This document shows, piece after piece, positions 1-46,171 of a stretch of DNA of 46,171 nucleotides (position 1 is its first letter; each line of letters begins with the position of its first letter). The notes under the pieces were generated by a model. It saw only the letters and a program-made list of their open reading frames with translations, did not search any database and had not been told where the DNA came from. Origin of the DNA: Bacteroidales bacterium (GTDB lineage Bacteria > Bacteroidota > Bacteroidia > Bacteroidales > P3). Both the position numbers and the translations under genes were made by a program. The stretch spans positions 1 to 46,171 of the forward strand of contig JAFVBA010000023.1 in NCBI GenBank assembly GCA_017480245.1, in the 5' to 3' direction.

Positions 1-109
1 CGTTTTTTTGAAAAAAAGTTGAAATTTTTAGTACATATTTTGCCATCAAAGTTATTATTAAATAGACGAAACGTCATTAAAAATTAAAAACAATAAAAAA
101 GGTAAAATT

Positions 110-259
110 ATGGCAACACAACATCAACTTTTAAACAGAGATGAAAAACAATCAATTAGCAATTGTTTTTCTTTAGAAGAGAACACCCAAAATTCTTTTC
201 AGAAAAGAGTGAAATGTTTTCAAGAAAGAAAAAATTCTTTTCTGAAAAGAATTTCGTGA
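110..259 (+). CDS. Doubtful short ORF (49 residues)
   Basis: An ATG at 110 opens a 49-codon frame beginning MATQHQLLNRDEKQ and ending at TGA 257-259. An A-rich stretch precedes the ATG, as is usual for start sites in this genome, but there is no clear TAnnTTTG promoter. The second half of the frame is built from the palindromic repeat at 191-254 (two AATTCTTTTC arms), so at least the C-terminus is repeat-derived. It could be the beginning of a decayed gene or a chance frame. I do not recognise a family. Confidence 0.2.
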   Translation: MATQHQLLNRDEKQSISNCFSLEENTQNSFQKRVKCFQERKNSFLKRIS

Positions 260-281
260 TTCGGCACTTTATTTTGGTATA
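191..281 (+). repeat. Dispersed intergenic repeat, copy 1, with 23-bp palindrome
   Basis: AATTCTTTTCAGAAAAGAG (191-209) is followed by a perfect palindrome, AAATTCTTTTC-T-GAAAAGAATTT (232-254). This runs into GTGATTCGGCACTTTATTTTGG. Almost the same tail (CTGATTTGGCACTTTATTTT) occurs at 4821-4840, and related TTTTC(A/T)GAAAAC arms occur at 25829-25841. No coding role is visible. Confidence 0.5.
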
Positions 282-703
282 TCCATATCGGCGTTTTGTG
301 GAATATTAATTTAGTGTGTTATGATGATAATTCTGTTTTGTTATTGCTTATTTTTGTTTGAAAAAAGGCTATAAGAAAAATTCTTTATCTCAATAACTCT
401 TGATGATTTCATAATTCGTTATTTAGACTTATTATATTAACTAATAAGTGTTTGATATAGATAGATTTTTACGTTTATTTAACTCCGTATATATTGATAA
501 ATTTTATTTTATCAATGGAGTTACAATACAGGATTATCACATTATCTTTGTAAATATTAGGATAAATTGTTGTAGGATTACTTTAAAAAGTATAGAATTA
601 GGATTTTATATAGTTTAATTGTGAGGATATGTGTATTTTGTAAGAAAAAAGAATACCTAAGTGATTAAACTGTAAAATAAACAATTAATATTAAAAAATT
701 TTT
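260..703. other. Gene-free AT-rich interval
   Basis: About 440 bases without a credible gene. It holds the tail of the dispersed repeat, a hairpin at 481-522 and nothing else I can name, up to the meaB promoter at 704. Confidence 0.5.
481..522 (+). other. Bulged hairpin of unknown role
   Basis: AACTCC (481-486) pairs with GGAGTT (517-522), and ATTGATAAA (493-501) pairs with TTTATCAAT (508-516). The loop has 6 bases and there is a one-sided bulge, GTATAT. No T-run follows, so it is not an ordinary terminator. Confidence 0.4.
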
Positions 704-711
704 CTAACTTT
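704..711 (+). promoter_or_regulatory. -7 box of the meaB promoter
   Basis: TAACTTTG fits the Bacteroidota TAnnTTTG -7 consensus and lies 34 bases before the ATG at 746. No convincing TTTG -33 box is seen in the AT-rich upstream sequence. The box overlaps an in-frame TTG at 710, which argues against that codon as the start. Confidence 0.6.
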
Positions 712-745
712 GCAAATTGTCATAGTTGGTAAAAATTTGTGGATT

Positions 746-1840
746 ATGTACGACCAAATAATAGATAAGGATAATAAAGATTCGGCATTAAGTCTTAGCA
801 AAGGAAAAGCCAATCCCGTTATGGTGAATACTAATTTTAAGGTAAAAAAACGAAGGGAACTTTCCGCCGATGAGTATTTGCAGGGGATAATATCGGGCAA
901 TAGAACAATTCTTTCGCGTGCTATCACTTTAATAGAGAGTAGTTTGTATGCAGATGGACTGTTGGCGCAAAAAGTTATTGAAAAATGTCTGCCGTATTCG
1001 GGTGGTAGTGTCCGTTTGGGAATAACGGGCGTGCCAGGAGTGGGTAAGAGTACTTTTATTGAAGCACTCGGTAAGATGCTTACTGCCGATAATCATAAAG
1101 TTGCTGTACTTGCCATAGACCCGTCAAGTCAAAGAAGCAAAGGTTCAATACTTGGCGACAAAACTCGTATGGAAGAATTGTCGCAGGATAGTAACGCTTT
1201 TATCCGACCTTCACCGAGTGCAGGAAGTTTAGGAGGTGTTGCCCGCAAAACAAGAGAGATTATAATTCTTTGCGAAGCGGCAGGTTTTGATGTGGTAATC
1301 ATTGAAACGGTTGGAGTAGGGCAGAGCGAAGTTTTGGCTCATAGTATGGTGGATTTCTTTTTGCTTTTGCAGTTAGCTAATGCAGGGGACGAATTGCAGG
1401 GGATTAAACGCGGTATAATGGAGATGGCGGATGCTATTGCCGTCAATAAAGCTGAGGGAAAGATGAAAGAAATAAGCGAAATTGCAGCCGCAAACTATAG
1501 AAACGCACTTCATTTGTTTCCGATGAATGAAAACGGTTGGTCGCCGCGTGTTTATACTTGCAGTTCCTACACTAAAGAGGGTATAAAGGAGGTTTGGGAT
1601 TGTGTTATGGATTTTGTCGCCCTTACAAAGCAGAACGGATATTTTTATAAGAACCGTAACGAGCAGAACTTGCGTATTTTGGACGAAAGTATCAAACAAT
1701 CTCTTTTGGATAACTTCTATAATAACGAGACAATCAAAAAAGAACTTGCTGTTGCCAAAGATGATGTTTTGGATAACAGAATGAGTGCTTATATTATCGC
1801 ACAAAACCTTATTGACAAGTATTTTAAGAGTTTAGTTTAG
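746..1840 (+). CDS. meaB: Methylmalonyl-CoA mutase-associated GTPase MeaB (ArgK family)
   Basis: G3E-family P-loop GTPase of about 364 residues that gates cofactor loading and protects adenosylcobalamin-dependent methylmalonyl-CoA mutase. The Walker A motif GVPGVGKST sits near residue 95. It is followed by the family's AIDPSS, the long TRMEEL/RPSPSAGSLGG switch segment, ETVGVGQSE and the NKAEG base-specificity motif. I start it at ATG 746 rather than at the upstream in-frame TTG (710) because that codon overlaps the -7 promoter box. The N-terminal extension before KKRRELSADEY is typical of Bacteroidota members. No mutase subunit is nearby. The stop codon lies inside one arm of a long inverted repeat (1834-1937). 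Confidence 0.93.
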   Translation: MYDQIIDKDNKDSALSLSKGKANPVMVNTNFKVKKRRELSADEYLQGIISGNRTILSRAITLIESSLYADGLLAQKVIEKCLPYSGGSVRLGITGVPGVGKSTFIEALGKMLTADNHKVAVLAIDPSSQRSKGSILGDKTRMEELSQDSNAFIRPSPSAGSLGGVARKTREIIILCEAAGFDVVIIETVGVGQSEVLAHSMVDFFLLLQLANAGDELQGIKRGIMEMADAIAVNKAEGKMKEISEIAAANYRNALHLFPMNENGWSPRVYTCSSYTKEGIKEVWDCVMDFVALTKQNGYFYKNRNEQNLRILDESIKQSLLDNFYNNETIKKELAVAKDDVLDNRMSAYIIAQNLIDKYFKSLV

Positions 1841-1937
1841 AGTTTATGGTTGGGTATTTTGTGAATTAATAAAAATTTGTTATAAAAATAAGGCAACGCT
1901 TAGCGCTCTTTAGACCTTAAACCCTAAACTTTAAACT
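1834..1937 (+). repeat. Long inverted repeat between meaB and porW
   Basis: AGTTTAGAGTTTATGGTT (1834-1851) and AACCCTAAACTTTAAACT (1920-1937) can form 17 of 18 pairs, one of them G-U, around a 68-base loop. The first arm includes the meaB stop codon. There is no T-run after the second arm. It could be a transcript 3' end stabiliser or a low-complexity TTTAG/CTAAA echo. Confidence 0.4.
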
Positions 1938-1991
1938 ATAACATAAGCAATAAAACTTAGCAAAAGACGTTATAAGAAGAAAAATTTATAT

Positions 1992-4754
1992 ATGACTGAG
2001 CGAAAATACAGAATCTGCAGCATATTTTCCGCAATACTTGTGATATTGTTACTTGTCGCTTGCTCTACAAATAAAGACAAGTGGCAGAACCGCAAATACC
2101 ATCAAATAGTTGCACACTACAACGCCCTTTGGAACGGTCAGGAGGCATACAAACAAGCAATAACTACGATAGATAATAATTATAAGGACGATTTTACCAA
2201 GATTATTCCCGTATATAAGATACCAGACGAAAAGACTGCACAATCTATCAAATCCAATATAACACGCTCCATAGAGAAATCCTCAAAGGTTATAAAGAAA
2301 CATTCAATGCGTTTTCACGGAGTGGAGAAAAATCCCGAGATAGACGATGCTTATCTGTTGATTGGCAAATCCTGTTTGATAAGCAGGGATTTTATCGGAG
2401 CGGAAGCGGCATTCAAATATATTATTGCCAATTGGAAGAAATCGGAAAGCATATACGAGCCGATGATTTGGCTCGCCCTTACTTACACAAAGCAAAACAA
2501 GACATCGGAAAGCGAAATCCTTTTGAAAGAAGTACAAAAGGCGATAGAGAATAAGAAAGCTCCGAAGAAATTAAAGGACTTTATGTATATCGTTTGGGCG
2601 GAAAATGATATTGCGGCGGGAAAAGAGATGGCTGCAACCGAGAAATTTGACCTCAGAAAGAAGAAAATTTTTACCAATCAGCAAGATGTCCGTATCAAAT
2701 TCATAGAGGGACAAATTTATTTGCGCAATAAAGAATATGATTTGGCTTATAAATGTTTCCAGACTTCATATAACAAAGCCAAAGACTACAATATGCAATT
2801 TGTTTCCAAACTTAACCAGGCTCTTTGCTTTGAAACTGGCGACAAACGGTCGGTTATGGTTATTGAGGACTTGGAAAATATGCTTGATAAGGAAATTAAT
2901 AAAGATTATCAGGACCAAATCTATTATGCTATCGGAGAAATCTATTACAGAAACAAAAGTAAAGAGATTGCCTGCAAGAAATGGGAACAAAGTGTGAGCA
3001 GTTCAAAAAATAATACCACACAAAAAATTGCTTCGTCGCTGCGTGCAGCCGATGTTTATTATGATGAGTTGGAGAATTACACAAAAGCCTGTATGTATTA
3101 CGATACTGCGCTGACTTTGATGGACAAATCGCATACTGACTTCAAAAGAGTAAATGACCGTCAGCGAGTTTTGACTACCTTGGTTAAGAATCTCAATACC
3201 ATTGAGCGATGGGATTCTCTTTTGGCGCTTAGTGAATTGCCGGAAGAGGAACTTAATGCCAAAATAGACAAATGGATTGCCGCTTATAAGTACGAACAGG
3301 AAAAGAAAAAGGCTCAGGAGGAATTAGAAAAAGCAATTGCACAGCGTAATTCTCAAATTAATAACTTTTCGATGAATAATCTGAACAAACAATCTTCATT
3401 TTATTTCTATAATCCTACCACTGTGCAGGCAGGAAAGATAGAATTTGAAAGACGTTGGGGCAAAAGAGAGTTGGAAGACAACTGGCGATTGGAACAAAAA
3501 GAGGAGATAGGATTTGAAGACGAAGAAGCGTTGGCGGAAAATACAGAAGACAGCACGGCAAATGGGGCGGAGAGTAAGTCCAATTCATCACTTACTCCGG
3601 ATAAAAAGGAATATTATACTAAAGATATACCTTATACACAAGGAGCTAAGGACACTGCACATGCTCAAATTGCAGATGCTTTGTTGGAAGCAGGATATAT
3701 TCTTTGGCAAGGTATAAATAATATGCCTAAGTCCATAGAAACGTTTTTGGATTTACACAAACGTTACCCTGACCATAAGAATGTTTTGCCTTCTTCTTAT
3801 CATCTTTACAAGGAATACGATTTGTTGGGTGATTTTCCTTCATCTAACTATTATAAGAACAAAATTCTTAATGATTATCCCGAAAGTGAGTTTGCTATGA
3901 TGTTGGAAAATCCTTCGTTTTGGGATAATAATGACGAGGCCGTGAAAAAACAGGATGTTTTGTACGAAAAAGCCTATAATTATTACGCAAACAATGAATT
4001 TCAAAGTGCAATAAACGCTTCTTATTCTGCAATTGACAGTATTAAAACGGGAGCTTATATCCCGCGTTTGCTTTATGTAGCCGCTTTGGCGAAAGGAAAA
4101 TTGTATGGAGTGGATTCTTTGGCGGATAACTTGAATATGATTATTTTCAATCACCCAAGCAGCGATGTTGCTCCCGTAATAGAGAAACAATTGCAGTATC
4201 TTGCATCCAACTACAATATAAAAGATTTTGATATCAAGTATGATAAGGAAAGGGAAGAGGCTGCTAAAAGACAAAAGGACGCACAGACTGCCGAGGAAAT
4301 AGTCAATCAACTTACTGAAGAAGCTAATCAAGAAGCGGTAAATAGAGATGATATTTTGGATGCCGAAAGTTTGGTTTATAAGTACAAAGACGGTATGCAT
4401 TATTTCGTACTTTTGGCAGATGATTCCAAATTGGATGCTGACTTTTTGACTGAAAAGATTAATGAGTTCAATCAAAAGAATTTTGAATCCTCCAATCTGT
4501 CTGTCAGTGCCAATCTTTTTACGGCTACATACCAAATTCTGAATGTTAAGAAGTTCAAAAATATAGATGAAGCCTTTGTTTATTATGATTCAATCCAAAA
4601 GGACAGCACTTTTGAGGCAATGAATAATTCTTATTACAAATGTTTTATCATTAGTATGCAGAATTATGCTACCTTCTACTCAAAAAGAAACATTGAGGCT
4701 TATATGAAATTCTTTAGAATTATGTACTTGAATAACAGAGAAGAAGATAAGTAA
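1992..4754 (+). CDS. porW: T9SS-associated TPR lipoprotein, PorW/SprE type
   Basis: A 920-residue outer-membrane-associated lipoprotein. The signal peptide ends in the lipobox LLVAC, with lipidated Cys24. The mature start NRKYHQIVAHYNALWNGQEAYK matches what I know of the PorW/SprE family, which is needed for T9SS function and gliding. Helical tetratricopeptide-like repeats cover roughly residues 100-420 and 590-800. A charged linker with coiled-coil character (near 430-540) lies between them, and a conserved domain of unknown function ends the protein. It is the only core T9SS component in the window, but five cargo genes with type A sorting domains lie nearby, so the pathway is evidently present. 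It stands alone on its strand with 150 bases upstream. Certain as a TPR lipoprotein; PorW is the best name. Confidence 0.82.
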   Translation: MTERKYRICSIFSAILVILLLVACSTNKDKWQNRKYHQIVAHYNALWNGQEAYKQAITTIDNNYKDDFTKIIPVYKIPDEKTAQSIKSNITRSIEKSSKVIKKHSMRFHGVEKNPEIDDAYLLIGKSCLISRDFIGAEAAFKYIIANWKKSESIYEPMIWLALTYTKQNKTSESEILLKEVQKAIENKKAPKKLKDFMYIVWAENDIAAGKEMAATEKFDLRKKKIFTNQQDVRIKFIEGQIYLRNKEYDLAYKCFQTSYNKAKDYNMQFVSKLNQALCFETGDKRSVMVIEDLENMLDKEINKDYQDQIYYAIGEIYYRNKSKEIACKKWEQSVSSSKNNTTQKIASSLRAADVYYDELENYTKACMYYDTALTLMDKSHTDFKRVNDRQRVLTTLVKNLNTIERWDSLLALSELPEEELNAKIDKWIAAYKYEQEKKKAQEELEKAIAQRNSQINNFSMNNLNKQSSFYFYNPTTVQAGKIEFERRWGKRELEDNWRLEQKEEIGFEDEEALAENTEDSTANGAESKSNSSLTPDKKEYYTKDIPYTQGAKDTAHAQIADALLEAGYILWQGINNMPKSIETFLDLHKRYPDHKNVLPSSYHLYKEYDLLGDFPSSNYYKNKILNDYPESEFAMMLENPSFWDNNDEAVKKQDVLYEKAYNYYANNEFQSAINASYSAIDSIKTGAYIPRLLYVAALAKGKLYGVDSLADNLNMIIFNHPSSDVAPVIEKQLQYLASNYNIKDFDIKYDKEREEAAKRQKDAQTAEEIVNQLTEEANQEAVNRDDILDAESLVYKYKDGMHYFVLLADDSKLDADFLTEKINEFNQKNFESSNLSVSANLFTATYQILNVKKFKNIDEAFVYYDSIQKDSTFEAMNNSYYKCFIISMQNYATFYSKRNIEAYMKFFRIMYLNNREEDK

Positions 4755-4780
4755 GAAAAAAGTGGCGTTTTAGAAAATTG

Positions 4781-4842
4781 TTTTCTGAAAACATTTTACT
4801 GATTTCAAAAAAGAATTTACTGATTTGGCACTTTATTTTGAT
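4781..4842 (+). repeat. Dispersed intergenic repeat, copy 2
   Basis: The palindrome GTTTTC-T-GAAAAC (4781-4793) is followed by ATTTTACTGATTT and then GAATTTACTGATTTGGCAC plus TTTATTTTGA (to 4842). This closely matches the tail of copy 1. It lies between porW and the next gene. TTGGCAC resembles a sigma-54 -24 box, but a -12 GC at the right spacing is missing. Confidence 0.5.
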
Positions 4843-4883
4843 AGGAAGAAATGACGAAATAATAACATAAAAAATAAAGAGAA

Positions 4884-5285
4884 ATGATTAAGAATCCGTT
4901 TATCAAATATCTGCAAAAGATAACTTTTTTTTCCATTGCGGTTTGCTTTGCCGTGATGTTGTTGTGGCTTACTCCGATAAGGGAATATTTACGCAGCGCT
5001 CCGTATTATATAGGTATGTACTATATTGTTACACTTGCCTTTTGGACATTTTTATACTATGTACCCAAACACAATATTCTTAAGTTTGAACAGGCTTATA
5101 TGATTTCCAGAACAGCAAAATTAATTATCTATGCGTTAATTTTTGCCGTTGTTTTGTTGTGTGGTTTGGAAAAAAATATTAAATTTGCATTTGCATATTT
5201 GGGGTTGTATTTGGTTTATATGATTTTTGATACCATTACCACAATGCAAACGATTAGAGAACATAAACAAGAAAATAATAGATAG
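4884..5285 (+). CDS. Small integral membrane protein, four predicted helices
   Basis: A 133-residue protein with four hydrophobic segments at roughly residues 13-30, 41-59, 76-95 and 98-116, separated by short charged loops, and a polar Lys/Glu/Asn-rich C-terminus. Size and helix number resemble the AtpI-like proteins encoded before ATP synthase subunit a in Bacteroidota, but no atp gene is here and no diagnostic motif is visible, so I leave it unnamed. It is followed 3 bases later by the lipoprotein gene at 5288, suggesting co-transcription. The start is the ATG after a purine-rich AAAGAGAA stretch. Confidence 0.7.
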   Translation: MIKNPFIKYLQKITFFSIAVCFAVMLLWLTPIREYLRSAPYYIGMYYIVTLAFWTFLYYVPKHNILKFEQAYMISRTAKLIIYALIFAVVLLCGLEKNIKFAFAYLGLYLVYMIFDTITTMQTIREHKQENNR

Positions 5286-5287
5286 AT

Positions 5288-5764
5288 ATGGCAAATAAAT
5301 ATAAGCAGATTGTAATTGCGTGTTTGTTTTTAATTCCTTCAATGTTTTTTGCGGGATGTGAAAAGAATTTTGATGACCAAGACAATGATTTGATTGCAGG
5401 CAAATGGCGTAATGCGGCAACATTGGGTGTGGAAGACGCAAAAGAAACAGACTTTATGAATTATATGGAATTTGCTCCGTATAATTATGTTTATGACAAA
5501 CGGACTTACAAAACCGTTACCTATGAATATGATTCAACTCAGGCTTATCCTTATTTGCGATTGACAAGAACGGGACATTATACCTTGAATAAAGATACCC
5601 TTACCATAAAAGATTACAAATTGCAGACAAGAAAATATATTGTCTTGTCAATAGAGAACAATGTATTACGATATAAAGACGATAAAGATTCCATTTACGA
5701 ATATGTTCGCTATGACGGAGCAATGGAAGAGGGAAAATTAATACAGGATGTATATAATAAATAA
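5288..5764 (+). CDS. Lipocalin-like lipoprotein
   Basis: A 158-residue exported lipoprotein. The signal peptide ends in FFAGC, with lipidated Cys24, followed by an acidic spacer. The mature part has the lipocalin-like pattern of Bacteroidota: an early GKWRN motif and then alternating beta strands (YTLNKDTLTIKDYK, KYIVLSIENNVLRYKD). Such proteins are thought to bind small hydrophobic ligands or act as envelope accessory proteins; no ligand can be inferred. It is tightly spaced after the membrane protein gene (2 bases) and 8 bases before the CoA-transferase gene, so the three probably share a transcript. Confidence 0.7.
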   Translation: MANKYKQIVIACLFLIPSMFFAGCEKNFDDQDNDLIAGKWRNAATLGVEDAKETDFMNYMEFAPYNYVYDKRTYKTVTYEYDSTQAYPYLRLTRTGHYTLNKDTLTIKDYKLQTRKYIVLSIENNVLRYKDDKDSIYEYVRYDGAMEEGKLIQDVYNK

Positions 5765-5772
5765 CATAAATC

Positions 5773-6432
5773 ATGGATAAAGAACAGATAAAAGTAACGA
5801 TAGCCAAAAGAGCTGCGTTGGAATTGAAAGACGGAGACGTTGTAAATTTGGGAATAGGAATACCGGGAATGATTCCTAACTATTTGAAGCCAGGAGTAAG
5901 AGTTATACTTCAGGCAGAAAACGGAATGGTCGGCATGGGACCCGCTCCGGAAAAAGGAAAGGAAGACGGCGAATGGATAAATGCAGGCGGTCAGTACATA
6001 ACTGCTATGGAAGGTGCTGCAACATTTGACAGCGCAACATCCTTTGCTATAATCCGCGGCGGACATGTTGATGCCAGCATATTAGGAGCATTGCAGGTTG
6101 CAGAGAACGGCGATTTGGCTAACTGGATGATACCTGGTAAGAAAGTACCCGGTATGGGTGGCGCAATGGATTTACTTGAAGGCGCAAAGAAAATAATTCT
6201 TACAATGGAGCATACGGCAAAAGGCAATCCGAAAATCCTTAAGAAATGTACATTGCCTTTAACTGCTGCAGGAAAAGTTAATATGATTATAACCGAAATG
6301 GGAGTTATGGAAATAACCAAAGAAGGTATCGTATTGACTGAGATAAATCCTGAATTTACAGTTGAACAGGTTCAGGCTGCAACCGAAGCCACTTTGATTA
6401 TTTCAAAAGACTTGAAACCTATGTTGCAATAG
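5773..6432 (+). CDS. scoB: 3-oxoacid CoA-transferase, subunit B
   Basis: A 219-residue beta subunit of a family I CoA-transferase (succinyl-CoA:3-ketoacid or butyrate-acetoacetate type), which moves CoA between acyl donors and acetoacetate or similar acids. The oxyanion/glycine-rich segment NLGIGIPGMIPNYL and the catalytic glutamate in QAENG (Glu49) are present, followed by GGHVDASILGALQV and the conserved NWMIPGKKVPGMGGAMDL. The length is normal for subunit B and the frame is intact. Subunit A, which normally lies immediately upstream, is absent here: the gene is preceded by an unrelated lipoprotein. A terminator hairpin follows at 6457. Confidence 0.92.
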   Translation: MDKEQIKVTIAKRAALELKDGDVVNLGIGIPGMIPNYLKPGVRVILQAENGMVGMGPAPEKGKEDGEWINAGGQYITAMEGAATFDSATSFAIIRGGHVDASILGALQVAENGDLANWMIPGKKVPGMGGAMDLLEGAKKIILTMEHTAKGNPKILKKCTLPLTAAGKVNMIITEMGVMEITKEGIVLTEINPEFTVEQVQAATEATLIISKDLKPMLQ

Positions 6433-6456
6433 GCAAAAGTAATCACTGATATTAAT

Positions 6457-6500
6457 AAAATAATCACGCATATTAGTAAATTTTTATGCGTGATTATTTT
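6457..6500. terminator. Bidirectional terminator hairpin
   Basis: AAAATAATCACGCAT (6457-6471) and ATGCGTGATTATTTT (6486-6500) form a perfect 15-bp stem with T-rich ends on both strands. It lies between the converging scoB and metalloprotease genes. Its TAATCACGCA core is also used in the hairpin at 41949-42003. Confidence 0.85.
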
Positions 6501-6570
6501 TCTGTTAAGTGATAATGATTTTTTGAGAACTTATTATCTTATTATTTTTATAATATCTTTTAGAATATTG

Positions 6571-9500
6571 TTACTTAATGATAACAAGTTTATCTATTTT
6601 AATTGTCTTTTCTTTGCTTATCACTTTATAAAGATAAGTACCTGCTGAAAGTTTGTTAAGATTTATAACTTGCTCACTATTGTTTCCTTGTAAAGATTCT
6701 TTTATTAATTCAATTCCGTTTATATCACAAACAATGAATTGATAACTGCTTTCTTCATTGAATTTATATACAACGATAATATCTGAATTTGTAGGGTTAG
6801 GTGATACAAAGACATTTTCTTCCAGAAGATTATTGGTCGGCACTTTCGCAGATTTTGTGTTGTCTTTTATTGATTCTGCATTATCTTCATCAATGATTAC
6901 CTGCGGATGATAGTCGGTTTTTATTCCTTTGAAATACAGCATCTCAATTGCAGCTAAACCTACTGTTGTTTCATGTTCTGCCATTTCAAGTAATATTTCG
7001 TCAGGAATATTATACGAACTTCCATATTGCTCAAGATAAGATTCCCAAAGTTGTTTATCTAATACCTCGGCATTATCTTCATCCTTCATTTCTTCCGTGC
7101 TTGCTGCAGATTGCTTGTTTAGAGTTACAGGTGGATTAATAATAGGTGGAATCCAATTATCATTGGTAACTCCTTTTATTCCGCAATCTGTTCCTGCATT
7201 ATTTGTAGTACTAATCGTTACATTTCCTAAGGTGCCAGTCGGAATAGGAATTCCAGAATAATTCCAATATCTTATATCTAAACTTCCGTAATTGTGTATA
7301 AGATTAGAAACAGAGGTAAATTCATTGTTCGCAGGATAAGTAGAGGTGCCTTGTGTGGATTTTATGCCTGTTTGTTTATTTGGAATATTTGTATTAGTTT
7401 GATTTGTTATATACATAGGGATTTGAACATTATCAAAACTGTTGCATTTAAATACTAATCCGGAATAAGTAGTAATAGCATTACTTCCTATACCTATAGT
7501 TTTTGTAGTGAAATTTTTACCTAATGATTGTATAGCAGACCAAACTTTATTGAATTTGTTATTATTTATGTTTTCATCACGGATATTTAATGTAAGAGGA
7601 TCAAAAGAAATATTATCAATCTGAACTCCTGAAGTATGATGAGAAGAAGATTTACCTATAAATTCATTATTGCTTATGTTAAAACTTCTTGAAGATTGAA
7701 GAGAAATACCCAACGCTTTTGCATTCATGTAATCTCCGCTATGATTGCTACAATAAGGAAGATTGAATGTATTGTTTGTAATACTTAAAGCATAACTGTT
7801 TGTAGCAAATATTCCGCAGTAGTTATCTGTAAATACTGAACGGGTAATAGTACATGGTTTGGAATAAGATGAACTTGTTTTTATTCCGTAAGTAAGATTA
7901 CTAAATGATGTAGGAGTATTGATATAGATTACATTTCCAGACATATCATAAACTGTTGCAGAATATTTCTGGATATTATAACCGGATTCATTTGTAAGTA
8001 TTCCGTGCGTAATATAGGTTGCCGTTGGTCTCGATGGTCTTTCATCTTTAAATGTACAACCTATAAATGTTATACCTTGCACCTGCCACATTGTTACATG
8101 ACTGCCCATATATCCGTTTTCTGGAGTTATCATATTGTTATCCCAGGTAAATGTACATCTGTCAAATGAACTTATATTATCAATAGTATTGCCGTTACTG
8201 TTTTTATTGGTATAGGACATAAACTCAATATCTTTATTATTATTTCTGAAAGTTGTATTGGTTGCCTGAATAATTCCGCCGGTTTTTGTCCAAATGTAAC
8301 CATTACCTATGGTAGTTATTGCGAGGTTAGCATTTTCTATTGTTGCATTAATTAGTTGAATTGTACCTTGATTTGCTTCTGTTTGGGATAAACCACTGTT
8401 CCCCTCAATATAAATACCTTCCCAGTATTCATTGCAGGTATTGGATTTATAATTTGTTAGAGTAGCATTGTTTATAATAAGTTTTGCTGTAGGTTCTACA
8501 ACGATATGTTTATCCGCATAAATACTTATTGTAGTGTTTTCTATTTGCAGAGTAGTACCTGCCTTAACTGTGAAATTTTCGGCTAATGTTTTATAGGTAT
8601 TCCATACTTCAATAGATTGTCTTGTTATGGTATCAGTACTTACGACTATTTTACCGCAACCGTTGTGCTTTATATTTTCGATGTCAGAGCAATTGTTGTT
8701 ATAGCCTCTGAATGTAGCATAATCATTGACTCCAATATTTGCCTTATCTGAAATATTTACTAATCCCGTATCATCAATATTTATTGTAGATGAATCAGAA
8801 ATACAGATAAAAGCACCGTCTTTAACTTGAATATTACCACCGCTATGAATCAATAATTCTGCATTTGGTCTTACAATCAATGTTGCACCTGAATCTACAA
8901 TAATTCTTGCTCCGCCCATAACTTCAAGAGTGCTGTTTTCGTCTATAACGAATGTACTTCTGTTTTGAACGGTGATTGTATGTTCAGGATTAACTTTAAT
9001 ATGAGAACCTGACTGTGTTTTGATGATAGAAGGATTGACAAAGTCTGTAATGCCTAATGCAGTGTCATTTGCGGTTCTGTTTATTGTTCCGCTTTTATCC
9101 ATCGTTATATCCGCATTCACATTAACTGTTGCGGCAGGGAAAATAATATCTCCGCACATTCTTACATCGTTATTAAAATCATAATCGTCAAAACGGATTC
9201 TTAATTTCATTCTGCCATTGGCATCTATATGTAGTATTTCCACAGATACACCACATAATTGTATTGGTTCTAATAACTGAGAGATGGAATTATATGATTG
9301 AATTTGTGTTATTGCAGGATTTGTTGATATACCAATTTTTTGCCCTTCCAGAAATGTTGCCTCTCGTCCTAGATTACCATGGATTTTTTCATATCCATTA
9401 GTATTATCTGAATACAATAAAGCTATATCCATACAATCTCCTGCACCACTATTTGCTCCGTATGAATAATTAATAACACCGTTTCTATCAAAATCCATAC

Positions 9501-10605
9501 GAATAGCAGATACTTTACTATATCCACTATAGGGATTAGATTCTTTTATAACATACCTTGGTATGACATTATTACATAATACATGCCACCCAGGTTGTAT
9601 CATATCTATGGTATCAAAATCAAAACAACCCTCTCTATGAAATAATTTAAATAAATTGGGTTTATTCCAGAATAACTCTACTTCCGATTTATTATCCGTA
9701 ACATTTTCAACATAGGTGATCAATCCTTTTTGTATCGGCTCTATTAATTCATTTGTATCGCATGGTTCAGTTTTCCAATCTATTCTTTTTTCACAAACAC
9801 TAATTTGCTGATGATTTTCCAACCATAAATATTGGTTACTATAAGGTAACTTTATTCTTATAGCATCACCTGTTGTAAAGTAGTCATCTAAATAATATTC
9901 TCCAGTGCCACTTGACTCGGTTAAGTCATTTTTTATATTTATCCAACCTAAATACCATCGTTCCCATGCATTTGCTCCTCCATACACTTCATTATTTATA
10001 GAAGGCATCATGCCTCCCATTTTTGTTATATGTAGGTTATTCCCTGTTACGCTGTTGCATCCTCCGTAATGAGTATCACTGAGTAGAGAGTGTCCTATTT
10101 CATGAACAAAAGCCTTACTTTTGGATGTTCCAGTGTAAATTTCTGTCATTTGCCCATAGACTATCCTATAACCATTAGATAAAGTGTATAAGGTAGTATC
10201 ATTTATGTATGCACCTCCATTAGTGGCTATGTTCAAAACTTGGGGAATAATATGATTATTATCGTCAAAGGCTCTGTAATTTAAAACAATAAAATCTATT
10301 ACACTATCAGGACAATTACTTTGTATACCTGTATTCCCTGGAGCACTGCCTCTCATATCACACCGTGCTAAAATTGGTGTGTATTTCTCCTTTCCCAATT
10401 CTTGAAATACCAATGTGTCTAAAAATGACCAATAAAAAGATTTTTGAGTTGATGGAAGATGTATTGTTATAGGAAGATATTCTCCTATCATTCTGAATCT
10501 TCCTTGTGATAGTTGATAATAATAGTTGGAGAAACTTGGATTCTGACTTGTTGGGGTAATAGTATCAAATTCGGAGAAATCATGAAATAGATAATTATTG
10601 TTCAA
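6571..10605 (-). CDS. Large fragment: metalloprotease head, beta-helix and T9SS sorting domain
   Basis: The 1344-codon open frame holding nearly all of the protease. The zinc motif HEIGHSLL is about 166 residues in. The acidic DFDRNGVINYSYG segment has the look of a calcium-binding loop. From about residue 480 the sequence turns into beta-helix rungs (VNISDKANIGVNDYATF, ITRSVFTDNYCGIFATN), with pectate-lyase-like periodicity. The last 80 residues are the sorting domain, with PNP near its start and AGTYLYKV near its end. The frame has no normal start: its first possible initiator is a TTG inside the conserved region, and the signal peptide lies in the other frame (10629-10811). Confidence 0.85.
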   Translation of the reverse strand: MNNNYLFHDFSEFDTITPTSQNPSFSNYYYQLSQGRFRMIGEYLPITIHLPSTQKSFYWSFLDTLVFQELGKEKYTPILARCDMRGSAPGNTGIQSNCPDSVIDFIVLNYRAFDDNNHIIPQVLNIATNGGAYINDTTLYTLSNGYRIVYGQMTEIYTGTSKSKAFVHEIGHSLLSDTHYGGCNSVTGNNLHITKMGGMMPSINNEVYGGANAWERWYLGWINIKNDLTESSGTGEYYLDDYFTTGDAIRIKLPYSNQYLWLENHQQISVCEKRIDWKTEPCDTNELIEPIQKGLITYVENVTDNKSEVELFWNKPNLFKLFHREGCFDFDTIDMIQPGWHVLCNNVIPRYVIKESNPYSGYSKVSAIRMDFDRNGVINYSYGANSGAGDCMDIALLYSDNTNGYEKIHGNLGREATFLEGQKIGISTNPAITQIQSYNSISQLLEPIQLCGVSVEILHIDANGRMKLRIRFDDYDFNNDVRMCGDIIFPAATVNVNADITMDKSGTINRTANDTALGITDFVNPSIIKTQSGSHIKVNPEHTITVQNRSTFVIDENSTLEVMGGARIIVDSGATLIVRPNAELLIHSGGNIQVKDGAFICISDSSTINIDDTGLVNISDKANIGVNDYATFRGYNNNCSDIENIKHNGCGKIVVSTDTITRQSIEVWNTYKTLAENFTVKAGTTLQIENTTISIYADKHIVVEPTAKLIINNATLTNYKSNTCNEYWEGIYIEGNSGLSQTEANQGTIQLINATIENANLAITTIGNGYIWTKTGGIIQATNTTFRNNNKDIEFMSYTNKNSNGNTIDNISSFDRCTFTWDNNMITPENGYMGSHVTMWQVQGITFIGCTFKDERPSRPTATYITHGILTNESGYNIQKYSATVYDMSGNVIYINTPTSFSNLTYGIKTSSSYSKPCTITRSVFTDNYCGIFATNSYALSITNNTFNLPYCSNHSGDYMNAKALGISLQSSRSFNISNNEFIGKSSSHHTSGVQIDNISFDPLTLNIRDENINNNKFNKVWSAIQSLGKNFTTKTIGIGSNAITTYSGLVFKCNSFDNVQIPMYITNQTNTNIPNKQTGIKSTQGTSTYPANNEFTSVSNLIHNYGSLDIRYWNYSGIPIPTGTLGNVTISTTNNAGTDCGIKGVTNDNWIPPIINPPVTLNKQSAASTEEMKDEDNAEVLDKQLWESYLEQYGSSYNIPDEILLEMAEHETTVGLAAIEMLYFKGIKTDYHPQVIIDEDNAESIKDNTKSAKVPTNNLLEENVFVSPNPTNSDIIVVYKFNEESSYQFIVCDINGIELIKESLQGNNSEQVINLNKLSAGTYLYKVISKEKTIKIDKLVIIK

Positions 10606-10628
10606 TGCCCAAGATGGGATAGGTTGTC

Positions 10629-10811
10629 CTATAGGCCAATTATAATTATTATAGTATCAAAGTTATCAATATTTACGAAGACCACAAGGACGCGTAAATC
10701 ATTATATGGCGTAAAACTATGCCCAAATTCAGATGGTTTAGACGGTGATATTTGAGCCATTCCATTAATTAAGAATGCTAATGATAGTAAAAATACAATT
10801 GTCTTTTTCAT
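10629..10811 (-). CDS. Frameshifted 5' fragment with the signal peptide of the metalloprotease
   Basis: Sixty codons: a clear Sec signal peptide (MKKTIVFLLSLAFLINGMAQ) and the conserved mature start (GHSFTPYNDLRVLVVFVNI). It then runs out of frame through an ATA/ATT-rich stretch coding for TIIIIIGL and stops. Adding one base there restores the downstream frame. It starts 10 bases after the gene at 10822-11700, so it is translated from the same transcript. Confidence 0.8.
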   Translation of the reverse strand: MKKTIVFLLSLAFLINGMAQISPSKPSEFGHSFTPYNDLRVLVVFVNIDNFDTIIIIIGL

Positions 10812-10821
10812 CTTTAATTTT

Positions 10822-11700
10822 TTATTTTTTTATAAATGTTTTACTGAATTTTTTTATTCCGTCCGAAAAAGTTAGAATATACACGCCTGATTTTAAATTT
10901 GTCAAGTCTAAAGTATCACTTGTGTTCAAATTTTTTCGGAATAGTTTTCTACCCTCCGTGTTAGAAATAATTACAAACATAGGTCTTGGGGTAGTAATAT
11001 AGACTTTATTTTCCGTCGGATTCGGAAAGATACTTACATCATAATTATCTATTTCATCCAATGCAGCCTCAATAAAGCATTCGTTATACTGCTTTGCTGT
11101 ATAACTTTGATATAGAACTTCTCCGTCTTGAGAAAAACATAATAGTTCATGCGTGGCTCCATCTACCCAAGAACCATCACGATGTAATAAACCTGATAGG
11201 CTACCGATACCTTCTATCCATTCCAGTTCCCTATTGTATTTGTCTATGAGGATTAGATGTTTTAAAGGTGTGCCGTTTATTATGATGGTATCAGTACTTT
11301 TGACTTCGTAAAAAGTATCCTCCCAAAATGAAATTTGGGTAAGACCACGTATAGTTACAGTATCACCGACTTCTAAGTTGAAATCATATATGAGATATTC
11401 TTTTGAATCCTTCCAACCGAGATTAACAAAATAAACTCTGTTAGAATCTTCTCTGAATAAGAGGCTATAAGAAACGTAATAGTGTGAAGAAGCTATTAGT
11501 TGCTTATAAGTTCTATCGTTATAGATAGTATCTTCTCCGAATTGAAAAGTAAATGTACTTATTCCTCCCGGATAAATAAGTCCGTCATGCCAAACTTTTG
11601 TTGAATCAACAATGTTTTTGCTGACTTGTGCATGAGACTGCATTATTCCTGCAACTGCTAATGCTAATAGCAGGAAAAACTTTTTGATTGTTTTTTTCAT
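10822..11700 (-). CDS. Secreted protein with T9SS type A sorting domain
   Basis: A 292-residue cargo protein. The signal peptide is MKKTIKKFFLLLALAVAGIMQSHAQ. The mature domain of about 190 residues (DSTKVWHDGLI, DFNLEVGDTV, RELEWIEGIGSLSGLL) is of a type often seen in short Bacteroidota secreted proteins. The last 75 residues are the sorting domain: SIFPNPTENKVYI, a middle NTEGRKLF, then LKSGVYILTF and a basic end. The function of the mature domain is unknown. Its ATG overlaps the TGA of the upstream lipoprotein gene (ATGA at 11697-11700), so translation is probably coupled. Confidence 0.8.
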   Translation of the reverse strand: MKKTIKKFFLLLALAVAGIMQSHAQVSKNIVDSTKVWHDGLIYPGGISTFTFQFGEDTIYNDRTYKQLIASSHYYVSYSLLFREDSNRVYFVNLGWKDSKEYLIYDFNLEVGDTVTIRGLTQISFWEDTFYEVKSTDTIIINGTPLKHLILIDKYNRELEWIEGIGSLSGLLHRDGSWVDGATHELLCFSQDGEVLYQSYTAKQYNECFIEAALDEIDNYDVSIFPNPTENKVYITTPRPMFVIISNTEGRKLFRKNLNTSDTLDLTNLKSGVYILTFSDGIKKFSKTFIKK

Positions 11701-12134
11701 TTTACTGTCCTTTCGTTTTTAATTATTGAATTAATTTTAAAACCTTCTATATTCGAAATACTATAAAAGCGGTATTTGTGAAAGCTGTCATGAAAAGCGT
11801 TTGTCGGGTCTGCAATTTCTTCCATACAACCCGAAAAAGAAACATCTACTTCATAACCTCCAATGCCCAGACTATCACTTATATTTTTAGGCAAAAAATT
11901 CTTTGTTTTTGTATTACGTTTCACAAAATAATAATCGGCACAATGCCTATCATTATCTTGATAAAAGTTAATAAAATAGTAGATGTATTCATTAGTATCT
12001 GCTCCTGTATGTTTGACAGATTCAATTCTACAATTCTTAAATGATTTCAAATTGTCCTCGTCATCATTACAGGAAATGAAACCTAAACCACATGCCGTTA
12101 ATATTAATAACAGCAATTTCTTCTGTGTTTTCAT
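11697..12134 (-). CDS. Lipoprotein of unknown function
   Basis: A 145-residue protein with a lipoprotein signal peptide (lipobox FISC, Cys22), followed by the acidic NDDEDN segment common in surface-exposed Bacteroidota lipoproteins. The rest contains YYFINFYQDNDRHCADYY and a single further Cys in FSGCMEE; I recognise no domain. It is the first gene of a three-gene operon with two T9SS cargos, with a promoter at 12177-12208. Confidence 0.7.
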   Translation of the reverse strand: MKTQKKLLLLILTACGLGFISCNDDEDNLKSFKNCRIESVKHTGADTNEYIYYFINFYQDNDRHCADYYFVKRNTKTKNFLPKNISDSLGIGGYEVDVSFSGCMEEIADPTNAFHDSFHKYRFYSISNIEGFKINSIIKNERTVK

Positions 12135-12176
12135 TATTATTCGTTTTTTTATTTGTTACTCAATTATTAAGTTTTG

Positions 12177-12208
12177 TAAACTTACATAACTTTTCATTAC
12201 GCACCAAA
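12177..12208 (-). promoter_or_regulatory. Promoter of the lipoprotein/T9SS cargo operon
   Basis: On the minus strand TTTG (12208-12205) is followed, after 20 bases, by TAAGTTTA (12184-12177), which matches TAnnTTTG except for the last base. The same 20-bp spacing is seen at the tuf, 20394 and 42092 promoters. Confidence 0.5.
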
Positions 12209-12214
12209 TTTTTT

Positions 12215-14404
12215 TTACTTTTTCTTTTTGGAAGTCTTCTTTTTAGTGGTTTTTGCAGGCTTTTCTTCCTGAAGATTCATCTGTTTAAAATACGGATTCT
12301 TGGTATAAGCATTCAGACTTCCTTTCGGGACAATACAAATAAATTTTTTAGTCAAATCAAATGACTGCTCAAAAATCTCGGGCGGAACAGTAGATTGCAT
12401 AATCAAGGTATCAAATTGCCAATATTTGAAAACATTGTTATCAATCCTCTTTATACAATTAGGAATAGTGAAAGTTTCAAGAGCATGTGTGGTTTGCTTA
12501 GGTGCTGTTATTATTCTGGAAGAATCTTTCGTTGTAACAAATCTATCTATTCCTATAAAATAAGGATTATCTTCAGAGATATGAAAAGCAAGTATGTCTT
12601 GGTTAGTACCTATTGACTTAACGTTTTTACCGATTATTAATTCAGGAAATTTACTTGCTGCAAAAGCACCGTAACGTATTACTTCCACTTCGTCAGGCAG
12701 CACGATAGGGTCTTGATTATTATCATTAGCCGCTTTTTTAGGAGGATAAGCAACCAAAGTCTTCATATTTTTGGAATAAAGTACGCCGTCTAAGGAAGCA
12801 AAATAAGGATTGTCTTTATCTACTTCAATATTTTCCAAATCAATTCCCGAAAATACCATAGTATCTATTGTTTTTATACTTGCAGGAATAAATACCGACT
12901 GGCAAACACCGATACTTTCTATTCCCGTTACGGTATAAATGTTTTCACCGTCGGATATTCTGGCAGGAATATCAATAGTGCGAGTAATATCGTCGCGGTA
13001 AGAAGTAGCAGAGGCAATCAACGAAACATATTTATTTCTTTCGTTGGTTATAACGTAAGACAAATCGCCCGTGTTTATTATTCTTTCGGTAAAGGATTTG
13101 TTTCTTGTTTTGTCAAATACCTCTCTTTCCATCGTGGATTGTACAGTTACGTTGTCCATATCACAATTGTAAGTCAAGGAATCCCAAAACGGAGCATTTT
13201 TATAGGATAATATTGCGCTGCAGTCAATATCCACAAACGCATTTGACGACATATAAAGACTGTTTTCCAATACAGGCGGATTTTTGCTTTCAACAATATA
13301 TTGTTTCAAAGAAAGACAACCGTCAAAGGCATTCTTGCCGATAATTTCCACGCTTTTAGGAAAGACAAATGCAGGAAGAGATTTGCAATTGATAAAAGCG
13401 CCGGTATCAATTTCGGTAAGATTGTCGGGAATAGCCAATTCATAGAGTTTTTCGCAGTTTTCAAAAGTTAAATCTGGAATAACGGCAAGATTATTCGGCA
13501 AGGAAACAAATTCCAATTGCAAACAATCTTTGAAAACCGCAATACCCATCTCGTTGATCTTATCTTTGATGGTTATTTCCCTAACGGAAGTATTTGCAAA
13601 TGCCATACTGCTGATAGCACTTAAGTTTTCAGGCAAAGTAACTTCGGTTACATTAACACAATTGCGTATAAAATTCTCAGGTAATGAGACAACGTTGCTT
13701 CCTATATTGATTTTAGTAAGCGAAGGTAAGGATTCAATAGGAGAAAATCCGATAAAAGAGGTTGCATTGTAGTTAATTGTGCGGATATTGTCGCAACCCG
13801 AAAAAATCTCATAAGATAGAGTCTGTACGTTTTCGCCTATCGTTATTTCGTTAAGCGTACTTATATTATTGAATGCACGCGGAGAAGAAATTTCTTTGCA
13901 ATTTATGATAAGTTTTCTTAATCCGCAGTTCTCAAAAGCGAAATCGCCTATCTTTTTTATAGAATTTGTTACCGTAAATTCGCTTATTAAATTGCAGTTT
14001 GCAAAAGCCTCTGCGGTGATTTCTTCCAATTGTTCGTTGAATTTGATATTGCGAACATTGGTTAGCGAAAAAGCATTTCTTCCTATGGATTTAATGGTAG
14101 AGGATAGGGTAACCGTGTCCAATTCTTCGCAACCGAAAAAAGCACTGTCGCCGATAGAGGTAACAACATATGTTTTGCCTCTGAATTTTACGCTGTCCGC
14201 TATTTCTACGTTATCTTTGTAAGAGCCTAATTCGCTGTTTTTGTAAGTAACTTCTGCAGTAAGAAGTTGTTTGTCCGTAATCTTGTAATAGACTTTTGAT
14301 TTGCCTGTTTTGTGTGTGAAATCAAAATGCCTTTGTTGTGCGTTTATTACAATAGGTTGTAATGCTACTGCCGCAAGGATAAGTAAAAGTTTAATGTTTT
14401 TCAT
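12215..14404 (-). CDS. BspA-like leucine-rich-repeat surface protein
   Basis: A secreted protein of 729 residues made of LRR_5 (BspA/TpLRR) repeats. I start it at MKNIKLLLILAAVALQPIVINAQ (14404), 8 bases after the upstream gene, rather than at an in-frame codon 33 bases earlier. The signal peptide is followed by a short beta domain. Two blocks of about 23-residue repeats then follow, of the form SIGDSAFFGCEELDTVTLSS and KSIGRNAFSLTNVRNIKF, separated by a second copy of the beta domain near residues 430-480. The end is a Lys-rich tail (TTKKKTSKKKK) rather than a sorting domain. BspA proteins are surface adhesins. It closes an operon with two thioredoxin-like genes. Confidence 0.88.
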   Translation of the reverse strand: MKNIKLLLILAAVALQPIVINAQQRHFDFTHKTGKSKVYYKITDKQLLTAEVTYKNSELGSYKDNVEIADSVKFRGKTYVVTSIGDSAFFGCEELDTVTLSSTIKSIGRNAFSLTNVRNIKFNEQLEEITAEAFANCNLISEFTVTNSIKKIGDFAFENCGLRKLIINCKEISSPRAFNNISTLNEITIGENVQTLSYEIFSGCDNIRTINYNATSFIGFSPIESLPSLTKINIGSNVVSLPENFIRNCVNVTEVTLPENLSAISSMAFANTSVREITIKDKINEMGIAVFKDCLQLEFVSLPNNLAVIPDLTFENCEKLYELAIPDNLTEIDTGAFINCKSLPAFVFPKSVEIIGKNAFDGCLSLKQYIVESKNPPVLENSLYMSSNAFVDIDCSAILSYKNAPFWDSLTYNCDMDNVTVQSTMEREVFDKTRNKSFTERIINTGDLSYVITNERNKYVSLIASATSYRDDITRTIDIPARISDGENIYTVTGIESIGVCQSVFIPASIKTIDTMVFSGIDLENIEVDKDNPYFASLDGVLYSKNMKTLVAYPPKKAANDNNQDPIVLPDEVEVIRYGAFAASKFPELIIGKNVKSIGTNQDILAFHISEDNPYFIGIDRFVTTKDSSRIITAPKQTTHALETFTIPNCIKRIDNNVFKYWQFDTLIMQSTVPPEIFEQSFDLTKKFICIVPKGSLNAYTKNPYFKQMNLQEEKPAKTTKKKTSKKKK

Positions 14405-14411
14405 ATTGATG

Positions 14412-15812
14412 TTATTGTTTTGGGGAATTAATATCATTTTCTATTGATTGTTGAACGTGATTGTAGATTGCCGTTTTGTTAAGTATCTTTTTGTGTTTGT
14501 CAAGTATGAAAAGGGAAGGAGTATGGTCTAATTGGAAATTGTAAGGAGCCAATTCCTCTGCCGTAGCATGCGTAACAATCCAATCAAACGGCTCTGTTTC
14601 TTGATGGGCTTTGCTAAGAGCGTAATCTTGTTCTATGTCGATGGAGTAAATCTCAACATTGTATTTGTCTTTATATTCTTTATAAAAGTTTTTCAAATCA
14701 TCAATGTTTTTTTTGCAGCTTGCACAAGTGGAAGAAAAGAAATAAAGAACGGTATATGCGTTTTTAAGAGCGTAAAGTTTATGAACTTCTCCGTTAAAAT
14801 CCCTTAATACTATATTAGGCATAGTATTGCCCGGCAAGAACGGAGTAATTCTTTTGATATTTTCTTGATGAAACTCAATTACTGACGGCATTAAATATTT
14901 TGATGCACGTTCTAGGTAATTTTTTATTATGTGAGAGTAAATTATCTCGTTGAAAGAGAACGGCATCTTGGGTGAATTATCCAAGTACCACGCTATAACA
15001 TAGTCTGCATATTCTTTTCCGCCGTTTTTATCTGCCTTAGCAATAAATTCATCTATTGATTTGCAGACGCTGTCGGGCTGTTGGACGGTTATTTCTGAGA
15101 TGTAGTTGTTGAATTGTTTGATAAAATAAGGAGTATATAAGATTCTGCGGTCGTTGAAATGGAATCTGTCCCAATAATGCTGTCTGTAATAAGTTGCATA
15201 CTGAGTTTCCATTCCTTTTTTCACCTTTCCGTTTTCAAAAAAGTAAGACGGAGCGGATTGATTCATACCGTCAGAAACTACAGTTATCAAATTGTAAGGA
15301 TATGCTTTGAAAAAACTTTTTTGAAAAGCGTTAAAAGAATCAATAACCGTCAGAATATCCGTACGCAGTGAATCTACATTGGCGCCTTTTTCCGATGCCT
15401 TGATTTTATAGTAGTACATAGCCGTCTGACATTTCTTATTCTCTTTTTGATATAGGAAATAAGCGTCGTTTTCAGGAGAGTTTTTTACAAAGAATTCACC
15501 GTTTTCGTAAATCTCTATTGAAAACTCCTTACTCAAATCCAAACAGAATGAAAACAAATCACCTTTGTGGCTTTTAACCATATACATCCCCATCAGATAA
15601 CCGTTAGCCGTCCAATAGAATCCACCGTCTTTTGCAACTTTTACGGAATCCATCACCTTGTTATCGCTGCCGCAATAACCTTCTATGTAGATTATGCTGT
15701 CTTCGTACTCATGTATAAAGAATGAAACCTTATAATCGCTTTGCGACATTGCACCTAAAGACAACAATAGTGCAACGAAAGTCATTAGTATTTGAATTGT
15801 TATTTTTTTCAT
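14412..15812 (-). CDS. Secreted DUF4369/thioredoxin-fold (TlpA-like) oxidoreductase, CASC active site
   Basis: A 466-residue periplasmic or outer-envelope protein. The signal peptide ends in LGAMSQ. Residues 25-120 resemble the DUF4369 beta domain, and a helical middle follows. The C-terminal 130 residues are a thioredoxin fold with FFSSTCASCKK (Cys363 and Cys366) and the cis-Pro motif HTPSLFI. Such proteins shuttle thiol/disulfide electrons in the envelope; the partner is unknown. The gene overlaps the upstream paralogue by four bases (ATGA, 15809-15812). An AAGGAGG ribosome-binding site lies inside the end of the paralogue. Confidence 0.85.
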   Translation of the reverse strand: MKKITIQILMTFVALLLSLGAMSQSDYKVSFFIHEYEDSIIYIEGYCGSDNKVMDSVKVAKDGGFYWTANGYLMGMYMVKSHKGDLFSFCLDLSKEFSIEIYENGEFFVKNSPENDAYFLYQKENKKCQTAMYYYKIKASEKGANVDSLRTDILTVIDSFNAFQKSFFKAYPYNLITVVSDGMNQSAPSYFFENGKVKKGMETQYATYYRQHYWDRFHFNDRRILYTPYFIKQFNNYISEITVQQPDSVCKSIDEFIAKADKNGGKEYADYVIAWYLDNSPKMPFSFNEIIYSHIIKNYLERASKYLMPSVIEFHQENIKRITPFLPGNTMPNIVLRDFNGEVHKLYALKNAYTVLYFFSSTCASCKKNIDDLKNFYKEYKDKYNVEIYSIDIEQDYALSKAHQETEPFDWIVTHATAEELAPYNFQLDHTPSLFILDKHKKILNKTAIYNHVQQSIENDINSPKQ

Positions 15813-17239
15813 AAGTCAAAACCTCCTTTTTCTAACACGTCCATAATTTGTTTTAAGTTATCAACAGGTATATTCTTCGCCAAAATTTCGTCATTTGAGT
15901 TAAGAATATATATAACAGGCGTTTTCTCAATATTAAAATACTCCCGCCAATCATAATTGGCAATCAAACCATTTACATTTATCCAATTGATACCATGTTT
16001 GTCTATAAAATCTTTCATTTCGCTTATTTCGCCTTCGGTATGTACGGCAAAAACATCAAAATCATAAGTCTTTTTGTATTGTTTGTAGAATTCAAAAAGT
16101 TTAGGTATCTCCGTAGTGCAATGACCGCACGTTGCAGACCAAAAGACTAAGAATTTGTATTTTGTTTTCAACTCGTCCAAATGATGCCAAGCCGATTCAC
16201 TTGTACTGTCGGGGCATGCAAGGTCGGGAATCTGTTTTCCGATAAGAAGATTGCGCCAAATGTCAGCACGGTGTATGTTGTTTTCAATATCTGACGGCAC
16301 AAGGTCGGTATATTTACCTGTTTTAAGATACCTATCCATCATACCGACATAGACTTTGTCGTGTCCCATAATCGGACTTTGCAAATAACGGGTTGAAATA
16401 TCCTTTACAAAGAAATTAAACATCTTGCCGTTGCCTGTTTTGCTTATCCAATAATCTGCATAATACAAAATACTGTCGGCTTTCTCGTATTTCATAACCG
16501 TTTCCCAATAATAATTGTAGTTATCTATGAAAATCTGTTTGTTGGTATTCAATAGGGCATCGCAACTCAAATCAACATTGTCAAAATAATGCTGTTTGTA
16601 CCAATAAAATCCCTGCATACGCCAAGCATTTGAGTCCGCTTTACCTTCAGGTGTAAAAACCATAGGAAAATCTGGCGGTTCAACAGGTTTGGCAGCCAAC
16701 AGGATTTTGGAAAGCAAGTGATTAGGATGTTTTTGGATGAAATCCTCTTTCAAAGAATCGTTTTTCTGGACAAGAATCTTCATTTCGTTTTCATATTCTT
16801 GTTTCCCGACGGATTCTCTGCCGTTAAGAATTTGTTTGTATTGCTTGCCAAAGTTTTCACTTTTTGTAATAAAATCTACATACAACTCTTCGTCTTTACT
16901 ACCCTTAACTTCAAGGTTTAAAGTCCAATTGTCGTTATCTGTTTTGAACTTAAGATTTCTGTCTTTCATCATTAAAAACTCGCAAAAATGCCCTTGATTG
17001 TCGGTAAAGAAGTAAATACCGTCTTCAAGAGTCTTTTTTTTGTTTTTAAATACGAATTTACCTTTGTTATTTACCGCCGTATCAGCAGCATAAGTCCCGC
17101 CAAAACGATAATATCCCATAAGAATAGTATCACTTGTGCAGTTTTTTATCTCCAGCGTGATGTCATATTGTGCTTTTGCCATAAAATTCAGACAAACAGT
17201 CAATAGAAAACAAACAACTGTGCATTTACAGAATTTCAT
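15809..17239 (-). CDS. Secreted DUF4369/thioredoxin-fold (TlpA-like) oxidoreductase, CGHC active site
   Basis: A 476-residue paralogue of the next gene, with the same order of parts: signal peptide (to MAKAQ), DUF4369-like beta domain, helical middle, and thioredoxin fold. The thioredoxin fold has FWSATCGHCTTEIPKL (Cys371 and Cys374) and the cis-Pro motif KTPVIYIL. CGHC is the protein-disulfide-isomerase-type active site, more oxidising in known enzymes than the downstream partner's CASC is likely to be. The pair may therefore act at different potentials; that is inference. It is the first gene of the operon; an AAAAGGAAA stretch precedes the ATG. Confidence 0.87.
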   Translation of the reverse strand: MKFCKCTVVCFLLTVCLNFMAKAQYDITLEIKNCTSDTILMGYYRFGGTYAADTAVNNKGKFVFKNKKKTLEDGIYFFTDNQGHFCEFLMMKDRNLKFKTDNDNWTLNLEVKGSKDEELYVDFITKSENFGKQYKQILNGRESVGKQEYENEMKILVQKNDSLKEDFIQKHPNHLLSKILLAAKPVEPPDFPMVFTPEGKADSNAWRMQGFYWYKQHYFDNVDLSCDALLNTNKQIFIDNYNYYWETVMKYEKADSILYYADYWISKTGNGKMFNFFVKDISTRYLQSPIMGHDKVYVGMMDRYLKTGKYTDLVPSDIENNIHRADIWRNLLIGKQIPDLACPDSTSESAWHHLDELKTKYKFLVFWSATCGHCTTEIPKLFEFYKQYKKTYDFDVFAVHTEGEISEMKDFIDKHGINWINVNGLIANYDWREYFNIEKTPVIYILNSNDEILAKNIPVDNLKQIMDVLEKGGFDL

Positions 17240-17266
17240 AGTTATTTCCTTTTAATAAATTATCTA

Positions 17267-17274
17267 CAAAATTA
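17267..17274 (-). promoter_or_regulatory. -7 box for the thioredoxin/BspA operon
   Basis: Minus-strand TAATTTTG fits TAnnTTTG and lies 28 bases before the ATG at 17239. A -33 TTTG at the usual spacing is not seen. Confidence 0.5.
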
Positions 17275-17352
17275 CAAAAATTTATTAAAAGATAATGTAA
17301 AATCACCAAATATTGATACCCTGCCACGAAAAATGGTTTTTATTTGTGAGTG

Positions 17353-17479
17353 AATTTTTGTAATCCATCACAAGAATTTTTTAATATCAAGAAACAATTC
17401 CGCAATATCAAGAAATAATCTTTTAATAGCAGAAGAAAATTTTGTAATATCAGAAAAGAATTTTGTAATATCGCATATT
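17353..17479. repeat. Tandem array A, 21-bp period, six degenerate units
   Basis: Units start at 17353 (22 bp), 17375, 17396, 17417, 17438 and 17459. The consensus is close to AATTTTGTAATATCAGAAAA plus one base. Spacing is exactly 21 bp from the second unit on, although the units differ in many bases. Confidence 0.75.
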
Positions 17480-17491
17480 ATTTTTGTTTGA

Positions 17492-17579
17492 ACCGTCCAA
17501 AATGAAATTTCAGACCGTCCAAAACTATATTTTAGACCGTCTGAAATATGATTTTGAACCGTCTTAACAAAATTCTTTC
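17492..17579. repeat. Tandem array B, 22-bp period, four degenerate units
   Basis: ACCGTC recurs at 17492, 17514, 17536 and 17558, exactly 22 bp apart. Each copy is followed by a variable A/T-rich part (CAAAATGAAATTTCAG, CAAAACTATATTTTAG, TGAAATATGATTTTGA). The first three units are the best conserved. Confidence 0.75.
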
Positions 17580-17592
17580 TTGATGTTACGAA

Positions 17593-17665
17593 ATTAAAAA
17601 GAGTGATTACAAGATTAAAAAGACTGATTGCAAAATTAAAAAGGCTGTTTGCAAGATTATTTCTG
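17593..17665. repeat. Tandem array C, 21-bp period, four units, the last forming a terminator arm
   Basis: ATTAAAAAG recurs at 17593, 17614 and 17635, with a diverged ATTATTTCT at 17656, all 21 bp apart. Each is preceded by TGATTACAAG- or TGATTGCAAA-like sequence. The third and fourth units form the 5' arm of the hairpin at 17638-17680. Confidence 0.75.
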
Positions 17666-17680
17666 CAAAACAGCCTTTTT
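17638..17680 (-). terminator. Terminator of the 20394-17701 operon
   Basis: AAAAAGGCTGTTTGC (17638-17652) pairs with GCAAAACAGCCTTTTT (17665-17680), with one bulged base. T-runs end both strands. It lies about 20 bases past the stop of the gene ending at 17701, and its arms are built from repeat units of array C. Confidence 0.8.
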
Positions 17681-17700
17681 CTATAACATTAGATTTCCTT

Positions 17701-18870
17701 TTATTGCACAACCAACTTTTTATCTGTCGTTCCGCTTTCGGTGATAATTTTTAAGATATAATTGCCTTTCGGATATTTTTCCGTGTTGATTGATTTGTTA
17801 TACCCATCAACAGTAAACTCTTCAACCTTTTGCCCTAATGAATTATACACTTCAATAGTTTTTATACGGAAAGAACACTGCACCGTAACATTAGCACTCG
17901 TCGGGTTAGGAAAAACAAAAGTGTAATTATCAACAGCAATACTTTCATCCGAAGAAGAATCTGCTATTGAGTCATTATGTACCGCAAATATAGGGAACAT
18001 ATAGTAAGCATAAACTTTTTTATGCTTCCATGAAATAGAGTAATTGTAAGTTTCTGTTGTTACCTCACGCCAAGCGGTATCAGACAATTCTGTGCATAAA
18101 GTGGCATTTATATCTGTGAAAAGATTTACAAGAACAATTGTATCTGTAATTGTCAATGTAGAATCTGTTATTCCATACCGTTTTATTAAAGGAAGCATTG
18201 TTGCGGAACATTCTGTCTGACTAACGTACGGATTTAAATTTTGGGTTGCAGCAAAAACATACGCGTGCATTAGTTGAGAAGGGTTATGTTCTAAATCATT
18301 AACAATATTTCTCCAATTATGAGCAGAATCCGGTTTTGGGTTATCCCAGATAACATAAAATGTGTCCTTGACGTATACAGATGAATCAAAGAAGAATTCA
18401 TCATAATTCAGCCAAATATTTTCACACATATCCCACGGTATTGGAGTGTCATACATAGGAGTAGTTCTCAATACATTTAAATTACTATCTGCTATACAGA
18501 TAAGGGCATTTCTACCCATATAGTATCTTGCCGGAGAAAACACTGCGACTCCTATAATTTCTAATGTAGAATCTGTATAAAAAGGTTGGGCTATATCTGC
18601 CATATATTGAAGACTATATAATAAACTTACTCCAGAACCACATCCCGAATTCTGCTGCCAATATTCACTGAATTCAGCATTATTTCCCCATTCATTTTCT
18701 GATGGGTCGGTATATTCATATACATCCAATAACATACAACTATCTTGAAACGGCTCGGAAAGAAGGTGCTGGTCGCCATGTTCCCGTACATTTACGATGC
18801 TGTCTGTTGTCTGAGCTTGCAATGATATTGTAAATAACACTACAATGATTAAACTTATGATATTTCTCAT
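17701..18870 (-). CDS. Secreted protein with T9SS type A sorting domain
   Basis: A 389-residue cargo. The signal peptide is MRNIISLIIVVLFTISLQAQ. A mature domain of about 290 residues follows that I do not recognise (GVAVFSPARYYMGRNALICI, DTFYVIWDNPKP, SQTECSATMLPLIKRYG). A Ser/Asp linker and a sorting domain (YTFVFPNPTSANVTV, LGQKVEEF, PKGNYILKI, KKLVVQ) end the protein. An AAGGAGG ribosome-binding site (18885-18879) lies 8 bases before the ATG, which is rare in this phylum and decides the start. It is the second gene after 18891-20394, with a 20-base gap. Confidence 0.8.
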   Translation of the reverse strand: MRNIISLIIVVLFTISLQAQTTDSIVNVREHGDQHLLSEPFQDSCMLLDVYEYTDPSENEWGNNAEFSEYWQQNSGCGSGVSLLYSLQYMADIAQPFYTDSTLEIIGVAVFSPARYYMGRNALICIADSNLNVLRTTPMYDTPIPWDMCENIWLNYDEFFFDSSVYVKDTFYVIWDNPKPDSAHNWRNIVNDLEHNPSQLMHAYVFAATQNLNPYVSQTECSATMLPLIKRYGITDSTLTITDTIVLVNLFTDINATLCTELSDTAWREVTTETYNYSISWKHKKVYAYYMFPIFAVHNDSIADSSSDESIAVDNYTFVFPNPTSANVTVQCSFRIKTIEVYNSLGQKVEEFTVDGYNKSINTEKYPKGNYILKIITESGTTDKKLVVQ

Positions 18871-18890
18871 GAATTTTGCCTCCTTATTAT

Positions 18891-20210
18891 CTAGTCGTTA
18901 CAGATTACTTGATAGACTTTGTTTGTATGCAGTATCGTATATATGTGCATTGCTGCAGAAGAATCTATCCTCATATTGTAGTCAATTGACGATGGAATAT
19001 ATTTACTATGTATCAATTCCATATCAAAATAATAATTTTCTTCACAATGAGATTCATTAAGAGTATAGACATAGGCTATTTTATCAAAGAAATATAGATT
19101 TCCTCCCAAACCACCGCTGGATAAATGATTGTTTGCCATTGCACCGAAAACTAGGTAATATTGATTATTTCTATATAAAGTAAAACTTTTCATTAGATTA
19201 TATCCTGTAACCGTTTTATCTGGTACGATAACATAAGCAGGATAAACTATTGTTTCAAATGGGCGTATTTGTAGTATCATATCTTTTAGGTAAATGTAAT
19301 TACAACCATTAAGAGCCAAAATATGCAATATTCCTGTTTCTTTATCAAATTCCATATCTATAATTTTACTTCTGCCTTCCAAATAGTTATCTGAATTTAC
19401 TATTGCCTGTGTATGTATCAAGTTTATTCCAAATGATATATCAAACATAGTAAATTCTAATCTACCATGTCCTTCATCTGCAACCAATGATGAACCTACC
19501 ACTATTTTATCTTCTTTTAAAGGAGCAATACTATACGTTATATCTTCTGCATAATCGTATAGTATATATGTTTCAAATATTTGTCCAATATAATTATCCA
19601 CATTCTGTTGATCATGGGAGAACAGAACTAAATGAGTTTTGTCTAATATTCCGACAACAGCAACTCTTGTTTCGGTATGAATTACATCTGTAAGTCTATA
19701 ACCACTTATTTCAAGAATGTGATAAGAATTACTACTTATATCAAAAGTAATAAACTGGGAACGAGGATGAGTGTATAGAGCCACTGCATGATATGCAATA
19801 GTATTGTCATTGTCGTTAGCAATTAAGGACAATTTTTTCTCCTTTGTTTCGTATGTTCTATAAAAATCTATCTTCTTTAGATAACTTGTAGAAGCAGGAG
19901 GATTTATTTGATAAAGATTTACTACATTAGTAGAAATGTTAAAAAGAGTTGCAAGATTTATCCAGCCCACAATATTGTAATATGTGGTATAGTTCCAATT
20001 TAAAACTCCGCAGAAATAAATCATATCCTCTTCTTTATCGTAATCAAAATCTGTAATGGTTACATTCTGAAGATATGCACATTCTATATTTGCACTTCCG
20101 TCCATCGTCAGCATAAAATAAGAACTATTCACATGTTCAAATGGAGGATATATTCCATCTCCATTGGTAACTACATAATATGGACGTTCAATATCTGAAT
20201 TTTTTTTCAT
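18891..20210 (-). CDS. Fragment: body of the secreted protein of unknown function
   Basis: A 439-codon frame starting at an ATG (20210) that lies within the upstream frame. It would encode a protein beginning MKKNSDIERPYYV with no signal peptide, although the rest looks extracellular (aromatic- and Asn-rich beta segments, few Cys). That mismatch, and the exact overlap at the A8 tract, point to a frameshift rather than an independent start. Confidence 0.7.
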   Translation of the reverse strand: MKKNSDIERPYYVVTNGDGIYPPFEHVNSSYFMLTMDGSANIECAYLQNVTITDFDYDKEEDMIYFCGVLNWNYTTYYNIVGWINLATLFNISTNVVNLYQINPPASTSYLKKIDFYRTYETKEKKLSLIANDNDNTIAYHAVALYTHPRSQFITFDISSNSYHILEISGYRLTDVIHTETRVAVVGILDKTHLVLFSHDQQNVDNYIGQIFETYILYDYAEDITYSIAPLKEDKIVVGSSLVADEGHGRLEFTMFDISFGINLIHTQAIVNSDNYLEGRSKIIDMEFDKETGILHILALNGCNYIYLKDMILQIRPFETIVYPAYVIVPDKTVTGYNLMKSFTLYRNNQYYLVFGAMANNHLSSGGLGGNLYFFDKIAYVYTLNESHCEENYYFDMELIHSKYIPSSIDYNMRIDSSAAMHIYTILHTNKVYQVICND

Positions 20211-20394
20211 GCGCTAAAGAAATAATATAGCCGTCCCTTACTTCCATTGATTTGACAGCATTGAAATTTTTTGTATTGGAAATTTCTCTTTCTGTCCTAA
20301 AGGTTGTCATTGTTGTCGCCATTTGTGCCTTACAAATCTTCGGACACAAGATTACTGCTAATAGCAGCAGTAAAGAAAATTTCAATCTTTTCAT
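20188..20394 (-). CDS. Fragment: signal-peptide part of the secreted protein
   Basis: Sixty-eight codons beginning MKRLKFSLLLLLAVILCPKICKAQ, a typical Sec signal peptide. A mature start (EVRDGYIISLAHEKK) follows and the frame stops just after the A8 tract. It has its own promoter at 20429-20460. Confidence 0.7.
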   Translation of the reverse strand: MKRLKFSLLLLLAVILCPKICKAQMATTMTTFRTEREISNTKNFNAVKSMEVRDGYIISLAHEKKFRY

Positions 20395-20428
20395 TGTTTT
20401 TTTTTGTTTTATGTTAATTAATCTGCGG

Positions 20429-20460
20429 CAAAGCTAGAAATAAAAATTTAATCTGCCAAA
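20429..20460 (-). promoter_or_regulatory. Promoter of the 20394-17701 operon
   Basis: Minus-strand TTTGG (TTTG at 20460-20457) is followed, after 20 bases, by TAGCTTTG (20436-20429). Both boxes match the Bacteroidota consensus. Confidence 0.7.
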
Positions 20461-20558
20461 TTTTTTATAGAGTTTTTGTTATTGAAAAGTCTTTGACAAA
20501 TTAAAGGAATAGAAAAATAAGTATTGCAAAATTATTTCGGCAAAACAAAAAATTTCTT

Positions 20559-20566
20559 TAACTTTG
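20559..20566 (+). promoter_or_regulatory. -7 box of the aminotransferase promoter
   Basis: TAACTTTG, 33 bases before the ATG at 20599. It lies inside the longer open frame that begins at 20524, which excludes that earlier start. Confidence 0.6.
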
Positions 20567-20598
20567 CAGTTGAAAATCATCAAAAAGCATTCAGACAA

Positions 20599-21810
20599 AT
20601 GGCAATAGAACTTAAACAATTCCGCAGACACGTTGCGCAGATTTCGGAGATAGACCCCATAATTATAGAGCCAAAGTTGGCTCACGGCGTTTGGGTTGAG
20701 GATATTCTCGGCAAAAAATACATAGATATGCTTTCGGGAATATGTGTCGGTAATGCAGGACATAAGAATACGAAAGTAGTGGAGGCAATTCAAAAGCAAT
20801 GTGAAGACTATCTGCACGTAATGGTTTATGGTGAGTTTATTCAAAAACCGCAATTGGATTATGCTTTACGGATTAAAGAGTTCTTACCGCAGGAATTGAC
20901 ACAAATTTTCTATGTCAATTCGGGAAGCGAAGCAATTGAGGGCGCAATAAAAGCAGCTAAGTTATACAATCACAAAAACAAGATAATAAGTTATGCAAAT
21001 TCTTATCACGGTTCAACGATAGGTTGCGTATCAATGCTAAGTGATGATAAGTTCCGCAGGGATTTCCTACCACTACTGCCTTGTACGGATAATATAAGAT
21101 TCAATTGTGAAGAAGATTTACTCAAAATTGATGAAGATACCTGTTGTGTGGTTGCCGAAACGTTGGCAGTAGGTGAAGGCGTGCAATTACCGCAAAACAA
21201 TTATATGAAAAAACTCCGTGAGCGTTGCAATGAAGTAGGTGCAGTTTTGATATTGGACGAAATTCAGACGGGATTCGGGCGCAGCGGAACATTATTCGCT
21301 TTTGAGCAGTTCGGTTTCGCTCCCGATATTCTGTGTATTGCTAAGGCTATGGGCGGAGGGCTTCCTATCGGTGCTTTTATAGGTAAAGAAGATATAATGC
21401 AACGTTTGAACAATCACCATCCGCTTATCGGACACGCAACAACTTACGGCGGTAATCCCGTTTGCCTTGCAGCTGCTCTTGCACAACTTAACGAAATAAC
21501 ATCATTGCTTGATAAGGACGTTAAAGGTGAAAATGAACTCACGGTTTTTGAAAAAGGCGAAATATACCGCAGAGAACTTAAACACAAACATATAAAAGAA
21601 GTAGTGGGATTGGGACTTTTCAACGCAATATACCTTAATGACGGCGTAGATTGGCAAAAAGTTTTGATTTCGTGCTTTAATAACGGAATAATTACGGGAA
21701 CGCATTTGTTTAATTCCAATGCAATAAGCATAAAACCTCCGTTGAATATAACCAAAGATGAAATCCATGAAAGCATTTCAAGAATATTGAAAGCCTTTGA
21801 TAAAATATAG
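20599..21810 (+). CDS. Class III pyridoxal-phosphate aminotransferase (acetylornithine/ornithine type)
   Basis: A 403-residue PLP enzyme of fold type I, class III. The family landmarks are in order: NSGSEAIEGAIKAAKLY (cofactor phosphate contact), YHGSTIGCVSML, ILDEIQTGFGRSG (Asp contacting the pyridine nitrogen) and IAKAMGGGLPIGA, with Lys249 as the Schiff-base lysine. A THATTYGGNPV-like segment (GHATTYGGNPVCLAA) follows. Bacteroidota genomes usually carry one stand-alone copy annotated as an aspartate aminotransferase family protein; the exact amino donor cannot be read. I start at ATG 20599 because the promoter -7 box lies upstream within the frame. No arginine-biosynthesis gene adjoins it. 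Confidence 0.88.
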   Translation: MAIELKQFRRHVAQISEIDPIIIEPKLAHGVWVEDILGKKYIDMLSGICVGNAGHKNTKVVEAIQKQCEDYLHVMVYGEFIQKPQLDYALRIKEFLPQELTQIFYVNSGSEAIEGAIKAAKLYNHKNKIISYANSYHGSTIGCVSMLSDDKFRRDFLPLLPCTDNIRFNCEEDLLKIDEDTCCVVAETLAVGEGVQLPQNNYMKKLRERCNEVGAVLILDEIQTGFGRSGTLFAFEQFGFAPDILCIAKAMGGGLPIGAFIGKEDIMQRLNNHHPLIGHATTYGGNPVCLAAALAQLNEITSLLDKDVKGENELTVFEKGEIYRRELKHKHIKEVVGLGLFNAIYLNDGVDWQKVLISCFNNGIITGTHLFNSNAISIKPPLNITKDEIHESISRILKAFDKI

Positions 21811-21843
21811 AATATATATTCACCTTTTATATTATTAAATAGT

Positions 21844-22032
21844 ATGGATACTGGGCATTATTATGATGTTAATGTTGTAACTGACGCAGGGGAGGAGATA
21901 ATACTTAATGTCTATGGTATGTCTGCTATGGATGCAGAGTTCGTTGCGCAGCAGATGGTAGAAGGCGGGCAAGTAGGAACAATAAGTAATACTGTTGTCA
22001 GTTGCGTTGCTTATCTTTGGGCGGAAGAATGA
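21844..22032 (+). CDS. Small protein of unknown function (62 residues)
   Basis: Starts MDTGHYYDVNVVTDAGEE and contains AMDAEFVAQQMVEGGQVG, which suggests a compact beta-alpha domain like small ligand- or partner-binding proteins. There is no signal peptide or membrane segment. It lies 33 bases after the aminotransferase gene on the same strand, and the TTTTGTCA array begins 3 bases after its stop codon. Reading frame and composition look real; I do not recognise a family. Confidence 0.6.
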   Translation: MDTGHYYDVNVVTDAGEEIILNVYGMSAMDAEFVAQQMVEGGQVGTISNTVVSCVAYLWAEE

Positions 22033-22034
22033 GA

Positions 22035-22106
22035 TTTTGTCAGTTGGTTTTCTTAAAAAAAAGTCGTTTTGTCAGTTATTTAGTTCATTATTAGGACTTT
22101 TTGTCA
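22035..22106 (+). promoter_or_regulatory. Three TTTTGTCA boxes at exact 32-bp spacing upstream of clpB
   Basis: TTTTGTCAGTT (22035-22045), TTTTGTCAGTT (22067-22077) and TTTTGTCATAG (22099-22109) are each 32 bp apart, with unrelated sequence between them. Three helical turns put all boxes on one face of the DNA, as expected for regulator sites. The last box ends about 105 bases before the clpB ATG. A TAnnTTTG box is not seen in this interval. Confidence 0.55.
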
Positions 22107-22210
22107 TAGTTATATCATTAGAACGAATTTTGATTCACTTGTTTTCGGATTTCAAATCAAATGAAATCTCAATGACATATATAATAATGACTTTAAAATA
22201 ACATAAGATT

Positions 22211-24373
22211 ATGGAAAATACATATAACAACACGGCAAACAGCAAGTATCCTAATTTGGAACGCTTTGCCATTAATTTAATAGAGAGTGCCAAACAAAAC
22301 AAACTTGACCCCGTTATCGGAAGAGATGAAGAAATCCGTAGGGTGTTACAAATCCTTTCCCGAAGAACTAAAAACAATCCCGTACTTGTAGGAGAACCCG
22401 GCGTAGGAAAGACAGCCATTGCCGAGGGGTTAGCACAGAGAATTTTCGCTAATGACGTCCCTGAGAATTTGAAGCAAAAGAAACTGTATTCTTTGGATAT
22501 GGGGGCATTGGTTGCAGGAGCCAAGTACAAGGGTGAGTTTGAGGAGAGACTCAAAGGCTTAGTTAATGACGTGATTAAGTCAAACGGTGAGGTGATATTA
22601 TTTATTGATGAAATACATACCCTTGTCGGAGCAGGCGGAGGTGAAGGCGCTATGGACGCTGCTAATATCCTTAAACCTGCATTAGCACGCGGTGATTTAA
22701 GAGCGATAGGTGCGACAACGCTTGATGAATACCAGAAATATTTTGAGAAAGATAAGGCATTGGAGCGTCGATTCCAAATGGTTATGGTTGATGAACCGAG
22801 TGTGGAAGATACAATAAGTATATTAAGAGGGCTAAAGGAAAAATACGAAGTACATCACCATGTAAGGATTAAGGATGCTGCGATAATAAGTGCGGCAGAG
22901 ATGTCAAACAGATATATAACCAACCGTTTTTTACCCGATAAGGCTATAGATTTGCTTGATGAATCGGCAGCAAAACTCCGTATGGAGATAGATTCTTCGC
23001 CGGAAGAGATTGACGAAGTGGAAAGAAAATTGCGTCAGTTGGAAATAGAAAGAGTTGCAATCAAAAAAGAAAATGACAAAGTCAAAGTTGAGACTCTTAC
23101 AAAGGAGATTGACGAATTGAAAAAGCAAAAAGACACTCTTGTTTCCAAATGGAAAAACGAGAAAACGCTTGTTGATGCCATTCAGGGCGAGGTTAAAAAG
23201 ATTGAGAACTACAAAATTCAGGCTAATAACGCAGAACGTGAGGGTGATTACTCAAAAGTAGCTGAATTAAGGTACGGAAAAATTCCTCAGGCGGAGAAAG
23301 ATTTGGCTGATTACAAACAAAAACTCTCCCAAATGCAAAACGGCGAGGCTATGATTACCGAAGAAGTGGATGAAAACCACATTGCAGAGGTTGTTTCCAG
23401 ATGGACGGGTATTCCTGTGTCAAGAATGATGACTTCGGAGAAAGAAAAACTCTTGCATTTGGAAGATGAATTGAAAAAACGCGTAATCGGACAGGACGAA
23501 GCCATAGAAGCGATTAGTAATTGTATAAGAAGGTCCCGTTCGGGGTTGAATGACGAGAAACGACCTATCGGTTCATTTGCTTTTCTTGGCTCAACGGGAG
23601 TTGGAAAGACGGAGTTGGCGCGTGCATTGGCGCAGTTGCTTTTTGACGATGAGAATTTGATGGTAAGAATTGATATGTCGGAATACCAAGAACGCTATTC
23701 GGTATCACGTCTTATAGGAGCGCCTCCGGGATATGTAGGTTACGAAGAAGGAGGTCAATTAACCGAGGCAGTAAGACGCAAACCGTATTCAATAGTTTTG
23801 CTTGACGAGATAGAGAAAGCGCATCCCGATGTATTCAATATCCTATTGCAAGTATTGGAAGACGGAAGGCTTACGGACGGAAAAGGACGTGTGGTAGATT
23901 TTAAGAATACTATCATAATAATGACAAGTAACTTGGGAGCAGAATTTCTTCAGGAGGCAGTGGAAAAGCAACTAAGTGGCGATAATAATGCTTTTGCAGA
24001 AGCAGAAACTAAAGTCAGGGAACTGATGAAGAAAACTATCCGACCGGAATTTCTTAACCGTATAGACGAAATAGTAGTCTTTAAACCGTTATTCAAAGAG
24101 CAGGTAAGGGAAATAGTAGTCTTGCAAATGAAACGTCTGCTTGAAACCTTGAGAAGTAAAAACATCACATTAGAATATACTCCGCAGGCGATAGATTACC
24201 TTGCCGACGAAGGCTATGACCCACTTCTCGGAGCAAGACCAGTAAAACGTGCAATACAAAAACTTGTTACCAACCGTTTATCAATGCTTCTTTTGGACGA
24301 TAAACTCTTTGACGGGGCAAAGATACAAATGGATTGCAAAAACAACGAACTTGTATTCAACATAAACAGATAA
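22211..24373 (+). CDS. clpB: ClpB-type AAA+ disaggregase lacking the N-terminal domain
   Basis: A 720-residue Hsp100 with two AAA+ modules. It begins about 12 residues before the first module: [14 protein letters not shown] is the usual linker to D1. Walker A1 is GEPGVGKT (61-68), Walker B1 [13 protein letters not shown], then a coiled-coil M domain (roughly 240-370) with [11 protein letters not shown] and ending [11 protein letters not shown]2 follows with [10 protein letters not shown], Walker A2 GSTGVGKT (about 460), [12 protein letters not shown] (pore loop Tyr) and FLNRIDEIV. The M domain and lack of a ClpP-binding loop identify ClpB. Typical ClpB is about 860 residues; the 140-residue N domain is missing and is not in any upstream frame. 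Confidence 0.92.
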
Positions 24374-24424
24374 AAGACAATAAGAACGTATAAATAAAAT
24401 CTGAATAGCAGATTCATAAATCCG

Positions 24425-24459
24425 AACGGTGCTTTAATTAAAATAAAGTACCGTTTTTT
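24425..24459 (+). terminator. clpB terminator
   Basis: AACGGTGCTTTA (24425-24436) pairs with TAAAGTACCGTT (24444-24455), with one G-U pair, followed by a run of T. Confidence 0.85.
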
Positions 24460-24505
24460 CTTTTGTAAGTTATAGGATACATCCATAAATTTCCTTTCCT
24501 TTTTC

Positions 24506-24535
24506 TTGTAAGTTCAGAATTTCTTTGTATTTTTG
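24506..24535 (+). promoter_or_regulatory. Promoter of the structured RNA/T9SS cargo transcript
   Basis: TTG (24506-24508) is followed, after 19 bases, by TATTTTTG (24528-24535), which fits TAnnTTTG. Transcription would start near 24541, exactly where the first hairpin of the structured region begins, leaving a leader of about 275 bases before the ATG at 24818. Confidence 0.55.
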
Positions 24536-24540
24536 CAATC

Positions 24541-24708
24541 GCTTGTCGGGTGATAAGCAAAAGCGTTCTTGCTTTATAACTTGTATCTAAAAAGCGTGAG
24601 AAACTTTTAGGAACGTACAAGTTTAGCATAATGGTAATGCCATACTGTTTTGGCGTGTATTCCATTATAGTTATATTTTTACGTTCAGGTTTTAAATAAT
24701 TCTCACGC
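24541..24708 (+). ncRNA. Candidate structured RNA with nested stems and a pseudoknot
   Basis: Many perfect complementary segments lie in order. GCTTGTC/GATAAGC (24541-24547/24552-24558, loop GGGT). AAAGC/GCTTT (24560-24564/24571-24575). AACTTGTA/TACAAGTT (24578-24585/24616-24623), enclosing CTAAAA/TTTTAG (24587-24592/24605-24610). The loop of that hairpin, GCGTGAGAA (24594-24602), pairs perfectly with TTCTCACGC (24700-24708). GAACGTA/TACGTTC (24611-24617/24680-24686) and ATAATGG/CCATTAT (24628-24634/24662-24668) lie between. It follows a promoter and a terminator, so it is a separate unit from clpB. I match it to no known RNA family; it may be a long leader regulating the gene at 24818. Confidence 0.55.
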
Positions 24709-24733
24709 ACCTTAGATAGAGATATAAATGAGA

Positions 24734-24801
24734 TGTGGTTTCACGCTTTTTTGTATTATTTAAACAAGGGTCGAAGGAGCGACCTCTCCTTTGAAACCAC
24801 A
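24734..24801 (+). promoter_or_regulatory. Structured leader element before the T9SS cargo gene
   Basis: TGTGGTTTCA (24734-24743) pairs with TGAAACCACA (24792-24801), 10 of 10. Inside, GGTCG (24769-24773) pairs with CGACC (24780-24784) around the loop AAGGAG. That loop is also complementary to CTCCTT (24786-24791), giving mutually exclusive pairings. The element ends 16 bases before the ATG at 24818. Confidence 0.55.
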
Positions 24802-24817
24802 GGAAAAATATTTTATA

Positions 24818-25678
24818 ATGATTAGATTAAAGCAAATCATTACGCTTTTAACTCTTGCTGTATTAATGTTCGGACTTGTAAAGATTACATCAGCCCAAGA
24901 AGTAACAGAATATAAAACAATAGATGAGGTTGAGGGATATGACAGAGACGGAGACATTCTCTTTCCTGCTGAATATTGTCCTAATACCAGTTATTCCTAT
25001 TGCAATGGTGTTGTAAGAATTTTCGATTCAACCTTTACTTGTGTAAAGACTGTTCAATTAGTAAAGTACTCTGTAACCGGTGATGGAAAAGTTCATGATT
25101 ATTTGGGTATTTGTTGTATGTCTAAAAACTTATTTACGAACAGTAATAAGTATGAATTTGTCGTTATGGGAGATTTTAGTACCAGTGATGGTGATAATTA
25201 CATAACAAACAATTTCTATGGTATCTATAACGAAGACGGAGACCTTGTGTTTGATTTCGGAGGTAATGGTTGTCTTGATGGTAAGTTTTATGAGATAAAT
25301 AGGCATTGGACTTGGCAATTACCTTTTGTTGTAGGAAATAAATTGGTTGTCAATTATAATGATGGCCCTAACGGGAATAAATATTACAGTAAGATTTTTA
25401 ATATTTACGGAAACGCCAATAGTAGTATCAATCCTGTAATAGCATACAACCAAAATTCAAAACTTTATCCAAATCCTGCAAGAAACTCCGTTACTTTAGA
25501 ATATGACATCCAAGGACGGATGCAAGAAATGCAGATTGTGGATATTAATGGACGTGTAGTAGCAAGTTACTTACTTGACCCGTCACAAAAGCAAGTTAAT
25601 ATAAATACTTCCAACTACAAAAAGGGTGTTTATATCTACCGTTACGGCAATAATTCAGGTAAATTCGTAGTTGAATAG
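24818..25678 (+). CDS. Secreted protein with T9SS type A sorting domain
   Basis: A 286-residue cargo. I take the ATG at 24818 (MIRLKQIITLLTLAVLMFG, signal peptide ending ITSAQ) rather than a TTG at 24791, which lies inside the leader stem. The mature domain of about 185 residues has aromatic- and Asp/Asn-rich beta segments (YEFVVMGDFSTSDGDNYI, NNFYGIYNEDGDLVFDF) and reads like a small propeller or sandwich of unknown function. The last 70 residues are the sorting domain: SKLYPNPARNSVTL, DINGRVVASY, KKGVYIYRY, GKFVVE. A long structured leader precedes it and a terminator follows. Confidence 0.82.
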   Translation: MIRLKQIITLLTLAVLMFGLVKITSAQEVTEYKTIDEVEGYDRDGDILFPAEYCPNTSYSYCNGVVRIFDSTFTCVKTVQLVKYSVTGDGKVHDYLGICCMSKNLFTNSNKYEFVVMGDFSTSDGDNYITNNFYGIYNEDGDLVFDFGGNGCLDGKFYEINRHWTWQLPFVVGNKLVVNYNDGPNGNKYYSKIFNIYGNANSSINPVIAYNQNSKLYPNPARNSVTLEYDIQGRMQEMQIVDINGRVVASYLLDPSQKQVNINTSNYKKGVYIYRYGNNSGKFVVE

Positions 25679-25724
25679 CAGCAGATTCAACTTAATAACA
25701 GATAAAGCAAGAGTTAAAAAAGAG

Positions 25725-25756
25725 GGTGCAAGAGATTAAACTTGCACCTTTTTTTT
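25725..25756 (+). terminator. Terminator of the T9SS cargo gene
   Basis: GGTGCAAG (25725-25732) pairs with CTTGCACC (25741-25748), followed by eight T. Confidence 0.92.
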
Positions 25757-26044
25757 ATATGTCTGAAATTCTTAAGTTCAAAAAGAGAATTATTGTTCTG
25801 TAATTATCATATCATTACTGCTATTTTTCTTTTCAGAAAACATTTTATTCTTTCTTGAAATTAGTAAATTCTTTTCTGAAATTAATTCAGTAATACGGCG
25901 AAAAAATTTTATGTTTAGATACAATTTTACATTATTTGGAATATTTATATTATTAAACAATGAAAAAGAAGTATATTTATGAAAATATACCTCTTTCTTT
26001 TGTTATAATTCTTTGTTTTCTTTTGGATAAGAAATATCTAAGTG
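25757..26044. other. Gene-free interval with dispersed repeat, copy 3
   Basis: Contains CTTTTCAGAAAACATTTTA (25829-25847) and AATTCTTTTCTGAAATTAAT (25867-25886), which resemble the arms and flanks of the repeats at 191-281 and 4781-4842. A short frame from 25960 runs into the 3' end of pepD and is not convincing as a gene. Confidence 0.4.
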
Positions 26045-27505
26045 TTATTTCTTCGGAATATTTTTTAAGATATCCAATGTATGTTGCCAAAACATTTCCA
26101 AAGTTTTTATATCCATTCTTTCATCAGGTGAATGAACTCCGCGTAGTGTAGGCCCGTAGGAAATCATATCCATATTTGGATATTTTTTGCCTATCAATCC
26201 GCATTCCAAACCTGCATGTATTGCCCTTACGATAGGTTTTTTGCCGAATAAACGTTCATACGATGCAACAACAACCGACAAAATTTCGCTGTCTGTGTTA
26301 GGTGCCCATCCAGGATAACCGTCCGTGTGCTTTACTTCACAACCTGCCATAAGCATACAAGCTTCCACTCTTGTTTTTGCAGCATCCAAAGCACTTTCTA
26401 CACTGGAACGTTGAGAAGTAACTATTTCTATTATGTTATCTTTTGATTTTACGGAAGCCAAGTTAGTACTTGTTTCCACGAAGTTAGGAATCTCACGGCT
26501 CATTGCCAAAACTCCGTGAGGTATTGCATACAAAAGATTCAATAATTTATCCACATCATCTCTTACAATTACCGTTTGAGGACGCTCAGTCTTCTCAATA
26601 GTTATTTCCAATGAAGGCTCGGTAGTACGAAGTTCGTATTTAACGTTTTGAGTAAATGTTTTAATAAACTCAAGCATTTGATTTTCAAAGTCCGGATTAA
26701 TCATAATATGGGCTTTAGCCTCTCTTGCTATGGCATTGCGCAAATTACCGCCGTCTATTTCTGCTAAGCGGAATTTACATTGATTGTTGATAATCCATAA
26801 TATACGGTTAAGGATTTTGTTTGCACATCCGAGGCCTTTATTTATATCATCGCCGCTATGACCTCCCTTAAGACCTTTTACAGTCAGCAAATAAGGGATT
26901 CCATGATTGCATGCGTTTTCTCTTTGTATAGGCATAAATCCCAAAGTATCCACTCCGCCGGCGCAACCTATAAACATTTCTCCTTCGTCTTCACTATCCA
27001 AGTTGATAAGAATAGAAGATTTTAACGCATCAGCAGATAATGCCATAGCACCGGTAAGACCTGTTTCTTCATCAACTGTGAATAAACACTCCAATTCCGG
27101 ATGTACTATTGTTTTGCTGTCCAATATGGCAAGAGCTGTCGCAACGCCTATACCGTCATCAGCACCTAAGGTTGTACCTTTTGCTTTTAACCAGCCGTCT
27201 TCAACAAATGTTTCAATAGCGTCAGTTTCAAAATTGAAAACCTTATCACTGTTTTTCTCGCAAACCATATCCATGTGTGCCTGAAGACAAACTGTTTTTC
27301 TGTCTTCCATTCCTTTAGAAGCAGGTTTTCGGATAATAATATTCATTGCTTCGTCCTTTATGGTTTCAAGACCTCTTGAGGTTCCCCAATCATATAAATA
27401 TTGGGAAATTTTAGATTCTTTCTTACTCGGACGCGGAATTGCTAAAATAGGTTTGAACTGAGCAAACACTTCTTGCGGTTGTAATGTATCCAATATCTCG
27501 TTCAT
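26045..27505 (-). CDS. pepD: Aminoacyl-histidine dipeptidase PepD (M20 family)
   Basis: A 486-residue cytosolic di-zinc peptidase that cleaves Xaa-His dipeptides such as carnosine. The zinc and catalytic residues of M20 enzymes are in place: LQAHMDM (His77, Asp79), LGADDG (bridging Asp116 or 117) and VDEETGLTGA (Glu146 general base, Glu147 ligand). Further family signatures are GLKGGHSGDDI and, at the end, AIHAGLECG and SYGPTLRGVHSPDER. The length is normal and the frame intact. It is a single-gene unit with its own promoter at 27563-27570, divergent from the tRNA-tuf operon. Confidence 0.95.
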   Translation of the reverse strand: MNEILDTLQPQEVFAQFKPILAIPRPSKKESKISQYLYDWGTSRGLETIKDEAMNIIIRKPASKGMEDRKTVCLQAHMDMVCEKNSDKVFNFETDAIETFVEDGWLKAKGTTLGADDGIGVATALAILDSKTIVHPELECLFTVDEETGLTGAMALSADALKSSILINLDSEDEGEMFIGCAGGVDTLGFMPIQRENACNHGIPYLLTVKGLKGGHSGDDINKGLGCANKILNRILWIINNQCKFRLAEIDGGNLRNAIAREAKAHIMINPDFENQMLEFIKTFTQNVKYELRTTEPSLEITIEKTERPQTVIVRDDVDKLLNLLYAIPHGVLAMSREIPNFVETSTNLASVKSKDNIIEIVTSQRSSVESALDAAKTRVEACMLMAGCEVKHTDGYPGWAPNTDSEILSVVVASYERLFGKKPIVRAIHAGLECGLIGKKYPNMDMISYGPTLRGVHSPDERMDIKTLEMFWQHTLDILKNIPKK

Positions 27506-27562
27506 GATGATTATTTGTTATTTAATTATTAAAATTCTTTATTTCATTGATTTTTTGTTTTG

Positions 27563-27570
27563 CAAAGATA
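27563..27570 (-). promoter_or_regulatory. -7 box of the pepD promoter
   Basis: Minus-strand TATCTTTG fits TAnnTTTG, 58 bases before the pepD ATG. No -33 TTTG at 20-bp spacing. Confidence 0.55.
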
Positions 27571-27851
27571 CGTTATTTCATTAAATCAACGATATTAATT
27601 TTGCAAAAATTTTGTGAATATCATTTTATATATAATAAATGTAAGGATGGATAACCGAACTTTCAAGTTGAGGAAATTTTATTGTAAAATTATTTTTTTA
27701 TTGATGAATTTTGAATGAAATAATGCAATTTTTGAGAAAATGTATTCAAAAAAATAGGGTATTTTTGATGGAAATTAGAAAATTGTTGTAAAATTTTTCT
27801 TGTTAATAAACAATGATTTACAAAAAAAAATGAAAAAAAATCATAGAAATA

Positions 27852-27883
27852 TTTGGTCAGTATGTGGAAAGTTTGTACTTTTG
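27852..27883 (+). promoter_or_regulatory. Promoter of the tRNA-tuf operon
   Basis: TTTG (27852-27855), 20 bases, then TACTTTTG (27876-27883): a full match to the Bacteroidota -33/-7 consensus. The leader to the first tRNA is about 100 bases and purine-rich. Confidence 0.8.
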
Positions 27884-27989
27884 CATTCGCCTTTTGAGAG
27901 ATAATCGTTGAAAGATTTGAGGTTAGGAAGGTGGAGTAAGAAAGACGAGAAATGTTATTTGAAATAGAAACAAAAGTGAGATAAAAATT

Positions 27990-28062
27990 GCCGATATAAC
28001 TCAGTTGGTAGAGTAGCTGATTTGTAATCAGCCTGTCGGGGGTTCAAGTCCCTCTATCGGCT
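27990..28062 (+). tRNA. tRNA-Thr (anticodon TGT)
   Basis: Acceptor arms GCCGATA/TATCGGC, D-arm AACTCAGTTGGTAGAG, anticodon stem CTGAT/ATCAG around TTTGTAA, T-arm GGGGGTTCAAGTCCCTC. The 3' CCA is not encoded. Confidence 0.96.
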
Positions 28063-28077
28063 CAATTTTTAGTTTTC

Positions 28078-28159
28078 GGGGAAGTCGCATAGCGGCAATT
28101 GCAACAGACTGTAAATCTGTCCTCTTCGGAGTTCGGTGGTTCGAGTCCACCCTTCCCCA
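28078..28159 (+). tRNA. tRNA-Tyr (anticodon GTA)
   Basis: Acceptor arms GGGGAAG/CTTCCCC, anticodon stem CAGA/TCTG around CTGTAAA, and the long variable arm typical of bacterial tRNA-Tyr (CCTCTTCGGAG). The 3' CCA is not encoded. Confidence 0.95.
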
Positions 28160-28234
28160 CAAAGTCAAAAGGTATTTTCTTATTTTTAGATATATTTACA
28201 TATTTATTTAAATATCTTAAAGACTTTAAAACAA

Positions 28235-28307
28235 GCGGGAATAGCTCATTTGGTAGAGCGATAGCCTTCCAAGCTATAGGTGGCGGGTTCGAGCCCCGTT
28301 TCCCGCT
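28235..28307 (+). tRNA. tRNA-Gly (anticodon TCC)
   Basis: Acceptor arms GCGGGAA/TTCCCGC, D-arm TAGCTCATTTGGTAGAGC, anticodon loop CTTCCAA, T-arm GGCGGGTTCGAGCCCCG. Confidence 0.96.
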
Positions 28308-28388
28308 CTGAAATTGAGCTGTCGGATGCTTTGAAAGGGGAGGAGTTTGCGTTAGGCTCGTCCTTATTGTTGTAAATGTGAAGTTTAT

Positions 28389-28460
28389 GCCGTTGTAGCT
28401 CAGTGGTAGAGTACTTCCTTGGTAAGGAAGGGGTCACGAGTTCAATCCTCGTCAACGGCT
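28389..28460 (+). tRNA. tRNA-Thr (anticodon GGT)
   Basis: Acceptor arms GCCGTTG/CAACGGC, D-arm TAGCTCAGTGGTAGAG, anticodon stem CTTCC/GGAAG around TTGGTAA, T-arm ACGAGTTCAATCCTCGT. Confidence 0.96.
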
Positions 28461-28521
28461 CAAGGGAGAAACAAAATGGTTAATTTAGAAAAGATTAATA
28501 ACAATTAAATAGACAAAAATT

Positions 28522-29709
28522 ATGGCAAAAGAGAAATTTGAGCGTACCAAACCACATGTTAATATAGGTACAATCGGTCACGTAGACCATGGTAAGACAA
28601 CTTTGACTGCAGCTATTACTCAGGTTTTAGCAAAGAAAGGTTTGTCTGAAATCAAATCATTTGATTCAATTGACTCTGCTCCTGAAGAAAAGGAAAGAGG
28701 TATTACAATCAACACTGCACACGTTGAGTATCAAACGGAAAATCGTCACTATGCTCATGTGGATTGTCCTGGTCACGCTGACTATGTAAAGAACATGGTT
28801 ACAGGTGCTGCTCAGATGGACGGTGCTATATTGGTTGTTGCTGCAACTGACGGTCCTATGCCTCAGACTCGTGAGCACATATTGTTAGCTCGTCAGGTAG
28901 GTGTTCCTCGTATGGTTGTATTCATGAACAAAGTGGATTTGGTTGATGACCCAGAGTTGTTAGACCTTGTTGAAATGGATATTAGAGATTTGTTGAGTTT
29001 CTATGAATTTGACGGTGACAATACTCCTATTATAAGAGGTTCTGCTCTTGGCGCATTGAACGGAGAACCACAGTGGGAAGAAAAAGTTGTTGAATTGATG
29101 GATGCAGTTGATACTTGGATTCCTCTTCCTACAAGAGATGTTGATAAAGACTTCTTAATGCCTGTTGAGGATGTATTCTCTATCACTGGACGTGGTACTG
29201 TTGCTACAGGTAGAATTGAAACAGGTATTATCAAGGTTGGCGACCCTGTTGATATCATTGGTATGGGTGCAGAAAAACTTAAATCAACTGTTACTGGTGT
29301 TGAGATGTTTAGAAAACTTCTTGATGAAGGTGAAGCTGGAGATAACGTAGGTTTGTTACTTCGTGGTATAGATAAAGACGAAATCCGCAGAGGTATGGTT
29401 ATTGCTAAACCTGGTACAATCACTCCTCACAAGAAATTCCAAGCAGAGGTTTATATCCTTAAGAAAGAAGAAGGCGGACGTCATACTCCGTTCCAGAATA
29501 GATACCGTCCTCAATTCTATTTCAGAACAACTGATGTTACTGGAGAAATCACTCTTCCTGAAGGACGTGAGTTAGTAATGCCTGGTGATAACTTGACTAT
29601 TACAGTTGAATTACTTTCTGAAATCGCATTGAACCTTAACTTACGTTTCGCTATCCGTGAAGGTGGTAGAACAGTTGGTGCGGGTCAGGTAACAAAGATT
29701 TTGGATTAA
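28522..29709 (+). CDS. tuf: Translation elongation factor Tu
   Basis: A 395-residue GTPase that delivers aminoacyl-tRNA to the ribosome. G1 is [10 protein letters not shown], switch I/G2 is [13 protein letters not shown]3 is [12 protein letters not shown], and the NKVD and GSALG motifs complete the G domain. Domains II and III follow with [12 protein letters not shown], ending [14 protein letters not shown]. Length and frame are normal. It lies 61 bases after tRNA-Thr(GGT) in the operon opened by the promoter at 27852. A terminator hairpin follows, before tRNA-Trp. Confidence 0.99.
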
Positions 29710-29723
29710 TAAAATAATAATAA

Positions 29724-29755
29724 AAAAGCAAGTTATTGTATTATAACTTGCTTTT
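29724..29755 (+). terminator. Hairpin between tuf and tRNA-Trp
   Basis: AAAAGCAAGTTAT (29724-29736) and ATAACTTGCTTTT (29743-29755) form a perfect 13-bp stem with a 6-base loop and a short T end. It is probably a partial terminator, because tRNA-Trp, secE and nusG follow without an obvious new promoter. Confidence 0.75.
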
Positions 29756-29759
29756 AAAC

Positions 29760-29830
29760 AGGGGCATGGTCTAATGGTAGAATAGCGGTCTCCAAAACCG
29801 TTGGTGGGAGTTCGATTCTCTCTGCCCCTG
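29760..29830 (+). tRNA. tRNA-Trp (anticodon CCA)
   Basis: Acceptor arms AGGGGCA/TGCCCCT, D-arm TGGTCTAATGGTAGAA, anticodon stem GCGGT/ACCGT around CTCCAAA. Its place between tuf and secE is conserved in bacteria. Confidence 0.96.
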
Positions 29831-29857
29831 CATTTATAAAATAAAAACAGTATAGAT

Positions 29858-30076
29858 ATGGCTAACAGAGTTGTAAGTTATGTTAAGAGTTGTTATGATG
29901 AAATGAAAAAAGTTTCATGGCCTACTATGGATGAATTAATGAATAGTACGGTTGTTGTTTTCATAGCATCTTTAATTATTGCATTGATAGTATTTATAAT
30001 GGATATCGCATTTGGTGTTCATCCTACTATGTTTTGGAAAGGATTGTTAGGTTATCTGTATCAATTAATGGGTTAA
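29858..30076 (+). CDS. secE: Preprotein translocase subunit SecE
   Basis: A 72-residue minimal SecE with an amphipathic start (VKSCYDEMKKVSWPT, the conserved KKVxWPT motif) and one transmembrane helix near residues 31-52. It clamps SecY in the translocon. Only the essential single-helix core is present, as usual outside gammaproteobacteria. It sits between tRNA-Trp and nusG. Confidence 0.95.
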   Translation: MANRVVSYVKSCYDEMKKVSWPTMDELMNSTVVVFIASLIIALIVFIMDIAFGVHPTMFWKGLLGYLYQLMG

Positions 30077-30083
30077 TTTTCAG

Positions 30084-30138
30084 TTCTTCTTATATCTTGC
30101 TTCCCAAAAATTCGTATAGAATATTGAGATATGAAGAA
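30084..30138 (+). other. Imperfect hairpin between secE and nusG
   Basis: TTCTTC (30084-30089) and ATATCT (30092-30097) pair with AGATAT and GAAGAA (30127-30138), with a two-base bulge and a 29-base loop. It is a possible processing or stability element; no T-run follows. Confidence 0.35.
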
Positions 30139-30185
30139 TAAGTAATAGTTTTTATAAAAAATCTTTCTAATACTTAATCAACACA

Positions 30186-30728
30186 ATGAGCGAACAGACA
30201 AAGAAGTGGTATGTCCTTAAGGCTGTAGCCGGAAAAGAAAAGAAAGCTAAGGAATACATTGATAACGAGATAAACAGACGTGGTTTGAATGAACTTGTTC
30301 CCAATGTATTAATTCCTGTTGAAAAAGTTTATTCTGTGCGCAATGGTAAAAAAACAAGTAAAGAACGCACTCTTTTTCCTGGATATATTTTTGTTGAAGC
30401 AAAATTAGAAGGTGAAATTGCTCATGTAATAAAAAATATTCCGAATGTACTTGATTTTATAACTGAAAAGGATGGTAGTCCAATCCCTATGTTAGAAAGT
30501 GAAGTAAAAAGAATATTGAAAACTGTTGATAGTAGTTTGGATTCTAACGAATTTTCAGAAGAAACGTTTATTGTTGGTGAAACAGTAAGAATTATAGACG
30601 GACCGTTTAAGAATTTTGATGGAGTTATTGAAGAGGTCAATAATGAAAAGCAAAAACTTAAGGTGATTGTTAAGATTTTCGGAAGAAAAACTCCTGTAGA
30701 ACTGTCAAATTACCAAGTAGAGAAATAA
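30186..30728 (+). CDS. nusG: Transcription termination/antitermination factor NusG
   Basis: A 180-residue NusG with an NGN domain ([20 protein letters not shown] at the start, [12 protein letters not shown] in the core) and a KOW domain ([20 protein letters not shown]). It binds RNA polymerase, modulates pausing, and links polymerase to Rho or the ribosome. The frame is intact and it is followed by rplK in the standard order. Confidence 0.97.
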
Positions 30729-30775
30729 TATTTTTGTAAAAACAAATACATTAACACTAAATTTAAAATATTAAA

Positions 30776-31198
30776 ATGGCAAAAGAAGTTGCAGGATTAA
30801 TTAAATTGCAAATCAAAGGAGGAGCTGCAAATCCAGCACCACCAGTAGGACCAGCTTTAGGTGCTAAAGGTGTGAATATAATGGAATTTTGCAAGCAATT
30901 CAATGCCAGAACACAAAAACAGGCTGGAAAAATTCTACCTGTTATAATTAATGTGTATACTGACAAGAGCTTTGATTTTGTTGTTAAGACACCTCCTGTA
31001 GTTGTACAGATTCTTGAAGCTACTAAAGCAAAGGGAGGTTCAGGAGAACCAAACAGAAAAAAAGTGGCTTCATTAACTAAAGACCAAGTAAAAGAAATAG
31101 CGGAAGCCAAAATGGTGGATTTGAATTGTTTCACTCTTGACAGTGCTATTAGTATGGTTGCTGGTACGGCTCGCAGTATGGGTATCACAGTTAAATAA
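30776..31198 (+). CDS. rplK: 50S ribosomal protein L11
   Basis: A 140-residue L11 that binds 23S rRNA at the GTPase centre. The N-terminal [20 protein letters not shown] motif and the C-terminal rRNA-binding part ending ARSMGITVK are present. Starts MAKEVAG. Separated from rplA by 26 bases. Confidence 0.98.
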
Positions 31199-31224
31199 TT
31201 AAGTTAAAATAGAAAATTGCAAAA

Positions 31225-31920
31225 ATGGCAAAACAATCGAAAAAAACAATTGAAGCCTTAAAAAAGTTTGGTTCTTCTAAAGAGTACACATTGGAAGAGG
31301 CTGTGAAGGTTGTAAAGGATATTACTTTTACAAAATTTGATGCTTCTTTTGATTTGGATGTTCGTTTGGGAGTTGATCCACGTAAATCAAATCAAATGGT
31401 ACGTGGTACTGTAACACTTCCTCATGGAACAGGTAAAACTAAAAAAGTTTTGGTTCTTTGTACTGAAGATAAAGAAGAAGAAGCTAAGGCTGCCGGAGCT
31501 GATTTTGTTGGTTTAGATGAATACATCACCAAAATAAAAGGCGGTTGGACGGATGTCGATGTTATAGTTACTATGCCAAGTGTAATGCCAAAGATAGGAG
31601 CATTAGGTAAAATATTAGGACCTCGTGGTCTTATGCCTAATCCTAAAACCGGCACGGTTACAATGGATATAGCAAAGGCAGTCCAAGAAGTAAAAGCCGG
31701 TAAAATAGATTTCAAAGTTGATAAATACGGTATCGTTCATACAAGTGTGGCAAGAATGTCGTTTCCTGTAGAAAAGATCATAGATAATACTTTGGAAGTA
31801 ATTCGTATGATAGAAAAATTGAAACCGACTACAGCTAAAGGTACTTATATGAAAAGCATATCAGTGTCATCAACAATGAGTCCTGGTGTTAGAGTAGATG
31901 CAAAATCTATTAGTAAGTAA
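31225..31920 (+). CDS. rplA: 50S ribosomal protein L1
   Basis: A 231-residue L1 of the ribosomal stalk. Signatures include [18 protein letters not shown], the [15 protein letters not shown] signature and the end [16 protein letters not shown]. In other bacteria L1 represses its own operon by binding a leader RNA; no such site was sought here beyond inspection. Confidence 0.98.
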
Positions 31921-31944
31921 ATCTCTTTATACCTATTGAAAGAA

Positions 31945-32472
31945 ATGAAAAAAGAAGATAAAGGTAGACTAATAGAAAGTATTGGACAGCATTTAAAGGA
32001 ATATCCTTACTTATACGTTGTAGATCTTGAAGGATTGAATGCTAAAGATACAGCTAATTTGAGAAGAATGTGTTTCAAGAAGGAAATAAAGTTATTAGTT
32101 GTAAAAAATGCATTTTTGAAAAAAGCAATACGAGATTTGGATGTAGATTATTCGGAGCTAATTCCAACGTTTAAAGGGCAAACTTCTTTGATGTTATCCA
32201 AAGTTAATAATGCTCCAGCAAAGTTGATAAAGGAATTCAGAAATCAAAAGGATAAAAAAGAAAAACCTTTGTTGAAATCTGCATACGTAGAAGAAGAATT
32301 CTATATCGGAGATGAGCATTTAAATGAACTTGTTGCAATCAAATCTAAGAATGAACTAATTGCTGATGTTATTTCTGCATTGTTATCACCAGTTAGAAAT
32401 GTTATAAGTGGTTTAACAAATGAAGAAAGAAACAATAATACGCAAGAAACTGCAACAAGTGTAGAAAAATAG
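31945..32472 (+). CDS. rplJ: 50S ribosomal protein L10
   Basis: A 175-residue L10 that anchors L7/L12 dimers on the ribosome. I start at ATG 31945 ([20 protein letters not shown]); a TTG three codons upstream is less likely. [24 protein letters not shown] is the rRNA-binding part, and the C-terminal helix ([13 protein letters not shown]) binds L12. It starts 24 bases after rplA, so the long L10-binding leader known from other bacteria is absent between them. Confidence 0.96.
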
Positions 32473-32509
32473 TAGAAAAATAGTAGAAACAATAAAAAAG
32501 AAAATAAAA

Positions 32510-32881
32510 ATGGCAGATCTAAAAGCATTAGCAGAACAATTAGTTAATTTAACAATTAAGGAAGCTAAAGAACTTGGTGACATATTGAAAGAAGAATATG
32601 GCATTGAACCAGCAGTAGCTACAGTTGCTGTTGCAGCTGGAGAAGCAGGTGCTGCTGCAGCTGAAGAGAAAACATCATTTGATGTAATCTTAGCAGAGGT
32701 TGGTCCTTCTAAGTTGAACGTTGTAAAACATGTAAAAGATCTTTGCAGCCTTGGTTTAAAGGAAGCTAAAGAATTAGTTGACAGTGCTCCTAAAGCATTG
32801 AAAGAAGGTGTAACAAAAGAAGAAGCAGAATCTTTGAAAGCTGCATTAGAAGAAGCTGGTGCAAAGGTTGAAATTAAATAA
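32510..32881 (+). CDS. rplL: 50S ribosomal protein L7/L12
   Basis: A 123-residue L12. It has an N-terminal dimerisation helix pair ([20 protein letters not shown]), an Ala/Gly/Glu-rich hinge ([20 protein letters not shown]) and a C-terminal domain that recruits translation factors ([18 protein letters not shown]). Normal length. An attenuator-like hairpin follows. Confidence 0.98.
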
Positions 32882-32908
32882 AACATTTCACCGCAATCAA
32901 TTGATATT

Positions 32909-32946
32909 GGAACAGATATACTCTCAATAAAGAGAGTATCTGTTCC
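32909..32946 (+). terminator. Attenuator-like hairpin between rplL and rpoB
   Basis: GGAACAGA (32909-32916) and TACTCTC (32919-32925) pair with GAGAGTA and TCTGTTCC (32932-32946), with a two-base bulge. TTATTTTA follows. A leaky terminator at this place is known in other bacteria and sets the ratio of ribosomal protein to polymerase transcripts. Confidence 0.75.
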
Positions 32947-33020
32947 TTATTTTACATTTGTTGTAGGAAAAAATTCCTCGCAGTAGAAATAGTATTTTAA
33001 CCTTTATAATTTTTAAAACC

Positions 33021-36000
33021 TTGGCAAACAATAGTTCAAATATAGTCAATTTTGCGACTGTAAAAAAATTTGAATATCCAGATTTTCTTGATATTCAGTT
33101 AAAGTCTTTTAGAGAATTTTTTCAATTAGAAACAGATACGGAAAATAGAAAGAATGAAGGTCTTTATAAAGTTTTTTCTGAAAATTTTCCTATAAGTGAT
33201 GCAAGAAATAATTTTGTACTTGAGTTTATAGATTATTTCGTAGATGCTCCTCGTTATTCTATTGAAGAATGTATTGAAAGAGGACTTACATTTTCTGTTC
33301 CCCTGAAAGCAAAACTTAAATTATATTGCACTGATGAGGATCATGAAGATTTTAAGACAATAATACAGGATGTCTATTTGGGAATGATTCCTTATATGAC
33401 TCCTAAAGGTACGTTTGTTATTAATGGAGCAGAACGAGTTGTAGTTTCTCAGTTACACAGATCTCCTGGTGTATTTTTTGGAACATCAACGCATAATAAC
33501 GGAATGCAATTGTATTCTGCAAGAATTATTCCTTTCAAAGGTTCTTGGATGGAATTTACTACGGACATTAATAATGTAATGTATGCCTACATAGACAGGA
33601 AGAAAAAGTTACCTATTACTACTCTTTTGAGAGCAATCGGATATGAATTAGATAAAGATATCTTAGAAATATTTGACTTAGCGGAAGAGGTAAAGGCGTC
33701 AAAAGGTAACTTGAAAAAATATGTAGGAAAGAAGTTAGCGGCGAGAGTTGTTAGAGCATGGGTTGAAGATTTTGTAGATGAAGATATAGGTGAGGTTGTT
33801 TCTATTGAGAGGACTGAAACAATAGTAGAAAGAGAGAAAGTATTAGAATTAGATGATATAGATAAAATATTAGATGCTGGAATAAAATCAATCTTAGTAC
33901 ATAAGGAGGATGTGGCATCTGCAGATTATTCTATCATTTTTAATACATTGCAAAAAGATACAGCAAATAATGCCAAGGAGGCTGTAGAATATATTTATAG
34001 GCAATTACGTTCGGCTGAACCACCAGATGAGCAAACGGCTAGAGATGTAATTGATAAGTTATTTTTCTCCGATAAAAGATATGATTTAGGAGATGTTGGT
34101 AGATATAAAATAAATAAGAAATTAAATCTACACGTAGATCCTAATATTAGAGTTTTAACTAAAGAGGATATTATTTCTATAATCAAATATCTTATAGAAT
34201 TAATAAATTCTAAGACAGAAGTAGATGATATTGACCACTTAAGCAATCGTAGAGTTCGTACAGTCGGAGAACAATTACATTCTCAATTTGGTGTTGGTCT
34301 TTCTCGCATGGCTAGGACAATAAGAGAAAGAATGAATGTTAGAGATAATGAAGTCTTTTCTCCTACAGATTTAGTTAATGCAAAGACATTGTCTTCTGTA
34401 ATTAATTCTTTCTTTGGAACAAACCAATTGTCTCAGTTTATGGATCAAACTAATCCATTGGCTGAATTAACGCATAAGAGACGTATTTCTGCATTAGGAC
34501 CTGGGGGTTTGTCAAGAGAAAGAGCAGGATTTGAGGTGCGAGATGTACATTATACACATTATGGACGCCTTTGTACAATAGAAACACCTGAAGGTCCGAA
34601 TATTGGATTGATTTCATCTTTGAGTGTTTTTGCAAAGATTAATACTTTAGGATTTATTGCAACACCTTATTATGAGGTTAAAAACGGTAAAGTACAATAC
34701 AATGCAGATCCTGTTTATTTAACAGCAGAAGAAGAGGAAAATAAGATAGTTGCTCAAGCTGTAACTAATGTTGAGACTGACGGAACAATAGCAGATAGAA
34801 GAGTAAAAGCAAGAAAACAGGCAGATTTTCCTATTGTAACTCCACAGGAAGTTGATTTGTTGGATGTCGCTCCTAATCAAATCGCTTCTATTGCTGCTTC
34901 ATTAATTCCTTTTATAGAACATGATGATGCTAACCGTGCTTTGATGGGATCAAATATGATGCGTCAGGCTGTACCTTTATTAAATCCTCAGATTCCTATA
35001 GTTGGAACAGGTATAGAACCTTATGTTGCAATGGACTCAAGGAATCTGTTGACAGCAGAAACAGATGGTATTGTAGATTTTGTAGATGCCCGTCAAATTT
35101 CTATTATTTATGATAGAGAAGAAGATGAACGTTTAGTTTCGTTTGATGATGATAGAAAAGTATATGACTTAGTTAAGTTCAGAAAAACTAATGATTCTAC
35201 GGTAATTAATCTTAGACCTATTGTTAAAAAAGGAGATAAGGTTAAAAAAGGTCAAATTCTATGTGAGGGTTATGCAACAAATAACGGAGTTTTATCTTTA
35301 GGTAGAAATCTTCAAGTTGCATTTATGCCTTGGAAAGGATATAACTATGAGGACGCTATTGTTATATCGGAGAAGGTTGTAAAAGAAGATTGGTTTACTT
35401 CTGTTCATATAGATGAATTTATTACAGAGGTTCGAGAGACTAAACGTGGATTGGAAGAACTTACAAAAGATATTCCTAATGTTAGTTTAGAGGCTACAAA
35501 AGACCTTGATGATAACGGAATGATTCGTATAGGTGCTGTTGTAAAGGAAGGTGATATTTTGGTAGGAAAGATAACACCTAAGGGAGAGAGTGATCCTACA
35601 CCGGAAGAGAAATTATTATCTGCAATCTTTGGAGATAAAGCTGGAGATGTTAAAGATGCTTCTTTGAAAGTCCCTCCTTCTGTAGATGGTGTTGTTATTG
35701 ATAAGAAATTGTTCGAACGCTTCCTTAAAGACAGAGAAGCTAGGCAAAAAGATAAATTAATACTAAAACGTCTAAAAGATGATTTTGAGGATAAAGTCCA
35801 GAATTTGAAAAATAAACTTGTAGATAAACTATTTATCTTATTGACAGGTAAAGTTTCCAATGGAGTTTATTCTAGTTATGGGCAGGAAATTATTCCAAAG
35901 AAAGTTAAGTTTAATCAAAAGCTATTAACTTCTATTGACTTTACAACTGTAAATCCTAATGATTGGACAGATGATGAACAGACAAATTCTTTGATAAAAA

Positions 36001-36824
36001 AACTATTGAATAATTATAGTCTTAGATATAGAACTTATCAAGGTAAGTTAGCTAGAGAACAGTTTGCTCAGACAATAGGAGATGATTTACCGGCAGGCAT
36101 TATCAAGATTGCTAAGATATATATTGCTAAAAAACGTAAGTTGAAAGTCGGTGATAAAATGTCCGGTCGTCATGGTAATAAAGGTATTGTAGCAAAAATT
36201 GTTAGAGAAGAGGATATGCCTTTCTTATCAAATGGAAAACCAGTGGATATTGTATTGAACCCACTTGGAGTTCCTAGCCGTATGAATTTGGGACAAATAT
36301 TTGAAACAATCTTGGGTTGGGCAGGTCATGAACTTGGAAGAAGGTATCAAACTCCTATATTTAATGGAGCAACTTTAGAGCAAGTTAATGAACAGCTTGT
36401 GGAAGCTAATCTGCCTTTGAACGGAAAATGTTATTTATATGACGGACAATCAGGTGAGCAGTTTGATCAACCTGCAACGGTTGGATATGTTTATATGTTG
36501 AAACTGCATCATATGATTGACGATAAGATGCACGCTCGTAGTATAGGACCTTATTCATTAATCACTCAACAACCTCTTGGAGGTAAAGCTCAATTCGGAG
36601 GACAGCGTTTTGGAGAAATGGAGGTTTGGGCTTTGGAGGCGTATGGAGCATCTCATGTTTTGCAAGAAATGCTAACTGTTAAATCCGATGACGTTGTCGG
36701 AAGAGCAAAGGCTTACGAAGCAATAGTTAAGGGAGATAATATGCCTACACCTGGACTTCCTGAATCATTTAATGTCCTTGTTCATGAGTTAAGGGGTCTT
36801 AACCTTGAGATAACATTTAATTAA
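33021..36824 (+). CDS. rpoB: RNA polymerase subunit beta, TTG start
   Basis: A 1267-residue beta subunit. It holds the rifampicin-binding region near residues 466-500 ([20 protein letters not shown], then [15 protein letters not shown]) with wild-type Asp, His and Ser at the usual resistance positions. The PEGPNIGLI motif, [12 protein letters not shown] and the C-terminal [20 protein letters not shown] clamp segment are also present. The start is TTG at 33021 ([20 protein letters not shown]). It aligns by eye with the expected beta N-terminus and no in-frame ATG lies nearby. All the neighbouring genes of the operon use ATG. A 34-base gap separates it from rpoC. Confidence 0.97.
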
Positions 36825-36858
36825 CAGAAGAAATATAATCCATAAAATATTTAATATT

Positions 36859-39800
36859 ATGGCTTTAGCAAATAGAGAAAATAGTAATTCATCATTCCAA
36901 TCAATGACTATAAGTTTAGCTTCGCCGGAATCTATTCTTAAACGTTCAAGAGGTGAAGTAACTAAACCGGAAACCATAAATTATAGAACATATAAACCAG
37001 AGAGAGACGGTTTGTTTTGTGAGAAGATTTTCGGACCTGTAAAAGATTGGGAATGTAGTTGTGGTAAATATAAAAGAATTAGGTATAAAGGAATTGTTTG
37101 TGATAGATGCGGTGTTGAGGTAACAGAGAAAAAAGTCAGAAGGGAGCGCATGGGACATATTCAATTGGTTGTTCCGGTTGCTCATATATGGTTTTTCCGT
37201 TCATTGCCAAATAAGATTGGTGCTTTGATTGGTTTGCAAAGTAAGAAGTTGGAACAGGTTATTTATTATGAAAAATATGTCGTAATAAATCCTGGTGTTG
37301 CAGAGAAGGACGGAGTTAATAAGTTAGACCTATTAATAGAAGAAGAGTATCAAAATATTTTAGAAAATCTTCCTGAAGAGAATCAATACCTACCGGATGA
37401 TGATCCGAATAAGTTTGTTGCTAAAATGGGTGGTGATGCTCTTTATGAATTGCTTAGAAGTATTGATATCAATGCATTGTCTTATCAATTGAGAGATGCT
37501 GCAAGTAGAGAAACTTCAATGCAAAGAAAAAAAGATACTTTGAAAAGATTGAATGTTGTTGAATCTTTCAGAGAATCTATGATAAAAATGGAGCAAAGAG
37601 GATTAGAAAACCGTCCAGAGTGGATGGTCGTTAAAGTTGTTCCTGTTATACCTCCAGATTTGCGTCCATTGGTTCCGCTTGACGGAGGACGTTTTGCGAC
37701 AAGTGATTTGAATGATTTGTACAGAAGAGTTATAATAAGAAATAACAGATTGAAACGTCTTTTGGATATAAAGGCTCCTGATGTCATCATGCGTAATGAA
37801 AAACGTATGCTTCAGGAATCTGTGGATTCTCTGTTTGACAATTCAAGAAAAGTTTCTTCTGTTCGTAGCGATTCTAATCGTGCTTTAAAATCTCTTTCGG
37901 ATTCATTGAAAGGAAAGCAAGGTCGTTTCCGTCAGAATTTGTTAGGAAAACGTGTTGATTATTCTGGTCGTAGCGTTATTGTTGTAGGACCGGATTTGAA
38001 AATGTATGAATGCGGACTTCCTAAGGATATGGCAACGGAGCTATTCAAACCGTTTATTATACGTAAAATACTTGAAAGAGGTATAGTAAAGACAGTAAAG
38101 AGTGCAAAGCGTATTGTAGATAAGAAAGAGCCAGTTGTTATTGAGATATTGGAGAATTTGGTTAAAGGACATCCTGTTCTTTTGAACCGTGCTCCGACTC
38201 TGCACCGTTTGGGTATTCAAGCATTCCAGCCAAAACTTGTTGAAGGAAAAGCTATCCGTTTGCATCCTCTTGTATGTACTGGATTCAACGCTGACTTCGA
38301 CGGAGACCAGATGGCAGTTCATTTACCATTGGGTAATGCAGCTGTTTTGGAAGCTCAATTGCTAATGCTTTCTTCTCATAATATTCTTAACCCTGCTAAC
38401 GGTGCGCCTATTACAGTTCCTTCTCAAGATATGATTCTTGGATTGTATTATATGACTAAGGAACGCAAGACAGAAGGTGATGATAAAGTTTTTGGAGAAG
38501 GAAAATCATTCTATTCTATAGAGGATGTTCAAATTGCATATAATGAAAAGAAGATTGATTTGCATGCAGGTATAACTCTTTACCGTAACAGCAATAATGA
38601 ACAATTATCCTATATAGTTTATTTCGATAAAAAGGCCGGTACTAATAATGAAGGTATTTGTATAGGAGACAGAGGTTATTTTGACCCTAACGGATTGAAA
38701 TTAGAAATTACCGATGCCGATGTATTGGAAAAGAAACACGGAATTCATACAACCGTAGGTCGTGTATTATTCAATAGATTGGTACCTGATGATTACGGAT
38801 ATGTGAATAAATTGATAAAGAAGAATGTCCTAAGAGATATTATCGGAGGTGTATTGAAGACTTGCGGTTCTGCACGTACTGTTCAGTTCCTTGATGATAT
38901 TAAGGACAAGGGATATTACATGGCATTCAAGGGTGGTTTATCTTTCAACTTAGCTGACGTTATTGTTCCTGAAGAAAAAATTGATTTGATAGAACAAGCG
39001 GAAGGACAGGTTGATGAAGTAACGGGCAACTACCAAATGGGATTCATTACCGACCGTGAAAGATACAACCAAGTTATTGATATTTGGACTACAACCAATA
39101 GAACACTTGCTAACCATGTATTGAAACAAATGGCAGCCGACAGACAAGGATTCAACTCCGTATATATGATGTTGGACTCCGGAGCCCGAGGTAGTAAAGA
39201 GCAGATTCGTCAGTTATCAGGTATGCGTGGATTGATGGCTAAGCCACAAAAAGCAGGTAGTGGCGGCGCTGAGATTATTGAAAATCCTATTATCTCCAAC
39301 TTTAAAGAAGGTTTGAATGTCCTTGAGTACTTTATTTCAACTCACGGTGCAAGAAAAGGTTTGGCAGATACGGCTTTGAAAACTGCAGACGCAGGATACT
39401 TGACCAGACGTTTGGTTGATGTTGCCCATGATGTGATAATAACTCAGGAAGATTGCGGAACATTGAGAGGTATTCCTACAAGAGCATTGGTTCGTAACGA
39501 CGAGGAAGTTCAAAGTTTGTATGACAGAATCTTAGGTCGTGTAACATTGCATGATATCATTCATCCGCAAACTGGAGAATTGATTGCAAGAGAAGGAGAT
39601 GAATTAACGGAAGATATTTGTCAAAAGATACAGGAATCTCCTATTGAAGAAGTTGAGATACGTTCAGTATTAACTTGCGAGGCAACGAAAGGTGTTTGTG
39701 CAAAATGCTACGGAAGAAACTTGGCAACAGGAAAACTTGTTCAAAGAGGTGAATCCGTAGGAGTTATTGCAGCACAGGCTATCGGTGAGCCAGGAACTCA

Positions 39801-41532
39801 GCTTACACTGCGTACATTCCACGTCGGTGGTGTCGCAAGCGGAGATTCTGCAACTATTCATGCAAAATATGACGGTATAGTTCATTTTGATAGTTCAAAT
39901 CTTGTTCCTGCATACATAAGAGATAAGGACGATAAAGGTAATTATTTCAGTAAGGAATATTTGAATGACAGTGATGTAAGAGTATATCGTGAAATGGGTT
40001 CTACTTGTGAAATGCAGGTAATAGATAAAAGTACAGGCAGTGTTTTACAACAAGCCCATATCCAGTTCGGAGCTTACATTCATGTACAGGAAGGTGAAGA
40101 AGTTAAGGCAGGTCAAGCTGTTGCAGTACCGGATTTGTATTCTTCCCATATAATTGCAGCCGTTGAAGGTAAAGTTAAATTCTTCAATATCATTGAAGGA
40201 ACTACATTCCGTAGTGAATCTGACCCTCAGACAGGACTTATTGAGAAGATTATCACCGAAACTAAACAGAAAGGTATCGTTCCATCTGTGGGAATCATAG
40301 GTGCTACTTATCAAAAGCCACGCGGCGTTGAAGTCCTTGTACAACAAGGTCAGGAAGTTAAAGAAGGTACAGTTCTGTTCAAAATTGAAGATGAAACTGC
40401 TAAAAACGGATTTGCAGATGTCGTAAGTGAAATAGCAGGTACGGTTGATTTGAGTATCAATGCCGATAAAGAAACTTTGGAAGCAAAGAAACTTGATGTT
40501 AATATCATTATCAAATCATACGATATGCCTGCAGGCGCTCACCTTAATGTAGAAGACGGCGAAGTTATCAAACCTACCATCACTTTGGCAACCAAAGCAA
40601 GAGCAAGTGCTAAAGCCGGCGACATCACGGGAGGTCTTCCTCGTGTTACCGAGTTATTTGAGGCTCGTAACCCGTCAGACCAAGCCGTTATTGCCGAAAT
40701 TGACGGTGTTGTTTCATTCGGTAAGAAACTTAAACGTGGTAACCGTGAAGTTATTATCACAGGCAAGACCGGAGAACAGGTTTCTTATTTGATTCCTACT
40801 TCACGTCAGATTCTTGCACAGGAAAATGACTACGTTAAAGCAGGTACTCCTATTTCCGAAGGTGAGATTGCTCCGGCAGACATCCTTAATGTATTAGGAC
40901 CATTGGAAGTTCAGAAATATATTGTCAATGAAGCGCAGGACGTTTATCGTTTGCAAGGTGTTAAAATCAATGATAAACACTTTGAGGTTATAGTTCGTCA
41001 GATGATGCGTAAAGTTGAGATTGACGATGCGGGAGATACTCAATTCTTAGAGGCAGAAGCCGTAAATAAGATTGATTTTCAAGCAGAAAATGATAAGATT
41101 TACGGAATGCAAGTGGTAACGGATTGCGGCGACAGCGAAAATTACCAGAACGGTCAAATGATTTCAATGAGAGAATTGAGAGACGAAAATTCATCTTTGG
41201 TTCGTCAGGATAAGAAAACTATGGAATCAAGAGACGCTAAGCCTGCAACTGCTCACCAAATCTTACAAGGTATTACCAGAGCTTCACTTCAAACGAAGAG
41301 CTTCTTATCTGCGGCATCATTCCAAGAGACTACGAAAGTATTGACTGAAGCTGCAATAAGTGCTAAGGAAGATAATTTGTTGGGTATGAAAGAAAATGTA
41401 TTGGTAGGTCATCTAATTCCTGCAGGTACGGGACTTAGAGAATATGAAAATGTATTTGTTGCCAACAAAGAACAATTGGACAGAGCATCTAAAGCTGGTA
41501 TTCAATCCGTAAGAAGAGGCAGAAAGAAATAA
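36859..41532 (+). CDS. rpoC: RNA polymerase subunit beta'
   Basis: A 1557-residue beta' subunit carrying the catalytic NADFDGDQ (residues 477-484). The N-terminal zinc finger is present ([20 protein letters not shown]), as is the second zinc site ([13 protein letters not shown]). The trigger-loop/bridge region is seen near [20 protein letters not shown], and [15 protein letters not shown] near 1255. About 260 residues lie between [10 protein letters not shown] and ITGGLPRV, a segment holding repeated barrel-like motifs ([40 protein letters not shown]). That is longer than I recall for other Bacteroidota, and the whole protein is about 120 residues above the usual 1430. The frame is intact. 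Confidence 0.98.
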
Positions 41533-41558
41533 ATAAGATTTAAGTTAAACATTTATTA

Positions 41559-41589
41559 GGGCAGATGATTGATATGTCTGCCCTTTTTT
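41559..41589 (+). terminator. Terminator after rpoC
   Basis: GGGCAGA (41559-41565) pairs with TCTGCCC (41577-41583), followed by six T. It probably ends most polymerase transcripts before the DUF3467 gene. Confidence 0.85.
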
Positions 41590-41616
41590 AAGAAACCTTA
41601 AAAACAAAATACAGAT

Positions 41617-41934
41617 ATGGCAGAGAATAACAATAATAATGAACATAAATTGGACATAGCATTATCTGAGGCTATGGCACCGGGAGTTTATAGCAACTTA
41701 CAAATAGTTCAGCATTCTCCTACGGAGTTTATAATTGACTTTGTTCAAATTATGCCCAACGTTCCTAAAGCACAGGTAAGAAGCCGTGTAATTCTTAACC
41801 CTGTTCATGCAAAGAAACTTTTGCATGCGCTTCAAGAAAATGTAGGTCGTTATGAAATGACCTTCGGACAGATAAAGGAAGATACCGTTCCTAATGTTCC
41901 TTACACGGAAATTAATCCTATGGGCAAAGCATAA
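41617..41934 (+). CDS. DUF3467 family protein
   Basis: A 105-residue protein with the family pattern DIALSEAMAPGVYSNLQIVQ, EFIIDFVQIMPNVPKAQVRS and ILNPVHAKKLLHALQENVGRYE. Members are found directly after rpoC in many Bacteroidota; the function is unknown. The place and small size invite confusion with the omega subunit, but omega's motifs are not here. It starts MAENNNNNEH, with a low-complexity Asn run after the start. A strong hairpin follows. Confidence 0.85.
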   Translation: MAENNNNNEHKLDIALSEAMAPGVYSNLQIVQHSPTEFIIDFVQIMPNVPKAQVRSRVILNPVHAKKLLHALQENVGRYEMTFGQIKEDTVPNVPYTEINPMGKA

Positions 41935-41948
41935 CAAATTGCAAAATT

Positions 41949-42003
41949 AAATTGCGTGATTAGTGAATTTTTGTCAGAAAACAATTTACTAATCACGCAA
42001 TTT
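41949..42003. terminator. Strong hairpin after the DUF3467 gene
   Basis: AAATTGCGTGATTAGT (41949-41964) pairs perfectly with ACTAATCACGCAATTT (41988-42003) around a 23-base loop, with T-rich sequence after. Its arms share TGCGTGATTA/TAATCACGCA with the hairpin at 6457-6500. The loop carries GTCAGAAAACAATTTAC, which resembles the dispersed repeats at 4781 and 25829. Confidence 0.8.
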
Positions 42004-42031
42004 ATTTTTATAGGATTTCTATGTGATTTTC

Positions 42032-42063
42032 TTTGCAGAGATAAAATTTTTTTTATAATTTTG
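42032..42063 (+). promoter_or_regulatory. Promoter of the lipoprotein/subtilase operon
   Basis: TTTG (42032-42035), 20 bases, then TAATTTTG (42056-42063): a full consensus match, 29 bases before the ATG at 42092. Confidence 0.8.
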
Positions 42064-42091
42064 CAGTTGTTAATTCAAAATACATCAAATT

Positions 42092-42817
42092 ATGAAAAAA
42101 GTATTACTCAAATTAGGTCTTCTGTTAGTTAATTTTGTGATATTGTTTATCGCAATATCTTGTACGGATGAGGAAGAATTTGTTTTGCAGAAGAAAACTG
42201 TTGCACAAGGAAATTCATTATTAAATTCAGAAGAATTAATAAAGAAACCTTTAATATTTATGGATACTTTTCCGAAAGTGTTACTTGATAGTAATAATAT
42301 CGGTTCAATATTAGACCATAATAAAGGAAAACAGAACCTTGACGGCACACTGACAGAATGGCCGCCAAAGAAAGAAGATGAAAATTCTCCTTGCGGAGAA
42401 GATTTTCAATATTTTCAAGTAGATGCTGCAACTGAGGCTTATCTTAATTGTCTATGTTCGTTACAAAATTCAATAAATACTGACGATAGTGTTTATGTTA
42501 TAGATGATACATTAAAATTACAGCAGTTGATTAATGCTGGTATTTTAAAGAATACATGTAATGGTAATTTGAATATAGATTTTTCACAATATATATTAAT
42601 TATAGGAACAATTACGGTGGCTCATACCGGATTTGATTTGGAATCTCATGGTTTGTATTGGGATAATGCTAAAAATAAATATGTATATACGGTAACAGCC
42701 AGAGATAAAGTTACAGGTTATACTGTACTTATGACGTTTAGGTGTTGGGATGTTTATACTAAATTTGATTGTGATGTTGAATTATCAAAATATTATATAT
42801 TAAGAGAGGAGGAATAA
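42092..42817 (+). CDS. Lipoprotein of unknown function
   Basis: A 241-residue protein with a lipoprotein signal peptide (lipobox AISC, Cys24), followed by TDEEEF. A central Cys pair (YLNCLCSLQN) and further Cys residues at SPCGEDF, KNTCNGN, RCWDVY and FDCDVE could form disulfides in the envelope. The VYVIDDTLKLQQLINAG and QYILIIGTITVAHTG segments suggest a compact alpha/beta domain. I recognise no family. It is the first gene of an operon with the subtilase, whose ATG lies 4 bases after this stop, so the two may work together, for instance as surface anchor or inhibitor; that is a guess. Confidence 0.7.
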   Translation: MKKVLLKLGLLLVNFVILFIAISCTDEEEFVLQKKTVAQGNSLLNSEELIKKPLIFMDTFPKVLLDSNNIGSILDHNKGKQNLDGTLTEWPPKKEDENSPCGEDFQYFQVDAATEAYLNCLCSLQNSINTDDSVYVIDDTLKLQQLINAGILKNTCNGNLNIDFSQYILIIGTITVAHTGFDLESHGLYWDNAKNKYVYTVTARDKVTGYTVLMTFRCWDVYTKFDCDVELSKYYILREEE

Positions 42818-42821
42818 ATAT

Positions 42822-43658
42822 ATGAAAAAAGTTATTGTTTTAGTTTTGTTGGCGGTAGCAAATGTTTTAAATGCACAGGTTACAAAAACTTCGCAAAATC
42901 TACAAGAAAGTGAGAATTCCTATATTGTAGTTGATAGGACTCGGCAATATAGAGTAGATACAACTTGTATATCTGTTAAGTCTAGTTATAGGGATTATAT
43001 GAGATCTACTTATCATATAATTAGAGATAATAAATTGGGTTATTTTGATATACAAATTCCTCAAGACATTAGTTACATGAATTTTATTAATGTCTTGGAA
43101 CAAGATGAAAAGATTGTGGATATTGTAATAGGGAGTTATGGACAATATAACGCATCAATTAATGATTTAAAAAGTTCTAATCAATGGTATCTTTCGGTAA
43201 TAAATGCATATAATGCTTGGAATTTAAATACAGGAAATTCAGATGTGATAGTTGCTGTATTAGATTCTGGGGTTGATTGGGAGAATTTAGACATAGGTTT
43301 TGGTAATGATACTTACCAAAATATACATCTTAATCATAATGAAGATACATGGATTATAGATAATGACCCAACAACCGCTAATGGTATTGATGAAGATGGA
43401 AATGGATTAATAGATGATTGGAAAGGTTGGGATTTTGATTATAATAATAATGATTGTAGACCTAATTATTTTCATGGAACATTTGTTTCTGGAATAATTT
43501 CAGCAAAAACGAATAATAATTATGGTATTGCTGGTATAGCAGGAGGATATGCAGATGAGGGAGTAAACATATTACCATATTGTGTTGGAAAGAGTACTCC
43601 TAAGCCATTGGTTTTAGATGATGCAATTATACATGCAGTGGATATGGAGCAAGAATAA
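42822..43658 (+). CDS. Subtilase fragment 1: signal peptide, prodomain, Asp and His motifs
   Basis: A 278-codon frame. The signal peptide MKKVIVLVLLAVANVLNAQ is followed by a prodomain-like part and the first half of the S8 domain, with the catalytic Asp (VAVLDSGVDWENLD) and His (YFHGTFVSGII). An Asp/Asn-rich insert (DEDGNGLIDDWKGWDFDYNN) between them looks like a calcium-binding loop. It stops after HAVDMEQE; one added G gives HAVDMGARIIQLSLG, the normal continuation. Confidence 0.85.
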   Translation: MKKVIVLVLLAVANVLNAQVTKTSQNLQESENSYIVVDRTRQYRVDTTCISVKSSYRDYMRSTYHIIRDNKLGYFDIQIPQDISYMNFINVLEQDEKIVDIVIGSYGQYNASINDLKSSNQWYLSVINAYNAWNLNTGNSDVIVAVLDSGVDWENLDIGFGNDTYQNIHLNHNEDTWIIDNDPTTANGIDEDGNGLIDDWKGWDFDYNNNDCRPNYFHGTFVSGIISAKTNNNYGIAGIAGGYADEGVNILPYCVGKSTPKPLVLDDAIIHAVDMEQE

Positions 43659-43729
43659 TACAGCTTAGTTTAGGTTGTCCTTTTTCTAATGATATAGAGG
43701 CTGCAATACAATATGCAATACAAAATAAC

Positions 43730-43975
43730 GTGTTGATTGTATGCTCAAGCGGTAATACTTATCAAAATATAACATATCCAGCAATAAATCCGAATGTTAT
43801 GGCCATAGGTGCTACAACTTCTGCAAACGACAGAGTTGATTTTTCTGCGTATGGTGAAGAATTAAGTGTTGTAGCACCAGGTAAAGGTATATATGGTCTT
43901 TCTTTGAATAATACTTTTGTTACAGTGACGGTACTTCTTTTTCTGCGCCTCAAGTTTCTGGAGTTGCAGCTTTGA
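43730..43975 (+). CDS. Subtilase fragment 2: oxyanion-hole region
   Basis: This frame continues the S8 domain. It includes IVCSSGNTYQNITYPA, where the Asn of SSGN is the oxyanion-hole residue, and VMAIGATTSANDRVDFSAYG. It is open from about 43650; the GTG at 43730 is internal and not a true start. It leaves the family pattern after LSLNNTFV, just before the catalytic serine. Confidence 0.8.
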   Translation: MLIVCSSGNTYQNITYPAINPNVMAIGATTSANDRVDFSAYGEELSVVAPGKGIYGLSLNNTFVTVTVLLFLRLKFLELQL

Positions 43976-44427
43976 TATTATCTATTAATCCAGATTTAAC
44001 AGGGCAACAAGTAAGAGATATAATAGAGCAGACAGCACAGAAAGTAGGAGGGTGTAATTATGTAAATGACGGAGTACATACCAATGGAACTTGGAATATA
44101 GAAATGGGGTATGGATTAGTTGATGCCTTTGCCGCAGTAAAGAAGGCGTTGGAATATTATCCATGTTATTCCGGTGAAAATTATGCTGTATCAAATCATG
44201 TTTCCACAGACAGAATTTTGATTGATACAACATTTGGTTACGGTACTATAACGATAGATTCAGGTGCGACATTAACGGTTAAGTCTGTGTTAAGAATGGA
44301 TAAGAATTCTCAGATTATAGTTAAGAAAGGCGGAGCGTTGGTAGTTGAAGGCGGAATAATTACAAGTGCTTGCGATGGATTATGGCAGGGTATTTTAATT
44401 GAAGAAGATACACACAATCCGTTTTAA
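43972..44427 (+). CDS. Subtilase fragment 3: catalytic serine region and start of the beta-helix
   Basis: The frame is open from about 43921, where it encodes YSDGTSFSAPQVSGVAALIL with the catalytic Ser; the TTG at 43972 is only the first initiator-like codon. It continues with the end of the S8 domain (GYGLVDAFAAVKKAL) and the first beta-helix rungs (TIDSGATLTVKSVLRMDK, ACDGLWQGILIEED). It then stops at EEDTHNPF by a third one-base shift. Confidence 0.8.
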   Translation: MILSINPDLTGQQVRDIIEQTAQKVGGCNYVNDGVHTNGTWNIEMGYGLVDAFAAVKKALEYYPCYSGENYAVSNHVSTDRILIDTTFGYGTITIDSGATLTVKSVLRMDKNSQIIVKKGGALVVEGGIITSACDGLWQGILIEEDTHNPF

Positions 44428-44492
44428 ATGCAGGTAAAGTTATTTTAAGCAAAGCCTGTATAGAGAATGCAGTTTGTGCTATAAGTAATACA

Positions 44493-46052
44493 ATGAATAA
44501 TTACAATAGAGCAAAGTGTGTTATAAAAGCAAATAAATCTGTTTTCAGAAACAATATTACAGATATTGAGATAACTCAGAGCAGTAATTATAGTTGTAGT
44601 AATACAAATAATAGTTTCTTTAGTGATTGTACTTTTATATGGGATAGTACGATGAATATAAGTAGCATTCCTTTTCTGTCTCATGTCTATATCGGTCAGA
44701 TTGGACTGCATATAACGTTTAATGGGTGTAGTTTTATAAACGAAAAATTCCCCGAAACTGTACTTACTCACGGTATTCTGACATTCAATGCAGGAATAAA
44801 AGTTTTGAAGTCTGAAAATGGCAATTCTTCATTATTTAGTAATCTTACATATGGTATAAGAATGGAAGGTGGAGTTGAATTGAGGGAAACCTTTATAAAG
44901 AATAGTGTATTTAGAGGTAATTATTGCGGAATATTTACGAATAATACTTTAGATTTAACTCTTATGGATAATAAGTTTTATTTGGTTGCTCGCTTGGGAT
45001 TTGTATATAATGTGCCTACAACATTTTTTCAACCTGTATCTCCACAGGCTATCGGGATTGCAGTTGAAAGTACATATAGAACTCGTATAGAAGATAACGA
45101 ATTTTATGGAATATCAAATCCTAGTGCGTTAAATACAGTAGGCTTATTAGTGAAGAATAATCCGTATTATCTTTATACTATTGAAAGAAATTATTTTCTG
45201 ACATTATCGTATGGTTCGCAGGCTATTGGAGCGAATTTGAATTCAGATAATCCGACTTATAGCGGTATTTTATATGGCTGCAATATTTTTGAAGGTTGTG
45301 TAAGAGGAATATCTATTGCAGAAGATTCTACCAATATTTTTAATAATGGGATAAAACCAGTGCAGGATAGACTGAATTATTATATTTACAATGTTGTTGA
45401 TGTTGAAAATACAACAAACACACCTGTTGTTTTCTATTTTGATAATACAAATAATATGACATTACCTACAATTTCGGGTTTAGTAGGATTGCAAGATACA
45501 GTGTATTCATCTGATTTTTGTGCAACAAATTCTTATGGTTTGACTTCGGAATCTGTTTTACTGACACAGCAAAAAACTTTAAATTCTTTAAATGTAACTT
45601 CAGACAAAGACATAGTTGTTTTGGATAATAAAGATGATGAAGAATTATTATCTTTATTAGAAAATGGTAATGATCAAGAGAAGATAGTGGCAAAAGGATT
45701 ACTTTATTTCAGAGGAGTAAAAACGGATCATCATCCTTATATTGTAACATCAATGACAGATGATACAGTACAGAATAAATCTTTTAAAATCTTCAAATCA
45801 GATATTGATGAAAGAAATATAATACGAATTGCCCCTAATCCAGCAAGAGAAGAAGTAAATATTTCTTCTGATGAGATGATAACAAAAATAGAGTTGATAA
45901 ATTCTCTGGGAAATATCGTTTATTCAAAAAATTTATCTAATAATTATGTTAGAATTGATTTGAGTTGTTTTTCTAAAGGCAATTATTTAGTAAAAATAGC
46001 ACTGAATAACCGAGTCGAAATAAGAAAACTAGGCTTAATGGTCAAAAAGTAG
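44493..46052 (+). CDS. Subtilase fragment 4: beta-helix stalk and T9SS sorting domain
   Basis: A 519-codon frame from an internal ATG; the conserved reading goes back to about 44418 (VLNAGKVILSKACIENAV). Beta-helix rungs FSNLTYGI, NSVFRGNYCGIFTN and IEDNEFYG match those of the metalloprotease at 6571-10605 closely. A linker with EKIVAKGLLYFRGVKTDHHP and the sorting domain (IAPNPAREEVNI, LGNIVYSK, SKGNYLVKI) close it. The stop codon lies inside the first copy of an 18-bp direct repeat. Confidence 0.85.
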   Translation: MNNYNRAKCVIKANKSVFRNNITDIEITQSSNYSCSNTNNSFFSDCTFIWDSTMNISSIPFLSHVYIGQIGLHITFNGCSFINEKFPETVLTHGILTFNAGIKVLKSENGNSSLFSNLTYGIRMEGGVELRETFIKNSVFRGNYCGIFTNNTLDLTLMDNKFYLVARLGFVYNVPTTFFQPVSPQAIGIAVESTYRTRIEDNEFYGISNPSALNTVGLLVKNNPYYLYTIERNYFLTLSYGSQAIGANLNSDNPTYSGILYGCNIFEGCVRGISIAEDSTNIFNNGIKPVQDRLNYYIYNVVDVENTTNTPVVFYFDNTNNMTLPTISGLVGLQDTVYSSDFCATNSYGLTSESVLLTQQKTLNSLNVTSDKDIVVLDNKDDEELLSLLENGNDQEKIVAKGLLYFRGVKTDHHPYIVTSMTDDTVQNKSFKIFKSDIDERNIIRIAPNPAREEVNISSDEMITKIELINSLGNIVYSKNLSNNYVRIDLSCFSKGNYLVKIALNNRVEIRKLGLMVKK

Positions 46053-46098
46053 GCTGAATTTGCGTTTTAGAGTGTCAATTGGTCAAAAAGTAGGCTGA
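46040..46098 (+). repeat. 18-bp direct repeat spanning the subtilase stop codon
   Basis: GGTCAAAAAGTAGGCTGA occurs at 46040-46057 and 46081-46098, 41 bp apart. The first copy encodes the final VKK and TAG stop. AGGCT also recurs at 46031 and 46103, so the tail looks like an expanded AGGCT(G/A/T)A series. Confidence 0.75.
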
Positions 46099-46113
46099 GA
46101 CATAGGCTAACTC

Positions 46114-46166
46114 AAAGAATATGAGCAATAAACGGAGCGTAGCGGAGGGTATTGCTCATATTCTTT
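46114..46166 (+). terminator. Strong hairpin with GC-rich loop at the end of the window
   Basis: AAAGAATATGAGCAATA (46114-46130) pairs perfectly with TATTGCTCATATTCTTT (46150-46166). The 19-base loop contains CGGAG-CGTAG-CGGAG-GG, oddly GC-rich for this genome. It probably terminates the subtilase operon, although the T-run is short. Confidence 0.7.
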
Positions 46167-46171
46167 TGCGA

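What the first reader, a model, noticed from the sequence alone, without database searches (positions are those of the whole stretch)
24541..24708. Undescribed structured RNA with a loop-to-downstream pseudoknot
This 168-base stretch contains six or more perfect stems of 5-9 bp. One is a 9-bp pairing between a hairpin loop (24594-24602) and a segment 98 bases downstream (24700-24708), and another a 7-bp pairing that competes with the 8-bp hairpin stem. A TAnnTTTG promoter sits just before the first stem and the clpB terminator ends before that. I recognise no tmRNA, RNase P, SRP, 6S or common riboswitch landmarks. It could be a stand-alone RNA or a long regulatory leader for the T9SS cargo at 24818.
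Basis: partly seen in the sequence, partly recalled or inferred. Interest (0 to 1): 0.7.

Follow-up and report, generated by a model that had tools for sequence, protein, structure and literature searches.

The report
Widespread unnamed Bacteroidota leader RNA
The stretch is a real, strongly conserved folded RNA from a large family that matches nothing in the public RNA library; relatives carry up to 30 copies per genome, mostly just in front of unrelated accessory genes, and it also occurs on plasmids of human gut bacteria.

Summary
The window copy (core 24575-24728, leader about 24536-24817) folds far better than shuffles, and the 9-bp loop-to-downstream helix is exact. It belongs to a large family: 14 copies in the own genome and up to 30 in one relative; 84 of 190 genomes of the own family, 79 of 393 of the order, 54 of 345 of the class; also plasmids of gut Bacteroidales and viral contigs. 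On 72 distinct sequences 94.4% of 2885 pair cells hold, with 668 two-sided changes (184 expected), crossing helices included. No tested copy matched Rfam 15. A promoter-like TAnnTTTG precedes 175 of 202 copies. An ORF of at least 100 aa starts 25-180 nt behind 123 of 154. In 12 of 14 copy pairs with the same upstream flank the gene behind differs. The near-invariant GCGUG can pair with CACGC beside a U-rich tract, excluding the closing helix P1. Best reading: a portable, riboswitch-like attenuator leader. Structure is shown; regulation and signal are inferred. A catalogued candidate, HMP2_4205, might be the same RNA; this could not be checked.

The parts
24528..24535 (+). TAnnTTTG promoter-like element (TATTTTTG)
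   Evidence: 175 of 202 copies have TAnnTTTG 25-150 nt upstream of the core, 23.5 expected from shuffles
24541..24558 (+). 5' hairpin GCTTGTC/GATAAGC; this arm varies in the family
24560..24565 (+). P1 5' arm AAAGCG (pairs with 24744-24749)
   Evidence: 163 of 195 copies find a 6-of-6 partner; 17 with shuffled upstream sequence, 118.5 (at most 126) with 3' arms of other copies
24575..24728 (+). conserved core (what models R1-R3 match)
24578..24583 (+). H1 5' arm (pairs with 24618-24623)
   Evidence: crossing helix, not in the search models; two-sided changes; place
24584..24590 (+). Pb 5' arm UAUCUAA (pairs with 24712-24718)
   Evidence: its conserved 5-bp part has 97.5% of cells paired and two-sided changes in every pair
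24591..24594 (+). hairpin A 5' arm AAAG (pairs with 24604-24607)
   Evidence: 92.7% of cells paired
24594..24602 (+).
   Evidence: 97.9% of cells paired, 6 of 8 pairs with two-sided changes
24604..24607 (+). hairpin A 3' arm CUUU
24611..24617 (+). Pd 5' arm (pairs with 24680-24686)
   Evidence: 97.1% of cells paired, all 6 counted pairs with two-sided changes; places
24618..24623 (+). H1 3' arm CAAGUU
24628..24634 (+). Pe 5' arm (pairs with 24662-24668)
24639..24654 (+). Pf apical hairpin GCCA/TGGC
24653..24657 (+). Pt 5' arm GCGUG: most conserved segment of the core, complementary to 24742-24746
   Evidence: 99-100% conserved in 73 rows; the variable bases beside it covary. Only 5 bp in this copy
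24662..24668 (+). Pe 3' arm
24671..24679 (+). H7 5' arm (pairs with 24719-24727)
   Evidence: crossing helix, not in the search models; 98.9% of cells, 91.2% for 4 of its pairs
24680..24686 (+). Pd 3' arm
24687..24690 (+). hairpin B 5' arm AGGU (pairs with 24709-24712)
   Evidence: 90.7% of cells paired, two-sided changes in 1 of 4 pairs; places read from the stretch located
24700..24708 (+). Pc 3' arm UUCUCACGC
24709..24712 (+). hairpin B 3' arm ACCU
24712..24718 (+). Pb 3' arm UUAGAUA
24719..24727 (+). H7 3' arm
24735..24743 (+). P0 5' arm GUGGUUUCA (pairs with 24792-24800)
   Evidence: in 145 scorable copies own arms score 6.46, arms of other copies 5.58; at least 7 in 60 of 145 against 7.4% of swapped combinations
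24742..24752 (+). Pt 3' arm CACGC followed by UUUUUU; terminator-like, shares CGC with the P1 3' arm
24744..24749 (+). P1 3' arm CGCUUU
24769..24791 (+). hairpin GGTCG-AAGGAG-CGACC whose loop is complementary to CTCCTT 24786-24791
   Evidence: seen in the sequence; not tested statistically
24792..24800 (+). P0 3' arm UGAAACCAC, just before the start region
24818..25678 (+). downstream gene: protein with a type IX secretion sorting domain (Por_Secre_tail)

Best explanation
24536-24817 is the 5' leader of the T9SS-cargo mRNA and one copy of a large, unnamed family of structured cis-acting leader RNAs in Bacteroidota. Shown from sequence: covarying helices in which two large hairpin loops (closed by H1 and H7) are zipped together by Pb, Pc and Pd. 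In the window copy H1, Pb, H7 and Pd follow each other without an unpaired nucleotide, like a four-way junction, and Pc can form as a kiss between small hairpins A and B. Supported: a closing helix P1, and a segment just before its 3' arm that pairs with a site shortly before the start codon (P0). Inferred: the near-invariant GCGUG of the Pe/Pf arm pairs with CACGC beside a U-rich tract (Pt) as an intrinsic terminator or stalled state; Pt excludes P1 because both use the same CGC. Inferred: a signal (metabolite, nucleotide messenger, protein or physical state) shifts the balance between core + P1 (read-through, P0 formed) and Pt (attenuation). Shown as a pattern, cause inferred: the leader is a portable control module, because behind the same upstream flank and RNA related genomes carry different accessory genes, and on an annotated plasmid it stands between relaxase and cargo.
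For: Structure: 30 copies (A1): 93.3% of 1382 cells paired (shuffles 80.3), 189 two-sided changes (55.4); the 12 highest MI-APC column pairs are all base pairs. 72 distinct rows (A7): 94.4% of 2885 cells (72.4), 668 two-sided changes (184), score 0.587 (0.195), slid versions at most 47.7%. 29 copies from outside the order (A9): 93.7% of 788 cells (59.7), 264 two-sided changes (78.6). G-U cells 259 against A-C cells 43, so this strand acts as RNA. Core fold z below -2 in 202 of 203 copies. Leader: ORF of at least 100 aa 25-180 nt behind 123 of 154 copies, mirror 26 of 148; TAnnTTTG in 175 of 202, 23.5 expected. Switch: P1 in 163 of 195, 17 with shuffled upstream sequence, 118.5 with swapped arms; P0; Pt own 26.1 against permuted 23.9 (sd 0.23, maximum of 300 is 24.6) in 129 of 154 copies; GCGUG most conserved. 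Portability: first downstream protein not homologous in 12 of 14 pairs with homologous upstream flank, from six flank groups; plasmid context.
Against: No expression or ligand evidence. The downstream genes share no evident pathway (70 Pfam families among 122 proteins, of which the call lists 25), which does not point to one metabolite. Apart from GCGUG, few positions outside the counted helices are conserved (8 of 126 well-filled columns reach 90%, 5 of them GCGUG), unusual for a small-molecule aptamer. In the window copy Pt is only 5 bp with a loop of over 80 nt; the terminator scan allows loops of 3-8 and so could neither find nor exclude it. The P1, P0 and Pt controls do not correct for relatedness. 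25 of 154 copies could not be scored for Pt and 9 of 154 for P0. 31 of 154 copies, and 10 of 29 from outside the order, lack a 100-aa ORF at the expected place. That H1 and H7 coexist with Pb, Pc and Pd in one molecule is not shown.
Confidence: 0.55

Rival explanations
1. A stand-alone non-coding RNA with its own promoter and an end at the U-rich tract; the gene behind it is transcribed by read-through or from its own promoter.
For: TAnnTTTG before 175 of 202 copies and a U-rich tract next to CACGC. For some copies no ORF of 50 aa was found close behind: L228, L229, L252, L253, L254 and L198 outside the order (L253 ends with its contig), L239 on a plasmid, and 11 of 154.
Against: Same-strand gene behind most copies, and a helix (P0) that joins the RNA to the sequence shortly before the start codon.
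Confidence: 0.2
2. A constitutive 5' element: a stabilising or translation-promoting leader that lets incoming genes be expressed in many Bacteroidota hosts, without sensing anything.
For: Unrelated accessory genes behind the RNA, plasmids, promoter-like element, few conserved unpaired bases.
Against: P1 and Pt exclude each other, both have support, and they lie next to a U-rich tract; this looks like a switch.
Confidence: 0.17
3. A DNA-level element (recombination or attachment site, single-stranded folded DNA) that exchanges cargo, like an integron site.
For: Homology breaks 17-63 nt after the core in 7 of the 10 pairs whose 5' break was printed; the other 3 share the gene too. Different genes behind the same flank in 12 of 14 pairs.
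Against: G-U pairs far outnumber A-C pairs (259 against 43), so selection acts on one strand as RNA. The RNA lies 5' of genes and copies are scattered. Recombination between dispersed copies would give the same breaks. No integrase search was made.
Confidence: 0.05
4. Not a functional RNA: a dispersed repeat whose copies look alike by descent.
For: Multi-copy in a genome.
Against: Hundreds of two-sided changes that preserve pairing are not expected from shared descent alone.
Confidence: 0.02

Closest known systems
Cobalamin riboswitches (Rfam RF00174; their features are recalled)
   Same: Leader RNA with a four-way junction core, a kissing loop, and a regulatory pairing near the start codon.
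   Different: No match to any Rfam model in the copies tested; the downstream proteins show no common pathway.
Second-messenger riboswitches such as GEMM/c-di-GMP (recalled)
   Same: Many copies per genome in front of unrelated genes for surface and accessory proteins.
   Different: No Rfam match; ligand unknown; about 200 nt with an interlocked double-loop core.
HMP2_4205 of Fremin and Bhatt 2021 (PMC8040213; abstract and matched passages seen)
   Same: 132-bp palindromic candidate mostly in Bacteroidetes, commonly near TPR genes, predicted to be a Rho-independent terminator. Our core is 123-167 nt, median 137, gives weak antisense matches (2 of 64 rows, 7 of 48), precedes some TPR/Sel1 genes and has a terminator-like helix.
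   Different: The passages seen mention no pseudoknot (term search: 0 hits) and no exchange of the genes behind it.
Bacteroidetes candidate RNAs of Weinberg 2010 (PMC2864571; matched passages seen)
   Same: Conserved Bacteroidetes RNAs found by comparative genomics.
   Different: Those with an Rfam number give no match here; Bacteroides-2 and GUCCY-hairpin have no Rfam number in the table seen and were not tested.
Integron attC sites (recalled)
   Same: Folded element at a border where cargo genes are exchanged.
   Different: Lies 5' of the gene with its own promoter-like element, shows RNA-type G-U pairing, scattered copies.

Membership tests
Any of 4227 Rfam 15 families | Covariance-model score at or above the gathering score | tested here: not met
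   Window and 35 further loci at gathering scores: only tRNAs. At relaxed E-values: window 24380-24900 up to E 5, four loci up to E 1, three up to E 0.5; nothing near a cut-off
Structured cis-regulatory leader | Covarying secondary structure | tested here: met
Structured cis-regulatory leader | Position shortly upstream of a gene on the same strand | tested here: met
   123 of 154 copies, mirror 26 of 148
Structured cis-regulatory leader | Co-transcription with the gene and an effect on its expression | not testable with these tools
   no RNA-seq or bench data
Riboswitch | Mutually exclusive helices linking core and expression platform | tested here: inconclusive
   P1, P0 and Pt all beat swap controls, without correction for relatedness
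Riboswitch | Selective ligand binding | not testable with these tools
   needs in-line probing
Intrinsic transcription terminator | GC-rich short-loop hairpin plus U tract | tested here: inconclusive
   Pt plus U-rich tract in the family, but with a loop far beyond the 3-8 nt of the scan
Cobalamin riboswitch | Match to the family model | tested here: not met
Integron attC | Located 3' of cassette genes | tested here: not met
   the RNA lies 5' of genes
Integron attC | Arrays served by an integron integrase | not tested
   no integrase search was made

The most novel reading that the evidence does not exclude
A phylum-wide RNA control module for accessory genes: chromosomes and mobile elements of Bacteroidota put unrelated incoming cargo (surface proteins, restriction and DarT-type genes, a beta-lactamase) behind one interlocked RNA switch, so that one shared cellular signal gates much of the accessory genome.
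Probability: 0.3. Interest if true: 0.93.

Novelty: new variant of a known kind. Interest (0 to 1): 0.82.

Why it matters
A structured RNA this widespread and this multi-copy, unmatched in Rfam 15 although it occurs on plasmids of human gut bacteria, is unusual (general knowledge, not a tally made here). If it regulates, it would be a shared control layer over accessory and mobile genes in a dominant gut phylum, including defence-type genes and a resistance gene, and each copy is a natural reporter construct for finding the signal.

Tried and rejected
Known families: Rfam at gathering and at relaxed E-values gave only tRNAs or weak matches far below cut-offs. A scan of viral contigs with the genus-specific pattern found nothing. 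A broader pattern found 19 contigs: 14 match model R3 in full, 2 are cut off by the end of the stretch, 3 (L213, L214, L219) do not match. The window RNA has no blastn match in the plasmid collection; the RNA of a relative from another family has seven. Three short matches of 21-36 nt in other genera (G053, G055, G059) were not counted.

I first read TTTCACGCTTTTTT as pairing with the Pc 5' arm; dropped, because copies with GCCTGAG in that arm break it. In the window genus, CCUUU before the start could pair with AAAGG and hide the start region; left untested, since Bacteroidetes are said to lack Shine-Dalgarno sites in general (abstract of PMC3155529, seen in the listing). A shared pathway of the genes behind the RNA was sought and not found (122 of the 143 downstream ORFs were given, 21 left out, among them short ones and near-duplicates). 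Literature searches for a prior description; nothing beyond the papers named, but only openly licensed PubMed Central text is searched. Limits of the structure counts: A7 and A9 are fitted to Pb, Pc, Pd, Pe and Pf; the columns of H1, H7, A and B on A7 were picked by their pairing, after H1, H7 and A had been seen on A1. The signal-peptide count is a crude hydrophobicity rule.

Full report
OBSERVATION. The stretch 24541-24708 folds at -55.6 kcal/mol against -32.1 (sd 4.0) for shuffles, with 0 of 200 as good; the longer leader 24535-24835 has z -7.52. The other stems are present too, as are the TAnnTTTG element and the terminator-like hairpin behind clpB. Rfam gives nothing over the RNA.

A FAMILY, NOT A SINGLE RNA. 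A DNA search of the own genome found five further long copies of 73-76% identity. An alignment of 30 copies from the own genus gave model R1; wider sets gave R2 and R3. Tallies: 84 of 190 genomes of the own family (R1, E 0.01); 79 of 393 of the order, 50 of 207 genera (R2, E 0.001); 5 of 395 of a phylum sample (R2); 54 of 345 of a class sample, 35 of 178 genera, 47 of the 54 outside the own order (R3). E-values are per genome, so about two chance genomes are expected and fewer than one in each of the others. Large samples use strict filters that score few candidates per genome, so copy counts there are lower bounds. With the fuller filters, on 20 chosen genomes that all had matches before, the own genome has 14 copies, G001 25, G460 30, a 3.1-Mb single-contig genome 5, and four class-level outgroups 1-3. 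Named carriers are plasmid records of Parabacteroides distasonis, Phocaeicola massiliensis, Bacteroides finegoldii, Bacteroides uniformis and Prevotella sp. oral taxon 299 (seven records); six of these loci were scored with R3 and all match, 84-126 bits.

STRUCTURE. In the first alignment the 12 highest-ranking column pairs by mutual information are all base pairs of Pb, Pc and Pd. Counting the pseudoknotted structure on 30 copies gave 93.3% of 1382 cells paired (shuffles 80.3), 189 two-sided changes (55.4), slid versions at most 48.4%. On 73 matches from across the class (72 distinct) it gave 94.4% of 2885 cells (72.4), 668 two-sided changes (184), score 0.587 (0.195), slid versions at most 47.7%. 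On 29 copies from outside the order the nested helices alone gave 93.7% of 788 cells (59.7), 264 two-sided changes (78.6), score 0.768 (0.187). These two alignments were fitted to Pb, Pc, Pd, Pe and Pf, which favours those. H1, H7, A and B were not in the models, but their columns on A7 were picked by pairing; they hold two-sided changes in 4 of 5, 3 of 4, 3 of 4 and 1 of 4 pairs. G-U cells outnumber A-C cells 259 to 43, so this strand works as RNA. The core folds with z below -2 in 202 of 203 copies and below -3 in 187, against 30 Markov shuffles each.

In order along the chain: H1 5', Pb 5', hairpin A holding Pc 5', Pd 5', H1 3', the arm Pe/Pf, H7 5', Pd 3', hairpin B holding Pc 3', Pb 3', H7 3'. 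So the loop closed by H1 and the loop closed by H7 are zipped together by Pb, Pc and Pd. In the window copy H1, Pb, H7 and Pd follow each other without an unpaired base, the topology of a perfect four-way junction. Hairpins A and B have complementary loops. Whether A and B stay closed when Pc forms, and whether all helices coexist or alternate, cannot be decided from sequence.

THE 3' PART. P1 (AAAGCG 24560-24565 with CGCUUU 24744-24749) closes the core: 163 of 195 scorable copies find a 6-of-6 partner upstream, against 17 with shuffled upstream sequence and 118.5 (at most 126 in 50 rounds) with 3' arms of other copies. The 8 nt before the P1 3' arm pair with a site shortly before the start codon (P0): own arms score 6.46, arms of other copies 5.58, and 60 of 145 reach 7 against 7.4% of 19,580 swapped combinations. 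The most conserved segment of the core is GCGUG in the Pe/Pf arm (99-100% of 73 rows). It is complementary to the CACGC of P0/P1, and the variable bases beside it covary: 26.1 against 23.9 (sd 0.23) for permuted partners in 129 of 154 copies, and 13.1 against 11.4 for the variable part alone; within the two sequence groups taken apart, 23.8 against 22.7 and 27.2 against 26.0, each above all 300 permutations. A U-rich tract follows (67% T in 12 nt). This helix, Pt, excludes P1. None of these tests corrects for relatedness. In the window copy Pt is only GCGUG/CACGC, and its loop is too long for the simple terminator scan.

GENE CONTEXT. A same-strand ORF of at least 100 aa starts 25-180 nt behind 123 of 154 copies; the mirror control gives 26 of 148. 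Among the 143 copies with an ORF of at least 50 aa in that preset range the median distance is 78 nt, quartiles 68 and 98. The 100-aa figure is 18 of 20 for plasmid and viral copies and 19 of 29 for copies outside the order. TAnnTTTG lies upstream in 175 of 202 copies, 23.5 expected; outside the order it is 17 of 29, 3.7 expected. By a crude rule 100 of 143 downstream proteins have a hydrophobic N-terminal stretch. Pfam finds 70 families among 122 of these proteins, 25 of them listed: Por_Secre_tail 7, BspA repeats 5, Sel1 3, WG 3, TPR_16 3, HTH_26 3, and single GmrSD, DNA methylase and aminoglycoside adenylyltransferase domains among others. The window gene has Por_Secre_tail. No common pathway emerges.

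CARGO EXCHANGE. Some loci share upstream flank and RNA but have different genes behind it. Of 10 pairs whose 5' break was printed, 7 break 17-63 nt after the core and 3 share the gene too. Of 14 pairs from different genomes with homologous upstream flanks, 12 have a first downstream protein without blastp homology and 2 the same. The 12 pairs come from six flank groups, so they are about six cases, one of them a flank of mobile elements. Other loci share RNA and gene but not the upstream flank. In B. uniformis pBUN1 the annotated order is primase-helicase, toprim, MobV relaxase, [RNA], beta-lactamase. In P. distasonis it is AAA ATPase, toprim, hypothetical protein, [RNA], DUF4433 protein; the hypothetical protein has no Pfam match, the cargo has a DarT domain. 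Protein ends that look like that of the MobV relaxase precede the RNA in L207, L212, L221, L125, L156 and L160 (by eye). Recombination between dispersed copies, or insertion of genes behind the leader, would both explain the exchange.

INTERPRETATION. That this is a functional RNA family seems near certain. That most copies in Bacteroidales are leaders is well supported. That they regulate by a P1/Pt switch is a reasoned guess, and the signal is unknown. Multi-copy leaders in front of unrelated surface and accessory genes resemble second-messenger riboswitches (recalled), but few unpaired bases are conserved, so a protein or RNA partner, or a constitutive role, remain open.

PRIOR WORK. Nine searches of the open PubMed Central library gave no description. 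Matched passages, not whole papers, were seen in PMC2864571 and PMC8040213 (abstract, passages); term searches for Bacteroidetes names found nothing in PMC11109978 and PMC8632094. PMC8040213 lists a 132-bp palindromic candidate mostly in Bacteroidetes, HMP2_4205, near TPR genes and predicted to be a Rho-independent terminator; it may be part of this family, and its supplement could not be opened here.

Noticed in passing
L194:567-699 and 1692-1824: Two copies of equal score (55.4 bits) about 1.1 kb apart, each followed by a homologous gene: a tandem duplication of RNA plus gene.
   Followed up: partly
L205, L208, L211, L215, L216, L220 (IMG/VR contigs): Copies directly upstream of one family of 363-373-aa proteins starting MDFKDSI, which I take from memory, untested, for restriction-like; the RNA may be carried by phages or other mobile elements.
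   Followed up: no
L066, L068, L073, L079, L171, L143: A second shared stretch GTTGCGCCCGACAC, followed by AGGG, between the RNA and the start codon in several leaders outside the window genus.
   Followed up: no
L239:3487-3624: A copy on a P. distasonis plasmid with an altered 5' part and no ORF of 50 aa starting 25-200 nt behind it; the next annotated gene starts about 400 nt further.
   Followed up: no
G013 C4:140451, C7:133011, C8:105962: Three copies with equal scores (54.6 bits), perhaps recent identical duplicates.
   Followed up: no
L070, L074, L083, L084, L111, L139, L166, L172, L179: A recurrent family of proteins with a VTKFLGIPxDGTK-like motif behind a hydrophobic N-terminus follows the RNA in several families; function unknown.
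   Followed up: no
window 27990-29830: Five tRNA genes around an elongation factor Tu-like ORF at 28522-29709 (named from memory), an ordinary arrangement.
   Followed up: no
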